Assembly (NCBI GenBank): GCA_951640195.1
Contig: OX621172.1
Location: forward strand, 1,922,001 to 1,986,000
Length of the DNA: 64,000 nt
Direction: 5' to 3'
DNA from: Porpolomopsis calyptriformis
Lineage: Eukaryota; Basidiomycota; Agaricomycetes; Agaricales; Hygrophoraceae
Shown: positions 1 through 64,000 of the stretch, piece by piece
Numbering within the stretch: position 1 is the stretch's first letter
How the letters are laid out: the number at the start of each line of letters is the position of its first letter
The notes under the pieces: model-generated
Told to the model about the DNA's origin: nothing
The model's database searches: none
What the model saw: the letters and a program-made list of their open reading frames with translations, nothing else
Made by a program: the position numbers and the translations under genes

Positions 1-1549
1 GCGCAGGGTGGATGTCCGATGGCAAGGCCTACGCAACGCGCTATCAGGGCTTATCTGTGCATCCTTGGGTTCTCTCGACGATCAGCGGACCACTTTACCG
101 GCCCTTTCCTTCATGCCGGAAGGCTCACTGCCGGGCTGGGAACTCCCACACCACATCCGTCACGCGTCTTTACCATCAGAACACGTCTGCACAGAAAACC
201 TGACGCCATTTCTCAAACTCCTACCGTGTAAGGGGTTGTCAGGACTAGCAAGACTGTTAAATCCACATAAACTGTTTGATGCCGATTGGCATGGTATGGG
301 TGTACACGTGTCTTGGCGCCCAGAGGTAGGTGTTCAGGTACGACTGACATTCCAAGCGGTGTCAGATCCATTGCGGTCCTCTTTAGGCAACAAGAAACGA
401 GGTACGTCGCATTTTTGTTCGTTGGATCATTCTTAAAATTCTACGGGAAAAAAAAAAAAAAAAAAAACACATTAGATTTTTCTTTTTCCCTCCTTTTTGA
501 CAGGACAATAGAAAGGACGTGTCCGATCGCATCGTCTAGTCGCGCGATAGTCGCGCTACCCGCAAACGAAAGCTTTACCCTCCAACCTGAGCCGACGACA
601 AGAAACGAGAGCTCGGCAGTCTTTGACGTTAAAACGCGTAAACTTAATAACCTTCTCTCCCACACGCTTAGCTACTTTCTAACATGTTCAATCAGAACGC
701 CAGCCTTGTGACATTGGAATGAAATGGCCCGGGGAGAGTGCATTTCAATACCGTTTGTGGTCCAGCCCCAAGTCAATTTTTACACGCCATTCTTACCTCC
801 TTCGACAGAAGTTTCGAACCTAGAGGATGCCCCTCTCACGGCCATTTCCGTTCGCCGCACGCTGTCAAGCCCGAACCAATCCCGCGGTAAACTGACGGTG
901 GTTATTCGAAATAACTATTCGGCGGAGCTAAAGGTGATCTACCTCGAAACTATGCCCTGGCTCGTTCAATTCTTTCTGCACACGCTTGAAATCCACTATG
1001 ATGGCCACCGTCGAGGTGGGTTGATGGTTATTTATTTTTACCAGATTCCCACGCTCACACAAACACTTGCAAACACATTGAATTGGGTGTATTTGGGACC
1101 CTTTAGATGATCTTATTTCCGATATATCTTATACGCCTCCCGTGCCTCATTCGCGACCTACCACGTTCCAATCGATTATTACCTTACCACCGAGAAGCAC
1201 GATTCGATTGACCGTTGAGGTCGCTAAATCGTTTCTTCGGTATACAGAGCATCCGCCGGACGCCCAGCGCGGATGGGACCTGCCTCCTGCCGTGCTCGTG
1301 CCGGCGGCTAATTCCAGCCGGGATGGGCAATCTGAAGATGATCACGCCCGCGAGAGATTCCCGGATGGGCTACCGAGAATGTACACCCCTGTGCTTCTGG
1401 TGGACTTGGCTACGCCAGATTTCAGCATGCCATACAACGTCATCATCTTCAGCTGTTCTTTGATGGCGTTCATATTTGGAAGCATCTTCAACCTGATGAC
1501 GAGAAAGTTTGTAGTGGTTCGGGTTACGGAGGAGGATAAGAGAGAGTGA
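1..1549 (+). CDS. GPI16: GPI transamidase subunit PIG-T/Gpi16, 5'-partial, one-base frame break
   Basis: This is a subunit of the ER GPI-anchor transamidase, which attaches GPI to proteins at their C-terminus. The first exon starts outside the window. Exons read 1-401, 476-637, 696-1015 and 1107-1549, and the phases fit. Family blocks are visible: LGSLDDQRTT, SEHVCTENLTPFLKLLPCK, MKWPGESAFQY, YLETMPWLVQF, LRYTEHPPDAQRGWDLPP, then a C-terminal membrane segment (about 1430-1500) and a short basic tail. The first intron (402-475) must end at 475 to keep frame, so it contains a run of about 20 A with little pyrimidine tract. The second has a good branch site (CTAAC at 679). At 749-752 the frame jumps: FQY is in one frame and PFVVQ in the next, as if one C were lost. 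This is either a sequencing error or an inactivating deletion; identity is certain. Confidence 0.9.
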
Positions 1550-2640
1550 TGGTCGAAGTTTATAGAATAAATGACATGATTTTTGGGAACCAGGCGCTCG
1601 CCTCGATCACATGGCCTTAATTATGACGATGGGTTACCGGCTGTTGGAGAAATGATGTTGCAGGTTGCAAGTCCTTCCGTCGGTTCAGGGTCGGACGGAC
1701 GCGGAAGTATTATAGGATGAAGGTTAGTGACCGAGGTACGGAGGGAATATTTTTGGTCCTGACCGGGCACAAACGTTCGTTCGCCAAGTCGAATTCCAGG
1801 CATTCTGCCACCGAGCTTGGGATAGAGTACATATACTGACTCGATTTCTGCGACTGTATTCGCTGAAGAAAGTTAGAGTTCGGCTTGGCCGTTTTCTCGA
1901 AACCTGGTGACTTGGAAAAGCTTGAGGGGGACGTGGACACATCGCCGGGTACGGTTTACCAAGAGAAGGGGTTCGAATATAGGGAAATCTTGGTATTTTT
2001 ATTCTTATTTTATTTTTTTCATCGGAGCTCGGATGAATTTATTCATACTGGTATCGGCCGCAGCTGGCGCCTGAGGTTTGATGGAAGACGGAAAAAAAGT
2101 CTTGGGTCCGAAAGAGCATTGACGATAACGGCTACGGAACTTGGTAGTTAGCTTTTGCGATAGGTACGAGTTCAGTTTGGTAAACACAATAGCAGAGACG
2201 AACTTGTCTAGGCGAGAGAGCCAGAGTCAAAATGGTTAATTGTGGGGTGGCAATACATTTCGGCGCTGGTGGAAGATGGAGGGATGGGGCTGTGGGCGGC
2301 CGGCAGACTCATGGGACTGTCAAGGAATATCGGGCCTGTGGTCAAGCAAAAGGTTCTGACTCCGGTGGTGGGTGTGTGGTCACATGCCCGAGAATATTCA
2401 CTCCGTAAAGAGGATCAAACCACTGCCGGTCAGAAAGGGACTGTATGGGGGGTGAAATGGGGAGCATGTGGTCATAAAGAAAGGAAAAAAGAATATTATT
2501 ATTTGGTGCGTGTCGAGTACAAGCTAGGACCAAAGCGGTTACGGCATATTCTTTGACTCGTCCTGCCACTGCGGCATTTGCCATAGCAGTGAGCATTTTC
2601 TTGAAAAAAAAAAAAAAAAGAAAACTTAGCAGAATGGAAA
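1550..2640. other. Intergenic stretch, no supported gene
   Basis: Minus-strand frames are open at 1621-1803, 1710-1940 and 2005-2187. They could be exons of a gene convergent with GPI16, but I recognise no family and cannot join them with convincing splice sites. A poly-A run lies at 2605-2619 and a TATA-like TATAAAT at 2643-2649, about 260 bp before the next gene. Confidence 0.4.
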
Positions 2641-2904
2641 TTCTATAAATTGCAAAGGCGCCCCAGTCAGTCATTCATCCTCTTTCTCAACCATATCTAC
2701 CATCCAATAGAGAACTCGTCTCATGTGCCAACAAATAGCGTGCGTCCCCTTCCACCTCAATCCGTCACCCATAACTGACCTCGAGCAGTGAAGGAACTCG
2801 CTGGACTCGCTGCGGGGTAATCCCCATTTTTACATCCTCGTTGACCATCTCATCATCCTTATTCCTTCCCGCAGCATTTCCAAAGGCATCTCGTCGTCGC
2901 CATT

Positions 2905-3174
2905 ATGGACTGCAACTCAGCCGGCTGCAGACGAAGCATTCTGCACCCACCAAATTGTCGAAGTCCGGATTGTATCCCGGTATGTACCATCATATCCCGC
3001 CCCCACACCGAACCGTACCTGATCTCACTTTCTTCTCTTTTACAGAACTTCGGTCCAGAAGTCCAAAAGAACGCAGATAGTGTTGACGAGTTTTGCTTCG
3101 CCTGCCGGGCGGCTACGGCCCGCCGAGAGCGCGACGAGGCTGCGAGGGCGAATCAAACTAATGATAACAAATGA
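2905..3174 (+). CDS. Small Cys-rich protein, 67 aa, unknown
   Basis: Two exons, 2905-2979 and 3046-3174, flank an intron with GTATGT at 2980 and a pyrimidine-rich TTTTACAG end at 3045; both phases are 0. The spliced product has 67 residues with seven cysteines: MDCNSAGCR and PNC..DC in exon 1, and [18 protein letters not shown] in exon 2, with a basic/acidic C-terminal half. There is no signal peptide. I do not recognise the family. The upstream TATA-like site at 2643 and clean splice signals support a real gene, but the CxxxxC and CFAC pairs suggest rather than prove a metal-binding fold. An additional upstream exon is possible. Confidence 0.5.
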
Positions 3175-3179
3175 AAATC

Positions 3180-3780
3180 GCCGGGCTTATCCCCCCTCCA
3201 AACGAAAAAATTTCGGTTCATATCGTGATATTTGATTGAATGATATCATCTCGTGACTCTTTGCAATTGAGATATTTCTCTTTCTGACGCACTGGTGACG
3301 CGTTTTCGATGAATCCGAGGATCATCGATCAACCCGTTAGTGGGTGATATTTGCCTATCGCGTCCCGAATCTTCACAATACAACTGTTCGCCAGGAATGT
3401 TCCGCCTCGCTTCCGAAGGATCATCGGAGTATCCATCGAATTCATGTCCCACAGTTAGTACATGCATACAAAAATCACTTCGCTGTCAGATGACTTTTTG
3501 GAAAAAGGAATAAATCAAGCCCGGTGTTGCCATCAAAAAAACCAGAATACAGTTTCAAAGTTGGTTTATAGTGCCCGAACACCCGCAGCTGCTCAATCCA
3601 GAAAGTATTTGACCACGGGGAGCGAAAGTGGCGCAGGCAAGGCAGGAAGGCCTCGATAGGAGCCGATACCCTCAATAGCCGAGAGCATCGTTAATGGATC
3701 TTGGCACCACCACCAGAATGAAAGATCACCCAGCCAAGAAAATGAAGCTAACCTGGGATGGACGAGCGTCGAATTCCATT
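3180..3780. other. Intergenic, only short unassigned frames
   Basis: Minus-strand frames of 66-73 codons (3246-3467, 3475-3675) have no recognisable motif, and none can be tied to a promoter or intron. I call no gene here. Confidence 0.35.
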
Positions 3781-3927
3781 GCTTGCTGTCACTGGAAGTG
3801 AAAATGCTGTGACACAGGAATATATGGCAGTTGGCTTCGCCCCACTCAATAGATGCTGCTGCTTGCTGTCACTGGAAGTGAAAATGCTGTGACACAGGAA
3901 TATGGCTTCGCCCCACTCGATGCTGCT
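3781..3927. repeat. Direct duplication, two units of about 70-80 bp
   Basis: The block starting GCTTGCTGTCACTGGAAGTG at 3781 is repeated at 3861, both ending near CTTCGCCCCACTC. Unit 1 carries about a dozen extra bases (ATGGCAGTTGG-like). It lies just upstream of the membrane-protein gene at 3993, so it may sit in its promoter. Confidence 0.8.
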
Positions 3928-3992
3928 GTGCGTGGTTAGGTCGTGCCCATATATAATAGCTGCTTGCGTGCAAAATTGAGGTTGACGCAAGT

Positions 3993-5918
3993 ATGGAGGA
4001 ATCCACCGCATCTCATCTGGATCCCACAAGTATTGTGGAATCCACCCCCACACCTCATACCGATCCCCCAAATGCAACTGTCGCGGAATCCACCGCATCT
4101 CATCTGGATCCCACAAGTATTGTGGAATCCACCCCAACACCTCATACCGATCCCCAAAATGCAACTGTCGCGGAATCCACCCCAATATCCCACACAACTC
4201 ATCCCAATCCCCACCCAAGTATCACCGAATCCACTTCCACACCCCACACGACTCATCCCGGTCCCCCCCCAACCAAGCCATCAAGTCTTCTGCAGATTCC
4301 ATGGTTGGCAACAACCTCACTCCTGATTGTCGTCATGTGTATAGGAGCCTCCGCCGGCATCATTGTTTTCTCGAACAAACGGACTGTCGCATCATGGAAG
4401 ATCCAGCCCGCAGTACTGCTCGCTATTTTGTCATCAGTCTCAAACTTTTCACTCGGCATCGCATTTTCAACAAGTGTTGCGATCACCTGGTGGCGAAGTG
4501 CCAAACAAGGTACTTCTCTTGCTTGTTTGCACTACATCTGGATCCGTGGAGAAGTCCTTCGCCTCTTCTCTGCTCTCACCGCGGGCTCTGATGCTAGAAA
4601 AGTGGTTCTGGCAACAGCTATTATTGCTATAGCCCAGATTGTGAGCAATCCGCTGTTGCAACGAGCGACCCACATCAGAGTCGAGGAGATGGTAACGCCT
4701 CAGACGATTCAGCTCAATATGACACCACTACTTCCTGAAGGCTGGCTAGCTACCATATCGAACGCTTCGGCGGCTTCAGCAATTGGCACTCGTAATGGCT
4801 TAACTGTTGCCCAAGCGTGGTGGTGGAACGATACAATCACATCTCTCAATGCACCAGGCTACTATTGCAATGGGACATGTGAAGGAAACGTTCAAGGCGC
4901 AGGCATAAGCTACCACTGCTCCTCGACTACACAAGCACTGGACTTGTCCACGGGCGGAGGTACAGTTATCTTCGCAATCAACACCACAATATCTCACAAT
5001 ACAACGGGTGCCCCTGTCCTTGTCCTGAAGACCCTATACGGTTCGGCGGTCAACGACTCTTGCATCGCCACTATCACAAGTGATACTTGCAACATCGAGG
5101 CTGGTGTAGTTGAATATCCCGTTACCATACAGGAGTCTACTGTCACGCTCAACTACGACAAGCTGAACAATGTAACTGTTCTCTCGACGTATGTCTATCC
5201 CGGAGACTTACCCACCGCTCCGCCAAACTCACCTGCCGGTACACTCCAAGGGCTCCACAACTTTTACGGTCCCTATTTTACCACCAGCACTGCGGTGGTA
5301 GATAAGACCACCTATAGCGGACTCAGCCTGCTTGCAAGTATGTTCTTTGATACCGGTCCTTCAGGTTACGACAACTACACCTACAAAACATGCGGCCTAA
5401 AGTGGTCCAGTCCAACCGAGTATGTCCTGAACTCTATCCAGGACTTCATGTTTCGTGCTGCAATACGTGCAAGCAATAGCACAGAAGTCCAGACATTCAC
5501 AGCGCAACGCGCGAGCTCCCCACTTATCTTCTACTCTGAGTACGGCTACCTTGCTGTGGCGTTGGCCATCATGCTGCTTGCGCTCTTGGTCATTCTCTTT
5601 CTACTCCAGGGCTGGCGGGAACTCGGACGAACTGTGAGTCTCAGTCCGCTAGAGACGGCCAAAGCATTTTGTGCGCCAGTGATGCAACGGGCTGGTCTAG
5701 GGTCCACAGCCGATGAAATATTAAAAGATGTTGGGCAGATAAGAGTCCTTTATATTGATGGAAAGTTGGTTTATGATTACAGTGACACTATACAACAAGG
5801 GACGGTGCAACAAGACGAAGAGCAAGGGCGGTTGCCTGATCGTGAAACGCAGTTTCAGGCTAGCCAAGCTAGGATGAGTGGTGAAGGGGTGAGTAACGTC
5901 GCCATTGAACCCCAGTGA
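3993..5918 (+). CDS. Large fungal multi-pass membrane protein, 641 aa (DUF3176-like)
   Basis: Single-exon frame from ATG 3993 to TGA 5918. Residues 1-100 are Thr/Pro/Ser/His-rich with a 29-residue repeat (ESTASHLDPTSIVESTPTP motif). Hydrophobic segments lie at about 103-126, 137-166 and 203-222. A long central domain with many N-glycosylation sequons (NGT, NTT, NDS, NYT) follows, then a last membrane segment at about 517-540 and a cytosolic C-terminal tail. The WKIQPAVLLAILSSVSNF block followed by a lumenal domain resembles fungal membrane proteins annotated with DUF3176; I am moderately sure of that likeness. The function is unknown; a plasma-membrane role is an inference from topology. No frame breaks are seen. 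Confidence 0.7.
   Translation: MEESTASHLDPTSIVESTPTPHTDPPNATVAESTASHLDPTSIVESTPTPHTDPQNATVAESTPISHTTHPNPHPSITESTSTPHTTHPGPPPTKPSSLLQIPWLATTSLLIVVMCIGASAGIIVFSNKRTVASWKIQPAVLLAILSSVSNFSLGIAFSTSVAITWWRSAKQGTSLACLHYIWIRGEVLRLFSALTAGSDARKVVLATAIIAIAQIVSNPLLQRATHIRVEEMVTPQTIQLNMTPLLPEGWLATISNASAASAIGTRNGLTVAQAWWWNDTITSLNAPGYYCNGTCEGNVQGAGISYHCSSTTQALDLSTGGGTVIFAINTTISHNTTGAPVLVLKTLYGSAVNDSCIATITSDTCNIEAGVVEYPVTIQESTVTLNYDKLNNVTVLSTYVYPGDLPTAPPNSPAGTLQGLHNFYGPYFTTSTAVVDKTTYSGLSLLASMFFDTGPSGYDNYTYKTCGLKWSSPTEYVLNSIQDFMFRAAIRASNSTEVQTFTAQRASSPLIFYSEYGYLAVALAIMLLALLVILFLLQGWRELGRTVSLSPLETAKAFCAPVMQRAGLGSTADEILKDVGQIRVLYIDGKLVYDYSDTIQQGTVQQDEEQGRLPDRETQFQASQARMSGEGVSNVAIEPQ
3996..4169 (+). repeat. In-frame 87-bp minisatellite (2 units)
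   Basis: An 87-bp (29-codon) unit occurs twice in tandem, with a degenerate third start (GAATCCACC) at about 4170. Because the period is a multiple of three, copy-number change would keep the frame of the membrane protein. The two copies are nearly identical, implying recent expansion. Confidence 0.85.
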
Positions 5919-6037
5919 AAATCAACAAGAGACGTAGGGTAACACAGAGGGACTGGGTTGTTGAGTATTAACTCCTTTCATATTTGAGGACACAAGACCC
6001 TGGGCCAAGTTGACATGTATTGATTGTACACTACACT

Positions 6038-6235
6038 TACCTGCGATTCCGAGATGCACCGCTGCCATTTTGAATACTGATGTAAAGTCTATCCCTTGAA
6101 ATAACACTATTGAGGACTGGTTGGGTGGTACGGAGAGTGGATTTCGACTGAGGTTGTCAACTGAACAAGTCAAGTTTGACGAGGATATCAGACCAGAACA
6201 ATCTTGACACACCATTTTCCTTGAGCTTAAGGTTA
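6038..6235 (-). pseudogene. Inverted partial copy of the 9222-9433 ORF
   Basis: Read on the minus strand, this segment matches 9222-9433 on the plus strand almost base for base. The CTCAAGGAAAATGGTGTGTC block is identical, and the frame reads VDNLSRNPLSVP and VLFQGID in both copies. After a GT at the same place (GTAAGTG here, GTGAGTG there) similarity stops, so the copy ends at an exon border. Its open frame continues to 5922 without similarity. It is probably a gene fragment left by an inverted duplication; function unknown. Confidence 0.7.
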
Positions 6236-6284
6236 TGTTCAGTAACGTAGCAAACGCTGGGCTACCAGAGTTAGCTACACCACG

Positions 6285-7341
6285 TTACTGTCCATGCCCT
6301 AAATATTTCTTCACAGCAGAATCGCGTTTGGCTTGTTCTACTTCAATTGCGCGAAGAAAGGTCTTGGCAAGCTCTACAGCTTCTTTAGGGTGAGCTTCCA
6401 GGTAACCGAGACAAAATTTCTGATAGAGGGCATCTTCAGGGCGAGGGCGAGGATAATAAGGATCATTGCTGAAGAAAGCTTCGACAAGTCGATGGACTTC
6501 ATCCATCTTCCTCAACCAGGGACGCATCTTAGGAAAGAAGATTGGAATTTGAACATTGGGGAGACTCCAATAAGTGACAACATACCTGATTAAAATCGAT
6601 GATATTCATCGCTACGCCACTGAAAGACGCTCCACCCATAATGAACTCAATATCGCGACCATCGTATCCACCACGCCAGTGCAAGCGGCCCAACACTTCC
6701 CCCATGCCATATACAATGTCGTCCACCGTTGGGTAATCGCCGACATGCGCAACTTCCAGCATGCGGCTATATCTGGATACATCCAGAGGGAAGTTTGCAG
6801 AGTTGAAAAAAATGGGACGTCCACCCGAAGAAGCTGTCTCTATTACCTTTCCGAAGTAAAGTCGACAAAGAGAAGGAAGGGTTGCCATGTCCTGGCCAGG
6901 TGGATAGAACAACTCGCGGATGACGAGTGCTGTGGATATAGGAAGGGGTAGAACTTGATCCATCGCATACGCAGCGCTGTTCAGCTTTAGAGCTTTGAAA
7001 TCGTCTTCACTGACTAAGGGGCGGTGGGTTCTGGGTCGACCGTTCGAGATGGGTGAACTGTGTGAGGAAATGAAGCTTGTGGACACAGCTGGGTCATAGT
7101 AAGCAAGTGGGCGTGGAATCGCAAAGAATGAATCAGTGTTGCACAAATCATACAGGCAGCGGAGTGCTTCAAACTCGGTTTGGAGTTCTGGGGTTCGATC
7201 AGAAAAGAGAACGTGCTTGAAAGCTACTGGGCGGCCTGATAAGATGGAGACAGTGGCGAAGCTGCCCCTGCCAATCGATACCAGTTTCCATTCGGGATTA
7301 ATATCATGCGAGGACATGGGTGTTATCGTCGCTTGGTACAC
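6285..7341 (-). CDS. DUF3669-domain protein, 332 aa
   Basis: Two exons on the minus strand, 7341-6586 and 6527-6285, are joined by a GTATGT...CTAAG intron (6585-6528), both phases 0. An N-terminal kinase-like glycine loop (GRGSFATV, about residue 24) is followed by AFKHV with a possible ATP-site Lys. Later come VLGRLHWRGGYDGRDIEFIMGG and, at the splice junction, MNIIDFNQ, then VEAFFSNDPYYPRP. The LHW, DIEF, DFNQ and FF.NDPYYPRP blocks are those of fungal DUF3669 proteins, degenerate kinase-like proteins of unknown function. Complete and unbroken. An alternative in-frame Met lies eight codons downstream (MSSHDINPEW). Confidence 0.85.
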
Positions 7342-7551
7342 GCCCGTTCTGGCGCAACCTTGAGCGGAACAAGGGAACGTGCCTAACTCGGAACGTGCCT
7401 AATGTGTTCTTATAGCGGAAAGTGGCAAATCTTTACGCAAAGGCTGATGTCAAGAACAATTCCCAGCACAAGGCTACACAAATTGAAAACAGGGAAACGA
7501 GAGCAAGTTGAGCAGCGCGGGCTATTGGGGTAGAGTAGTTATACTCGCCCC
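7342..7551. other. Spacer between two minus-strand genes
   Basis: No ORF of note. The direct doublet AACGTGCCTAA occurs twice (7376-7400). Probably the promoter of the DUF3669 gene. Confidence 0.4.
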
Positions 7552-7929
7552 CTAGTAATCACTACCGTACTCGTTATATTTGGCATGCGGATCCGGAACA
7601 GCAACAAACGGTGCGTCGGTTATCTTGTATATCTCCAGCCATTTCTTCACCTTCAGATCATCATCATTCTCTATAAAAGGTTTGCACTTTGCCAGATCAA
7701 CCAGGTAATCATCCCTTTTCCGTGTACAAATCAAGATACCTGGGACACCCGGTCTCTCCCTAGTGCGTCGCGGGTAGTCGACGGGAAAGGCGTAGATAGA
7801 GAAGATGCCTTTGTCCTGTAAATCTTTGTTTAGGATGGATGCATTGCCATCCTCGGTATCGAGTCCACGTCGGTCTCCGATTTGTTGGAGCTGGTCGTAG
7901 GTTATCAGATATCCACCGATGACCAGCAT
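7552..7929 (-). CDS. Small protein of unknown function, 125 aa
   Basis: Uninterrupted frame from ATG at 7929 to the stop at 7552. The sequence is globular-looking (YLITYDQLQQI, GIFSIYAFPVDYP, GILICTRKRDDY, KVKKWLEIYKITDAPFVAVPDP) with no signal peptide or membrane segment. Alternating beta and alpha character and an even codon pattern suggest a real protein. I recognise no domain. Its promoter would be the 7930-8300 spacer shared with the divergent nuclease-like gene. Confidence 0.55.
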   Translation of the reverse strand: MLVIGGYLITYDQLQQIGDRRGLDTEDGNASILNKDLQDKGIFSIYAFPVDYPRRTRERPGVPGILICTRKRDDYLVDLAKCKPFIENDDDLKVKKWLEIYKITDAPFVAVPDPHAKYNEYGSDY

Positions 7930-8316
7930 GATTCTACAAATAAAGGATTAATCTGAATACGATGAGCATTGGCTCATTAAGTTACTCACAAACTTTGAGC
8001 GGTGGAAGGAGTGAGTGCAGATTCAATTGAGGCATGCTATTTATGCAGGAAAAATACAAGACTCTAGCGTGAAAGCAGGAGAACCAAGACTCGCGTGAAA
8101 AGCAGGAGAGTCTTCTATTCATTCGCGTCTTTGTTCAACCGGCCCACTGGCATAAATAGCAGCTGGCGGATGCATTCACCCTCTCGTATCAACCCAAGGT
8201 GAGTAGTTACTCAGGTCAACCGTCCTACTGCTGTGCATGTATTCAATCATGAATTTCAACCCCATATGCCAGAACAAGTTTCATACGCACCCTAGGTGCA
8301 TAAAAGATTGAACAAC

Positions 8317-8959
8317 ATGTTCAAGCAGACGCCCTGGTACGAAAATTCCTTCTACGCACCGTTAAATGCCATATTATCAAAAATATTCCCCTCCGATGAT
8401 GGGTTTTTCGTTAAACCTCAGGCGACAATCCGCCCGAGCTACCCGACCACTTCGTCCACCTATCTTCCTCCAGGGTCAACCCCCCACCCCAATGCAACCC
8501 GGTAATCCTCTCATGTTGCGATCGCTGCTGCAGTGCAGCCTGCGGCACAACACCAATCGACAATATCTACCGACTCCCGGTTATCAGTCGATTCGACCGG
8601 TGACAATACCCTACCTCGGGATTGGGGTGGTTGGGAGGCTGAACTTGGCATCCCTGATTTTCTCATTGTCAAGGCCACTGAGGCGGTGGACAAGGATGTG
8701 ATCCTTGCCTTGGTTGAGATAAAACTGGATGACCAGAATGAATCGACTTCTATTCGTCAAATCCAAACCTTACCTCGCTGCTCTCCAGTGGAAGAATTAC
8801 TCGGATTGGTTCACCGCGGTTTTGTGCATGGGAAGGAAAACGCTTGTTTGGGTGACACAGATGCAGGGAAATGAACGGAAGCAGGTTGCATCGCCGAAAT
8901 CTCCCATCGAGACGGGCGGGTTGCAGTTCTGTAAGCTCATGCAGTGGATTAAAGGGTGA
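8317..8959 (+). pseudogene. PD-(D/E)XK nuclease-like protein, broken
   Basis: The frame from ATG 8317 holds FYAPLNAILSKIFP, then after an in-frame TAA (8503) continues in the same frame through QHQSTISTDSRLSVDS to GIPDFLIVKATEAV...LALVEIKLDD. PD (8653-8658) and E-x-K (GAG ATA AAA, 8716-8724), with the hydrophobic strands between them, fit the PD-(D/E)XK fold. At about 8767-8775 the frame shifts by one base (one C too many in CAAACCTTAC) into YLAALQWKNYSDWF..., ending at 8959. The single stop and single shift suggest recent inactivation; a non-canonical intron covering the stop was considered but none fits. The role of such fungal proteins is unknown. Confidence 0.6.
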
Positions 8960-9039
8960 TTTATTTTGCGGTTCTCATCATCTCTTATCTTGCTATGATA
9001 ACCATCTAATATGAGGGTCCTAACTGGACAAAATTACGC

Positions 9040-9433
9040 TTGGCTCGTTTCGGAGTAAAGTCATCATTGATGGACAACCACGCGCTGTCAGTTTTAAAAG
9101 ATGCAGAGTCTTGGAAATGGCCAATCCCACCGAAGCTATTATCTTGGTTGATCAAGGAGTCACAGCGCTTGGGTGGTACCGTTCTGGATCAATTTTGGGA
9201 AGAGGTGAGCGGATGTCATCTTCAGCTCAAGGAAAATGGTGTGTCAAGATTGTTCTGGTCTGATATCCTCGTCAAACTGACTTTCCCAGTCGACAACCTC
9301 AGTCGAAATCCGCTGTCCGTACCATTCAACCAGTCCTCAATGGTGTTATTTCAGGGGATAGACCGAAATGACGTTCACTTTTCACGGGTATTCAACATGG
9401 CAGCGGAGTATCTTACCCATCTCGGAGTCCCAT
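9040..9433 (+). CDS. ORF of unknown function, partly duplicated upstream
   Basis: Open frame with MDNHALSVLKDAESWKW, PPKLLSWLIKESQRLGG and VDNLSRNPLSVPFNQSSM. Compared with the inverted copy at 6038-6235, the differences in the VDNLSRNP...FQGID part fall almost only at third codon positions, direct evidence that this frame was under protein selection. A GT at 9434 (GTGAGTG) aligns with the end of similarity and is a likely donor. A second possible donor at 9205 leaves the exon model uncertain. It may be the 5' part of the HNH gene downstream or a separate gene. Confidence 0.45.
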
Positions 9434-9482
9434 GTGAGTGCAGAACTATCCCCTGTACTGAGAAGCTTACGAACGACACCAT

Positions 9483-10313
9483 ATGGTAGTTATGAATCTG
9501 GGGGGCACACCTTACGATACGGAAATGGACGCACTCATAGCTGTAGCTGGAGAAGCAGGATTCGGAGGGCGGAAGCAGGCAGCCCTCAAGTCCTTGGTTT
9601 ATTCTAAGTCATACAACCTCTTCCAATTGCTCACAATATTGTATAGGCCTTCAAACGCGATGGTTATTCGTGTGTAATGACTGAAGTAAAGTTCAACAAA
9701 GCCCCTGGCGGCGAGGACTATGACTCGATTCTGGCCCATGTCATTCCTCACTCGGTTCATAACAAGGTTAGTTTCGCCTTCTGTACACAGCTCATTGGCG
9801 GTCCTATTTCCTCTAGCCGGCTACACTGAAGTGTATCGCCGTGTTTGCCGGGAAGGAAGCGAGGGATCTTGTTATCCAACATTTGAATGGAATCGGGAAT
9901 GTCGTGAACCTACAGGTGGATGCGCATTCTGCATATGATAACCTAAGATGGGGGATTGAGGCTACTCAAAACGACGATGGAACGGTGCGAACTATGCAGT
10001 CCGTTGTATGCTGACATGGCTCACCTCGGGGTCCCAGATTCAATACGTCTATAGGAGGGTTCCTTTTGTTCCAAACATTGGCCCATCATCCATTCGGTTA
10101 CGGGATGGTGATCACATCCAGTTCGGACGAGGAACTGAAGAATCACAACTCGGAGTTGGACCCCTGCCGTTGCTCTGCAACCTCCAGCTTGCCGTGGCTC
10201 GTGTCCTGAAGATGAGTGGGGCTGTAGATATCATCGCGCAGTTGAGGGATGATTCGGATGACTACCAATGTTTTCTCGATATCTTGATTTTAAAGTTAGG
10301 TATTCGTGTGTAG
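9483..10313 (+). CDS. HNH endonuclease-domain protein, 225 aa
   Basis: Four exons (9483-9596, 9647-9766, 9817-9984, 10038-10313) with introns of 50, 50 and 53 bp, all in phase 0. The spliced frame gives KSLAFKRDGYSCVMTEV, then DYDSILAHVIPHSVHNK with the first HNH histidine, and VVNLQVDAHSAYDNLRWGIEA with the Asn and second His. RDGY.C / AH.IP / N...H..YDN is the order of the fungal HNH_2-type family. The C-terminal part (YRRVPFVPN...ILKLGIRV) is the usual extension seen in basidiomycete members. Activity and role are unknown. The 5' end could lie further upstream in the 9040 ORF. Confidence 0.75.
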
Positions 10314-10353
10314 TAGTTTGTATTACAATATTTTCGCCTGTTTACTCAAACTC

Positions 10354-10814
10354 ATGCATCCTTCCCTCGTCCGTCGACATCTGGGGGGACTTGTCCCTCC
10401 AAAAATTGCCACACCCACTCTCCTCGTAAGTTCATCAACCATCCAATCTACCGCTCACTTCGAACCCCCCGTACACAGACCGGAAGTACCGGGCCAAGCC
10501 TCTCCCCTCTCGTATCCTTCTACTCGAAGCTCCCGAAGGGTCCGGCACCCAGCTCATACGGAGGCATCAAGGCGAGGTTCTTCAGCGGCAAGAACGCATC
10601 CACCGCGCCTCTTTACCTGACGATATTGTCGTTGTTCGCTCTGGGATACACCATAGACTACCAGAGTGAGTCCCCCATCCTCCTCCGTTATCACCCGCTT
10701 TCTCACCGTTGGATCCTCCAGTGCACTTAAGTATGGCAGTGACCGTTGCATCCAATGTTTGTCCACTAACGCCATCGCTGTCATTTAGAGCACCACAAGA
10801 ACCACGCGCACTGA
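10354..10814 (+). CDS. ATP17: Mitochondrial ATP synthase subunit f (Atp17), 97 aa
   Basis: Inner-membrane F1Fo-ATP synthase stator subunit. Four exons: 10354-10425, 10479-10665, 10722-10730 (nine bases) and 10789-10814. The spliced frame runs VRRHLGGLVPPKIATPTLL, then VSFYSKLPKGPAP, GGIKARFFSGKNASTAPLY, a single membrane helix (LTILSLFALGYTIDY) and QMHLKHHKNHAH at the end. The SFYSKLPKGPAP and HLKHHKNHAH blocks and the 97-residue length are those of fungal subunit f. Phases are 0, 1 and 1. The last intron has a CACTAAC branch site (10764-10770). Intact. Confidence 0.9.
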
Positions 10815-11047
10815 GTCATGAGCGGGAGTCCTTGCGTACTCTGATAGAATACCATCACCGTCGTAAACCGAATGAAATCTTTAATTGTTGCGTTTTCTTT
10901 GTCATTTTGCCCGTTTTATTATCCTCCTCTCCTTTACCATGGGCCCCAGCGCAACGTCCCCCGAGCTTATTTAGAGCACTGAATGGTTGCTTAACACTCA
11001 CAAAAACGTTATCCCCACCACACCCTCCTCCCAAGTGCCATTTAGAA

Positions 11048-12365
11048 ATGCCCATGGACCAATTAGCCGCGATACCGACCCAATCCGCACACCTCCTCGC
11101 CCTCAGCTTCGCCCTCTCCTACGTCGGATCACTCTATGTTGTCAAAGCAGCCCGGCTTTGCTTTCATGCAGTCGCCACCCCAGACGGCACAGCCAGACCG
11201 AAGAGACGGAACGAACTTTGGAACGATCCCGACGTCATCAAAGAAGGACTCGCCTCTGTCGTCTTAGCCACCTTCGTGTGTTGCGTTCACCTTACGGTCA
11301 AGCCCTCGTGAGCTTTTTTCGTCCTTTTACCTTTCTCTACTCCCCGCCCTGACCACACGGGTTTCTTAAAAGGGCTATCGCGCCGCATTCATGTCCACTC
11401 TCTGGCGCCTCGGCTTCGACATTGACCTCAGTGCTCATTCGTTTTACCCCTACCTCTTGACACCCCTCCTCTTAGCAGGACCTATATACGTTCGCTATCT
11501 CCATGAATCCCTTCCCTTCTAGGGCTGGTGGTCATTCCGAGCGGCCATCCTACCTATGTTGGTTACACCAGACGGACTTCGTGACCACATACTCGTACGT
11601 TCCCTCTTATAGACACATTCAATCGCGCCATATCTAACTCAACCTTTTGACTACAGGGCCCAATTACAGATGAGCTCATATTTCGTGCATGCATACTAGC
11701 CGTCTACAATCTCGCCGCAGCGTCCACCAAGCGCATGATTTTTCTCAGCCCATTATCTTTCGGTGCCGGTACGAACCTCTAAATCTTGCTTTACACTCTG
11801 CCTTTTCGGACCATTTTCTCATCTTCCTCTCATCTCTTCAAGGTCACATCCACGAAGCTTGGGATATGTACAACCGCTACGGTAAAACGACCACTGCCTT
11901 CAAGCAAGCTATCTTCGACATGCGTACGTCTGTCCTCTCCGTCTTCAAACCCATTCTGAACTCGCCACCCCTTCCAGTGATTCAGTTTACATCCACCTCC
12001 ATCTCTGGCTTTTACTACGCATTCCTCTTCTTGCGTACCAGTTCCATTTTCCCGCCCATCTTCGCTCACGTGTTCTGCAATTTCATCGGACTACCCGAAA
12101 TTTCACCCGATTTCTATCTATCCCCTCCGCACTTGGCAGGTTCGTCTTTTCCCGATCGGACTGGCGGAATAAACACCCGTTCTCATTCCTTATAGCCATC
12201 ATCGCAGCCTATATATTTGGAATCGTGGGATTCGTGTATGCCCTGTGGCCCTGGACCTATGTGCCAAATAGCATTTATTGGCCGCCACCGCAGTTTAATA
12301 GCTCGCAGACGGTGCTTCAATTGAGGGTTGCATGCGACCTTACACTATCATGTACCCCCGAATGA
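11048..12365 (+). pseudogene. Decayed copy of CAAX prenyl protease Rce1
   Basis: Same gene plan as the intact copy at 50158-51480, with similarity beginning near 10935. Breaks: a 25-bp deletion near 11275 between TGTTGCG direct repeats, which shifts frame; TAG at 11520-11522 where the other copy reads CAG; and loss of the final stop so that the frame runs to about 12365. In the first catalytic motif (11660s) the leading Glu of EExxxR is Asp (ITDELIFR), which would be expected to harm activity of this glutamate-dependent protease. Intron borders are kept. It is a duplicated gene that has lost function; a short truncated product is possible. Confidence 0.85.
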
Positions 12366-12465
12366 GCACCCCCCACAAGTGGGCATGTCACATGTATGTC
12401 ACATCAGCTGAATGAATGTCCGACCGGCACTGCATTGATTGAGACTGAAATTCATTCAGAGGACA
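12366..12465. other. Host spacer before element A
   Basis: Unique sequence between the RCE1 pseudogene and the transposon island; ends in the AGAGC target site (12466-12470). Confidence 0.5.
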
Positions 12466-12470
12466 AGAGC

Positions 12471-12817
12471 TGTTAAGGTGCAGGGGCCTCCCAGTCATGC
12501 TTAGGGTGCTCAATGGAGGGGACCAAGATCTCAGCCTAAGGCTAAGGGGGGGTGTCTCTGTTGAGATCGAAACTAAGGCTACAAACTCTGACTATGCTAC
12601 TTATCTAGTCTGAGTTTGAATCCTACAACTCAACTGCAATCCATGGAATGGCTGACTCAGCTGCTGTGCAACTGTGGATGGTGCTATCACTGACCAATGG
12701 CGATTTCCCCTCCAATCTACAAGGTAATGAACAAGAAAGGAAGGTGATGGGGGGATAAGATGAGATTAGGGAAGAGATTGCGATAAGATAAAAAGGAAAA
12801 TGAGACATATTGTAACA
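12471..12817 (-). repeat. Element A 3' LTR
   Basis: 347 bp, TGTTAAGG...GTAACA; pairs with 28992-29338. The two LTRs differ at many sites, mostly C/T and G/A, marking an old insertion. Confidence 0.9.
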
Positions 12818-12883
12818 TCACTCTCCCTTCAGGATCGCATCCACACAAGGTTAATGTAGGTGTTGGAGATGTCTTGAACAGTC

Positions 12884-13378
12884 TCATAGAAGCCAGCATA
12901 GCGCATAACAGGGAACAGTGGGGAGGTAATGACTGTAGCGTTGTTGGATGTCCAGAGCTGAGAGAGGGAGTGTGAGCTGATATATATGGAGCACTTGGCT
13001 ACAATTGTCTAATCGCATAATGAGGGTGACAGCATTGACCAGACCTTCTTCATAGATCCAAGCTTGACGTATGTGAGAGGGAAGATGAGGGAGAAGAGCA
13101 GAGGTGTTGAAGTCGGAGTCTAGGATACAATCAACTTTAATAGGTGTGAGTGGGATGATGACATTGATGTTGTCAGATATCATCAGTAATTTGTATCCTT
13201 CACTATATAAATCAGTAACTGGATTGTAGAGACAATCATTGATGCCAAAGAAATCATCTATATGAATCACACAGATTTGAAGTTTCAGAGCTAGCTGTTT
13301 CAGGTTTAGAGCATGGAACTCATCAACTAACTCTTGAGCATGCACAACATTGGATGCAGTGATGCGATGTGGAGCCAT
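12884..13378 (-). CDS. Element A third ORF (post-pol), 164 aa, unknown
   Basis: Minus-strand frame between the chromodomain end and the 3' LTR, starting at ATG 13378 (MAPHRITASNVVHAQ); the frame is open upstream to 13486. Contains EFHALNLKQLALKLQICVIHIDDFFGIND and a C-terminal LPLSALDIQQRYSHYLP. No membrane segment or known domain. Its position after pol is where env-like or accessory ORFs sit. It stays open although pol in the same element is riddled with stops, so it may have been kept by chance or by low CpG content. No resemblance to the third ORF of element B. Confidence 0.4.
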   Translation of the reverse strand: MAPHRITASNVVHAQELVDEFHALNLKQLALKLQICVIHIDDFFGINDCLYNPVTDLYSEGYKLLMISDNINVIIPLTPIKVDCILDSDFNTSALLPHLPSHIRQAWIYEEGLVNAVTLIMRLDNCSQVLHIYQLTLPLSALDIQQRYSHYLPTVPCYALCWLL

Positions 13379-16300
13379 CTGAGCTCTGGGATCTGTCCTG
13401 AGAGATAGTGGGAGGCACAATAGAAAGGAGCTATGAAAGAAATCATGAAAATAGAAGAAATAGAAGAAATCGAAAAATTGGAGCACTCTCTAGAGTGCTA
13501 GAGGCGGTCAAAGAGGCTCAAACATGAAGGACTAGACGTGGGACGATGGAATCTATCTTCCTTCTCTATGATACAAACATATCTACAAGTAAATATATCT
13601 GTGAAAACAAAGATCCCTTTATATGCTATATAGTAAAGGGATGAGACTTCTGAACGAAGCCACCAGTGAAAGGGATGATGAAAACGATGAGGATCTACAC
13701 AATGGACATCTGGCTATCAGATGCATCCTTTGATATGAGCTGCGATTGCGAATCGAAGGATCGGAGAATTCGAAGAAATTCACAGAAATCCGAAGAATTC
13801 AGAGATAAATCGCTGGACAGGAAGCTGAATCGCATAGTCAGGGATATTGTAGCAGTATAGTAGACGTCTGGGGGAACACGTAGATATATGGAACATGTCC
13901 TCTGGAGCTCAAGGGACCAAGGGGTCATATCAGCGGACTGCTAGGTATTCTCCTCATTGGTGTAACCTTCCCAGTGCACCAGGTACTGGAGTTGCTTTCA
14001 GTGGATCCAGGAATCCAAAATTTTCTTAATAATGTATTCAGTTTCATTGTCCAATTAGAGAGGAGAAGGGGGAGGGGGAGCTTTTGATTTGGAAAGGAAG
14101 AATAATAGTAGGGGGACAGATAGGATTCATTGAAGACTGGGTGTAGACCCATCCATTTATGGGGGAGTTCAAGCTGGTAGGCCAAACAACTAACCTTCTT
14201 AACGACCTTGAAAGGTCTGAAGTATTTGTTGTTAAGTTTCTATTATAAACTGGTTGCTATTGAGACAGTTTTACTTCAGAGTACTCTGTCCCAAGACAAT
14301 GATGATGTCTCAAGTCCTAGTTATTGGGTGTCTAACAAGGAATCAGACTTAAGGTCTGAGTACAACTAACTAGGAGTTTATATACTGACTACGCTACTGC
14401 GGATGAGTCAGTGTTTACACGAGGAATACATGCGACAAGTAGAGATAAGCATGATAGGGAATTCGGAGCATGTGAAGAGATGAAACATAATCATTAGAAA
14501 TGAAAAGTGTCCTATCTAGGATAAATGAAAAAGATGTGAAACTGTGGGGAATCCCAATCAAAGATAAGACAGATCCAACTAAGCAACAATGAGTAACATA
14601 GAGAAGGAATGAAAATTTACATCCATGACAGTTTCTTCATTGCTTGATTGGTCTTGATGTTCATGGCAGTAAGCTATACTTTGTCTCCAGGGGAATATTC
14701 ATGAGTAGATCAGGATCGTTTATTGTGACTAGTCTTTATTTTCTCATTAGCCTGTCCAAGGGCAGATTCGGTCTCTTAACAGATGTGTTTCATTTGTTCA
14801 GTGAATTGAGCAGTGGATTTATTTCAAGCCTCTCTTCAGGTATCATTTCCTAACCAGGGGTGTTAGCTGTAGTTGACATAGAAAGGAGTTTGGGTAGTAG
14901 CAGCATGGATAGAATTGTTATATGGAAATTCAGCCAGTGCAAGCCATTCTTTCCAGTTATCCTGATGGTGATTAATGAAGACTCATAAATATTATTCAAG
15001 TGTTTGGTTCATCTATTCAGATTGGCCATTGATTTGTGGGTGGTAGGTGGTAGAAACATTTTGAGTTGTGCCTAGGAGGTGGAAGAGGTCAGTCATGTAT
15101 TTTGATATGAATCATAGATCGCAATCATGAATGATACACTGGGGGATTCCATGGTCTCAAATGACACAGTCTCAGATAATTTTAGCAAAGCCTTCAGAGT
15201 TGAGCTCGATATGCATTAGCTCAAACTTGACTGCCTTCAAGAATGTGTCAATAATAGTTAGAACAGCGTTATATCCTTGGCACTCAGGGATAGGTCCTAT
15301 GAGGTCAATAGTGATCATATCCTATAGGCAGGCTAGGGGGTCGAAGGGATGGAGTGGGGTCTTCATAGGCAGGTGAGATACCTTAGTGTGTTGACAAGTT
15401 TCACAATCAGAAATGTACTGTTTCACATCTCAACGGATAGTGGGCCACCAGTAATCGTGATAGAGGACTTTGGTAGTCTTGAAGGGGCTGTAGTGTCCTG
15501 ACAGAGGGTTATCATGATACCGAGAGATAATTTCACCACAAAGAGGTTAATTGAGATATAAATCCAATCATTGAAGGTAAGAACACCATCATCTTGGGTC
15601 TTCCAACCATTTTCTTGTTTTCTTTGAGGGAGTGTAATAGAATTCTCCTTGTTTCTGTAGGAATTCTTGATACATAAATGAAAGTGATTGGGTTTGATGT
15701 TAAATTGAACCAGTTAGAGGTCTATAATGGGATGAGAAGAAGTAGAAAAAAGAGAGTCAGGCAAAAGAATCATGTTATCATTATCATAAAAAGAATTATG
15801 TCATCATTATTATCCACCCCCCTCTCAAAACCTGGTTATCTCGACAGGATGTTAGCCTTCGAGTTAGCCTTACTAGCGACATAATGAAGGGTGAAATGGA
15901 AGTCCTGCAACTCTGTGAGCCAGCAAGCCAGACATCTATTAAGCTTCTGCGGCTTCTTGAAATATTGGAGGTTGGTGTGGTCAGTCTAAACCTCAAAGAC
16001 TTGCTTGGCAGACAATAGATGCTTGCAAAATTCCTGCAGAGCAGTTATTATTGCAAGGAGTTTATAATCATAAATTTGATAATTTTGTTCCACAGGACTG
16101 AATGATTTTGAGAGGAATCTGATGGGCTTCCAGATATTTTCTTGTTTTTGTGAGAGTATAGTACCCAGTGCATATTCAGAAGTGTCAGTCTCAATACAGA
16201 GTAGGTCATAGTCATTAGCAATGGAAAGAATAGGAGCAGAGGTAATAATAGTCTTGAGAATGTTGAAAGCATCCTGACATTGATCAGTCCATTCAAAAGG

Positions 16301-16403
16301 AGTGTTTCCAGTTAAGATATTAAGGGGGCAGGCAATACCAGTAAAATAGTGGATGAAGTGATGATAGAAGTTACAGAAACCTAGGAAAGATTGAATATCA
16401 CAT

Positions 16404-16558
16404 TGATACGACTGGGCTGGGCCTGAGCCCTCCAGAAGTGCAAGTTCAGAGGGAATGTGGTGGTTGCATACAAAGGCTTCTTCTCTCGTTATATGTCACA
16501 TACTACTGTAACTAGTCAAATCAAGAATTGGAGTCCAAAGGACCAATGGGTTGTATCA
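16404..16558. mobile_element. MITE-like element, copy 1 (155 bp)
   Basis: Terminal inverted repeats of about 10 bp (TGATACGACT at the left, GTTGTATCA at the right) and a perfect 4-bp duplication ACAT (16400-16403, 16559-16562). The body starts GGGCTGGGCCTGAGCCCTCC. It interrupts element A pol. No coding capacity. Confidence 0.8.
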
Positions 16559-17433
16559 ACATTTACAAGTTGGGGTCAGCCAATCAGTGATGCCTTGGAT
16601 CTTGATTGGATCCATCTTGACTTGGCCTTCAGAGATGATAACTCCAAGGTACTCCACTTGTTTCTGATCAAATTCACACTTATCAGGTTTGAGATGTAAC
16701 TTGTGTTTGCAAAGTAGGAACATGACTTTATAAACATGCCAATGGTGTGTCTCAAGATCCTTGTCAAAGATTGGTATATTGTCAATATAAATCAGTATGT
16801 GACCTTGGTGGATTTGAATATGGAAAATATTATTTATCATTGTCTGAAAGGTTGCAGGCAAGTTCATAAGTCCAAAGAACATAACCAAGGGTTCAAACAG
16901 GCCATAGTTAGTCCTGAAGGTGGCCTTATGCTTGTCGCCTTCCTTAATACAAATGTTGTTGTAGCCCCAACAGATATTTAGCTTGGTGAAATAGTGGGCA
17001 TTCTGCAGGGTGTCTATTAGTTCAGTGATCAGAGGGAGGGGATAGCAGTTCTTGATACTCATATCATTCAGTTTCTGGTAATCCTGAATTGGGTATAATC
17101 AACTGTCTTTCTTCTTGATAAAGAAGAAGGGGGAGGTGATGGGGGAGATAGAAGGGTGAATTCATCCAGTTTGGAGGTTCTCCTCAAGGAATTTGTCAAG
17201 TTGCAAATGTTTGTCCACACTAAGGGGGTAGATCTTGCAATCGAGCTTCTCTTCAGTTCCTAGAAATAGTTTAATCACATGATCCCAAGGGTGAGGGGGC
17301 AGTAGCTCATCAAAGTCTTTCTTGGTAAAGATGTCTTGGAATTTATGAAGATAATTGGGGATGGTGTCTTTCCAATTGCGATTCTTCTTCTATGTCTTAG
17401 CAGCTTTGATCACAAGTCCCTGTGACTTAGTGG

Positions 17434-17608
17434 TGATATGACCCATTGGTCCTTTGGACTCTGATTCATGATTTGTATGTGTTGATGTTGATAGTGACTA
17501 GTTACAGTAGATGTAACATGTAACGAAAGAAGAAGCCTTTGTATGCAACCACCACATTCCCTCTGCACTTGCACTTCTGGAGGGCTCAGGCCCAGCCCAG
17601 TTGTATCA
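17434..17608. mobile_element. MITE-like element, copy 2 (175 bp), inverted
   Basis: Same family as copy 1 in the opposite orientation, flanked by the 4-bp duplication GTGG (17430-17433, 17609-17612). It differs from copy 1 mainly by about 20 extra bases near the ATGAATCAGAGTCC side. Confidence 0.8.
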
Positions 17609-18589
17609 GTGGTTATTAACCGGATCTGGATAGTGGGAGCGAGATTGATCATGAGCAAATGATCATTGTCTTCCAGAGTGAGGTTGTTGATGTTGAAGGA
17701 ATCAATGGAGGGGTGACAGTCTGGGGGACATCAGTTGAAATCGAGGGTACTAGCTTTCCAGTCAATGGAGGGATTATAGGTCTTGAGCTAATCATATCCA
17801 AGGAAGATTTGTCCTTTGCCAAGGTTGGTGACACTGAAATTAATTTGTTCCATATGAGTTCCGACTCACAGTTTGAGGGTAACCATTTCCAAGATAGGGC
17901 CTTCAGTGTTGGGTTGACTATCAGCATTGTGCACCAGAATGGGTCAGGCAAGAGGGGTTGTATGGAGATCGTGATCTCGAACATACTTGATGTCAATACA
18001 AGAGCCTTCACATCCACTGTCGATGAGAGTAGTGGCAGTATGCTCTGCACAGTTGTCCAATGTGACAAGATGGGCCTTGAGGATGAGTTAACTTCCTTTG
18101 GAACTGCAAATGAAGACATGGGGTTGTTTGAGTTCATTCAAGGCTCGGATGGCATTTTCTGGGGAGAGGGCAGTGATTTCATCAATGGTGGACTGTACTA
18201 TCTCATGTGAGCATGCTGGATGAGACTAGTGTTGAAGAATAGAAATTGCTGAATTACCGTTGCCTTTAATAGTGTTAACAATATCTTGAGAAGTTGAAAG
18301 AGAGTTGACATCAATCAAATTAACAGAAAGAGACAATGGTTTAGGAGTAGAGATTTTGGGGTGTTCAACATGTTCATCTGACAGGGCAGGTTTTGGAGAG
18401 GAGGAAATGATGGGGTATTTGATTCAGGTATACTAAGTACTGTATATGCCATTATAGTAGATAAAGGAGAAAATATCTAATATGAGAGTGTTCTGCCAGA
18501 GCAAACAACTTCCAGTTGAATGAAGGGAATGCATCTTCATTGACCATCAACAAAATCCAATTCATCATTGAGAGTGGAGGCATCATTCA

Positions 18590-18957
18590 TTGAGCTGTGC
18601 TCCTCTGCAGAAAGGAGGTTCTTCAGCTCATTGAGTTCCAACATGGTCATGTTGTAGAAGAGGGTGCGGATGTTAACTGTAGCCTTCTCCTTGGGACAAT
18701 CTCATTGGAAATGTCCAACTTCTCCACAGTTGAAACAATAGTAGACCTGGCACATCTTGTTGATGTCCATGGGCTTTCCCTGACTGCCATGGATAATTCC
18801 AGTAGGGACTTGATAATCTCCAGAAGGTTAGGCCTGGGGATGAGATGGGAGGGTCTGGGGAATGAATTGCAAGGAGGAGGGGACAGCTGGATAATGGGTC
18901 TATTCCTGTTGATAGAACCATTCGTGAAGCTGTCTAATGGCTAGAGCCTTCTTGCAA
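18590..18957 (-). pseudogene. Element A gag 3' part with broken zinc knuckle
   Basis: Minus-strand reading gives a CCHC knuckle (CFNCGEVGHFQ, stop, DC). The stop is TGA at 18702-18704, probably from an Arg CGA codon. Acidic C-terminal residues follow. Element B splits gag at 18958. Confidence 0.75.
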
Positions 18958-18962
18958 TAATT

Positions 18963-19330
18963 TGTCACGGACACTTTTTCCTTTTTCCTTTTAGTCATAC
19001 TTGATCAGTCTACATTCCGTTTATCCTTCCGCTTTACCGTTTTATATATAGATTGATCACATGTACCTTCCTTCCGACTCTTTCACGAGTCACATTCCGT
19101 TTCCGCTATTGTTTTCGTGACTCTTCACTAGTCACATTCCGGATTCCGCTTTGTAATCGTACACACGACTGACTCATGGCGACTCAGGTAGTTAGTATAT
19201 AAAGCCTGATCTTTAGTCAGTAAGTTAAGTTCGATTCCTAGTTAGCTCCCCCACTCTTTAGTCGAATTCCATTTCCCTCATCAGCCCCTCCAACGCGAGA
19301 AGTAAAACCTTCAACTACTGAATCATAACA
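18963..19330 (+). repeat. Element B 5' LTR
   Basis: 368 bp. TATATAAA at 19196-19203 is the likely promoter. The inferred transcript start at 19227 lies 31 bp after the first T of the TATA box. Confidence 0.95.
19196..19227 (+). promoter_or_regulatory. Element B LTR promoter (TATA box to inferred start)
   Basis: TATATAAA at 19196-19203. The start is placed at 19227 because the 11 bases from there are the complement of the priming site; this is an inference. Confidence 0.65.
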
Positions 19331-19331
19331 A

Positions 19332-19342
19332 GAATCGAACTT
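19332..19342 (+). other. Element B primer-binding site for self-priming
   Basis: GAATCGAACTT, one base after the 5' LTR, is the exact reverse complement of AAGTTCGATTC inside the LTR at 19227-19237. No TGG-starting tRNA 3'-end complement is present here. The 11-nt length and one-base gap match the Tf1 self-priming plan. Confidence 0.75.
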
Positions 19343-19505
19343 CCTTCTTGCGCATCAAACTACCTCCACTCTGGATCCTACTGAAGACTTAACAAGGTCA
19401 ATCTTCTCATCCGCAGATTCAGATACTCCCTTTCAACCTATAGTATTCCAAACCCCTGCACAATCCATCATCCCCCTTTCCCCCTCGTCATCATCATTGA
19501 CATCA

Positions 19506-20921
19506 ATGTCTCAACAAGAATATGAAGCTGATCAAAGTGTTCCCGCACCCGGACCCAGTAACATTCCCCCTACCATTCAAGAAGAAGAAGAAGACGTCGT
19601 CCCATTCAACATCGAACAAGAGCTCAAAGATCTAAGAGCACAAATCGATCAATTCCGTGGCTGGTACTACAACGAAGTCGACGTCAATGATGAGCTCCGA
19701 AAGGAATTAAAAGCTCTCAAAGAAAGCCGACGAGAAGACTCAGAACCAACTACCCCTCCCTCACGACGACGATCTGTACTTCGGGGACCTGGACTTTCTC
19801 CCTCAAATCCTTTCGTTTACCCTGTAAGAAGAACCGAATCCGTCCAACCTCCATCCCAACCAACCTTTCCCACTCAACTACCCACCCAGACAACTGCTCC
19901 CCCTACATTTCCAGCCCCCACCAAAATCAAAATCGCCGACCCAACCGAATACGATGGAACTTCCGAGAAGCTTGAAGACTTCATTCACCAATGTCGACTC
20001 AACTTTGTGGTCAAGGACTACAACGACAAACAGAAAATTGTCTACATGCTCTCTTATCTCGGTGACGGCAATCCACGGGCTTGGGGACGACTGTTCACGG
20101 AAGGAGTTGATAGAACGAGGAATTTCGTATGGGACTACGCAACATTTTTGGATGATTTCAGGGAAGCTTTCGGAAGGATTAACCCAGCGGCGAAGGCGCA
20201 GATTGAGCTAGAAAAGGTGAAGATGACAGGAACGATAGAAGACTACAACCTTCGGTTCATGCAACACGCAGCAAGAACTGAGTACAACGAGACCGCTCTA
20301 CTTCGGTTTTACAAAGCCGGACTCCCCCAGCCAATCCGAACGCGGATTTACTCGATGGACAACATGCCATCGACCTTGCTGGACTGGACGACGAAAGCGG
20401 CCCAGTTCGAAGAACAGTACCAGGAGCAACGAGCTGAACAAGCGTTGTGGTCAAGTCGAGATCAAAAAGGAAAGAAGTCTGAAGCCAAATCGAATCCCCG
20501 AGGAAACCCTTCCCACTCCACCACCACCATCACTTCATCCCCGATCAAACAAGAATCGAGAGAAGCCTCTCTCAAGACAGCGAAACAAGACAACTCCTCC
20601 ATCACTTGCTACAACTGTGGCAAAAAGGGACATTACGCCAATGAATGTCGAAGCCCACGTGCTGAAGACGTTCCGGCATGTCAAGAATCCTCAACTTCTA
20701 CTCAAGGAAAAGGAGGAAATCGCGGTCGAGGCAAAGGACGAAATGTCCGAACAATCAATCGGGTTGATACAGAAGAATCGGAAGTGCGGATAGAGGAAGT
20801 ACCGGAGGATGATGAAAAAAGGACGGCAAAAGACGACCTGAAGGATATGGGAATCGCGAATTGGGACAAGGAGAGACGGGCTGCGCTAGCTCGAGCGTTA
20901 AAAGAGCAAAAGGATTTTTAA
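19506..20921 (+). CDS. gag: Element B Gag, 471 aa
   Basis: From ATG 19506 to TAA 20919-20921. A disordered acidic N-terminus with a short coiled coil (ELKDLRAQIDQF, about residues 35-80) is followed by a Ser/Pro/Thr-rich linker. A Ty3-type capsid domain spans about 140-310 (EYDGTSEKLEDFIHQC, LSYLGDGNPRAWGRLF, ARTEYNETALLRFYKAGLP). One CCHC knuckle (CYNCGKKGHYANEC, about 368-381) and a charged tail follow. It forms the particle shell and binds element RNA. Pol overlaps it in the -1 frame; slip sites could be the A-run at 20815 or the TTT-TAA end at 20916-20921. Confidence 0.93.
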   Translation: MSQQEYEADQSVPAPGPSNIPPTIQEEEEDVVPFNIEQELKDLRAQIDQFRGWYYNEVDVNDELRKELKALKESRREDSEPTTPPSRRRSVLRGPGLSPSNPFVYPVRRTESVQPPSQPTFPTQLPTQTTAPPTFPAPTKIKIADPTEYDGTSEKLEDFIHQCRLNFVVKDYNDKQKIVYMLSYLGDGNPRAWGRLFTEGVDRTRNFVWDYATFLDDFREAFGRINPAAKAQIELEKVKMTGTIEDYNLRFMQHAARTEYNETALLRFYKAGLPQPIRTRIYSMDNMPSTLLDWTTKAAQFEEQYQEQRAEQALWSSRDQKGKKSEAKSNPRGNPSHSTTTITSSPIKQESREASLKTAKQDNSSITCYNCGKKGHYANECRSPRAEDVPACQESSTSTQGKGGNRGRGKGRNVRTINRVDTEESEVRIEEVPEDDEKRTAKDDLKDMGIANWDKERRAALARALKEQKDF

Positions 20922-23900
20922 TCCGGCCAAGTGCTAAATGCCCAAGCACTTTGGCTGTGTCCCATGTATGTGTACCACCATCTATGAAAAGTTTTCGTTT
21001 TCTTGGCACACTTGAACAGGGCAAAGGCGCTCTCGAATTCTATTTTTGGATCACGAGTGCCGACAATCTTCGACGAGTGGCTATCATAGCACTCATTGAC
21101 TCTGGCGCCTCAGGGAATTTTATTGACGAAGCATTCGTTCGTCAAATGGAGATATCGACCTATCTGTTGGATGAGGTTGTACCGGTACGAAACGCTGATG
21201 GTTCCGAGAACCGAGGAGGTCCCATCACGCATGACACAGACCTGTTTATCGAGGCACCAGATCTATCTTTTCGAGAACGAATCCGGTTGGAGGTCACCAA
21301 CTTAGGAAGAAAACAACAGGTTATCCTCGGCTTCCCATGGCTTTTGCGACACAACCCCACCATCAATTGGACAAAAGGCACCTTAACTTTTGCGTCTGGT
21401 GACACGCTGTTCAGTAGTATGCGAGTCGGAGTGTTGCCCCCACAGGAAGAACTCTACGTCTTTGATTCGAGTCTGAAACATGACTCCTTTATCCGTTTGG
21501 TCGGAATTGACCATTCCCGACCAGTTTCCATTGAGGAGGACATCAAATCCTTCATTCCCAGTCGTTATCACAATTTCTGGCGTGTTTTCCATACCGCAGA
21601 ATTTGACAAACTTCCTCCTCGACGTTCCTTTGATCATGCGATCAACCTCTACCCGAACACCAAATTTCAAGTCAGAAAACTCTATCCCCTTTCCCCCTAT
21701 GAACAGGTGGAACTTAACAAGTTTATTGACGAAAATCTCAGAACAGGTCGAATACGTCCATCGAAATCACCACAAGCTGCTCCTTTCTTCTTTGCGAAAA
21801 AGGCTGAAGAGATCAATGCTAAAGGTCTCAGTGCTGGTCTACGTCCCATCCAGGACTATCGTTACATCAACTCGAAAACCATTCCTGATCGTTATCCCCT
21901 CCCCCTTCTGTCGGAAATTCTCCAAGTGCCGAAGCTTGCTACTGCTTCGCTCTTCACTGTCATCGATATCCGATGGGGATTTAACAACATACGACTCAAG
22001 GAAGGCGACGAATGGAAAGCAGCCTTCATCACCAATCGAGGACTCTTCGAACCGACCGTTATGTTCTTTGGACTACGAAACTCCCCAGCATCTTTTCAAC
22101 GAATGATAGACGTTCTCTTTAAACCTGTTCTGGACTCTGGCTGTGTTCACATCTATATCGACGACATTCTCATTATGGGCGACACCCCCGAAGAAATCCG
22201 CCACTGGACTGACGAAACCCTTAAACTCATGGAGAAGAATCAACTATCTGCCAAGCCTGTCAAATGCCAAATGGAGAAGACCTCTGTTACATACCTTGGT
22301 ACAATCATCAGTAAAGGTCAACTCGCTATCAATCCAAAAAAGGTGGACGCCATTATCAATTGGCCGACACCCCAAAAACTACGAGATCTCCAATCCTTCC
22401 TTGGCACCACCAACTTCTGGCGATGTTATATCAAAAGTTTCTCCTCAGTCGTTCGTCCCCTCTGTGGCCTTTTACGGAAAGACCAACCTTGGGATTGGTC
22501 TCCTTTGTGTCAAAAAGCCTTTGAACAACTCAAATATCTTGTCACTACAGCCCCTGTCCTTCTTACCCCACGGCCAGACCTTCCTTACCTCTTGGAGACC
22601 GATGCCTCTGATTTCGGTATTGGCGCGGTCTTATCTCAGAAACACGACAATGGTTGGCACCCTGTTGGCTTTTTCTCGAAGTCCCTACTCCCTGCCGAGT
22701 ACAATTATCCTACCCATGACCTGGAGATGCTTGCGATCATCACTTCCCTCAAGTATTGGCGCTATCTTTTAGAAGGCGCAAGGGATACTGTATTGATAAA
22801 AACAGACAATTTGGCGCTCAAGTACTTCATGCAGAACAGATCCCTCTCCAGACGACAAGCACGTTGGATGGAATACTTAGGCAGATTCGACTTCAAGATC
22901 GAATACTCTCCTGGAGTCAAGAACAAAGCCAATGGACTCTCCCGCCGACCCGATCACCGTCGTACAGAAAAAGAAGAACTAGAAGGCAAAGCCCTCCTCC
23001 CCCCCGAACGCTTCATCAATGCTATCATTTCCATGTCCGAACCCTCTTTCATGTCAAGACTTCGCTTCCCCAACTTCAATCAAATCCCAGAGGAGATTCG
23101 CATCAAATTATCCGATTCCTCTTCCGGCTACTCCTTCACTGATGGAATTGTGAGAGATGCAGGAGATCGTATTGTCGTGCCAGCGGACGTATCACTACGC
23201 ACAGAGATAATTCGATTGACCCACTCCCTACCCCATGGAGGCCATCCCGGAATCGAGAAGACACGTGAGCTTGTGTTGCGGAACTACACCTGGAGTAGTG
23301 CTGCCCCTGAAATCCGTGTATTCGTATCATCCTGTCCGACCTGCCAACAAGTCAAGCTCTATCCCTCGAAGCCTGCAGGTCTCCTAGAACCTATTCCCCC
23401 TTCGTCTCGACCTTGGGAAGAAATCACCGCCGATCTAATCGTGGAACTCCCCCAATCATCTGGCTACGATGCTGTCTTAGTCGTTGTTAATCGTTTTACC
23501 AAACGCGCTCACTTTATCCCGACGATATCGAATATTTCTGCAGAAGGAGTTGCAAAACTCTTCAGGGACAACATATGGAAACACCACGGCTGGCCAAAGA
23601 AGATCATAACTGATCGAGGAACTCAGTTCGCCTCCAAATTCGCGAAAGCTCTCAATACTCATTTGGGAATCATCTCCGGTCTATCCACCGCTTATCACCC
23701 CCAAACTGATGGTCAAATGGAACGCACCAATCAAGAACTTGAACAATACCTTCATTTATATACAAACTTTATGCAAGACGATTGGTCCAACTGGCTATCC
23801 CCAGCTGAATTCGCGTATAATAACCGACAACACTCCTCAATGAAACACACTCCCTTTTACCTTGACACTGGCCAACATCCCTTCGTCCCGTCTATCCCTG

Positions 23901-24469
23901 CGACCCCTACTTCCAATCCCGCAGCAGATGCCTTTCACGATCATCTCACAGAAGTCCGTAAAGAAGCCACAAAAGCTCTAGAAGCAACGGCCGAAACTAT
24001 GAAACGCTTCGCAGATCGTAAATGGAAAGATACCCAACTCCAAATAGGTCAATTTGTTTATCTTGATACCCGTAACTTAAAAACAGGTCGTCCAACCCTC
24101 AAACTTGATGTCCGACGCACTGGACCATTCAAAGTTCTAGAAAAAATCGGAAAAGTCTCTTATCGCCTGGCCCTTCCTTTATTATGGAAAATACACGACG
24201 TCTTTCACGTTTCACTCCTGAGACCCGCTAATATTAACTCCGATCTCCATCCAGAGGAAGTAGATGATAATCTCCGTCCACCTCCGGATGTCATTCAAGA
24301 GAAAGAGGAATACGAGGTTGAACGAATTCTCCAACACCACGGGTCTACCCAACGTCGTACGTATTTGGTTAAATGGGTCGGCTATCCCATTGAAGAAGCA
24401 ACTTGGGAGCCGAAGAAGAATCTCCTCCATGCGAAAGAACGAATTCTAGAATATGAACACTCAATTTAA
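20861..24469 (+). CDS. pol: Element B Pol polyprotein, about 1200 aa
   Basis: Open in the -1 frame relative to Gag, from at least 20861 (no ATG needed if made by frameshifting). Residue numbers count from 20861. Aspartic protease LIDSGASGNFID at about 77; RT about 260-470 with YIDD at 432-435; RNase H with ETDASDFGIGAVLSQ at about 578. Integrase zinc finger (H..H, CPTCQQ) at about 785-828. Integrase catalytic Asp at about 858, Asp at about 918 (TDRGTQF) and Glu at about 954 (GQMERTNQE) have the D-35-E spacing. A C-terminal chromodomain occupies about 1149-1200 (YEVERILQHH, YLVKWVGYPIEEATWEP). All catalytic residues are intact. Chromodomain integrases of this group are known to direct insertion to H3K9-methylated chromatin. 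Confidence 0.95.
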   Translation: MGQGETGCASSSVKRAKGFLIRPSAKCPSTLAVSHVCVPPSMKSFRFLGTLEQGKGALEFYFWITSADNLRRVAIIALIDSGASGNFIDEAFVRQMEISTYLLDEVVPVRNADGSENRGGPITHDTDLFIEAPDLSFRERIRLEVTNLGRKQQVILGFPWLLRHNPTINWTKGTLTFASGDTLFSSMRVGVLPPQEELYVFDSSLKHDSFIRLVGIDHSRPVSIEEDIKSFIPSRYHNFWRVFHTAEFDKLPPRRSFDHAINLYPNTKFQVRKLYPLSPYEQVELNKFIDENLRTGRIRPSKSPQAAPFFFAKKAEEINAKGLSAGLRPIQDYRYINSKTIPDRYPLPLLSEILQVPKLATASLFTVIDIRWGFNNIRLKEGDEWKAAFITNRGLFEPTVMFFGLRNSPASFQRMIDVLFKPVLDSGCVHIYIDDILIMGDTPEEIRHWTDETLKLMEKNQLSAKPVKCQMEKTSVTYLGTIISKGQLAINPKKVDAIINWPTPQKLRDLQSFLGTTNFWRCYIKSFSSVVRPLCGLLRKDQPWDWSPLCQKAFEQLKYLVTTAPVLLTPRPDLPYLLETDASDFGIGAVLSQKHDNGWHPVGFFSKSLLPAEYNYPTHDLEMLAIITSLKYWRYLLEGARDTVLIKTDNLALKYFMQNRSLSRRQARWMEYLGRFDFKIEYSPGVKNKANGLSRRPDHRRTEKEELEGKALLPPERFINAIISMSEPSFMSRLRFPNFNQIPEEIRIKLSDSSSGYSFTDGIVRDAGDRIVVPADVSLRTEIIRLTHSLPHGGHPGIEKTRELVLRNYTWSSAAPEIRVFVSSCPTCQQVKLYPSKPAGLLEPIPPSSRPWEEITADLIVELPQSSGYDAVLVVVNRFTKRAHFIPTISNISAEGVAKLFRDNIWKHHGWPKKIITDRGTQFASKFAKALNTHLGIISGLSTAYHPQTDGQMERTNQELEQYLHLYTNFMQDDWSNWLSPAEFAYNNRQHSSMKHTPFYLDTGQHPFVPSIPATPTSNPAADAFHDHLTEVRKEATKALEATAETMKRFADRKWKDTQLQIGQFVYLDTRNLKTGRPTLKLDVRRTGPFKVLEKIGKVSYRLALPLLWKIHDVFHVSLLRPANINSDLHPEEVDDNLRPPPDVIQEKEEYEVERILQHHGSTQRRTYLVKWVGYPIEEATWEPKKNLLHAKERILEYEHSI

Positions 24470-24599
24470 ACGGCGACCAAATCACTCTTTCACGGTATCA
24501 ACTCCCCTCGTTTATATTTTCACTTCATCACCTTTCCAAACTCCGACACATCCTTATAATCTCTTTCATCTCCGTCTTTCACTAGAAATCGACATCACT

Positions 24600-25178
24600 A
24601 TGCCCGCAGAACGCTCACACCAAACCGCTCGCAAATCAACCGGTGGTCGTCCACCCCGCGCTCCTCATATGTCCACTGGAGGACAACCCCCTCGCCGCGC
24701 TCCCCCTCCGCTCGCTTCCACCTCCTCCGCCTACGGTGAAGCTGAGCTCGCCGGACAACTCTGGCAACACAACCGACGCGCGCGTAACCGGGACCTTCCT
24801 ATATGGCCAGAGGAAATCATCGCACCACCCATCCCACCCGAGCAAATCATTGAGTCGCTACAGAAGGACGTCGAATACTACAAAAGTGAAATCGCGAGAC
24901 TGAACGAAGAGCTGTACAATCAAGGAATAAGTTTAGATGGAAAGAGAAGAGCGAGTGAGTATTGGCGAGAACAGGCCAAACACTGGGAGACGAAATATGA
25001 GGAAGTCGTAAAGGTACTTCCCCATCTTGATTCCCCGGTCCTTCCTGTTTTCCCAGGTCCGCTCATCGTTCCCCCCGGTTTGTCGTCGAACCCCATCACC
25101 ATCCCCGACGACGACGATACTTCCCTGGCCGACATTATTTCCCTGTCGACCGCCATCTCCGACAAGGACTTAATCTAG
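24600..25178 (+). CDS. Element B third ORF, 192 aa: histone H3 tail-like N-terminus plus coiled coil
   Basis: ATG 24600 lies 130 bp after the pol stop; the frame is open from 24453, overlapping the end of pol. Residues 8-16 are QTARKSTGG, identical to histone H3 residues 5-13, and the following RPPR resembles H3 KAPR. Lys12 and Ser13 here correspond to H3 K9 and S10. A second degenerate copy, MSTGGQPPRR, follows at about 24-33. Residues about 80-140 are a charged helical/coiled-coil stretch (EQIIESLQKDVEYYKSEIAR); the C-terminus has ITIPDDDD, which could be a SUMO-interaction motif (inference). No membrane segment, so not an envelope protein. I suggest a histone-mimic accessory protein that could bind or engage H3K9 readers and writers; this is untested. 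Confidence 0.75.
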   Translation: MPAERSHQTARKSTGGRPPRAPHMSTGGQPPRRAPPPLASTSSAYGEAELAGQLWQHNRRARNRDLPIWPEEIIAPPIPPEQIIESLQKDVEYYKSEIARLNEELYNQGISLDGKRRASEYWREQAKHWETKYEEVVKVLPHLDSPVLPVFPGPLIVPPGLSSNPITIPDDDDTSLADIISLSTAISDKDLI

Positions 25179-25258
25179 TCCTTCACCTCCTCCGCACCCT
25201 TCAACACTCTCAAAGCCGCCTCGAATTTCGGGACGAAATTCCTTTTAGTGTGGGTGTA

Positions 25259-25626
25259 TGTCACGGACACTTTTTCCTTTTTCCTTTTAGTCATACTTGA
25301 TCAGTCTACATTCCGTTTATCCTTCCGCTTTACCGTTTTATATATAGATTGATCACATGTACCTTCCTTCCGACTCTTTTACGAGTCACATTCCGTTTCC
25401 GCTATTGTTTTCGTGACTCTTCACTAGTCACATTCCGGATTCCGCTTTGTAATCGTACACACGACTGACTCATGGCGACTCAGGTAGTTAGTATATAAAG
25501 CCTGATCTTTAGTCAGTAAGTTAAGTTCGATTCCTAGTTAGCTCCCCCACTCTTTAGTCGAATTCCATTTCCCTCATCAGCCCCTCCAACGCGAGAAGTA
25601 AAACCTTCAACTACCGAATCATAACA
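25259..25626 (+). repeat. Element B 3' LTR
   Basis: 368 bp, two differences from the 5' LTR. It is preceded by the TTCGGGACGAAATTCC block and GTGTGGGTGTA, a weak purine-rich tract at the usual second-strand priming position. Confidence 0.93.
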
Positions 25627-25813
25627 TAATTGGACCAGGTTGTGGGGAGAGGGGGTGTCATGAAATTGGCGTTCACTCTATTAAAATTCCTCTCTTTTCT
25701 TCGTTCTTTTCTTTTCTTTCTTATACCAATTCTTTTGGGAGGAAGGCTGTCTTTATTGGCAGCGGAAACTACTTGTACAAAAGGAGGAGTCCATGTCTGA
25801 CTAGCTAATTATA

Positions 25814-26644
25814 CTAGTCCATCTTGGCAATCTCCTGCACCATACTGTCCCTCAAGAACTCTACAAAACTCGACACTACTTGACCATCTATTGCGGCCAA
25901 CTTATTACCCCAGTAGATTGCCCTATTGGTGTCACCACCGGAGGCCTGCAACTTGGCAGCCTTCCCTTCAACGAAACTCATCGCTATCTTTCTCGCTTCC
26001 TCACCCAACCAATCGTTGGTGGGCTCCATAACAAACTGGGAGGAACTTCTTCCTCCTCGATCTTGATGTTGACATTGGTCAACGACGATGACAAATCTTT
26101 GACTAAAAAAGACAGGGAATCAGCAACTATGAAGAGAGCGAGAGAGTTAAAGGCACACCACTAGACAAAACACTTGTTGGACTAGGGGTCCAAGGACGGA
26201 AAGGGGGGCTGGTAGCCAAGTCCTCAGGCTTAGCATCATCAAAGGGGAGGGGATACCCCCAACAGTCGGAACTCCAATCAACTCGCTCCTCCAAAGGGAG
26301 CTTGGAGGTGGGAGGAGGGGCGTCATCATCCCAAGCTAAAAAGGGAAAGCCTATTATCAATAAACACGGACTAATAAAGACAAAACAAGATACATACCAA
26401 GCGGATCCTCCATCAAGCCACAAACATGCTGGATTAGCCAGCGAACATACGGACACTTTCTGACCTTATGCTTGCCACCGCAAGCAAAACAAGAGAAGGA
26501 AGACCAGCAGAGGTCGGCGTCGGAAGGGACGCACTGAAGGTAGTAATGAAACAAATCACAATCGAGAAAGACAGGAGCGGTGCGGTGCACCACTCCAGAC
26601 TGCTTGAAGAATCGAACGTAGTGGCCTTGGTGGGAAGAAGTCAT
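25814..26644 (-). pseudogene. Antisense gene inside C1 (frameshifted copy)
   Basis: Three exons on the minus strand (26644-26398, 26335-26159, 26096-25814). Exon 1 has SHQGHYVRFFKQSGVVH and a knuckle-like CFACGGKHKVRKC (CX2CX3HX4C). Exon 2 is acidic and Pro-rich (WDDDAPPPTSKLPLEE); exon 3 ends in WLGEEARKIAMSFVEGKAAK and FVEFLRDSMVQEIAK. Compared with C2 and C3, one base is missing near 26022 (GGTGGGCTCC for GGTGGGACTCC), which breaks exon 3. Predicted length about 235 aa if intact. Function unknown; a nucleic-acid-binding role is only suggested by the knuckle. Confidence 0.6.
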
Positions 26645-26839
26645 GATGATTGACAAGGATTGAACTGAAGTGTAGGGATACAACCCCACACCTTTTATAT
26701 GCTCAGACACAAAGGGAAGACCAAAAGGAGGTTCCTCAGTCAAAGAAGAGAAACCCGATATGCCAGACAAGAGATAGAAACAATGGCAATCTCATGACTA
26801 GAAGAACAATAGGAACCAGTCATGAGACAGCACAGCCTG

Positions 26840-26902
26840 ATACTGCGGAAGGCTATGCCCAATAGAGTTGAGTCATCAAAACAACACAGCCTTCCGCAGT
26901 AT
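26840..26902. promoter_or_regulatory. Conserved 15-bp inverted repeat between the C1 antisense gene and TATA box
   Basis: ATACTGCGGAAGGCT (26840-26854) and AGCCTTCCGCAGTAT (26888-26902) are perfect inverted arms with a 33-base loop. The same arms are at 36362-36376/36410-36424 in C2 and 40880-40894/40928-40942 in C3. Confidence 0.8.
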
Positions 26903-27366
26903 AACTAAGAACAATAGCAAACCTTAAACCGGAGGCTGTGAACAATAGAAAATGGGGTGACTGCGGAAGCTGACTCATAGTGACTCCTATTTTAGAAATA
27001 CTATATAAACCCTGAGGGCGAAGCAGATCATCACTTCATCCTCCTGTGAGATTACTTGTAGTAGCACGAACGCAATCAGAATCATCAGACTTCTTTTCCA
27101 TCAGAACAAGAAAAGAGAAACACAAAACACAACTACTGAGCCAACCGTTCATGCCCATATTCCCTAAACTCTCAGCAGAGGCATGCAACGGATTCAACCC
27201 GCAGAACAACTTCTTTGTAGAAGTAAAACTTAATTCAGAAGGAATCATCACTCTATACGAAGACGTCCCTGTCAGAACCTTCTTCTACATCCTACTAGAC
27301 TTATTGAGCTCCAAGGCCTGCCTTGTGATTAACGAAAAGACTTGCAACTACAGTTGTGACAGGGGG

Positions 27367-28750
27367 ACTGAGGTACATTTGGTGAACGATGTCACAATGA
27401 ATGTTCTTTTCAAAAATTTGGATCTTTTCTTTATCCTAGTGGCTAAGCCTAGTGAGTTTTGCCTTCATTTCATACTTAATAAGGTACTCCACAATGAGAG
27501 ATGATCCTTGCATCATGGTCTTGATTTCCTCACATGCATGCTACTCTGAGGTAGTATCTTTAAAGCTTCTGTCCAGACCAAGCTTGAAATTTACCCAGGA
27601 AGGAAAGGGGATTGGATTGCCTTGAGCATCAGTCTGATTGAGAAAGTTGTCAATGAAGTACTGGGCCCAGATAGCGGCAGTCCCTTCCTTCATATATAAA
27701 AGGGTGACGAGGGTGCATTCTGTGGCATTGGTAACTCCTTGGCTGGCTAGGAATATAATAACCTATCAGTACCAATCCCTATAGGCTTTGGGATCACCAT
27801 TGAATGTGCTGGGTTTGGTGAGTTTGATTTTGCTTGTGTAGGAGTAGCCATGGGTGGAGCAGGTGGGGGACTGTTTGATAGTGGGGGAGGAGGTATTGGA
27901 GGGTTTGGATTGGGATCAGAGTTTATATCAGGGAGAGAAGTAGGCAGCTCTTGAGGAGAAGGACTTGGTTTTCTAGATGAGAGAGAAGATGGAACAGAAG
28001 GAGGTGGGTCTGAAGGTTCAGGTTCAGGTTCAAATTCCATGGAGGTGATTCGTTACTTTCCCGAGGCAGTAGGTTGCGGGAAAGGTGATTCAACTAGTGG
28101 AGGAGGGGTTCATTGAGGTCTAAGACCTAGAAAGGAGAATGAAATTGGAGTCTAGGGTAGAAGCATGGAGGGTCTGGATACAAGCAAAGAGATGGGAGGT
28201 AGAGGAGGAGGAAGGAGTTGTGATAAGAAGGGCGAGTGGATCTCAAGTTGATCCTCAGGTGCGTCTTCATACTCAAGTTCTTCTTCAGGTTCTGAGGCAC
28301 TGTAAGAGGGCCTCCACAATGGGTGAGATATGGTGATTAATGATCGAGTATGAGATTGATTTCTCATACATCTTAGGTCTCACATTGTCAGAAGATGTGG
28401 ACAATGGGGATAATAACTTGTTCTATCAGATAATGTGGGTGATGAATGCGAATGTGGACTTGAAGATGGATGACCAGCTTGGCTTCAAGGAGTGTAAGAG
28501 GATTGTTGAAATCCTCAATTGGGGACAATAGAGTGGTGTCAAAGGATTCCTCAGATGAGGACAATGAAGGGGACAAAGGTGGAGATGGGGCAGAGTTAGG
28601 TTCATAGAATTTGTCAACCAACAGGTTGAGCTGTTCTATGAGGGAATCAAGCTTGAGCAGTGACAAGTCTAGTGCAGCTGTGGCAATCAGATGTTTATTG
28701 CTAATAAGCTTGGACATCAAGGCCTAATGGGGTTTGGGGTTGGTGAGGGT
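27367..28750 (-). pseudogene. Element A gag 5' part, decayed
   Basis: Minus-strand fragments: MSKLISNKHLIATAALDLSL with a short helix (28720 downward), Pro/Ser-rich linkers (28040-27747, PIPPPPLSNSPPPAPP), then capsid-like sequence down to 27367. Frames are broken by stops. Continues across B and C1 into 18957. Confidence 0.6.
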
Positions 28751-28978
28751 GTAGGGTGGGGGCAGCAATGGAGAGTACAAGGCTAGAGTAGTAGTTGAGT
28801 TGAATACTGTGTGGGGATGTCAAAGGGTCTCCCATAGTTTTCCAATCAAAAGAGGACAGCTTTGCAGGGGGAGTCCAGGTTGGGATTCCAAGGCAATCGC
28901 TCAGCTAACATAGTAGCAGAGATAATCAGATGAATCTTGACCAGGGACTATTGCAGAGAGAAGCAGAGGGGGAGGTTA

Positions 28979-28990
28979 AGTTTCAATCTT
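28979..28990 (-). other. Element A primer-binding site for self-priming
   Basis: Minus strand AAGATTGAAACT, one base inside the 5' LTR. It is the reverse complement of a 12-base site inside that LTR (29084-29095). Same spacing as in element B. Confidence 0.65.
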
Positions 28991-28991
28991 C

Positions 28992-29338
28992 TGTTAAGGC
29001 ACAGGGGCCTCCTGGTTATACTTAGGGTACTCAACAGAGGGGACTAAGATCTCAGCCTAAGGCTAAGGAGGGGTGTCTCTGTTAAGATTGAAACTAAGGC
29101 TACAAACTCTGACTATGCTACTTATCTAATCTGAGTTTGAATCTTATGACTCAACTACAATCTATGGAACAGCTGACTCAGCTGCTGCATAACTGCGGAT
29201 GGCGCCATCACCAACCAATAGGAATTTCCCCTCCAATCTACAAGGTAACAAACAAGAAAGGAAGGTGATGGGGGGATAAGATAAGATTAGGGAAGAGATT
29301 GTGATAAGATAAAAGGGAAAACAAGATGTATCATAACA
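28992..29338 (-). repeat. Element A 5' LTR
   Basis: 347 bp, ends in CATAACA before AGAGC; contains GATAAGATAAGATTAG and CTGCGGATGG motifs shared with other LTR fragments here. Confidence 0.9.
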
Positions 29339-29343
29339 AGAGC

Positions 29344-29622
29344 TCTGACTCAAATATGCCCACCTAATTATCAAATGTTATTCCTAAGTATTACATTTAT
29401 GAAAATTCCTATCTCCTCAAGTACTTTGTATTTTATGCTCATTCTTGCTGGAGATGAAAGAGAGTACCATAAAACTAGCATACATTGTGTGATTAAGAAA
29501 TGTGGCTATTACTCATCAAGAAATACCCACATGCCCACTAGCAGGGGTGTTACATCAGCAGTGGTGTCTCAGGTAGCTTCCGGGGACAACACAGAGTCTA
29601 TTGCATAAGATAGAGGAAATGA
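29344..29622. other. Flank of element A, no gene
   Basis: AT-rich sequence with short frames only; possibly an older transposon relic. Confidence 0.3.
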
Positions 29623-30023
29623 TGTTGAAATTCAAGACTAAGGAAGATACAAGCGTATCGTACTCTACTTATATCTATCTGAGTCTGGAATGTGATAGTG
29701 ATCGCTACGGGGATGTTCCATGGAACGGCTGACTAATGCACAGCAATGCGCAGCCTTGCGCAGCTACTGCGGAATAACTGCGGAGCATGTCTTCATTGAC
29801 CAATAGCGCAAACGCCTCCAATCTATGAGAACTTGCAATAAGATAAGATTAGATGGGGAGATAAGATAAGATAATTGAGAAGGAGAAATTGAAAGGAAGG
29901 TGGGTGGAGGTTCAATCGGTAGTGTCACATGTCACATGTGATGTGTGACCGACCAGTCGGCGTGACAGGTCACAGAAGTCACAGACAGGGGACAAGTGGA
30001 CGAAAAACAAGGAAGTTGTAACA
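29623..30023. repeat. Old solo LTR-like fragment 1
   Basis: Begins TGTTGAA and ends GTAACA. Shares GACTAAGGAAG, a TACTCTACTTATA block, CTGCGGA motifs and the GATAAGATAAGAT run with 32689-32967. No matching target duplication found. Confidence 0.5.
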
Positions 30024-32688
30024 AGGGGAGTACCTATTCATATGGAATAACATCTGCACAAATATTATTCCCACACAATTTACCATTTTTCTTCTCATCC
30101 AAAGTGGTTTTTCATCCCGTGGGAGCTATTCCTACCCACATTACTGTATAATTACCATACTCTGTAACAATATTGCTATAAAACCAACCCCCACTCTATC
30201 TGGGGTCCTTTATCTGGCAACTTCAGCTGAGTTTATAGCCAAGGCTTACTGACAGTAAGTAATATCATTGCTCATCTGTCTTTACTCACTATCCCTCAAG
30301 ATGTAGGTTTTTAACAATGCCCTCACTGGGAAGACTATCACCCTTGAAGTAGAGTCCTCCAATACCATTGATAATGTTAAAGCCAGGGTATTGAACCCTA
30401 CTATTATTACAAAACTCACACTGACTTTATCCTAATCTCCCACCTGCTAATTAATTTTCACCAGCAAGCATTGTTCATCCTCACTTTACTGTAACATTGA
30501 AGTATTCATAGATCAGAACTATCATTATTTGTGATGTAAGGTACAAAACTAAGTGAGTGACTGGATGGAAGATAAATGATAGTGGATGTGAGATGATAAT
30601 AGTGGATGTAAGATAAATAACAGTAGGTGCAAGATAGATAGTGGCAGATGTAAGATAGGCAATAGGAACAAAGGATGGCAACAGATATTAACTTGAAGTG
30701 GATGGATTAAATGGGTGGGTGTGAGTACATTGAAAAGTAAGATTCTTGGGCCCATTGAGATGTCCTCACCTAGTCAAGGTTGGGCATTGGGAGCTCATAC
30801 CTTGAGAAGTCCCATGGATTGATTCAGGTAGTTGTTGAAGGGATATCATAGGTACTTGCAGTTGGAGGGTTAACAAACAGAGATGCACATAATACAGGAT
30901 GAGCAGGCCCTTGATAGAAGTAGGGGGCAGACTGCATACTGTGGTGCTTTAAGCTAGGAACTGATGGTAGTGGCAACTCATAAACTGTGGCAACAAGTTA
31001 ATAAACTTACTATAACTTGTATGCATAAAACAGACTCACAACCTCCTGCCAGCCTATCTAAGATAGGTTACCAGTAAGACAGAAGTGGGTGTGAAAGATA
31101 CAATGTACCTTATTTCTGCTTAACCCCAGTTATCCCACTGGAGCTTGCAGCCTGGGCAGAAGTCTTAAAGCATTTTGCTGTGAGTTTAGTAAACAACTGC
31201 ATTACCTCAAAGGTTATGGTGGGCATATACCTTTCCTTCCTAAGTCCCCTTTGTCATCTGAGAATAGATTACCACTAGATCCTTCATTGGATTATTGATT
31301 GCCTTCAATCTGTGTATCATCACAGTTGCTACCTTGACCATTGCCACTCCCATGCACTAGCCCCCAAGATTCTGACAAATGAGTGGGAACTGCATATCGA
31401 AGGCCTGCAAATATATTAGTAGAGTCCAACAAGTTATCGCAGCACTCATACTAATGTATATAGCAGAATCAGCACTTGATGTGCCCTCATGACCTTTGTA
31501 ATGCTTGAGGTCGAATCTAGTCACAGAGGGAAGTGAGACCACATGAAGTTTCCCTTTCTGCTTGTTCAACAAGCACCATGGCAACTGAGCAGGATTTGGA
31601 TAGGTTTCCCTCATGTATTGGAAGAGTTGCGGAAGGGACTCAGATAGGAAGTTTTCTACTTCAGATACTGACCAATTTGTATCCACCTGTAAGTTACCTT
31701 GACTATATCTAGTGCATCCCATGTCTTCAAGGATTTGTTTATCATTTCACAGCAGAATGGAACTGTCTTTGAGTTTTTTTGTCTTTGCCTAGTAAGGGTG
31801 TCATTAAATGTCTTGGCTAGCATGGAACATTTAACAAACTCACATTGATCCCACAAAGAATTGCAATGATTTTGTTTACTTTAAAGAATGCTTGTGAGTG
31901 TGAATGCTCTTTCCCTTTCAGCTGCAATTACATTATAATGTAAGTCCTATATGTATCAAATAGCAATGAAATAATATACCATCATCTTGACCCTAGTTTG
32001 CTAGAAGCTGCAAGCAGCTTCCTTTCTAACAACCTTGAGGTCACCCAATGTGATACTCTTGAATATCTTCAAGACCCATCCCCCAATATTGGTTCTATAG
32101 TATGGGTTAGATATTGAGGGTATTTAGATGGGCTATAAAGATGTTCACTGCAGAGAGCCCTTATTCCAGGCTTGAATATTGCTGGAGCTAGATAGGCTTC
32201 ACAGTTGCAGGCTTGGCTATCCTCAGTTGTACCCCAATAATACTGCAAGGCTATGATGGTGGTTCTAGTCAAGAAACAGGTAGCTATCCTCCATTTCCCT
32301 ATATATACTTTTTTTCTTTCTTTCTAATTTCACATGCAAAGGTGGTCCGACTAGATCTATTCAATGATAGCAGTGAGTACATTTAGTCCCTGCACCTACA
32401 ACCTTGCCCTCTCCATCCAGATCTCATCTGAAAGTGAAATACAAGTTGGTTTTCTTTTTCTTCCAATGCGAAGCTCTTCCAACTGCAGATAACAACCATC
32501 CTCCCACTCCTCTGGTAAGATTCCATATCCCACTGGAGTAATCTTTTGCTGAATGGTTTATCCCAATATCCTGAAGAAAACTGTCTCTTCAAAACTGCTT
32601 TAGAAAGGACTTGTTATGTCAGTAGTTAGTACTCAGGTCACTTGGGCATAAGTCACAAAGAAGCTAGTGCATAAACTAGCAGTGACAA
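30024..32688. other. AT-rich transposon-derived stretch, minus-strand fragments
   Basis: Unrecognised minus-strand fragments lie at 31357-31722 (NWSVSEVENFLSESLPQLF), 31656-31856, 32069-32272 and 32383-32592. They may be exons of one decayed gene, but I cannot assign a family. A low-complexity ATAGTGGATGTAAGAT repeat array runs from about 30567 to 30660. Confidence 0.3.
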
Positions 32689-32967
32689 TGTTGAAGAATA
32701 GAACTAGGGAAGGTACAAGTGTTCTGTACTCTACTTATACTCTACCTGGGTCTGGACTGTGATTGTGATATCCACAGTGATGATCCATAGAATGGCTGAC
32801 TAATACATAGCCTTGTGCAGCTGCGGAGCACATCTTCATCAGCCAATAGTGTTATCACCTCTAATCTAGGAGGATATAAATAGAAAGATTAGATAAGGAA
32901 AGATAAGATAAGATAAAACTGAGGATAAGGAAAGTGGGTAAGATAACAAAATGAAGTGGCCATAACA
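32689..32967. repeat. Old solo LTR-like fragment 2
   Basis: Begins TGTTGAAGAATAG and ends CATAACA; diverged relative of 29623-30023, shorter by about 120 bp. Confidence 0.5.
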
Positions 32968-35136
32968 GAACTCCTATTACATGGTACCTCTAGACCATGG
33001 TAATGGATATTTGCTCATTAGTTGTATGTGATCTTCTTCATCAAATCTTCAACCACTCCACTCTCACTCTCATTGGGATAGAGATTTGCCAAGATGTTTT
33101 CAATTCTGTAGTAGGTGGCAATGGTTTCCAGACTCAATCCCATACATTCATTCTTACACACACTATGTTTGAGCTATCCAAGTAGACGCATATCCTGTTA
33201 TTTTCAATTCAGTGTAGAATAGAATCAATGCAAAACAAGGAAGCTAGTTACCTGTGGACTCTTGTTGGAGGATTGCAGCCTGCAAATAGGATGAGAGTTC
33301 CACTGCAATTGAAAAGTATGACAATCTTCATTGATTTGAGGAAGGAAAAGGCTGTTAAGGAGCTATAAGTGCTTGGGGTATTAGATGTCAAGGAAGTGGA
33401 GTTATTCAAGTCATGTAAAAAATGCATGCCAGGCCTGTGCAAACTAGGTTCCAACTTCAACCCACAGTTACTCAATCCTTGTGTTCCAAGTTGATCTGAC
33501 AGATTCAAGTTTCAAATTACATCTTCAAGGATTGAAGCACTTACATCCCCCAAATGAAAGATGCCTGTTTGGGTCCATTTCATATAATCATATAGACTGC
33601 AATACCCATGTTTTCTCCTCCACAATCACCTCAAAGTTGGGAAGGAAAGCTGAAGTTATCTGTCACATACAAAAAGAGATCAAGGACAGTGCTAGCTTTA
33701 TTATTGGTACTTGCATGAAGGGTAGTGATCTGTAAAGTACATGTAATTATTATATACAAGTCAAGGTGAGAGTGAACATACCATTCAACAGTATCTATCA
33801 ATGAACCCATGGATTATAATAGCCTAATGGATAAGCTTGTGGTGTCCATCAATATGCCAAAGTGCATTGGGTTGCTAGATACTATATTGACATTGCTGGA
33901 TCACTCCACGATTGCGCAATGATTGTCTAAGTGCATTGACACGCTTCAAGGACAACTTGACTCACCTATACTGGACCTATAGACCCAGTGATCTTAGAAA
34001 TCCAATGAGATAGTGCAAGCCAGAGTCTAGCTTCTTCTTTATGAAGTCTCACACAAGTACATCAAGGTTACCATTTGAAATCATTGAATGCTTTCATGAT
34101 ATACAGTTTTTCTTCATAAAGTTCCATAATGTATTGCGATGGATGCCCAAGATGCTTGCTAATTCAGTGGATGCTAGATTTCAGTATAGGGCAGAAGCCT
34201 CTTGAAGAAAGGAAAGATTGATGACTTTCCTTAGTTGTCCTAGGTTTCCAGAGTATTCAAGTGATACTAGTGTTGCTGTAATGATATCTTTCTCCTCTCT
34301 GAATTGTGAGCTTTGAGAGACTACTGATAGTTGATTTAAACTGACCTCATCTGGGATGACAGATACAATTTTTGCATCTCATTAACTACTTCTCCCAACA
34401 CCATCACTGCATTGTGTAGCCAGGCATCAGGTAATGAAAAAGGCTCACTAGAGTGAGCTTCTAGAGCCATAAGGATCTTGATCATATCAGATGAGATAAG
34501 GTCAATATAATATAACAGTTGAAGCAGATCTGGATCTTTGAGTTTAATAATTTGTCAAGCATAGCCATAGGTATTACAGATGATTGCATGAGCACTTGTA
34601 ACATCAGTAGGCCATGAGTCCTAACTGAAAGGAAGGTTTGGAAACTTAGTTGGTGGTAGTACTGCCATTTACAAGTGATTAGAAGGGTGTTTCATCACAC
34701 TGATAAATATATTATATTGTTCAACTACATATGTCAGATTCCATCTATCCTACTCTCTCCACTGCTCTTCCACACCCTATATATTGGTTTGAGGATGGGA
34801 ATACCTTTCTTCAGGTAAGCTTGACAATACAATACTTGCGCCATCTACTTCTGATGTTTGTTATAGATAGAGAATTCCTTATACAGACTCCATCGCAGTG
34901 ATTTGATCACCTCATCTAGTCTCTTCAAAGATATATTTTCCCTCCCAGCTGAAAGCAATCCTGAGGGTCTAAGTATAGAAAGGCCCATTGTTATTGAGCA
35001 AGTACCAGTATATTCACAAATGCTATGAATGCTCTTGAATTGATCAAAGAAGGGGGGTTATATGATGTCAGCCCTTTACTAGCCACAAGCATGAATAGCA
35101 AACCCATTCTGCCTGCTGAATATGAAAAACATCTAG
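32968..35136. other. Degenerate AT-rich stretch, no supported gene
   Basis: Short frames only (33248-33508 minus, 33481-33735 plus, start of 35025 plus). Probably an older element into which the CACTA transposon inserted; the same sequence resumes at 44398. Confidence 0.3.
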
Positions 35137-35176
35137 CAGCACTGCGTGGAGACGCCAGATTACGGAAGTGGATTAT

Positions 35177-36884
35177 TGTCATGAAATTGGTGTTCACTCT
35201 CTTAAAATTTCTCTCTTTTCTTCGTTCTTTTCTTTTCTTTCTTATGACGGTTCTTTTGGGAGGAAGGCTGTCTTTATTGGCAGCAGAAATTACTTGTACA
35301 AAGGGAGGAGTCCATGTCCGACTAGCTAATTATACTAGTCCGTCTTGGCAATCTCCTGCACCATACTGTCCCTCAAGAACTCTACAAAACTCAACACTAC
35401 TTGACCATCTATTGCGGCCAACTTATTACCCCAGTAGATTGCCCCATTGGTGTTACCACCGGAGGCCTGCAACTTGGCAGCCTTCCCTTCAACGAAACTC
35501 ATCGCTATCTTTCTTGCTTCCTCACCCAACCAATCGTTGGTGGGACTCCACAACAAACTGGGAGGAATTTCTTCCTCCTCGATCTTGACATTGACATTAG
35601 TCAATGACGACGACAAATCTTCCACTAAGAATAAAGAGTCAACGATCACGAAGAAAGTGAGGGAATTGAGAAGCTTACCACTAGATAAAGAACTCAATGG
35701 ACCAGGGGTCCAAGGACGGAAGGGGGGACTGGCAGCCCAGTCAACTGCCTCCTTCTTGACAGAAGGGAGGGAATCAGCCCACTTGTCAGACCCCCAATTA
35801 ACCTGCTCCTCCAAAGGGAGCTGGGAAGTAGGGGGAGGGGCGTCATCATCCCAAGCTAAAGAAGGGAAAGCCTATTATCAACAAACACAGACTAATAAAG
35901 ACAAAACAAAATACTCACCAAGCGGATCCTCCATCAAGCCGCAAGCATGCTGGATTGGCCAGCGAACGAATGGACACTTCTTGACTTTGTGCTTGCCACT
36001 GCAAGCAAAGCAGGAGAAAGAAGACCAACAGAGGTCAGAGTCGGAGGGGATGTGCTGGAGGTAGTAGTGAAACGAATCGCAATCGAGAAAGACAGGAGCA
36101 GTGCGGTGCACCACTCCAGACTGCTTGAAGAATTGGACGTAGTGGCCTTGGTGGGAGGGAGTCATGATGAATTGACAAGGATTGAACTAAAGCATAGGGA
36201 TACAACCCCACACCTTTTATATGCTCAGACACAAAGGGAAGACCAAAAGGAGGTTCCTCAGTCAAAGAAGAGAAACCCGATACGCCGGACAAGAGATAGA
36301 AACAGCGGCGATCTCATGACTAGAAGAACAATAGGAACCAGTCATGAGACAGCACAGCCTGATACTGCGGAAGGCTATGCCCAATAGAGTTGAGTCATCA
36401 AAACAACACAGCCTTCCGCAGTATAACTAAGAACAATAGCAAACCTTAAACCGGAGGCTGTGAACAATAGAAAATGGGGTGACTGCGGAAGCTGACTCAT
36501 AGTGACTCCTATTTTAGAAATACTATATAAACCCTGAGGGCGAAGCAGATCATCACTTCATCCTCCTGTGAGATTACTTGTAGTAGCACGAACGCAATCA
36601 GAATCATCAGACTTCTTTTCCATCAGAACAAGAAAAGAGAAACACAAAACACAACTACTAAGCCAACCATTCATGCCCATATTCCCTAAAACTCTCAGCA
36701 GAGGCACGTAACGGATTCAACCCGCAGAACAACTTCTTTGTAGAAGTAAAACTTAATTCAGAAGGAATCATTACTCTATACGAAGACATCCCTGTCAGAA
36801 CCTTCTTCTACATCCTACTAGACTTATTGAGCTCCAAGGCCTGCCTTGTGATTAATGAAAAGACTTGCAACTACAGTTGTGATA
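35177..36884 (+). mobile_element. Element C2: solitary LTR-like element, 1708 bp
   Basis: TGTCATG...GTTGTGATA (final CA changed to TA), flanked by ATTAT (35172-35176, 36885-36889). It lies inside the left TIR of element D, which it splits after 37 bp. Confidence 0.85.
35335..36165 (-). CDS. Antisense gene inside C2, about 235 aa, apparently intact
   Basis: Same three-exon plan as in C1: exon 1 from ATG 36165 to about 35919 (HYVQFFKQSG, CFACSGKHKVKKC, GLMEDPLG); exon 2 with WDDDAPPPTSQLPLEEQVNWG; exon 3 ending in EARKIAMSFVEGKAAK and DSMVQEIAKTD with the stop at 35335. The second intron happens to stay open here, so an unspliced form would also read through. No frame break seen. The role is unknown. 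Confidence 0.55.
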
Positions 36885-39701
36885 ATTATTTGTTGAGAAT
36901 GTGTAAATAATTGTGAGATTATAATGAAAAAATGGAGAGATAATGGATTTTTCATATTCTTGTTGTAATCTACATATTCCGGTCATATTCTGAACACATT
37001 CCCACCTGATCGCGCAATCAGCTTGTTGCAATTGCGTCGACTTCAGCGCGTGAGGTCATCCTGCCATGCTGTACTACACAAGTGAGCAAACTTATATCTC
37101 CACATGTATTGACACTTCGTACCTTTGTTAGGATGAGCTATTGGCAGCAAGATGTTGAATGCCGATGCTCTTGATGCAGGAAGACCCTTGATGGTTTCAA
37201 GATACAGTCTCGACAGACTGCAAAACGTCACCAGAAGCACAATGAAAACACTTACGCTACTCCTGTGGCACCTCCTGTATCCACTCTGGAGGCCCATCAG
37301 TCGACTGATATAGAACAGCCCTGTCCTGTTTCCAATCATGAAGAGGGCGGAAATTATAATAACCAACAAGAATACGATGACCAAGATATGGATCTACCTC
37401 AAGATGATGGCTATTCTGCATTGCCTAGGGGTGATGTGCTTGATGCTGACCACTCAGATAATGATTCAGACACGGATAGCTTCTTTGCATCTGATGAAAA
37501 CTTGGGTGATATATCAGCTGCGACGTCTCTTTCTGAAGACCTTTCTGGTGACTCTGTTGATCTAGATACATCTCCTGATAACTCTGGCAGTAATGTTCTC
37601 ATACCAGCTTTTCTTGAATCCCCCCTTGTCTGATTACTCTACCTCCAGGCAGCAGCTGCATGGCTCTCTGGTTCCACTACTGTAACTCAGACAGATCAGT
37701 GTCTTCAGGATGGATTAGATCTCCTTGAGATGTGTGGTGCCCTTCCTGTGTTGCCAAGGCCTGCGACAACTCTAAAAACTCTTAAGCGACACCTTGGTCT
37801 TGATGTCAATTTTTATATTCAACAAATATTAATCTGCTCAGCTTGTTATAAACCATTCTCACCCAACACTATCAGTCAACTCTCCGATGCTAATTGCACT
37901 CAGCCTGGCTGCAATGGTGTTGTCTATCAAATCAAGCGTATGCCTACAACCCTTATCCCTGATGCAGGAGCCAAACAAGAACCTGTTATGGATGAGAGAT
38001 GGTTACCTGCTAAGATCTTGTTGTACTCATCACTTATCAAAGCTATCTGTAGGTTTTTGATGCGGCAGTCATTTGTTGCGGCGCTTTGGGACCCCCTTCT
38101 CGATCTCAACCACCCACCACCTAGCGGCAACATGCTCATGCATGACATATGTGATGGGAGTGCATACCGACTTGCTGAAATTGGACTCAACCATGTTGTG
38201 GAAGTAAATGGAGCTGTTAAAGATGTACCGGCCAAACCTGGTTCACATCGACGACTATTATCCTGTGATGTTGGATTAAGTCTGACGATTAATCTAGACT
38301 GGTGTGTTATCTCTCATGGAGGTTCATCACTTCTGATAACTCTCTTTCCTACACAGGTTTGGGATATTAGAAGGCTGCCCGCACTCATCAGGAGGCCTAT
38401 ACGTCTCATTTAATAATCTCCATCACTCTGTGCGCTTCCTACAACATAATATCCATTTGGCAATCATGATTCCAGGTCCAAAAGAACCAAGTCTTGAGCA
38501 GCTAAACTATTGCCTTCGCCCACTTGTTGATGATCTGCAAAGGTTATATACAGGTGCGTTTAAATTCAAAGAATCCTGTTATCTCTCAGTTGTGTGCTAT
38601 TGCAGGACTTGTGATGCATATGTGGAATAAGCGCATTCCCCCCACAGTTCACAGTTTAGTTCTTGTAGAAACCAGTGATATCCCTGCAACACGGAAGATC
38701 ACTGGTGCTGCTAGTCATAGTCATAAGACCCACCCGTGCAACATGTGCCATATCACACTAGCCGATGTCAATACCCTTACTGGTTATGACATTACCAGTG
38801 CGCCCTCTTCTTCAAGTATGATATACTACACTGAATATCATTATTCTATCAGAGTTTAAGCTTCGCGATGATTGGCGGCAGCTCAAGTATGCAGAAAGGT
38901 CCAGGTGCATGGTTACAAAAAAGAACATCCAAGATCATCTCGACAAACATAGTTCACGCTACTCTGAACTCAACAGACTGCCAGGATGGTTACTGATTAT
39001 GAATGCAGCTCTAGACTTTATGCACAATCTCTATGGTACCGTCGTTTATCTCATTTCACTTTTGCTCACTTCGACATTCTCAGATACTGAGCAGCAACTC
39101 TTTGAAGACGTACTTGTCTGTGGATACCTTCTCAATGCAGCTGGCTGGCGAAACTTTCAAAGCTATATCAATTCAATCATTTGGCCATTAGGGATTGGCC
39201 GTCTCCCCACAAATGTTGAGTTGCTTCATCTCAACTGTTGACCTTCACTGATTAGGATATTTAGCTTGGTAAGAATCACTCGTTGCAAAAGATGGACCAA
39301 TAGCGGCGTCTGTGTAATATCCAAGTCACTGTGATGTGGCTTTGTTGGTGAGATGAGAACAATAGGATCATGAAGAACCCACCTCCTGTACCTTCCAGAG
39401 CAAAGAACCCACTGAAATTCAAATGAGACCTATGTGAGATCTATCAGCTAATCATCTATCTCTCTGCTGCAGAACGAATTCTTGCAAGTAAGGCAATTTC
39501 CATGGATGATGTATCGCGTGGCCAGTGCTATCTTCAACAATTCTGTCAAGGCATGATCAAACTTGGCATGCATCTCACCATAAACCACCACCTTGGTATG
39601 CACTACTCAGCCATTTTTCAGCGCTTTGGTCCAGCATATGCGACATGGTTTTTTGCATTTGAACATTGCAATGGCGTTCTTGAAAGTGTCAACATGAATA
39701 G

Positions 39702-41401
39702 TGTCATGAAATTGGCATTCACTCTCTTAAAAATTCTGTTCTTTTCTTTTCTTTTCTTTTCTATGCTGGTTCTTTTAGGAGGGAGGCTGTCTTTATTAGC
39801 AGCAGAGACTACTTGTACAAAAAGGAGGAGTCCATATCTGACTAACTATTTATACTAGTCTGTCTTGGCAATCTCCTGCACCATACTGTCCCTCAAGAAC
39901 TCTACAAAACTCGAGACTACTTGACCATCTAATGTGGCCAACTTATTACCCCAGTAGATTGCCCCATTGGTGTTACCACTGGAGGCCTGCAACTCGGCAG
40001 TCTTCCCTTCAATGAAACTCATCACTATCTTTCTCGCTTCCTCACCCAACCAATCGTTGGTGGGACTCCATAACAAACTGGGAGGAACTTCTTCCTCCTC
40101 GATCTTGACGTTGACGTTAGTCAACGACGATGACAAATCTTCCACTAAGAATAAAGAGTCAACAATTATGAAGAGGGCGAGAGAATTGAGAGCTTACCAC
40201 TAGATAAAGAACTCATTGGACCAGGGGTCCAAGGACGGAAAGGAGGACTGGCAGCCCAGTTGACTGCCTCCTTCTTGACAGAAGGGAGAGAGTCAGCCCA
40301 CTTGTCGGACCCCCAATTAACCTGCTCCTCCAAAGGGACCTGGGAAGTAGGGGGAGGGGCGTCATCATCCCAAGCTAAGAAAGGGAAAGCCTATTATCAA
40401 TAAACACAGACTAATAAAGACAAAACAAAATACTCACCAAGCGGATCCTCCATCAAGCCACAAGCATGCTGGATTAGCCAGTGAACGAACGGACACTGCT
40501 TGACTTTGTGCTTGCCACCGCAGGCAAAGCAAGAGAAGGAAGACCAACAGAGGTTGGCGTCGGAGGGGATGCGCTGGAGGTAGTAGTGAAAAGAATCGCA
40601 ATCAAGAAAGACAGGAGCAGTGTGGTGCACCACTCCAGACTGCTTGAAGAATCGGACGTAGTGGCCTTGGTGGGAGGGAGTCATGATGATTGACAAGGAT
40701 TGAACTGAAGTGTAGGGATACAACCCCACACCTTTTATATGCTCAGACACAAAGGGAAGACCAAAAGGAGGTTCCTCAGTCAAAGAAGAGAAACCCGATA
40801 CGCCGGGCAAGAGATAGAAACAATGGCGATCTCATGACTAGAAGAACAATAGGAACCAGTTATGAGACAGCACAGCCTAATACTGCGGAAGGCTATGCCC
40901 AATAGAGTTGAGTCATCAAAACAACACAGCCTTCCGCAGTATGACTAAGAACAATAGCAAACCTTAAACCGGAGGCTGTGAACAATAGAAATGGGGTGAC
41001 TGCAGAGGCTGACTCATAATAACTCCTATTTTAGAAATACTATATAAACCCTGAGGGTGAAGCGGATCATCACTTCATCCTCCTGTGAGATTACTTGTAG
41101 TAGCACAAACGCAATCAGAACTATCAGACTTCTTTTCCATCAGAACAAGAAAAGAGAAACACGAAACCATAACTACTGAGCCAACCGTTCATGCCCATAT
41201 TCCCTAAACTCTCAGCAGAGGCACGCAATGGATTCAACCCGCAGAACAACTTCTTTGTAGAAGTAAAACTTAATTCTGGAGGAATCATCACTCTTTTTGA
41301 AGACGTCCCTGTCAGAACTTTCTTCTATATCCTACTAGACTTATTAAGCTCCAAGGCCTGCCTTGTGATTGACGAAAAGACTTGCAACTACAGTTGTGAC
41401 A
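39702..41401 (+). mobile_element. Element C3: solitary LTR-like element, 1700 bp
   Basis: TGTCATG...GTTGTGACA with AATAG (39697-39701) and AATGG (41402-41406), a target duplication with one change. Inserted in the element D transposase gene. Confidence 0.85.
39855..40684 (-). CDS. Antisense gene inside C3, apparently intact
   Basis: Same three exons as the C1 and C2 copies: ATG 40684, SHQGHYVRFFKQSG, CFACGGKHKVKQC, GLMEDPLG; acidic exon 2; exon 3 from EDLSSSLTNVNVKIEEEE to DSMVQEIAKTD at 39855. All three copies keep the splice borders. Amino-acid differences among copies are common, so selection on the protein is unproven. Confidence 0.55.
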
Positions 41402-42488
41402 AATGGTCATGGAGGAGGAGAAATGGAATTAACACTCATGTGAAGTTGGATAGGGAAACATTGGCTATATGAACTGGTGAGTGTTATTACAAGGATTATG
41501 CTGCCATGTATGATTGATCACTGGAATAGGCTCAAGCTCTTCCCATTGATGCGACTAAGAAAGAGCAACACGCACTTGAAGGACTTGTACAAGGGAGACA
41601 AACTGACCGAGGGACTTTACGAACACTTATCGCTGGATTTAAAGGGAGTGAGTTTTATTTTTTCTATAATCTCAATTGCTTCACATCATCGCATCCCAGA
41701 TGGACAAATTCTCACTCCAAAGGGTAGTAAGGTCCACACTGATCTCCGCCATCTCAAACCCGACGTGCTTTATCCCCTGGTCCTAAAGCACCTTCAACAA
41801 CATCATCCAGAGGTCATTGATGATCTCACATGTCAACCTCATACGATTCCATTCATTAGCTCTCAAATGACAACCATCCTCCCTTTTATTATCAAGGATG
41901 GGGTACGTTATGGCAGTACAACCTCAAAGTGAACACAACAGGACCAATATGCATGTGCCAATATTAGTGGTGATTGTGTACCATGTCAGATCCTGTATCA
42001 CTTCAAGATCACACTTCGCGATGGCTTAGAGCCAATTTACTGTTCGTTAATCCAAAGAATGGTTTCTGATAGCAGTATCCCTCTTATGCCTTGGGTACTA
42101 CAGTATGTTCATATTTTTTGCTTGAGAAGACTCTAATGGGACATTAATAGAACCACCGACCTGGGAATATCTATTGTATATGCGAACATCTTTGAAGCTC
42201 TAGAGGTTATCCCTTCAACAGGCTTTGCATGTTCAATTGCACTGCTGCCTGCCATCTCTAATGTGATGAAAGATAATCCACTTTGGATTATCCATTCCTT
42301 TGACCGTGTATGTTGTTTCTTTTATTTAACAAGAACGTTAACTAGTCCTAGCTCTCTCCTCATAGTCTGGCATGGCACCAGAGCAAAATTGGCTAGATGA
42401 ACTGGAAAATGAGCTTGCAAGTGACACAAACATTGTTTGATTTAGTGAGTACAAGAATTAAGATTATTACACACAAGAAACTGTCCAT

Positions 42489-44056
42489 CTAAAATAGATT
42501 TTCAGCTTCAGCACCATCAAGTAACTCAGTTAAACAGTCCTCATAACATTTCACAACTGATAACCCTACCTCCCCTTCCATAACTCGCTTCCTTTTGATC
42601 ACTGGCTTCTGTTCTTGCTTTATACCTAACCTCTTGTTTCCGATAGTGATATCTTCAACTGGGTCTTCCAGGTCTCCCCAAGCCTTCCCATTACATGCAA
42701 CACGACCCGAAGTGAGCTATTCTTGATGCAGTGTGAGAACTGTTGGATTGATTTGCCAAACACGTAGATGGTTTGAAAGCTTTGCCTTTGGTGGTTTGTC
42801 TCCAATGGTAGCATGGCCAATGGTATGTTTCGTCATCTTGGTAGCTTTATCTGGATCTGGATCTTTGATCGCATTGAGTTCCTTGTATAGTTTTGCAAGC
42901 TAAATCGCAAATGATAAGCAAAGTGGGAATAGGATCAGAAAGTTAAGTACCTCATCACTACAGTAGTTAGGCGCATGACTAACATATTGCTTAGGTTCAC
43001 TAGGTACTTGTTCAGGGTCATCCTCGTCAGCTGACATAGCATTCAGCATGAATGCGGCATTGTATTTTGGGTTAGCATAGGATGATAATAGCCGCTTCCG
43101 ATTTCGAGCCTTTAATTTCTATAATCAAGGTGCGTTGTTATTGATTAATCTTTAAGCTAAATGGTTACTCACAGCATTAGCACGGCTGTGGTGTACAGCA
43201 CGGGTCATCAACCCCTCCTCATCACTCCCCTCCCCTAGCAACCCATCATCCAGAAATGCCTGCTCAGCCCACTTCTCTTGTGCATCTTTCTCACTCTTTT
43301 GCTTCTGGAGGATGTTGTAGGCATTTTGCATGTAGGTGACTTTTGCTGAGATTCTTTTTCGTAAATCAGAATCATGGCATTTGTTTAGGAATACGGCTGC
43401 CTTGGGATTGTAGCTAGAACTGCTATTCTTCATGTGAGTCAAGATTCTTTCGATGTGTTGTTTATTGACACCATTGTTGGCCATGAGTTTCCAGTTGAAA
43501 TGCATTGATGGCTTATTGGTAGCAGGGTCCCTCAGGTAGTCTGGATATGTTGGGTCAATCCCTTGAGGGTATGCAGGTAAGCTCTTCGCATCAAGCTTTG
43601 GAATACCCATTAACTTGACAATAACATCATAGATGACATTCTACAAGACATTATCCCAGCTGAAGGTACGTGTATACAAGCACTCACCTTGACCGGTTTT
43701 GACAAACTAGCTTCTTCAGATTCTTTCACTTCATCATCTGACAATGGGTCTCTGCCAGTCACATCAGTATCTCTCGGTGGTTCGTCTCCCTCTGGTGTGT
43801 GCACGCGATCTCCAACTGTATCTGTACTTATACCTATACCCTCCCTGAGGTTTTCTTCATCCACTATATTCAACACACTCTCTGCAAATTCAACACGGCC
43901 TTCAAGGCCACCCAGTTTTGCCTTCAAGATCTGGTTTTCGGCATGCAAGACCTTCAACCACCACTCTGTTGAATCGATGAAGTCACTTTTCCACTGCTGC
44001 AGATCTTCAATGGCTTGCATGGCTGCATTGAAACGCTGCAAATTGCTGCTCGACAT
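42489..44056 (-). pseudogene. Element D second gene, one internal stop
   Basis: Minus-strand exons 44056-43688, 43640-43173 and about 43119-42952, then a last exon from about 42901. Exon 1 is a coiled coil plus acidic linker (WWLKVLHAENQILKAKLGGLEG). Exon 2 starts NVIYDVIVKLMGIPKLDAK and has a charged helical part. Exon 3 has ARNRKRLLSSYANPKYNAAFM. In the last exon, TAG at 42717-42719 interrupts a frame that otherwise continues to 42489; CAG-to-TAG would explain it. It is the accessory protein gene expected beside a CACTA transposase, perhaps DNA-binding; function unknown. Confidence 0.6.
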
Positions 44057-44397
44057 TTTCCTGGAGTAGGGTCAAGGCTGGACTTCTACCTGTCTGTTTC
44101 CACCACTATACATGTACTTGACAGCTCTGCCAATTTATCTATATAACCCTGATTTAAATTTAACTGTGACTTGTACTTAATGATGAGTGAAGAACCAGAA
44201 GCAGCCTGAGCCGCAACCAGTGGTATTGATTATGTAAGATTACCAGAATACATGCGTAATCTTGCCAAAACTTGATCATTCTATAAAGAATATGAAAAAT
44301 CCATTATCTCTCCATTTTTTCATCATAATCTCACAATTATTTACACATTCTCAACAAATAATCCACTTCCGTAATCTGGCATCTCCACGCAGTGCAG

Positions 44398-46900
44398 GTA
44401 CTATAGTACTAGTTCAAGTAACTCTAAGCAATGATTTTTTCTCTGGAAAAGAACACCGATTTTATGCTGACATTGAGTCAATCATGGTTTTGAGACTACC
44501 CACTATCATTATATCTTCTTTGCCATCCAAATCCCCTTTGAAAAAACAATAGTTCAAAGTGCCCACTTTTGTCCATAGGTATGTCCTTCAATTCTAACAC
44601 CTTCACACCATCTGTTACTCTGTTCACATCCCTTGTACAGATGGCACACACACAGAACTGCATTGCAGTGTTCAATATTGCATTGTAGAACTGCTGATAA
44701 CACTCTCTAACCTAGTCCATACTTGGCAGGTCTAGATACTTCATAATGTTATAGGTATGCTTGCTTTCCTCTCCTGCATCTGTTTTCTAGAGAACACACT
44801 ATTGTAGTGAATGATCTTGATGTTTCCATTTTTTAGAAGCAATACCACTGATTTCCTTAGCTTGAGTAGCTTTGTGTAGTGAGGTCAATAATTCAGGAGT
44901 AGCATATGTTATAATATGTTTAACAAGCCTCTGTTTCAATTGAGATTCACTTTGAGGGACTGGGATGTATTTTCTAGTGAGTTTGTAAAGATTAGAGATA
45001 CTAAGTTTATTGAGATCTGCTGCTTGAAGCATTTTGAAAACATAAAGGTTATTTGTATTCATATTGGTTATAACTTATATATCAAATCTTCCTGCATCTA
45101 GACACATCTAGTACATTCTACTGCACTCAAGATCATGTGAGAGTCAAGTGAAAATTGTGTAGTCCAATAATACTTAATCAGCAAGCATGAGTTATGTCAT
45201 ACACCTACATATATATGACACTCATGCTTATTAAATGCTTCAAGTATCTTCTCAAATGTTCTAGTCAAATATTAAGGTATATAAGAAGCTTCCCAGTGAT
45301 CTAGCATGTTAACCATTCTCAAAACTGACTAATATTACAATGAAACAGACTCATTCAATAGCACAGAATACTCTGTCTAATACACTATTAAACTCTCCTC
45401 CCAATTACACCCCATTATCCAAATCTCCTTCACAACCAATAGATCAGATAATAGAACACCCCCACCCAATCCATCATCTCAGAAATCCATACTATCTCTG
45501 CCATCTAACAATAGTGACCTTGAAAATATTGCAAATGCTCTGCATAAAAATACTCTATTTCTGGGTAGCTAAAACTTACTACAGAGTGTCAAATGGGTCA
45601 AGTTTGGATGACAGAAGAAACTTGTCTTGAAAAATGATAACACTCACAATAGTATACAAGAGTTGGCAATACTGGAGTGGGTAGGTGAGATTAGCCCCAA
45701 CAACTTTTGGCTGTATACATGCACTAGATGGAATAGAAAGTGAGGACCTCAAGGTGTATAGATGAATGTATCACCTTTCGAGAAAGCAAAAGCCAGAGCA
45801 AATATCTGCACTTCAAGTTCTCCTCTATTCAAGGATGATTAGAAAGCTTGTATTGCAAATATACAAGCTGTGATGGATCTATTGCTAAAAACATTGAAAC
45901 AGGCTCTCAGTCTTATACAAAACAATGAGATCAATATCAGACATGCAATTTTTGAGGTATTCATCTCTTAGATTATTTATTACATTTAGATATACTCATT
46001 GTGTTGAATTTTGTAGCCCAAAGAACTAAATGATTAAGACAATAAAGAGACTGTAATAAATGCAGAAGTTGCATCCAATAGTGGTGACAATGAAACAATC
46101 GAAAGCAATAAAAGTATGTGTTTCAATTAATACAAGGTTTAAATATAATTAACAATACTTAAACAGGTTTAGACCTCAGTCTAGAATTTACGATTCATAA
46201 CTGGCCCATTATCTCATCCCTCAAAGTCCTCACCCAGTATATACTTTATACAATAGCAGATTGTTTGAGCTGCAAGGGATTACAGTGGATGAATCTAAAG
46301 GTACACTGCTAGTGAACATGTGCTGGTCTATCAGAGATATATTTTTTCTTTTTCCTTTGCTCATCTATTCCTATTTACATCAGACAGTTTATATCAATAA
46401 CTGCTTATCCACCCAAGCTCTGCTTAGTAATAGAAGGTGATCAAGCCATATCTATATTTAGTCTACCATCACTCTCCTTATCTACATAACTCATCTGTAG
46501 TTGTTATAACTCACATGTAGTCAGTATGACTCATACATAGCTAGTACAGTAATCAACAGGTCAATGACACACCTAAATAAAGATACATCTTTGATTTCAT
46601 TTTGGCTTGAATTCCTGCAATTTTAGGTAGACAGAATCATCCCAATGTACTTGACCAATATCTCAGTCCCTACCTCAGAGGATACATGAAGAACTGATAT
46701 CAGTGTTGTCAAAATACTTGTATTTGGCACTTTCCATGTTTACAGGTCAATGACACAGTCACAGAAAACCTTTATTTGGGACATCTAAAAAACCTGTGTG
46801 AATTGTTTTTATTGAATAAACATGAAATTTCTAAATTGGGAATGATCTAATCACTATCTGAGTCTGAGTCTGAGCCTTGACCATCATCCCTTGTTGTTCC
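44398..46900. other. AT-rich transposon debris, no supported gene
   Basis: Continues the sequence interrupted by element D. Short frames at 44799-45062 minus (ISNLYKLTRKYIPVPQSESQLK) and 45340-45630 plus have no recognised family. AGGTCAATGACACA occurs at about 46558 and 46746, a possible short repeat beside the pogo-like element. Confidence 0.3.
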
Positions 46901-47002
46901 TTCATCTGCCAGCAGCACAGGCCTGGGAATTGGCTTCAGCAAGGCACCCTTGAGGACTGGTTTCTTCCAATGTGGTTTCCTTTTCTCTGCTTTCGCATTC
47001 AC

Positions 47003-49034
47003 TTATTCCACCTCCCATGCCTCCATAGCCTCCCGCCATAGATCCTTGATAACCTCATTCATATCCCTCCTTTCCTCATCTAGCCTCTTCCACTCTGCTA
47101 AGGCTGCTGCTCTCTCCTCCCTTGCTGACCTTCTCTGCACCTTCTCCACTGCCTTATTAACCCTATCAGCCTCAAACTGGGCCACCCGATCAACAAATGC
47201 TGCTGCTGTAAGTAAGTGAGGAAGGCCATCGCCTACTAGGCATCCCTTTTTCTTCTTCCCCTCCTTCTCTTCTCGAGCTTCCAGCTGACTCCAAACTACA
47301 TCCACATAGGCCCCATTTAGAATTCCATTTGCCTGCAAGCCTACCATGCACCCCTTATAGTAAGCTTCCCTTTCATTTGCTTCCCAGAGAGCAGATTGAA
47401 GTTGACATTCATAGTATGTTTCAGGTATCGCTTCCAATAGTTTAGTATTTCGGGTGTGAGTAGGTGAGATTTCGAAGGAGCTTAGGGTAGGTAGCTGAGA
47501 AGCTGACTGAACAGGTGATGAAGATACAACAAATGCCGCAGATGTAGGTGCAAGACCCTGTATGGTGGTTTCAACAGGTCCTGAATGGATTCGGTCAATA
47601 GGCAAGCTAAAGTCTGTCCCATCATCACTATTATCGCAGTCTTGTTTTGCCCTTCGCTGGCACCTTTTCTGGTGGATCTCATGCAGCAGGTTGGTAATAA
47701 CCTTGATTGGGGTGGATGGCACCAGTGGTAAGTGCCTGTGGTATGATGTTTCCAAACTTGGTGCTAACATCTCTGCTGTAATGACACTTGGATTGAATGG
47801 GAAGACACCGGTCTTCCTAAAGGCCATCTTGATCATTTCTGGAGTGAGCACACGGATATGCGTGGCCCCATATATCTCCAAGAAGTTTGTCTTGTCAATC
47901 CTAGTATGTTTTTGTTACTCCCACTTCCGTTTTTCCTAGGTCCAGTAAAGCTTTAGTTTCCTAAAAACCATGACATCCAAACCCTGATACACATGTGTAG
48001 CATGTGCTAGATAGCATCGGATGTTATGGTTGGCCTTTGCATATTCCAGAAAGGCCTGTGTATAATGCGAGTTATGGCCATCAACCAATAGTAAGCACCA
48101 TTTTCTTTTCGCCTTTTCTTTGGTTTGCTGATCAAAATGAGTGATCCATTCAGCGCTAATCTCTCCATCAGTCCAACCCTTCTTCGAGTAGGCAAGTCTA
48201 CAAGTAATTCAGTGTGATATCTGTATTAGAAAAGCTAGGTACATATGATGCCTTTGCAGGATTGTTCTGATCCCAATTGACTAGGAATGATTTGCCTTTG
48301 AAAATGACAGTAGGAGGTAGGGATGTGCCATCAGCACAAATGGTTACAATAACGGTAGTATTTTCCCGGTTTCCATCTCCTTGTTGATGCTGAATCCTCT
48401 TCCCAACAGCTCCAATCACCCACTCACGCCCTCCACCAGCAGCCCAGAATCCAGACTCATCAACACCATAAGTATTCTCTTCCAGAATCGGTACTGTTTC
48501 TATTGACTCATTATCGTGATCCATTTCCCCTCTCAAGGTCTTTCCAAGGAGGTCAAACCATGCAGCATTTGTCAAAGGGTTTACTGCATGCCCCTGGGCA
48601 TTGTCAAGAGCACATGCCCAGTACATACTCAAGTGGTCAGAGTACTTTCCTACAAAGCAATTCATCCATCAGCTTCCAACACTAGTCACTGGGAATTGGT
48701 CCCCAAGTCGTGCATGCAGGATTGCATCTACATGTCCTCGGAGCCACCTGTGACTGAGCGGGAATCCTCGGGCAGCTGTCTCAACAGCATAGTTGATAAC
48801 AAGGTTAGCTTCCATCTCAAGAAGCCAGCCCTTCTCAGCATTAGACTGACTCTTACTTTTCCCTCCAGCAGCCAACCTCAAGAGCGTTTTATGGTCCAGC
48901 TTGATGTACATTCCCTTTTCCCTCAGGTACGCACCCTCAACCTCTTTGCACACACTGCGTGACCCTTTTCTCTTCTCTCCTGCTAGTCTCCCAAGTTTAA
49001 ATCGGTAGGCCACCACTGCGCAAGCCATCAGCAC
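47003..49034 (-). pseudogene. Pogo/CENP-B-type DDE transposase, decayed
   Basis: Minus-strand order: an N-terminal CENP-B-like HTH region (DHKTLLRLAAGGKSKSQSNAEKGWL, RGFPLSHRWLRGHVDAI); an in-frame stop at 48669; GKYSDHLSMYWACALDNAQG; then the DDE core with YGVDESGF, HQQGDGNRENTTVIVTICADG and LLLVDGHNSHY after a frame shift near 48195. Third Asp in VYQGLDVMVF. TAG and TAA then interrupt (about 47940-47915, both explained by C-to-T in CAG/CAA) before IRVLTPEMIKMAFRKTGVFPFNP and a coiled C-terminus. Family identity is clear; the gene is dead. Confidence 0.8.
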
Positions 49035-49329
49035 ATCTTTGTTTTTCTAGCACAGTTGTGTCTTCTTCATATCGGATTTGCTTCAACCAACCATAACGGA
49101 CGAGGATGACAAGGATTTTGGCTAATAATATAATATGTAATCATATGTGTGGTGTGACCTATGCATGATTTTAAGCCAAAAATGGTTGATAATCTGTATT
49201 CGCACTCCAGATATCCCAAAGTTGGTAGGTCATACATTTATTAGTCAACTAGATTATGGGTATCAAGACTATTGACAATTTGGCTAACTAATTGGGCAGG
49301 AATGGGACGAGGAACAAAACTTTTAGACT

Positions 49330-49495
49330 AGGTGGGTCATTGAGTGATAGCAGGTTATTGACCCATTGATTACTGTATATAAAGCTAGTAGTAGATAGAC
49401 TTAGGATAAGTCTGTTTCTTTTATTAACACCCCCAATCAGTAGTCTGCCAACTCTTTAAAACCCTGTACTCAGAGCCTGAAGTAAAACCTTACAA
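49330..49495 (+). repeat. Degraded LTR end with TATA box
   Basis: GTATATAAAGCTAG at about 49375, TAGTAG repeats and GAAGTAAAACCTTACAATCA resemble the promoter and 3' end of the element B LTR (TATATAAAG..., GAAGTAAAACCTTCAAC). Left border not found. Confidence 0.45.
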
Positions 49496-50157
49496 TCAAC
49501 CCTAGACTGCCATCTAACAACTTGGATGAACTTTAGAGTTTGAAATTTTACTGACAGATAGTACTTACAGTTTGCCCTTTGAAGATGCAAAGGAACCAGA
49601 TACTTGCATACAAAATGACAGTTTTTTGAGACACTGTAGCCTTCATTCATCACTATCCTGAACTGCAACAATCTAATAACACCTGTATGAATGGTGGGGA
49701 CAACAAGCAAAGGTGAAGGGGTCAGCACAGTTACAGTTCACCAGATTAGGATGAACACTTACCAAAAGTGTTTTATGAGCAAGCAGGATATTTGTTTGAG
49801 GGTCAACCCCCTCAAACAGATTAAGGTTTATGAATGGATTATTATCTCAAACTCCGAACGGCATGTCGGCCAATGTCCTTTTATATTATATTTTATTATA
49901 TTCCATAATAAAAAACTCTTATGGGAAGTCAACCAATACTTAAATAAAATATCTAGCTTCACTTTTATTTTATTACCATACAAATGTGTGATTTTCCAGG
50001 TGCTAAATTTCAACAAGCAGTCAATGGTCACAAAATTCGACCCCGCCACCAGTGGTTGTCATTGTTCCTTTACCACGGGCCCAAGCGCAACGTCCCCCAA
50101 GCTTATTTACAGCCTGAATGGTCACTTAACACACCCTCCTCCAAGTGCGATTTAGAA
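49496..50157. other. Spacer upstream of RCE1
   Basis: AT-rich, no gene. Similarity to the other RCE1 copy begins at about 50070 (CCTTTACCACGGGCCCAAGC). Confidence 0.4.
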
Positions 50158-51480
50158 ATGCCCATAGACCAATTAGCCGCGATACCGACCCTATCCGCAC
50201 ACCTCCTCGCCCTCAGCTTCGCCCTCTCCTACGTCGGATCACTCTATGTTTTCAAAGCAGCCCGGCTTTCCTTTCATCCTGCTACAGTCGCCACCCCAGA
50301 CGGCACAGCCAGACAGAAAAGACTGAACGAACGTTGGAGGGACGATCCCGACGTCATCAAAGCACGACTCGCCTCAGTCGTCATCGCCACCTTCGTCTGT
50401 TGCGCCGGCGTGTTTGCCGTCGTGTTGCGTTCGCCTTACGGTCGAGCCCTCGTGAGCTTTTTTGCGTCCTTTTACCTTTCTCTACTCCCCGCCCTGAACC
50501 ACACCGGGTTTCTCAAAAGGGCTATCGCGCCGCATTCATGTCCACTCTCTGGCGCCTCGGCATCCACTTTGACCTCAGTGCCAATTCGTTGTACCCCCAC
50601 CTCGTCACACCCCTCCTCTTCGCAGGACCATTATACGTTCGCTATCTCCAACAATCCCTTCCCTTCCAGCGCTGGTGGTCATTCCGAACGGACATCCGAC
50701 CTATGTTTGTTACATTACAAGGACTTCGTAACTACGTACTCGTACGTTCTCTCTTATAGACACATTCAATCGCGCCATATCCATCTAACTCAACCTTTTG
50801 ACTACAGGGCCCAATCACAGAAGAGCTCGTATTTCGTGCATGCATACTAGCCGTCTACAATCTCGCCGCAGCGTCCACCAAGCGCATGATTTTTCTCAGC
50901 CCATTATCTTTCGGTGCCGGTGCGAACCTCTAAATCTTGCTTTACACTCTGCCTTTTCGGACCATTTCTCTCATCTTCCTCTCATCTCTTCAAGCTCACA
51001 TCCACCACGCTTGGGATACGTACAACCGCTACGGCAAAACGTCCGCTGCCTTCAAGCAAGCTATCCTCATCATGCGTACGTCGCTCCTCTCCGTCTTCAA
51101 AACCAAATTCTGAAAAACTCTCTCGCCACTAACCCTCCAGTGATTCAATTCACATACACCACCATCTTTGGCTTTTACTGCGCATTCCTCTTCTTGCGTA
51201 CCAGTTCCATTTTCCCGCCCATCTCCGCTCACGTCTTCTGCAACATCATGGGCATACCCCAAATTTTAGCCCATCTCAATCGATTCCCTCGGCGCGGTGC
51301 AGGTTCGTCTTTTCCGATCTGACTGGCGGAATAACCCCGTTCTCATTCCTTATAGCCATCATAGCAGCCTATATATTTGGAATCGTGGGATTCTTGTACG
51401 CCTTGTGGCCCTGGACCTATGTGCCAGATAGCATTTATTGGCCGCCACCGCAGTATAATAGCTCGCAGATGGTGCCTTGA
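50158..51480 (+). CDS. RCE1: CAAX prenyl protease 2 (Rce1), 331 aa, intact
   Basis: ER-membrane glutamate protease that removes the -AAX residues from prenylated Ras- and a-factor-type proteins. Six exons: 50158-50451, 50520-50741, 50808-50919, 50995-51075, 51141-51302 and 51356-51480; all phases fit. Catalytic motifs: EExxxR at about residues 177-182 (ITEELVFR), FxxxH at about 207-211 (FGAAH) and HxxxN at about 267-271 (HVFCN). Several membrane helices (LLALSFALSYVGSLYV, LVTPLLFAGPLYV, AIIAAYIFGIVGFLYALWP). Stop at 51478. The length suits the family. It lies in direct orientation 39 kb from the decayed copy. Confidence 0.92.
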
Positions 51481-51876
51481 TTGAGGGTTGTATGCGACCT
51501 TATATGCTGTAAATTTAATCATGGGAAAACTACACGTAGAAATTCTAATTGATATGCGTCCGCATCTCGAATGGTCAGATACTGAGTGTGTGTGGACCAT
51601 TTTTAAATAAAGCCCGACTCTGCTAGGACAGGCCGTGGGGGGTGATATTCACGGGCAGCAAGTGCCTTTGTGATCGTATACAATGCATCATGGAGAGGTA
51701 CCAGATAGTTCGTAGATAATTCCATCACGAAACGTTGTTTGACCTGTCGCACAGGGCTTCCTGGTTTGTGTTCACCGCTGAAATGTCTTTCTGTCCCGTT
51801 ATACTATCGACACGGTCCAACCGAATGGTGAGTCTCCTTCCGAGGAGTGCCCTAACCTCGTTAAAGGGTTGTGAGG
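51481..51876. other. Spacer, no gene
   Basis: Nothing recognisable; a short plus frame at 51735-51917 runs opposite the TPR relic and is treated as a shadow. Confidence 0.35.
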
Positions 51877-52390
51877 CTATTCATCCGATGGATCGGACTC
51901 GGGTGATTGAGTCGTAGATGCTTCAAGCGCCTCAGTCTCATGAAATAGTCCATAAACGACCGCGAGGTTGCTCATTGACGAGAACGTGTCTTGGTGATCG
52001 GTCCCTAGACAATTCTCCCTCTCAATTAGTACCGGCTAATCCAACGCCTCTGCAGATAAGCGGGAGATCGTTCACCAACGCGAGGGTGCCCGGGTGGTCG
52101 ATGATCAGCTCCTTCTCGCTCTCATTCAGCGCCTGCACAACACCTGAGCGTCGTCATATCTTCCTCGCTCTCCAAGCGCTAGACAATCGGTGGGTTGGCG
52201 AGGCTTAGCTCGACCTTCATCTCGTACAAGTCCCTCGGTCCTCGATTCAACGTTGGAATGATGTTTCGTAAGCAGTCCAATGTATTGGCAATCGAGGGTC
52301 TCCTACACGTCGGAACGTCCCAGACGATTGGTCGTAGCATTCTTTCTTCGCATTCTCTTGTATCATGAATTGGACTAAATCATGCGTCCA
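51877..52390 (-). pseudogene. TPR-repeat protein relic (NB-ARC/kinesin-light-chain type)
   Basis: Read on minus, fragments show TPR signatures of the fungal NB-ARC-TPR type: ERGRYDDAQVLCRR; after a shift, NESEKELIIDHPGTLALVND; after stops, TDHQDTFSSMSNLAVVYGLFHETEALE, ending at TAG 51877-51879. GRxDxAxxLxRR and DHPxTLxxxxxLA are typical. Frame shifts and stops show it is dead. Similar but weaker fragments may extend to about 53360. Confidence 0.6.
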
Positions 52391-53392
52391 CAACGAAGGG
52401 TTCCAAGATCAGTTCGATTCGAGTTTTCGCATAGCCATCGGAAATTGGATCGGGGAGAGAAACCAATGCGCGAAGGTTCGATAGACAGGTGGGAAGTATT
52501 TTTGCCGTCGATTTGGTATTGCAGACTCTCGTGGAGTTGGGGGCGACGAAGTTGGCAGGTAACTCTTTGGCTTCATCAACAACCACCCTCGCCACTATAC
52601 TTTCGAGTCGAGGAACAAACGAGATTACTGATACCACGACATTCCCCATTGACCGTTGATCGTAAGAAGGCAACAATCCTCCCATCGAATTAATTATCAG
52701 TGTAATTTAAAAGATGCCAAACTTCGTGGATATGAAACTCACTTCTATTCTCCACTGATTACTATAGAATTTTCGGCATATCTTGCTGTCACGAACGACA
52801 CCATTTGAACGAGTCCTTCCGGCTCAAAAGCGAGAGCGTTGTAATTCCTCATCTTGAATCAGATGCCTTGTCACGTCCCATAGTCGCAAGACCTGGATAG
52901 GATGCTGTTCTCACCAACGCCTCGGCAACTTATAATGTCCGCGTCGCGACAAAATATTACCCCGCGTATTCCTCCGAGGAAGGTGAAGTCGAAGAAAGCC
53001 TAGCATGCCAACCTTTCTTGCACCCCACCCACCAGAGTCGGGCCGCGATAAGTTTGGCGTGCTGCTCTTGCAGGTGTCGATCAGGATGTCCAACGAGATC
53101 GAGTATCCCGCTGGTGGCTGATATCCAGAAGGTGTATGTATACCGATGCCAGCACCAGAGCCTTCCCTAAACCTGGCACTCCGTGACGCTTGGTTTGGGT
53201 CTGTTCCAAAAACACCAATTCCTTATATCTGCCAGCAAAATGGATGGAGAACACATGGGAGTGAACACCGTCACTAACATGAAGCTGGCAGCAGATAGCC
53301 ATAATAATTTGCGACTGCGATTGACTTGGTTTGGTAATGGTGGTCGTTGAATGAGAAAGCATTTATTACCTCTGACCTGCTCCAGCACCATA
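52391..53392. other. Degenerate stretch, possible upstream part of the TPR relic
   Basis: Minus frames 52380-52685, 52911-53093 and 53081-53362 (HFAGRYKELVFLEQTQTKRH) could be further decayed TPR repeats, but no repeat is clean enough to call. Confidence 0.3.
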
Positions 53393-54393
53393 ATGCCTCA
53401 CAAGCGCGCAAAACGCTCAGTTCGCGAACAACAACGCTCTCAAAAGCAAGTCTCTATGACTTGTTTCTTAACATTCAAATAACCATCTTCTTAAGGGGTA
53501 ACGACTTGGCACCATCCAAAGGTGAAAGGACAACGACCAGTCTTGACGGAGAGTCCGTCCCAAAATCGGTCTCTCGAGTATTAAATGCCGCAAGGATAAG
53601 GGAGGAATGGAAGGAGAGCAGGAAGAGAAAGTTGGATGACGACGGTGGGGATGAGGATGGTGGTCGTGGAGCAGGCGGAGGCAAGCGAGCTGCGAAGAAG
53701 AGGAAGAGTGGGCACGATAAGAAAGGAGGCGGGAAGGGAAGGGAAGGCTCGACAAAAGGAGCGCTTATGATCCGACCTGGAGAGACGATTGCTCATTTTA
53801 ACAAGTGAGTGTGACTTGCTGTTGTTTTTTCGAAAACTTCATGTCATCTTTATGTTTTTTTTCGGATGTGTAGGAGAGTCGAATTGTACATGGCACCCTT
53901 GGTCAAGTCCGCTATGCGAACATCTGCGGCAGTCTCGCGGAAAACTCGAGCAGAAGAGCAGCAGCACAAACGAGCCGATCAAAAAGAAACACGAACAGCG
54001 ACATTTAAGCCAAAACTGAAATCCGAGCCCGATCACGAACACTCATCGGGGAAGAGTGCTTCCACCCACCACCGTGACCTTGACTCACAATCCAATCCAT
54101 CAAAACCCGACGACAAACACCCAAAAGAGTTTTCAACCACACCATCCTCCGCTCGCCGCCGCCTCAACGATATTGTGCTCGCCCCACCAGAGCTGACAAG
54201 GTTCCCTCGGCCCAGAGGTGGTAGTACTGCTGCCACCGTCCTCGACCGTGACAACCAACGGATGAAGACAGCAGATGGGGTGGTGTCGATGGCACAGAAG
54301 GCAATGTTAGAAGCCCAGAGGACGATGGCAATCGTGAGGTATCGGGAGATGAAAGAGAGGAGGAAAGCAGAGTCTGGGGTCACGATGTCCTGA
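53393..54393 (+). CDS. Basic nuclear protein, 293 aa, CCDC137-like
   Basis: Exons 53393-53445, 53496-53804 and 53874-54393. The first intron starts GCAAGT (GC-AG type) and ends TTCTTAAG; frame is kept only with this donor. The protein starts MPHKRAKRSVREQQRSQKG, then SVPKSVSRVLNAARIREEW, a strongly basic Lys/Arg/Gly run (about 80-105), LMIRPGETIAHFNKRVE with LVKSAMRTSAA, a disordered middle, TPSSARRRLNDIVLAPPEL and a C-terminal helix (SMAQKAMLEAQRTMAIVRYREMKERRK). The GE(T/S)..HFN.RVE motif is reminiscent of coiled-coil domain protein 137; I hold that name loosely. Nuclear or nucleolar location is inferred from composition. Confidence 0.75.
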
Positions 54394-54725
54394 GGGTCGC
54401 ATCGTAAATGTTCTCATCTCCGAAGAAAACACGTCTGAATTGGTTGACGTCGGTCCGATGGCGTGTAGCTTCACCAAGGCAACTTGTGTGCTCGAACCTC
54501 TGGATGGAAAGCTTATGTCTTGATGGCCAGGTCATAATCCGTGAAAGACATAGTGGATTCGGCTTCAGAGAGAGAAAAAAAGGAGGACAGCAGATATAAC
54601 CGAACAAGAGACAAGGGGAAAAGAAAAAAAAAACAGTACTAAAAGGTCACGATTGTATGGTGTATGCGTATGCAGGGTGATGTGGATATCGGTGTTGATA
54701 CAAGCATGGATGAAGCGACCTTCGA
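54394..54725. other. Convergent 3' spacer
   Basis: Between two convergent genes; a short minus frame at 54380-54607 has no support. Confidence 0.4.
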
Positions 54726-55867
54726 TCAGAAAGTCTCTTCTTCGTCGACAACAGGCTCGCTTTCCACTGCCTCGCCTTCCGGTACCTCGAAGCCCTCCTG
54801 GGAGATGAGATCAATTATTAGTCGGAATATGATCCGCCAAGGGGTGACAAAGAGAGGGACCCTACAAACCTCAGTTGAATAAAGGATTTTCTGAATCTCG
54901 CGCAATGTATTGGAGCCAGGATTCGCGTCTAGCTGACTCTGTACAAGGATCTCAATATCACGAAGCTGCCCCAACACTCTTCAGCAAACCGACTGGAAAC
55001 AAAGTGAAAGGAACAAGAGGACACCCCACCTTTGCGAAATAAAAGTCTCGCTCTTTTTCTAATCCCTCTAAATGTGCTGACAAATCTCTGACTTGCCCCT
55101 GCAACGCCAACACAGCTTCTCCAGCGGCAGCCGACCCCGCGCGGTGTCCTCCCACAGGTGTCTTCCCTCCTGACCTACCCCCTCCAGTGCCAAGGTTCGA
55201 AGGTCGCGCCAAGGAGGGTAGGGGAGCAATGGTGGCTGGCGGGTCTGCGGCAGCTCCGCGTCGTCGTGCCACGGCGTCGTAAGGTTGTCCGCCATAGTTG
55301 GCGTCCCAGAAACGTTTCAGCCATTGTAAGAATTCGAGATTATCTCTGTTTAATTAAGGAAAAACGCATGGGTGCCCAGGATGGATGGTTAGAACGGGAG
55401 GGCATGAAACGTACTGCATCTTGCATTTTACGAGCTTTTCGACGGGTATGGGCTAGAACGACAAATGACGCAAGCACGCGCGCACGCGAGGCTCACGAGT
55501 TAAAATGATGGTCTCGAACATGCAAAACAAGGGTGAGACGCGCCTTGTCGATCTTCTTGGTTTTGAAGACGTTTTGCATGACCTTGTAATTAGCAATGAA
55601 CTCGTACTCGTGCTTCGCATTCATCTTAACCCGCGCCATTGGCAAATCCCCTACAGCAGAGAAGAATAGGTCAATTTCGGGACTGGTCAGTCAGTTGGGA
55701 CCGACCGATGAGTAAACGATGTCGATGAGATGAAAAGACTGACCGTAGATGGAATCTAGGATCTGGCAATATGCGCCTCCCGCACCACATTGCTCGACTT
55801 TCGTGTAGTTTATCTGAAGGAGGTCGTTGAGCCACGCCAACAGGTCTGTTCTCGACATGGCAGCCAT
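54726..55867 (-). CDS. BIM1: EB1-family microtubule plus-end protein (Bim1/Mal3), 250 aa
   Basis: Tracks growing microtubule ends. Exons on minus: 55867-55744, 55650-55544, 55452-55415, 55345-55030, 54965-54870 and 54797-54726, all in phase. Calponin-homology domain at residues 1-105 ([56 protein letters not shown]). A basic Pro/Gly linker precedes the EBH coiled coil at about 180-230 ([26 protein letters not shown]). The C-terminus is EEETF, aromatic-ended like the EEY/F tail that binds CAP-Gly proteins. The second intron must start GCGCGT (GC donor) to give [20 protein letters not shown] 55858 is an alternative start. Confidence 0.9.
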
Positions 55868-56125
55868 TTTGTGGTGATAATCGGTGCTCAAAAGAATCTT
55901 CAACAAGGCGAAGCTGATGTAATCAATCGGTCAAGGCGTCCGACAGGGCGACGTTGGGGAGCACCAAGGCTAACTTTACTTTAAACTCTGAACGGCTGAT
56001 TGGGTGGGCGAATCAGTCGCCTTAATCAAAGGATGCTATGCAGAGGAATATAAAAGAACAACAAAGGGATCTCAAACTGAAAAATACCATCGAGGTTTGG
56101 ATCCCTAAGGTCAACACTCTCGTCA
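55868..56125. other. Promoter region of EB1, 3' flank of NACHT gene
   Basis: No ORF supported. Two minus-strand genes are head to tail here. Confidence 0.4.
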
Positions 56126-58497
56126 TCAAGCCAATGCCCCCATCAATAACTCCTCAATCGCCTTGTACCCATTCCTAGCGGCACGCGAGAGCAGTGTTTT
56201 CCCAGACCCGTCCTTCAAGTTCACCCGAACGTCCCCATGGGAGAGAAGCAGCTTCACGACTTCCCCTTGCCCGTTCTCGGTTGCATACGAGAGTGACGAC
56301 CAGCCAGTCTCGTCCCTCGAGTCACCCTGAACATCATCACGCGAAAGAAGCAGCTTGACAACTGCCGCGTTCCCATTCGCAGCTGCGTACGAGAGAGGTG
56401 ATCGGCCAATCTCGTCCTTCAAGTCGACCCGATCATCGCGGTCAAGGAACAGCCTGAAGACTGCCTCGTTCCCGTTCTCGGCTGCATAGGAGAGTGGCCG
56501 TCGGCCAGCGCAATCCCTTGAGTCCACTGGGACGTCATCGCGAGCGAGCAACAGTCTCACAACCTCCTCATGACCGTGTTCGGCCGCATACGACAACGGT
56601 GTTCGGCCATTCCGATCCGTCACGTTCGCATTTGCCCCGTTTTTTAACTGATGATCGAGAATTTGCTTCAAGCCAAAGTAAGAAGAAATATGGACACCGG
56701 TGAAACACGTCGTAAAATGTTGACCCCAATGGTACGAAGGTACCAGCATAACCTGACTGATGAGAGCAACTTTGACATCATTTTGGAGAAGATCTAACGC
56801 CAAGCTTTTGACACTCTCTTTCTCTTGGTGTCGACACGCATGACGGCCCCAGTTCGAGGCAGCATATTCAAGAAAGGGATGCTGCTTCAAAAGAGATTCA
56901 AACTCGGCATCGTCCTTGCAGAAGCATACATTCGATGAGAGGTATCTGAGGCATGCTTCCGCGATCATGGCTTCGGCATCCGGAAATCGAGATTCGCGCT
57001 GGTCTTCTATGTATCGTTGTGTAGTGTAGTCTGTATACCAAGGGAATGGAACATACTATCATATCAATAGAAATTTTCACGTACGGGCAAGGCGAACGGT
57101 ACGCTGTTCCCGGTCAATAACAATTAGCCCAGCACAGAGAGGTAATTTCCATTCAAAGATGGCAGATTGAGCGTTCATCTCGGTCAGCCCGGATGAAATA
57201 GCGAGAGCATACTGAAGCTCCTCGACTGATAATGGTCGATGAGCATATGCAACCCATGCCAGAATCCGCTTGGCCAGCTCCGAAGTGTTCGGTTGTCGCT
57301 CAATTCGTTCCATAGCTTCATTGTAGATGGCACCTATTTCGTTTGGAAGACTATCCAGAGCTTTGCGGACATCCTTTTCACTTTCCTGTTCTAAAAGAGC
57401 GTCCATATGCAAGCGCGCTAGTAAAAACCTTGCGGTTGGTTAGATAACTCGATGAATTTGTGAAGCGTCAATGACACACTTACATGCCCTTGACATTGTT
57501 GACAATTTTTTCGGTAATGGTGTCTTGCAGAACCATCAGACCAGGACAGTTGGTAAGCTGTCTTTGAACATATATTGTCACATCCTCTTTAGTCGCACTA
57601 ATATCGATGCGTTGTGCTTCATGAAAGTATTGTTCGATAAAAGGACAAAGGCGCGAGGTTACCATGAGTTTGATAGGTCCGGTTAAGGATTTAAGGGCTG
57701 CCAATAGTCTGATTCGAGTTGCATTGGCTGCTATGCATTCATCAAGAGCATCGACAATGATAAAAATCTTTGTGTAGTTCTTGACTTCTATCTCCCATGT
57801 CTCGATGGTCTCGTCCAATGTGGGTTCAGTCTGTCGGATGGTGTGCCGATTATAGAATGATTTGATATTGTCGGATATCTCGCCACAATCTTGGACAAGC
57901 TGCTTGAGAAGACTTGCTACGAGGTGGGGAACCGTCTGGGTCGTCCTTTCTTTATAGTTGCAATAGATGACCGCAACTCCAACATTGCCGTCCATGAACC
58001 GGGTTTGAAGATGGTTTACGACAATGGCTCTGGTGTGTAGGCATTAGTGCAAAATCAATGAAGGATTTGCATGGTGCTAATTACGCCAGGATGGTCTTTC
58101 CGACACCAGCTGAAAGCCAATTTGTCAGATCGTTGTGACTGAGAGAGAGGCCGACCTTACCATTGCCAGGACACCACAATATTTGTGGGTCCCCATCTCG
58201 CCAACCCAGAAATGTTTCTGATTCCAGCAGCCATTCTCCGGTACCCCTTTCGCGTGTCTGTAGAAATTTGCTCTGAGAGGCCTTAAAGTTGAGAGGTGAT
58301 AACCACTCTGTGATATCGCGGCACTCTTGGACTAGTCTCTGCCTGGTCTCTGTAGAACCCGGTCAGCCATTGGAGCGTAGGTTAGATTCGTACTGATGCA
58401 GGTTTGGAAACTCACCTGGATCTTGATTGGAGTTGATGTGGTAGATATCCCTGCCGGCAATGTTGATGCTGTGGGTGACTGTCACCTGGGCGGCCAT
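56126..58497 (-). CDS. NACHT-ankyrin STAND protein (fungal NLR-like), 696 aa
   Basis: Exons on minus: 58497-58416, 58349-58161, 58109-58085 (25 nt), 58029-57484, 57428-57085 and 57030-56126; every phase fits. A short N-terminal segment (VTHSINIAGRDIYHINSNQD) is followed by a helical linker (ECRDITEWLSPLNF). NACHT P-loop AGVGKT at 91-96, Walker B FIIVDALDE at about 188-196, and a winged-helix-like region (RILAWVAYAHRPLSVEELQYAL). The fungal NACHT-to-ankyrin linker has RHYTTQRYIEDQRESRFPDAE. About five ankyrin repeats at 535-690 (GRTPLSYAAEHGHEEVVRLLL and so on). Such STAND ATPases act in non-self recognition and programmed cell death in fungi; the ligand here is unknown. Intact. Confidence 0.9.
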
Positions 58498-59373
58498 TTG
58501 CTCTACTAGCCAATCAGAATGATCACTTCGATTATAAAAGTTACATGCATCCGAGTCACATACGCTGGTCCAAGTCTCGACGTCAGAAGAACCTGGTACG
58601 ATTGAGTACGAAGATGTGTCCTAGAAGGAACAGTACAAGGTCAGCCATAACGGGGTGGAGATTTGCGGGACTCCTCCATCAGCACTAGCCGTTGGGATAT
58701 CCCAAGTAACTCCAAGAGTGTCAAGTTTACAGAGGAAACATCAGGATTCCATACCAGAAAATGCTCATCTGTAAACGTCTACGCTCGAGCACTAATGTTC
58801 AAATGGGCTTAGCGCAAACAGGAGTTAGGTCACACCACCATTTCAACATTGGTATACCTTCCTCTCCCTTAATCTACACATGTACACGGACATGTAGGAA
58901 CTCAAAAGACTCACAAAATCCTCTTTCGATGGTGTGAATAGCGGCCAGCGGTGGGTGACTTCGCACTTTTCTTCTCAATTATTTGTTGTTTGTACTAAGA
59001 TTTGATAGAGTTCCAGGCACTGTCTGATGCTATCCGCTGCGTTCGGTTCGCGCGAAAGTAATCTTATTCAAACGGCATCCACCACTGAATATGTAATTAT
59101 AATGCCAAGTTTGGTCCACGCGACAAGGCGGGACGGCAGCCTTGGACGGTGAGTAAGGTACCAAGTTGAAATGATTGAGAAATCTTACCACACCTCGCCA
59201 TGTCTTAGAAGGAAATTTCCCATTAATTGTCAGTCGTAATTGGCGCCACAGGGAGCTCCTATGTGACTAGACCAAACCATTTTCCCCATCATTTATTAAG
59301 GTCCAGGACCTTCCCCTTTGTCTTCGTCCTCTACCTTTCCCTCCCAGTTCAGGACCTTGCTGCTAGGGGCAAT
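58498..59373. other. Divergent promoter region, no gene
   Basis: Lies between the NACHT gene (minus) and the seven-TM gene (plus). Short frames only. Confidence 0.4.
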
Positions 59374-61353
59374 ATGAATCAACACCTCATCTTCCCTAAC
59401 ACTGGCTTGCAAGTGCTGAGCAGTCTGATCCACTTTGTTGGTGAGTACCCCTTCGAATGGGACCACTTCTAGAGTTTTTAATCTTATGGTTGATCGCGTG
59501 TCGAAAAGGCGTTTCTTTCCTGGCACACTGCATCTCACGAGCGGCGAACTTCAACTCGATTAGCACCTTTCTCGCGTTGAGCTGGGCTCGAATCTGTGTC
59601 TTCCTCGTCTTCATCGACTCGTGGCTTTTCCTTCTTATCAGTATGTTCTCCTTAAGCCATACGCGAATGTCCTAACCTCTTTCTCTGTGTTTCGAATACC
59701 AGGCGGTGTCCTTATTTTCGGTGTTGGACTAGAGTACAATTCCGCTATTTGTTCGACTGCAATCTACCTTTGCATTGGCTGTTACGGAACGTCGAAGCTG
59801 TTTATCTACTGCTTTCTCAGTAAGCGCGTTCATCCTTTTTTTACAATCACCTAACGTGGATGCAATTTATCTAGTCGAGAAAGTGCACATTGTCTGGTCC
59901 CCAACAGCTGGCAGGGGTCGTTTTAAGTCGCCGGTATACATTGTCTGTGTGGTGACGGTTGGATTTTATGGTGTGATTGCCGCCCTCCTGCTCATTGGTA
60001 AGTGGTCGCAACTTTTCGTTCTCAGAATCTAACAGCCTACTAAATTTTAGGGCGTATTCACTACTTTAGACATGATGGCGCATGCGTTGTGGGGCTCAAA
60101 AAGTTTTCATCCATCCCCCTCCTCGCTTACGACCTGTGAGAAAAATAACAATTCATCATGTCCGATCACTGATGTCCGGCGATCCAGTTACGTAAACATA
60201 TTCCTCACAGCCCTTTTCCTCTGGCCTCTCCTCCGGTCCTCTTTCTTAAACCCAAGAGTCAAACGAGTCGCTACACGTACCCTTCTGTGAGCGTGTTTCT
60301 CCTCCACACAGATAGTCACCAATCAACTTTGCCTCTCCCAGTGCCGCGGGTGTAGCGCTAACAACTTCAACTGTCAGTATACTCTCTCATCCCGCTTAAC
60401 AATGCCTATCCGACCCACTGTTATGACCACACAGATCAACGTTACAGTCATTACAATCTTGGATGGTGTCGAGCTGGGCTGGCTCTGCCTCGGGAGCTGC
60501 GGTACAGATGTACGTAACCTACTTGTTTCGCCACGTCCTCCTACTTCATTCATCTCTACATGGTATCACAGGTCTTCTTCAATTCCTTTGCCATATACTG
60601 GGTGACCGCCGGAGCGTCCTCAACCACCAGGCTCCCCAACACCACCTCCATGAGCCCTGGTATGTCCAAGCCCCCATTGTCTGAACGCCACCTCTCGGGG
60701 GACGGTCACATCAGCGGCCACCCGAAGCCTAGTACCGCTGTTATGTGCACTGCGTGCGGCTCAGCCTCCGATCCATCTGACCACTTGTCTTCCGAGCCCC
60801 TCGCGAAGACGGACGGTGCAGACCTTTTTACCCCTTACATCAAAAAACGGGAATCTGGGAAGATCGCTTTCGCCCCGCTGGATGCCGTCATGGAGACTGG
60901 GGAGGAAGGACAACATGGCGAGCATAAGAACAGAAACTTAAGCTTGAGCTTGCCTTTGAACAAGACTGTGCCTCCACCCCAGCAGCAGCAGCAGCAACAA
61001 CAGGAACCGACCCCATCGCGAATTAGAACATTCTTGTCAATGATGTCGAGTCCATTCCGGGTGTCCAAACAACCCCCAGGAGACTCTATCTGTAGCAGTA
61101 TTCAGGTAAGCAATTATCATCCCGACTTCATTCTCCCCTCGCCCCTTTATTTGTGCAACTTTCGGAACGGATTTACTCATCACTGCTTGATTTATAGATC
61201 ACAGTCACAACCGAGTACGAAATGGACGACCGGTCGACAAACATTGAATCATCTTCCGCACCAGCCAGTCAAATCCATGGTACTGTTCCTACCGTGCGCG
61301 CCCGTCCTTCTTCCAGCAACTCCGGGGGAAGGGATGTCGGGACAGCGATCTGA
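59374..61353 (+). CDS. Seven-TM-like basidiomycete membrane protein, 484 aa
   Basis: Ten exons: 59374-59440, 59473-59640, 59703-59819, 59875-59997, 60051-60135, 60188-60286, 60342-60372, 60435-60509, 60572-61105 and 61198-61353, all phases consistent. Membrane helices include FLILWLIACRKGVSFLAHC, ARICVFLVFIDSWLFLL, STAIYLCIGCYGTSKLFIYCFL, VYIVCVVTVGFYGVIAALLLIG and YVNIFLTALFLWPLL, with a GCYGTSKLFIYCFLIEKVHIV block and a later VFFNSFAIYWVT helix. The cytosolic tail (about 255-484) is disordered with an eight-Gln run (60979-61002) and ends ITVTTEYEMD...GTAI. Looks like the receptor-like families expanded in mushrooms; no ligand or G-protein role is known. Confidence 0.75.
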
Positions 61354-62178
61354 TCAATGACGTCGATGCTGTAAATCACCATAAGTAGTTGGATGGATGT
61401 TTCTTTTTCCTTGGGCCGTGGGGTTTTTCCCACATCAGCTGCGTTTTTCTTGTTGGTTTGGCGTTTCCGTTCCGTACGTGCCATTGTATTCACTCGGTGT
61501 GTTTGACTTTTATCACACGGAAAAGGCAAGTCATATATGTATATATTTTAGTTATAACTATGTATGTATTTAGAGACCATCTGGTGCGTATTGAGTGTCC
61601 TGGTGCAATGTTATCCAGTTCGAAACATGGTTCTACCGATACACACGGGTGATTTTGTGCACGGCTTGTTATAAACCGGTGTAAGTTTGACCCCCCGAAA
61701 GGCGTAATATCCGCCTCATGATTACGGGATCTGTGACGGACACTATCCAGATCTCCGGTGTGATGCATCGTTTAGCCCCTTCAGGAGAGATGAGAGGCAC
61801 CACAACGTCACGTCAGGACCAAGGCTGTGACCTCGATGTGCTTGGCATAATCGATAGAAAGCAAGCGTCTCCTTGATTCATTTTGACCTCCCTGGCCAAG
61901 CAAAGAGTAGTATTACTTATAGCAGTCGTCGGATTACAAGGCGATATATACTACGGTGCGATAGGAGCTATTCATACAAACCAATCGGCATACATTTTAC
62001 AACCCTACCTCCATTCGTCAACGAACAATCTGACGAACGTCTGTCGCCCAGGTTCGTGGCACCCCCTCTGTGAATTTGTTTTCGAAATTTCCACCCCTCA
62101 CCCCTTGATAAATAATGGAATCCCAACCTTCCCCGACAGGAAGCTCGCCACTGTCGTAATTAAGAACCAAACCCGGGC
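61354..62178. other. Convergent spacer, no gene
   Basis: 3' ends of two genes face each other. Plus frame 61883-62272 overlaps the neighbour's last exon antisense and is not supported. Confidence 0.4.
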
Positions 62179-64000
62179 TCAGTTATGCCCACCGCTTTCT
62201 AGATCTTTCTTCTTGGGATACATGACAAACTGGGCCTTGCCGTCCTTTACAATGTCATCTGCGCCCTCGTAGTCGTTTTCCTGCTTGTCTTCTGGGTAGT
62301 AGTCGTTGCTATCGGCATCGTCGACGTTGCATTCAACCGTTTTCATTACATTGATTTCCACCTGCATAAGAACACGAACGGGGACGGATGCGGGAAAATT
62401 AGTGTCGTTTTCACCGATAAAGAATGAGGGAGAGAGGAAAAAAAAAATGACAACCAAGACTATAAATGAAGGCAATCAACTCACTTTCGCACCCAGTGTC
62501 GACGCTGTCGTAGGGGCCGATGACCCGGACGATGGCTGACTTGAATGCTATAAGGGTTTCAGACCGAGATATAATGAACATCCCCCCCGATGAATTTTAA
62601 GAAATAAAATCGGGAGAAGGGAAGAAAAAGAGCGAGAAGAAGGAAGAGAATATAAACTTACCCCTGGGGTCGCCACCTGGCCTGGACTCATGCCCACAGT
62701 GCCCTGGCTCAAAAACGTCACCGGAGATGGACCCTCGCCATTGGTTTTAGTTCTCTCCGAGCGTTTTCTGCGGAGAGTCTCACGTGCATGCAGTCTGTTG
62801 TGTGCGAGGGTGCATGGTCCCGATGATGGGATAGTCGGATGGTCAGAGGCAAACACAATGAAACATGGAAGATGAAAACGTACGTAGCAAGCAAGGAATT
62901 AGCGTATACTGTGCATGTGACGCGTAATCAGAACCTGGATGGAAAGAGAAAGAATAGTAATGGTAGATGCCTCACGTTTGGCGATGACGAAGTGTAAACC
63001 CATGAATATGAGATTTTGGGACATGAGCAGCCACTATAATACAGATGCGACGTCAGACACCTATGCGTTTGGCGGGGGGGACTGTCACGAACAAAAAACA
63101 TCGAGGTGATGGTGAAAGCGCTAGTGATCATGTCGATTAGTTGAACGAAAACACAACGATGATAGATTTGCCACACACCTGGTGATGGCACCATTCTCAA
63201 AGGTATAAAGAAGCAAACTGTCGAGGATTGAGTTCAATCTACCGAATGAAGGTCGGGTCAGTTGATTATTTGAAGGGTTATGATTGTAACCCACTTTCTT
63301 GACTTTGTCCGGCTCGCCCGCAAGAAGTAACACAGGGATGCGGTGATGAGGACATCTACGGTACTTGAGAGCGCCAGACCCAGTGTGAACACAGGCTAAG
63401 ATTCATTTCAATAGATTAGCAAAGAAAAGTTGATATATCGAGAGCTCGAGAAGATGGTTGACAGGTTGTAACTTACACGGAAGTGCCTTTTGTATTTCAC
63501 AAAAGATTGTAAACGGATCCTGTTATCGTGAGTGATTGCATTAGAACGGTTTTTCAGTGAAAGGGAAACTGAAAATGTACATTTCTCCAGTAGTCACTTG
63601 AGTAGAAATTTATATGAGCACCAACTTGAAGGGTAGCAGGGGATGAGTTACATACCGCTAGCCGCGCCTTTTAGGAAAATTCAGTCTGTGAGTCGAGTAA
63701 AGACTTCAATGGAGAGAAAGAGAACTACTCACACAGACGGAGGACAGCAAGAATTAACTGTGAACGACATGTGAGGGAAATGTGGATGTAAGCTGGGTTT
63801 TGTACTTACGACAGCAGCTGGGAGGTGGAAGTTTCCTCGGCTGACTACGATTCAGAAGACAAAGAGGTTCATAGTGTGAACGGCAAGGGTTTTGAAGAAA
63901 GGTACTTACACATGTAGATTCTGTGAGCGAAGAAACAATGCACGTTGATGGTAAGGATTGCCTATGAAAACGATGGTGAGAAGGAGCTAACTGCAACGAA
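62179..64000 (-). CDS. DUF6534-type multi-pass membrane protein, 5'-partial
   Basis: Several short exons on minus, running off the right edge. The diagnostic central block is split by introns: RLNSILDSLLLYTFENGAIT (about 63245-63180), WLLMSQNLIFMGLHFVIAK (about 63040-62975) and LYANSLLATLHARETLRRK (about 62915-62760). A disordered tail (VGMSPGQVATPG, SSGSSAPTTAST) and a last exon 62361-62179 beginning VEINVMKTVECNV and ending acidic then Lys-rich follow. ILYxxENGxxT, FMGLHFV and LYxNSLLATLNxR are signatures of mushroom DUF6534 proteins. Upstream exons at 63500-64000 (LILAVLRLC and neighbours) are too short to model safely. Confidence 0.75.

Follow-up and report, generated by a model that had tools for sequence, protein, structure and literature searches.

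Most descriptions of histone mimicry concern viruses, a few concern host proteins, and the case has often been made from motifs of four residues (in part after passages of PMC10208167). The viral mimics of the H3 tail named in those passages are influenza NS1 (ARSK), adenovirus protein VII (AKKRS), and SARS-CoV-2 ORF8 (ARKS), and the mimicry of ORF8 is disputed (PMC10833455). Among host enzymes, G9a and GLP carry H3-like sites that are automethylated and then become binding sites for HP1 (excerpts of PMC9768651). Here, we describe ORF3, the third open reading frame of a retrotransposon in the basidiomycete Porpolomopsis calyptriformis. Like the three viral proteins, ORF3 places a short linear copy of the H3 tail in a non-histone protein, but it differs from them in its nine identical residues, its 67 copies, the pN/pS test applied to them, the copying of the K9 site, and the chromodomain-encoding retrotransposon that carries it. 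With G9a and GLP it has in common that a non-histone protein bears an H3-like site; theirs is methylated and then bound by HP1 in a host enzyme, whereas ORF3 belongs to a mobile element. Among the titles and abstract openings listed from open PubMed Central papers, we found no description of a retrotransposon-encoded H3 mimic. Histone mimicry as such is known; here its carrier is an element with a chromodomain of its own.

The element itself is of a familiar type. Chromoviruses, among them MAGGY and the Tcn1 clade, have LTRs, a Gag with a CCHC knuckle, and a Pol in the order protease, reverse transcriptase, RNase H, integrase, and chromodomain, and all of these recur in the present element; what MAGGY and the Tcn1 clade do not share with it is a conserved third gene bearing an H3-tail mimic. 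A survey of fungal chromoviruses mentions an additional ORF of unknown function in a figure legend, and the passages available of that survey contain no mimic (PMC2864245).

The window, that is, the whole stretch of 64,000 nucleotides that was analyzed, contains a young LTR chromovirus (Ty3/Gypsy, Metaviridae) at 18963-25626, with its LTRs and genes on the forward strand. Its 368-nt LTRs (18963-19330 and 25259-25626; TG...CA) differ at 2 of 368 positions and are flanked by the target-site duplication TAATT (18958-18962 and 25627-25631). Gag (19497-20921), with a Ty3 capsid and a CCHC knuckle, lies in a frame that opens with TTG at 19497 and has its first in-frame ATG at 19506. Pol (20861-24469) overlaps the last part of the Gag gene in a different frame, encodes protease, reverse transcriptase, RNase H, and integrase, and ends, as an earlier note on this DNA had proposed, in a chromodomain C-terminal to the integrase (24311-24457; PF00385, 49.6 bits). 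This domain resembles those of Oxpecker, CDYL, HP1, and Rhino, whose structures have been solved, and its aromatic cage (Y/W/Y, assigned after the relevant passages of PMC3350952) is complete, each of the three aromatics being kept in 56 of the 57 stop-free copies defined below. Beside the element, at 16556-17062 on the reverse strand, is what looks by eye like a reverse transcriptase fragment of a different retroelement.

The third ORF, which follows Pol and which the same note had reported, begins with an ATG at 24600 and has a stop ending at 25178, giving a protein of 192 aa that is separated from the Pol stop (24469) by 130 nt and is not fused to Pol. An upstream start was considered and rejected, since 13 of the 57 stop-free copies have an in-frame stop within the 43 codons before this ATG, which makes 24600 the likely start of ORF3. 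The hexamer TTATAA stands 46 nt before the ATG (24554-24559) and also precedes ORF3 in the sister elements L111, L110, and L112, at distances of 45, 105, and 103 nt, respectively; it is a possible internal promoter.

In an AlphaFold2 model built from 18 sequences, residues 1-43 form a disordered tail, residues 44-64 a helix, and residues 80-139 (24837-25016) a second helix of 60 residues, which is followed by a loose acidic end. The model as a whole has a mean pLDDT of 66.7 and a pTM of 0.31, but the long helix, which is probably a coiled coil, reaches means of 87-98 per block of ten over residues 81-140, as against 42-47 over residues 1-40. The tail is basic, with a net charge of +6 over residues 1-43. 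Near the C terminus lies the acidic stretch ITIPDDDD (25095-25118), which we take to resemble a SUMO-interacting motif. The predicted tail and single long helix do not amount to a histone fold. An env-like protein was also considered and set aside, as ORF3 has no transmembrane segment and its highest 19-residue Kyte-Doolittle mean is 1.23.

No homolog in other species emerged when proteins were searched with the ORF3 of the window, that of a sister family (family B, below), or a six-row alignment, and the genome collections covered are prokaryotic. In IMG/VR, three matches to the motif pattern were taken as chance, as the surrounding ORFs show no H3 mimic or retroelement protein, and a Pol search of the same collection gave no match. 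The absence of any Pfam family and of any database homolog is what one would expect if ORF3 were not a real protein and its motif were a product of chance or annotation. However, 57 of the 91 copies read are full-length and stop-free, pN/pS over ORF3 is about 0.2, an ORF stands in the same post-Pol position in sister families, and the long helix is well predicted; we consider an artefact very improbable.

The mimic itself lies at 24621-24647, where residues 8-16 of ORF3, QTARKSTGG, are identical to H3 residues 5-13, including the K9-S10 pair, so that K12 of ORF3 corresponds to H3K9. The likeness extends to an alignment of the form R-x-x-QTARKSTGG-x-x-PR, with R at the position of H3R2, PR where H3 has P16-R17, and RPPR in the place of H3 KAPR; on all these points the earlier reading stands. 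By the same alignment, the lysines at H3 positions 4, 14, and 18 are absent from ORF3 (K14 is R in both the window copy and family B), and the imitated feature is then the K9 site alone, without the free N terminus that carries K4. Up to residue 88, the window copy contains no lysine but K12, and exactly one lysine occurs in residues 1-80 in 53 of the 57 stop-free copies.

Taken singly, the matches of H3 to ORF3 in the PDB are weak, with a best E of 0.13, because the shared stretch is short, and the significance therefore rests on the copies. The identity to the H3 tail site is beyond chance: back-translated QTARKSTGG occurs at 70 places in the 33.5-Mb assembly against 0 for the reversed pattern; 67 of these are inside ORF3 copies, and at the other 3 a host H3 gene begins. 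The shorter ARKSTGG is found at 70 places, compared with 2 for the control.

For the analysis of selection, 92 of the 128 places in the list of ORF3 matches were selected and 91 were read (C12:1129803 was left out). Also left out were three close relatives of L079 (C4:419813, C5:732624, and C11:520555), fragments, and weak matches of another retroelement. In the 88 copies with an alignable motif, both threonines are kept in all 88, S10 and Q5 in 87 each, and K9 in 86, followed less strictly by A7 and G12 (83 each), G13 (82), and R8 (70). The entire QTARKSTGG is intact in 62 of these 88 and in 47 of the 57 stop-free copies. R8 is changed in 18 copies, to C or H in 17 (CGC to TGC or CAC, both CpG transitions) and to Y in one, and we read the losses to C or H as the signature of CpG decay.

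The earlier note had asked for a motif kept while its surroundings drift, and had named a ratio near 1 as evidence against a mimic. Among the 57 stop-free copies, pN/pS is 0.198 for ORF3, 0.056 for the motif, and 0.204 for the rest without the motif; when sites that are CpG in either copy are removed, the motif falls to 0.025 and the rest to 0.154. Without CpG sites, the motif has the lowest pN of the 191 nine-codon windows, and random nine-codon sets have a pN as low in 249 of 20,000 draws, or in 43 of 20,000 when only 42 non-redundant copies are used. With CpG sites retained, it ranks 3rd of 191 by pN and 18th by ratio (4th and 12th with the 42 copies), which indicates that other parts of ORF3 are also well kept, including the helix, where pN/pS is 0.090.

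Pairwise counts of this kind are not independent, and many copies are dead, points that a count of changes on a tree answers in part. When the motif columns are left out of the tree, whose support is modest (stars on 5 of 53 inner branches), the motif of the 57 copies, which exists in 21 DNA versions, requires at least 28 changes, and the 10 altered peptides require 9 of their own, which means that altered copies have hardly multiplied. We conclude that the reading of QTARKSTGG as a selected H3-tail mimic, held by purifying selection at the protein level, is well supported. Decay in old copies (e.g., L086-L098 and L117-L125) looks mostly like CpG transitions (R to C or H, and stops), suggesting that these copies are DNA-methylated.

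The three host H3-like gene starts (L104-L106) bear on where the motif came from. In all three, apparent intron sequence follows directly after STGG; two show the frame MARTKQTARKSTGG, and L106 shows LQQQTARKSTGG instead in the frame read. An ancestor of the element may have taken up a piece of H3 exon 1 that its descendants kept largely by descent: the H3 frame runs into the apparent intron just where the match ends, and one H3 gene matches the window copy at all but 1 of 27 nt. Under the codon usage of the element, the probability that 26 nt contain at most one mismatch to whichever of two H3 genes is closer is 0.0046 for one try, uncorrected for the 21 versions. The other intact DNA versions lie 2-7 sites from both H3 genes, however, and low pN combined with high pS speaks against descent as the reason that the motif persists. 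Capture of H3 exon 1 is thus a possible origin, but it would account for origin and not for maintenance, where pN/pS disfavors it; as the whole explanation, we regard it as improbable.

Further evidence comes from the sister families. The Pol ends of the nearest chromovirus families in the genome are 54-58% identical to the window Pol (among the best 150 of 844 candidates). Family B, at 58%, has an ORF3 that begins MPREVRYARKSTGRRPPRG, and its only significant likeness to the window ORF3 is the mimic, MPREVRYARKSTGRRPPR. By BLASTP, residues 5-31 of the window ORF3 align with residues 3-30 of the family B protein (16/28 identical, E 1e-4), and all remaining segments have an E of 0.95 or more, so the motif stands out against drifting surroundings between families as it does within one.

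The reference copy of family B reads ARKSTGxRPPR and lacks Q5-T6. Genome-wide, ARKSTG occurs 125 times, compared with 14 times for the control; among the roughly 100 places listed, 40 have the family B letters, all at codon 8 of the family B ORF3, and two others look like chance. On contigs C1-C10, ARKSTG is exact in 39 of the 84 listed family B copies that begin at residue 1. We read 11 family B N-termini, namely the reference, one copy at 95%, and nine picked as diverged. In the nine, R8 has become C or H without exception, A7 has become T in five, S10 has become L in three, and a stop falls within the 27 codons read in seven, the changes being of the CpG-transition type. The K equivalent to K9 is kept in all 11, but AAG contains no CpG and would survive CpG decay without selection. 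The evidence for selection from family B is therefore its likeness to the window family and not the counts of K.

The expectation that related elements carry the motif held for family B and failed for families A and C, whose ORF3s, read from a single copy per family (L110 and L112), contain no ARKS. These begin MPATRS...PSPQVAIRR[AS]GRIPSS (L110:193-801 and L112:196-801), and their type occurs at at least 150 places in the genome (150 of 291 candidates scored). The mimic is accordingly not universal in these third ORFs, and an ORF3 can serve without it, which tells against an obligatory pairing of reader and mimic, as does the eroded ARKSTG of many family B copies. If VAIRR[AS]GRIPSS is aligned with ARKSTGGRPP, the K9 position would be R. 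A further retroelement ends its Pol at L079:1042-1881 without a Chromo match and is followed by an ORF of 173 aa (L079:2030-2551; 14 places at 97% identity or more, 5 of these at 100%), which is related to ORF3 in the helical part only (33% over 87 residues, E 3e-10) and does not contain the QTARKSTGG motif.

A role that needs no methylation, in which H3-like contacts serve, for example, nuclear import, or in which the tail is a basic segment that binds RNA or nucleosomes, would suit the charge and predicted disorder of residues 1-43. Nevertheless, a generic basic segment leaves unexplained why QTARKSTGG, with its one lysine, stays unchanged amid varying neighbor codons and why ARKSTG is present in the diverged family B. 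We consider such a role unlikely.

The earlier note had suggested that the mimic might tether integrase, titrate HP1 or the methyltransferase, or bias integration. The reading that we rank first, at a probability of roughly 0.4, is that a chromovirus lineage has in ORF3 an accessory protein that acts as a multivalent decoy for writers and readers of H3K9 methylation. The flexible N-terminal tail would imitate the H3K9 site, and the helix would confer multivalency. The host H3K9 methyltransferase would methylate K12, or would be held by the tail; the methylated tail would then compete with genuine H3K9me for chromodomain readers such as HP1, and the net outcome would be that the silencing of freshly expressed copies is blunted. 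The footprint of a chromodomain on H3 comprises residues 5-10, QTARKS, and T11-G12 are substrate contacts of SUV39-type enzymes. The ARKSTG core that the window family shares with family B extends beyond the chromodomain footprint to T11-G12. This span, the presence of a Pre-SET domain in the genome, and the precedent of G9a are the reasons for the ranking.

The Pre-SET domain is the only one found in the assembly (G000:C14:899559-899870; intron-split ones could escape the search), and the protein containing it is a candidate SUV39/Clr4-type H3K9 methyltransferase. A search of the genome for the chromoshadow domain of HP1 gave no match, but its control was silent too. The decoy reading is also favored by the confinement of QTARKSTGG to 67 ORF3 copies and the three H3 genes, by the near-invariance of K9, S10, and both threonines and the first rank of the motif for low pN without CpG, by the poor multiplication of altered peptides, by the ARKSTGxRPPR of family B, and by the position of K12 as the only lysine of its region. 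Set against it are the two ORF3s of the A/C type without ARKS, a type that is itself abundant, and the inexact ARKSTG in more than half of the listed family B copies, with R8 lost in all nine diverged ones. Furthermore, a soluble decoy benefits all copies, which amounts to weak selection on the single element.

The integrase chromodomain of the element could likewise be a reader of the methylated tail, which leads to the main rival, namely that K12-methylated ORF3 is primarily a ligand of that domain. Such docking would tether the ORF3 coil and its partners to the integration complex, or cap the chromodomain until chromatin is met. The complete cage of this chromodomain and its similarity to the Oxpecker, CDYL, and HP1 types agree with docking, as does the coverage of the QTARKS footprint by the motif. 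The related post-Pol ORF that stands behind a Pol end without a Chromo match is also the one without a mimic. The chromodomain of MAGGY binds H3K9me2/3 (according to passages of PMC3350952). However, the chromodomain of family C scores 62.7 bits (C5:417953), and the family A Pol match spans the chromodomain stretch, yet the ORF3s of both are without ARKS; likewise, family B lacks Q5-T6 despite a chromodomain of 60.0 bits (C5:406300). Docking would also require prior methylation by the host. We hold it to be possible, though clearly less probable than the decoy. Taken together, it is probable that the element either disturbs the machinery that silences it or turns that machinery to its own use.

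A weaker second copy of the motif, which the earlier note had pointed out, is real. It takes the form RKSTGGRPPRAP followed by (R/H)MSTGGQPPRRAP, in tandem with the first, and reads (R/H)MSTGGQPPRR at residues 23-32, with HMSTGG at 24666-24683 in the window copy. At the position equivalent to K9 it has Met in 86 of 89 copies and Ile in 3; the equivalent of A7 is P or S, and that of R8 is H in 52 of 89. [RH]MSTGG is present in 51 of the 57 stop-free copies and altered in the other 6, in 5 of which GG is changed. In the subfamily of L079 and L093, the second copy has become MSTER or MSTEQ, whereas the first is unaltered in L079 and carries a single change in L093.

The Met at this position recalls the writer-trapping H3K9M. 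In fission yeast, H3K9M causes stronger, SAM-dependent binding of the H3 tail to Clr4 and blocks H3K9 methylation (PMC5030085), and EZHIP has been termed an oncohistone mimic (PMC12713659). Both have, like the second copy, Met in the place of a methylatable lysine, and both impose a dominant block of methylation. In ORF3, unlike in these, the Met lies in a partial tandem copy, [PS]-[RH]-M-S-T-G-G, beside an intact K9 copy.

The Met, with the trapping of Clr4 as precedent, lends some support to the decoy, although the alterations in 6 of the 57 stop-free copies, including MSTER and MSTEQ, tell against it. It also allows a more specific proposal, which we regard as doubtful, that ORF3 is a retrotransposon-encoded inhibitor of heterochromatin in which the K9 copy captures and the K9M-like copy traps a SUV39/Clr4-type methyltransferase, with a multimerizing helix. 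If this were true, the element would disarm its silencing mark yet keep reading it through its own chromodomain, and ORF3, with QTARKSTGG and RMSTGG or HMSTGG, would be the mobile-element counterpart of EZHIP, for H3K9.

The case is of wider interest since a transposable element combines a nine-residue mimic of the H3K9 site with a domain from a class of H3K9-methylation readers, in 67 copies that permit a direct test of selection. Chromoviruses are thought to prefer silenced chromatin. If the tail of ORF3 engages the H3K9 writer or HP1, the multiplication of chromoviruses in such chromatin would become testable with a short peptide, and transposons would be active counter-players of heterochromatin, not its passive targets.
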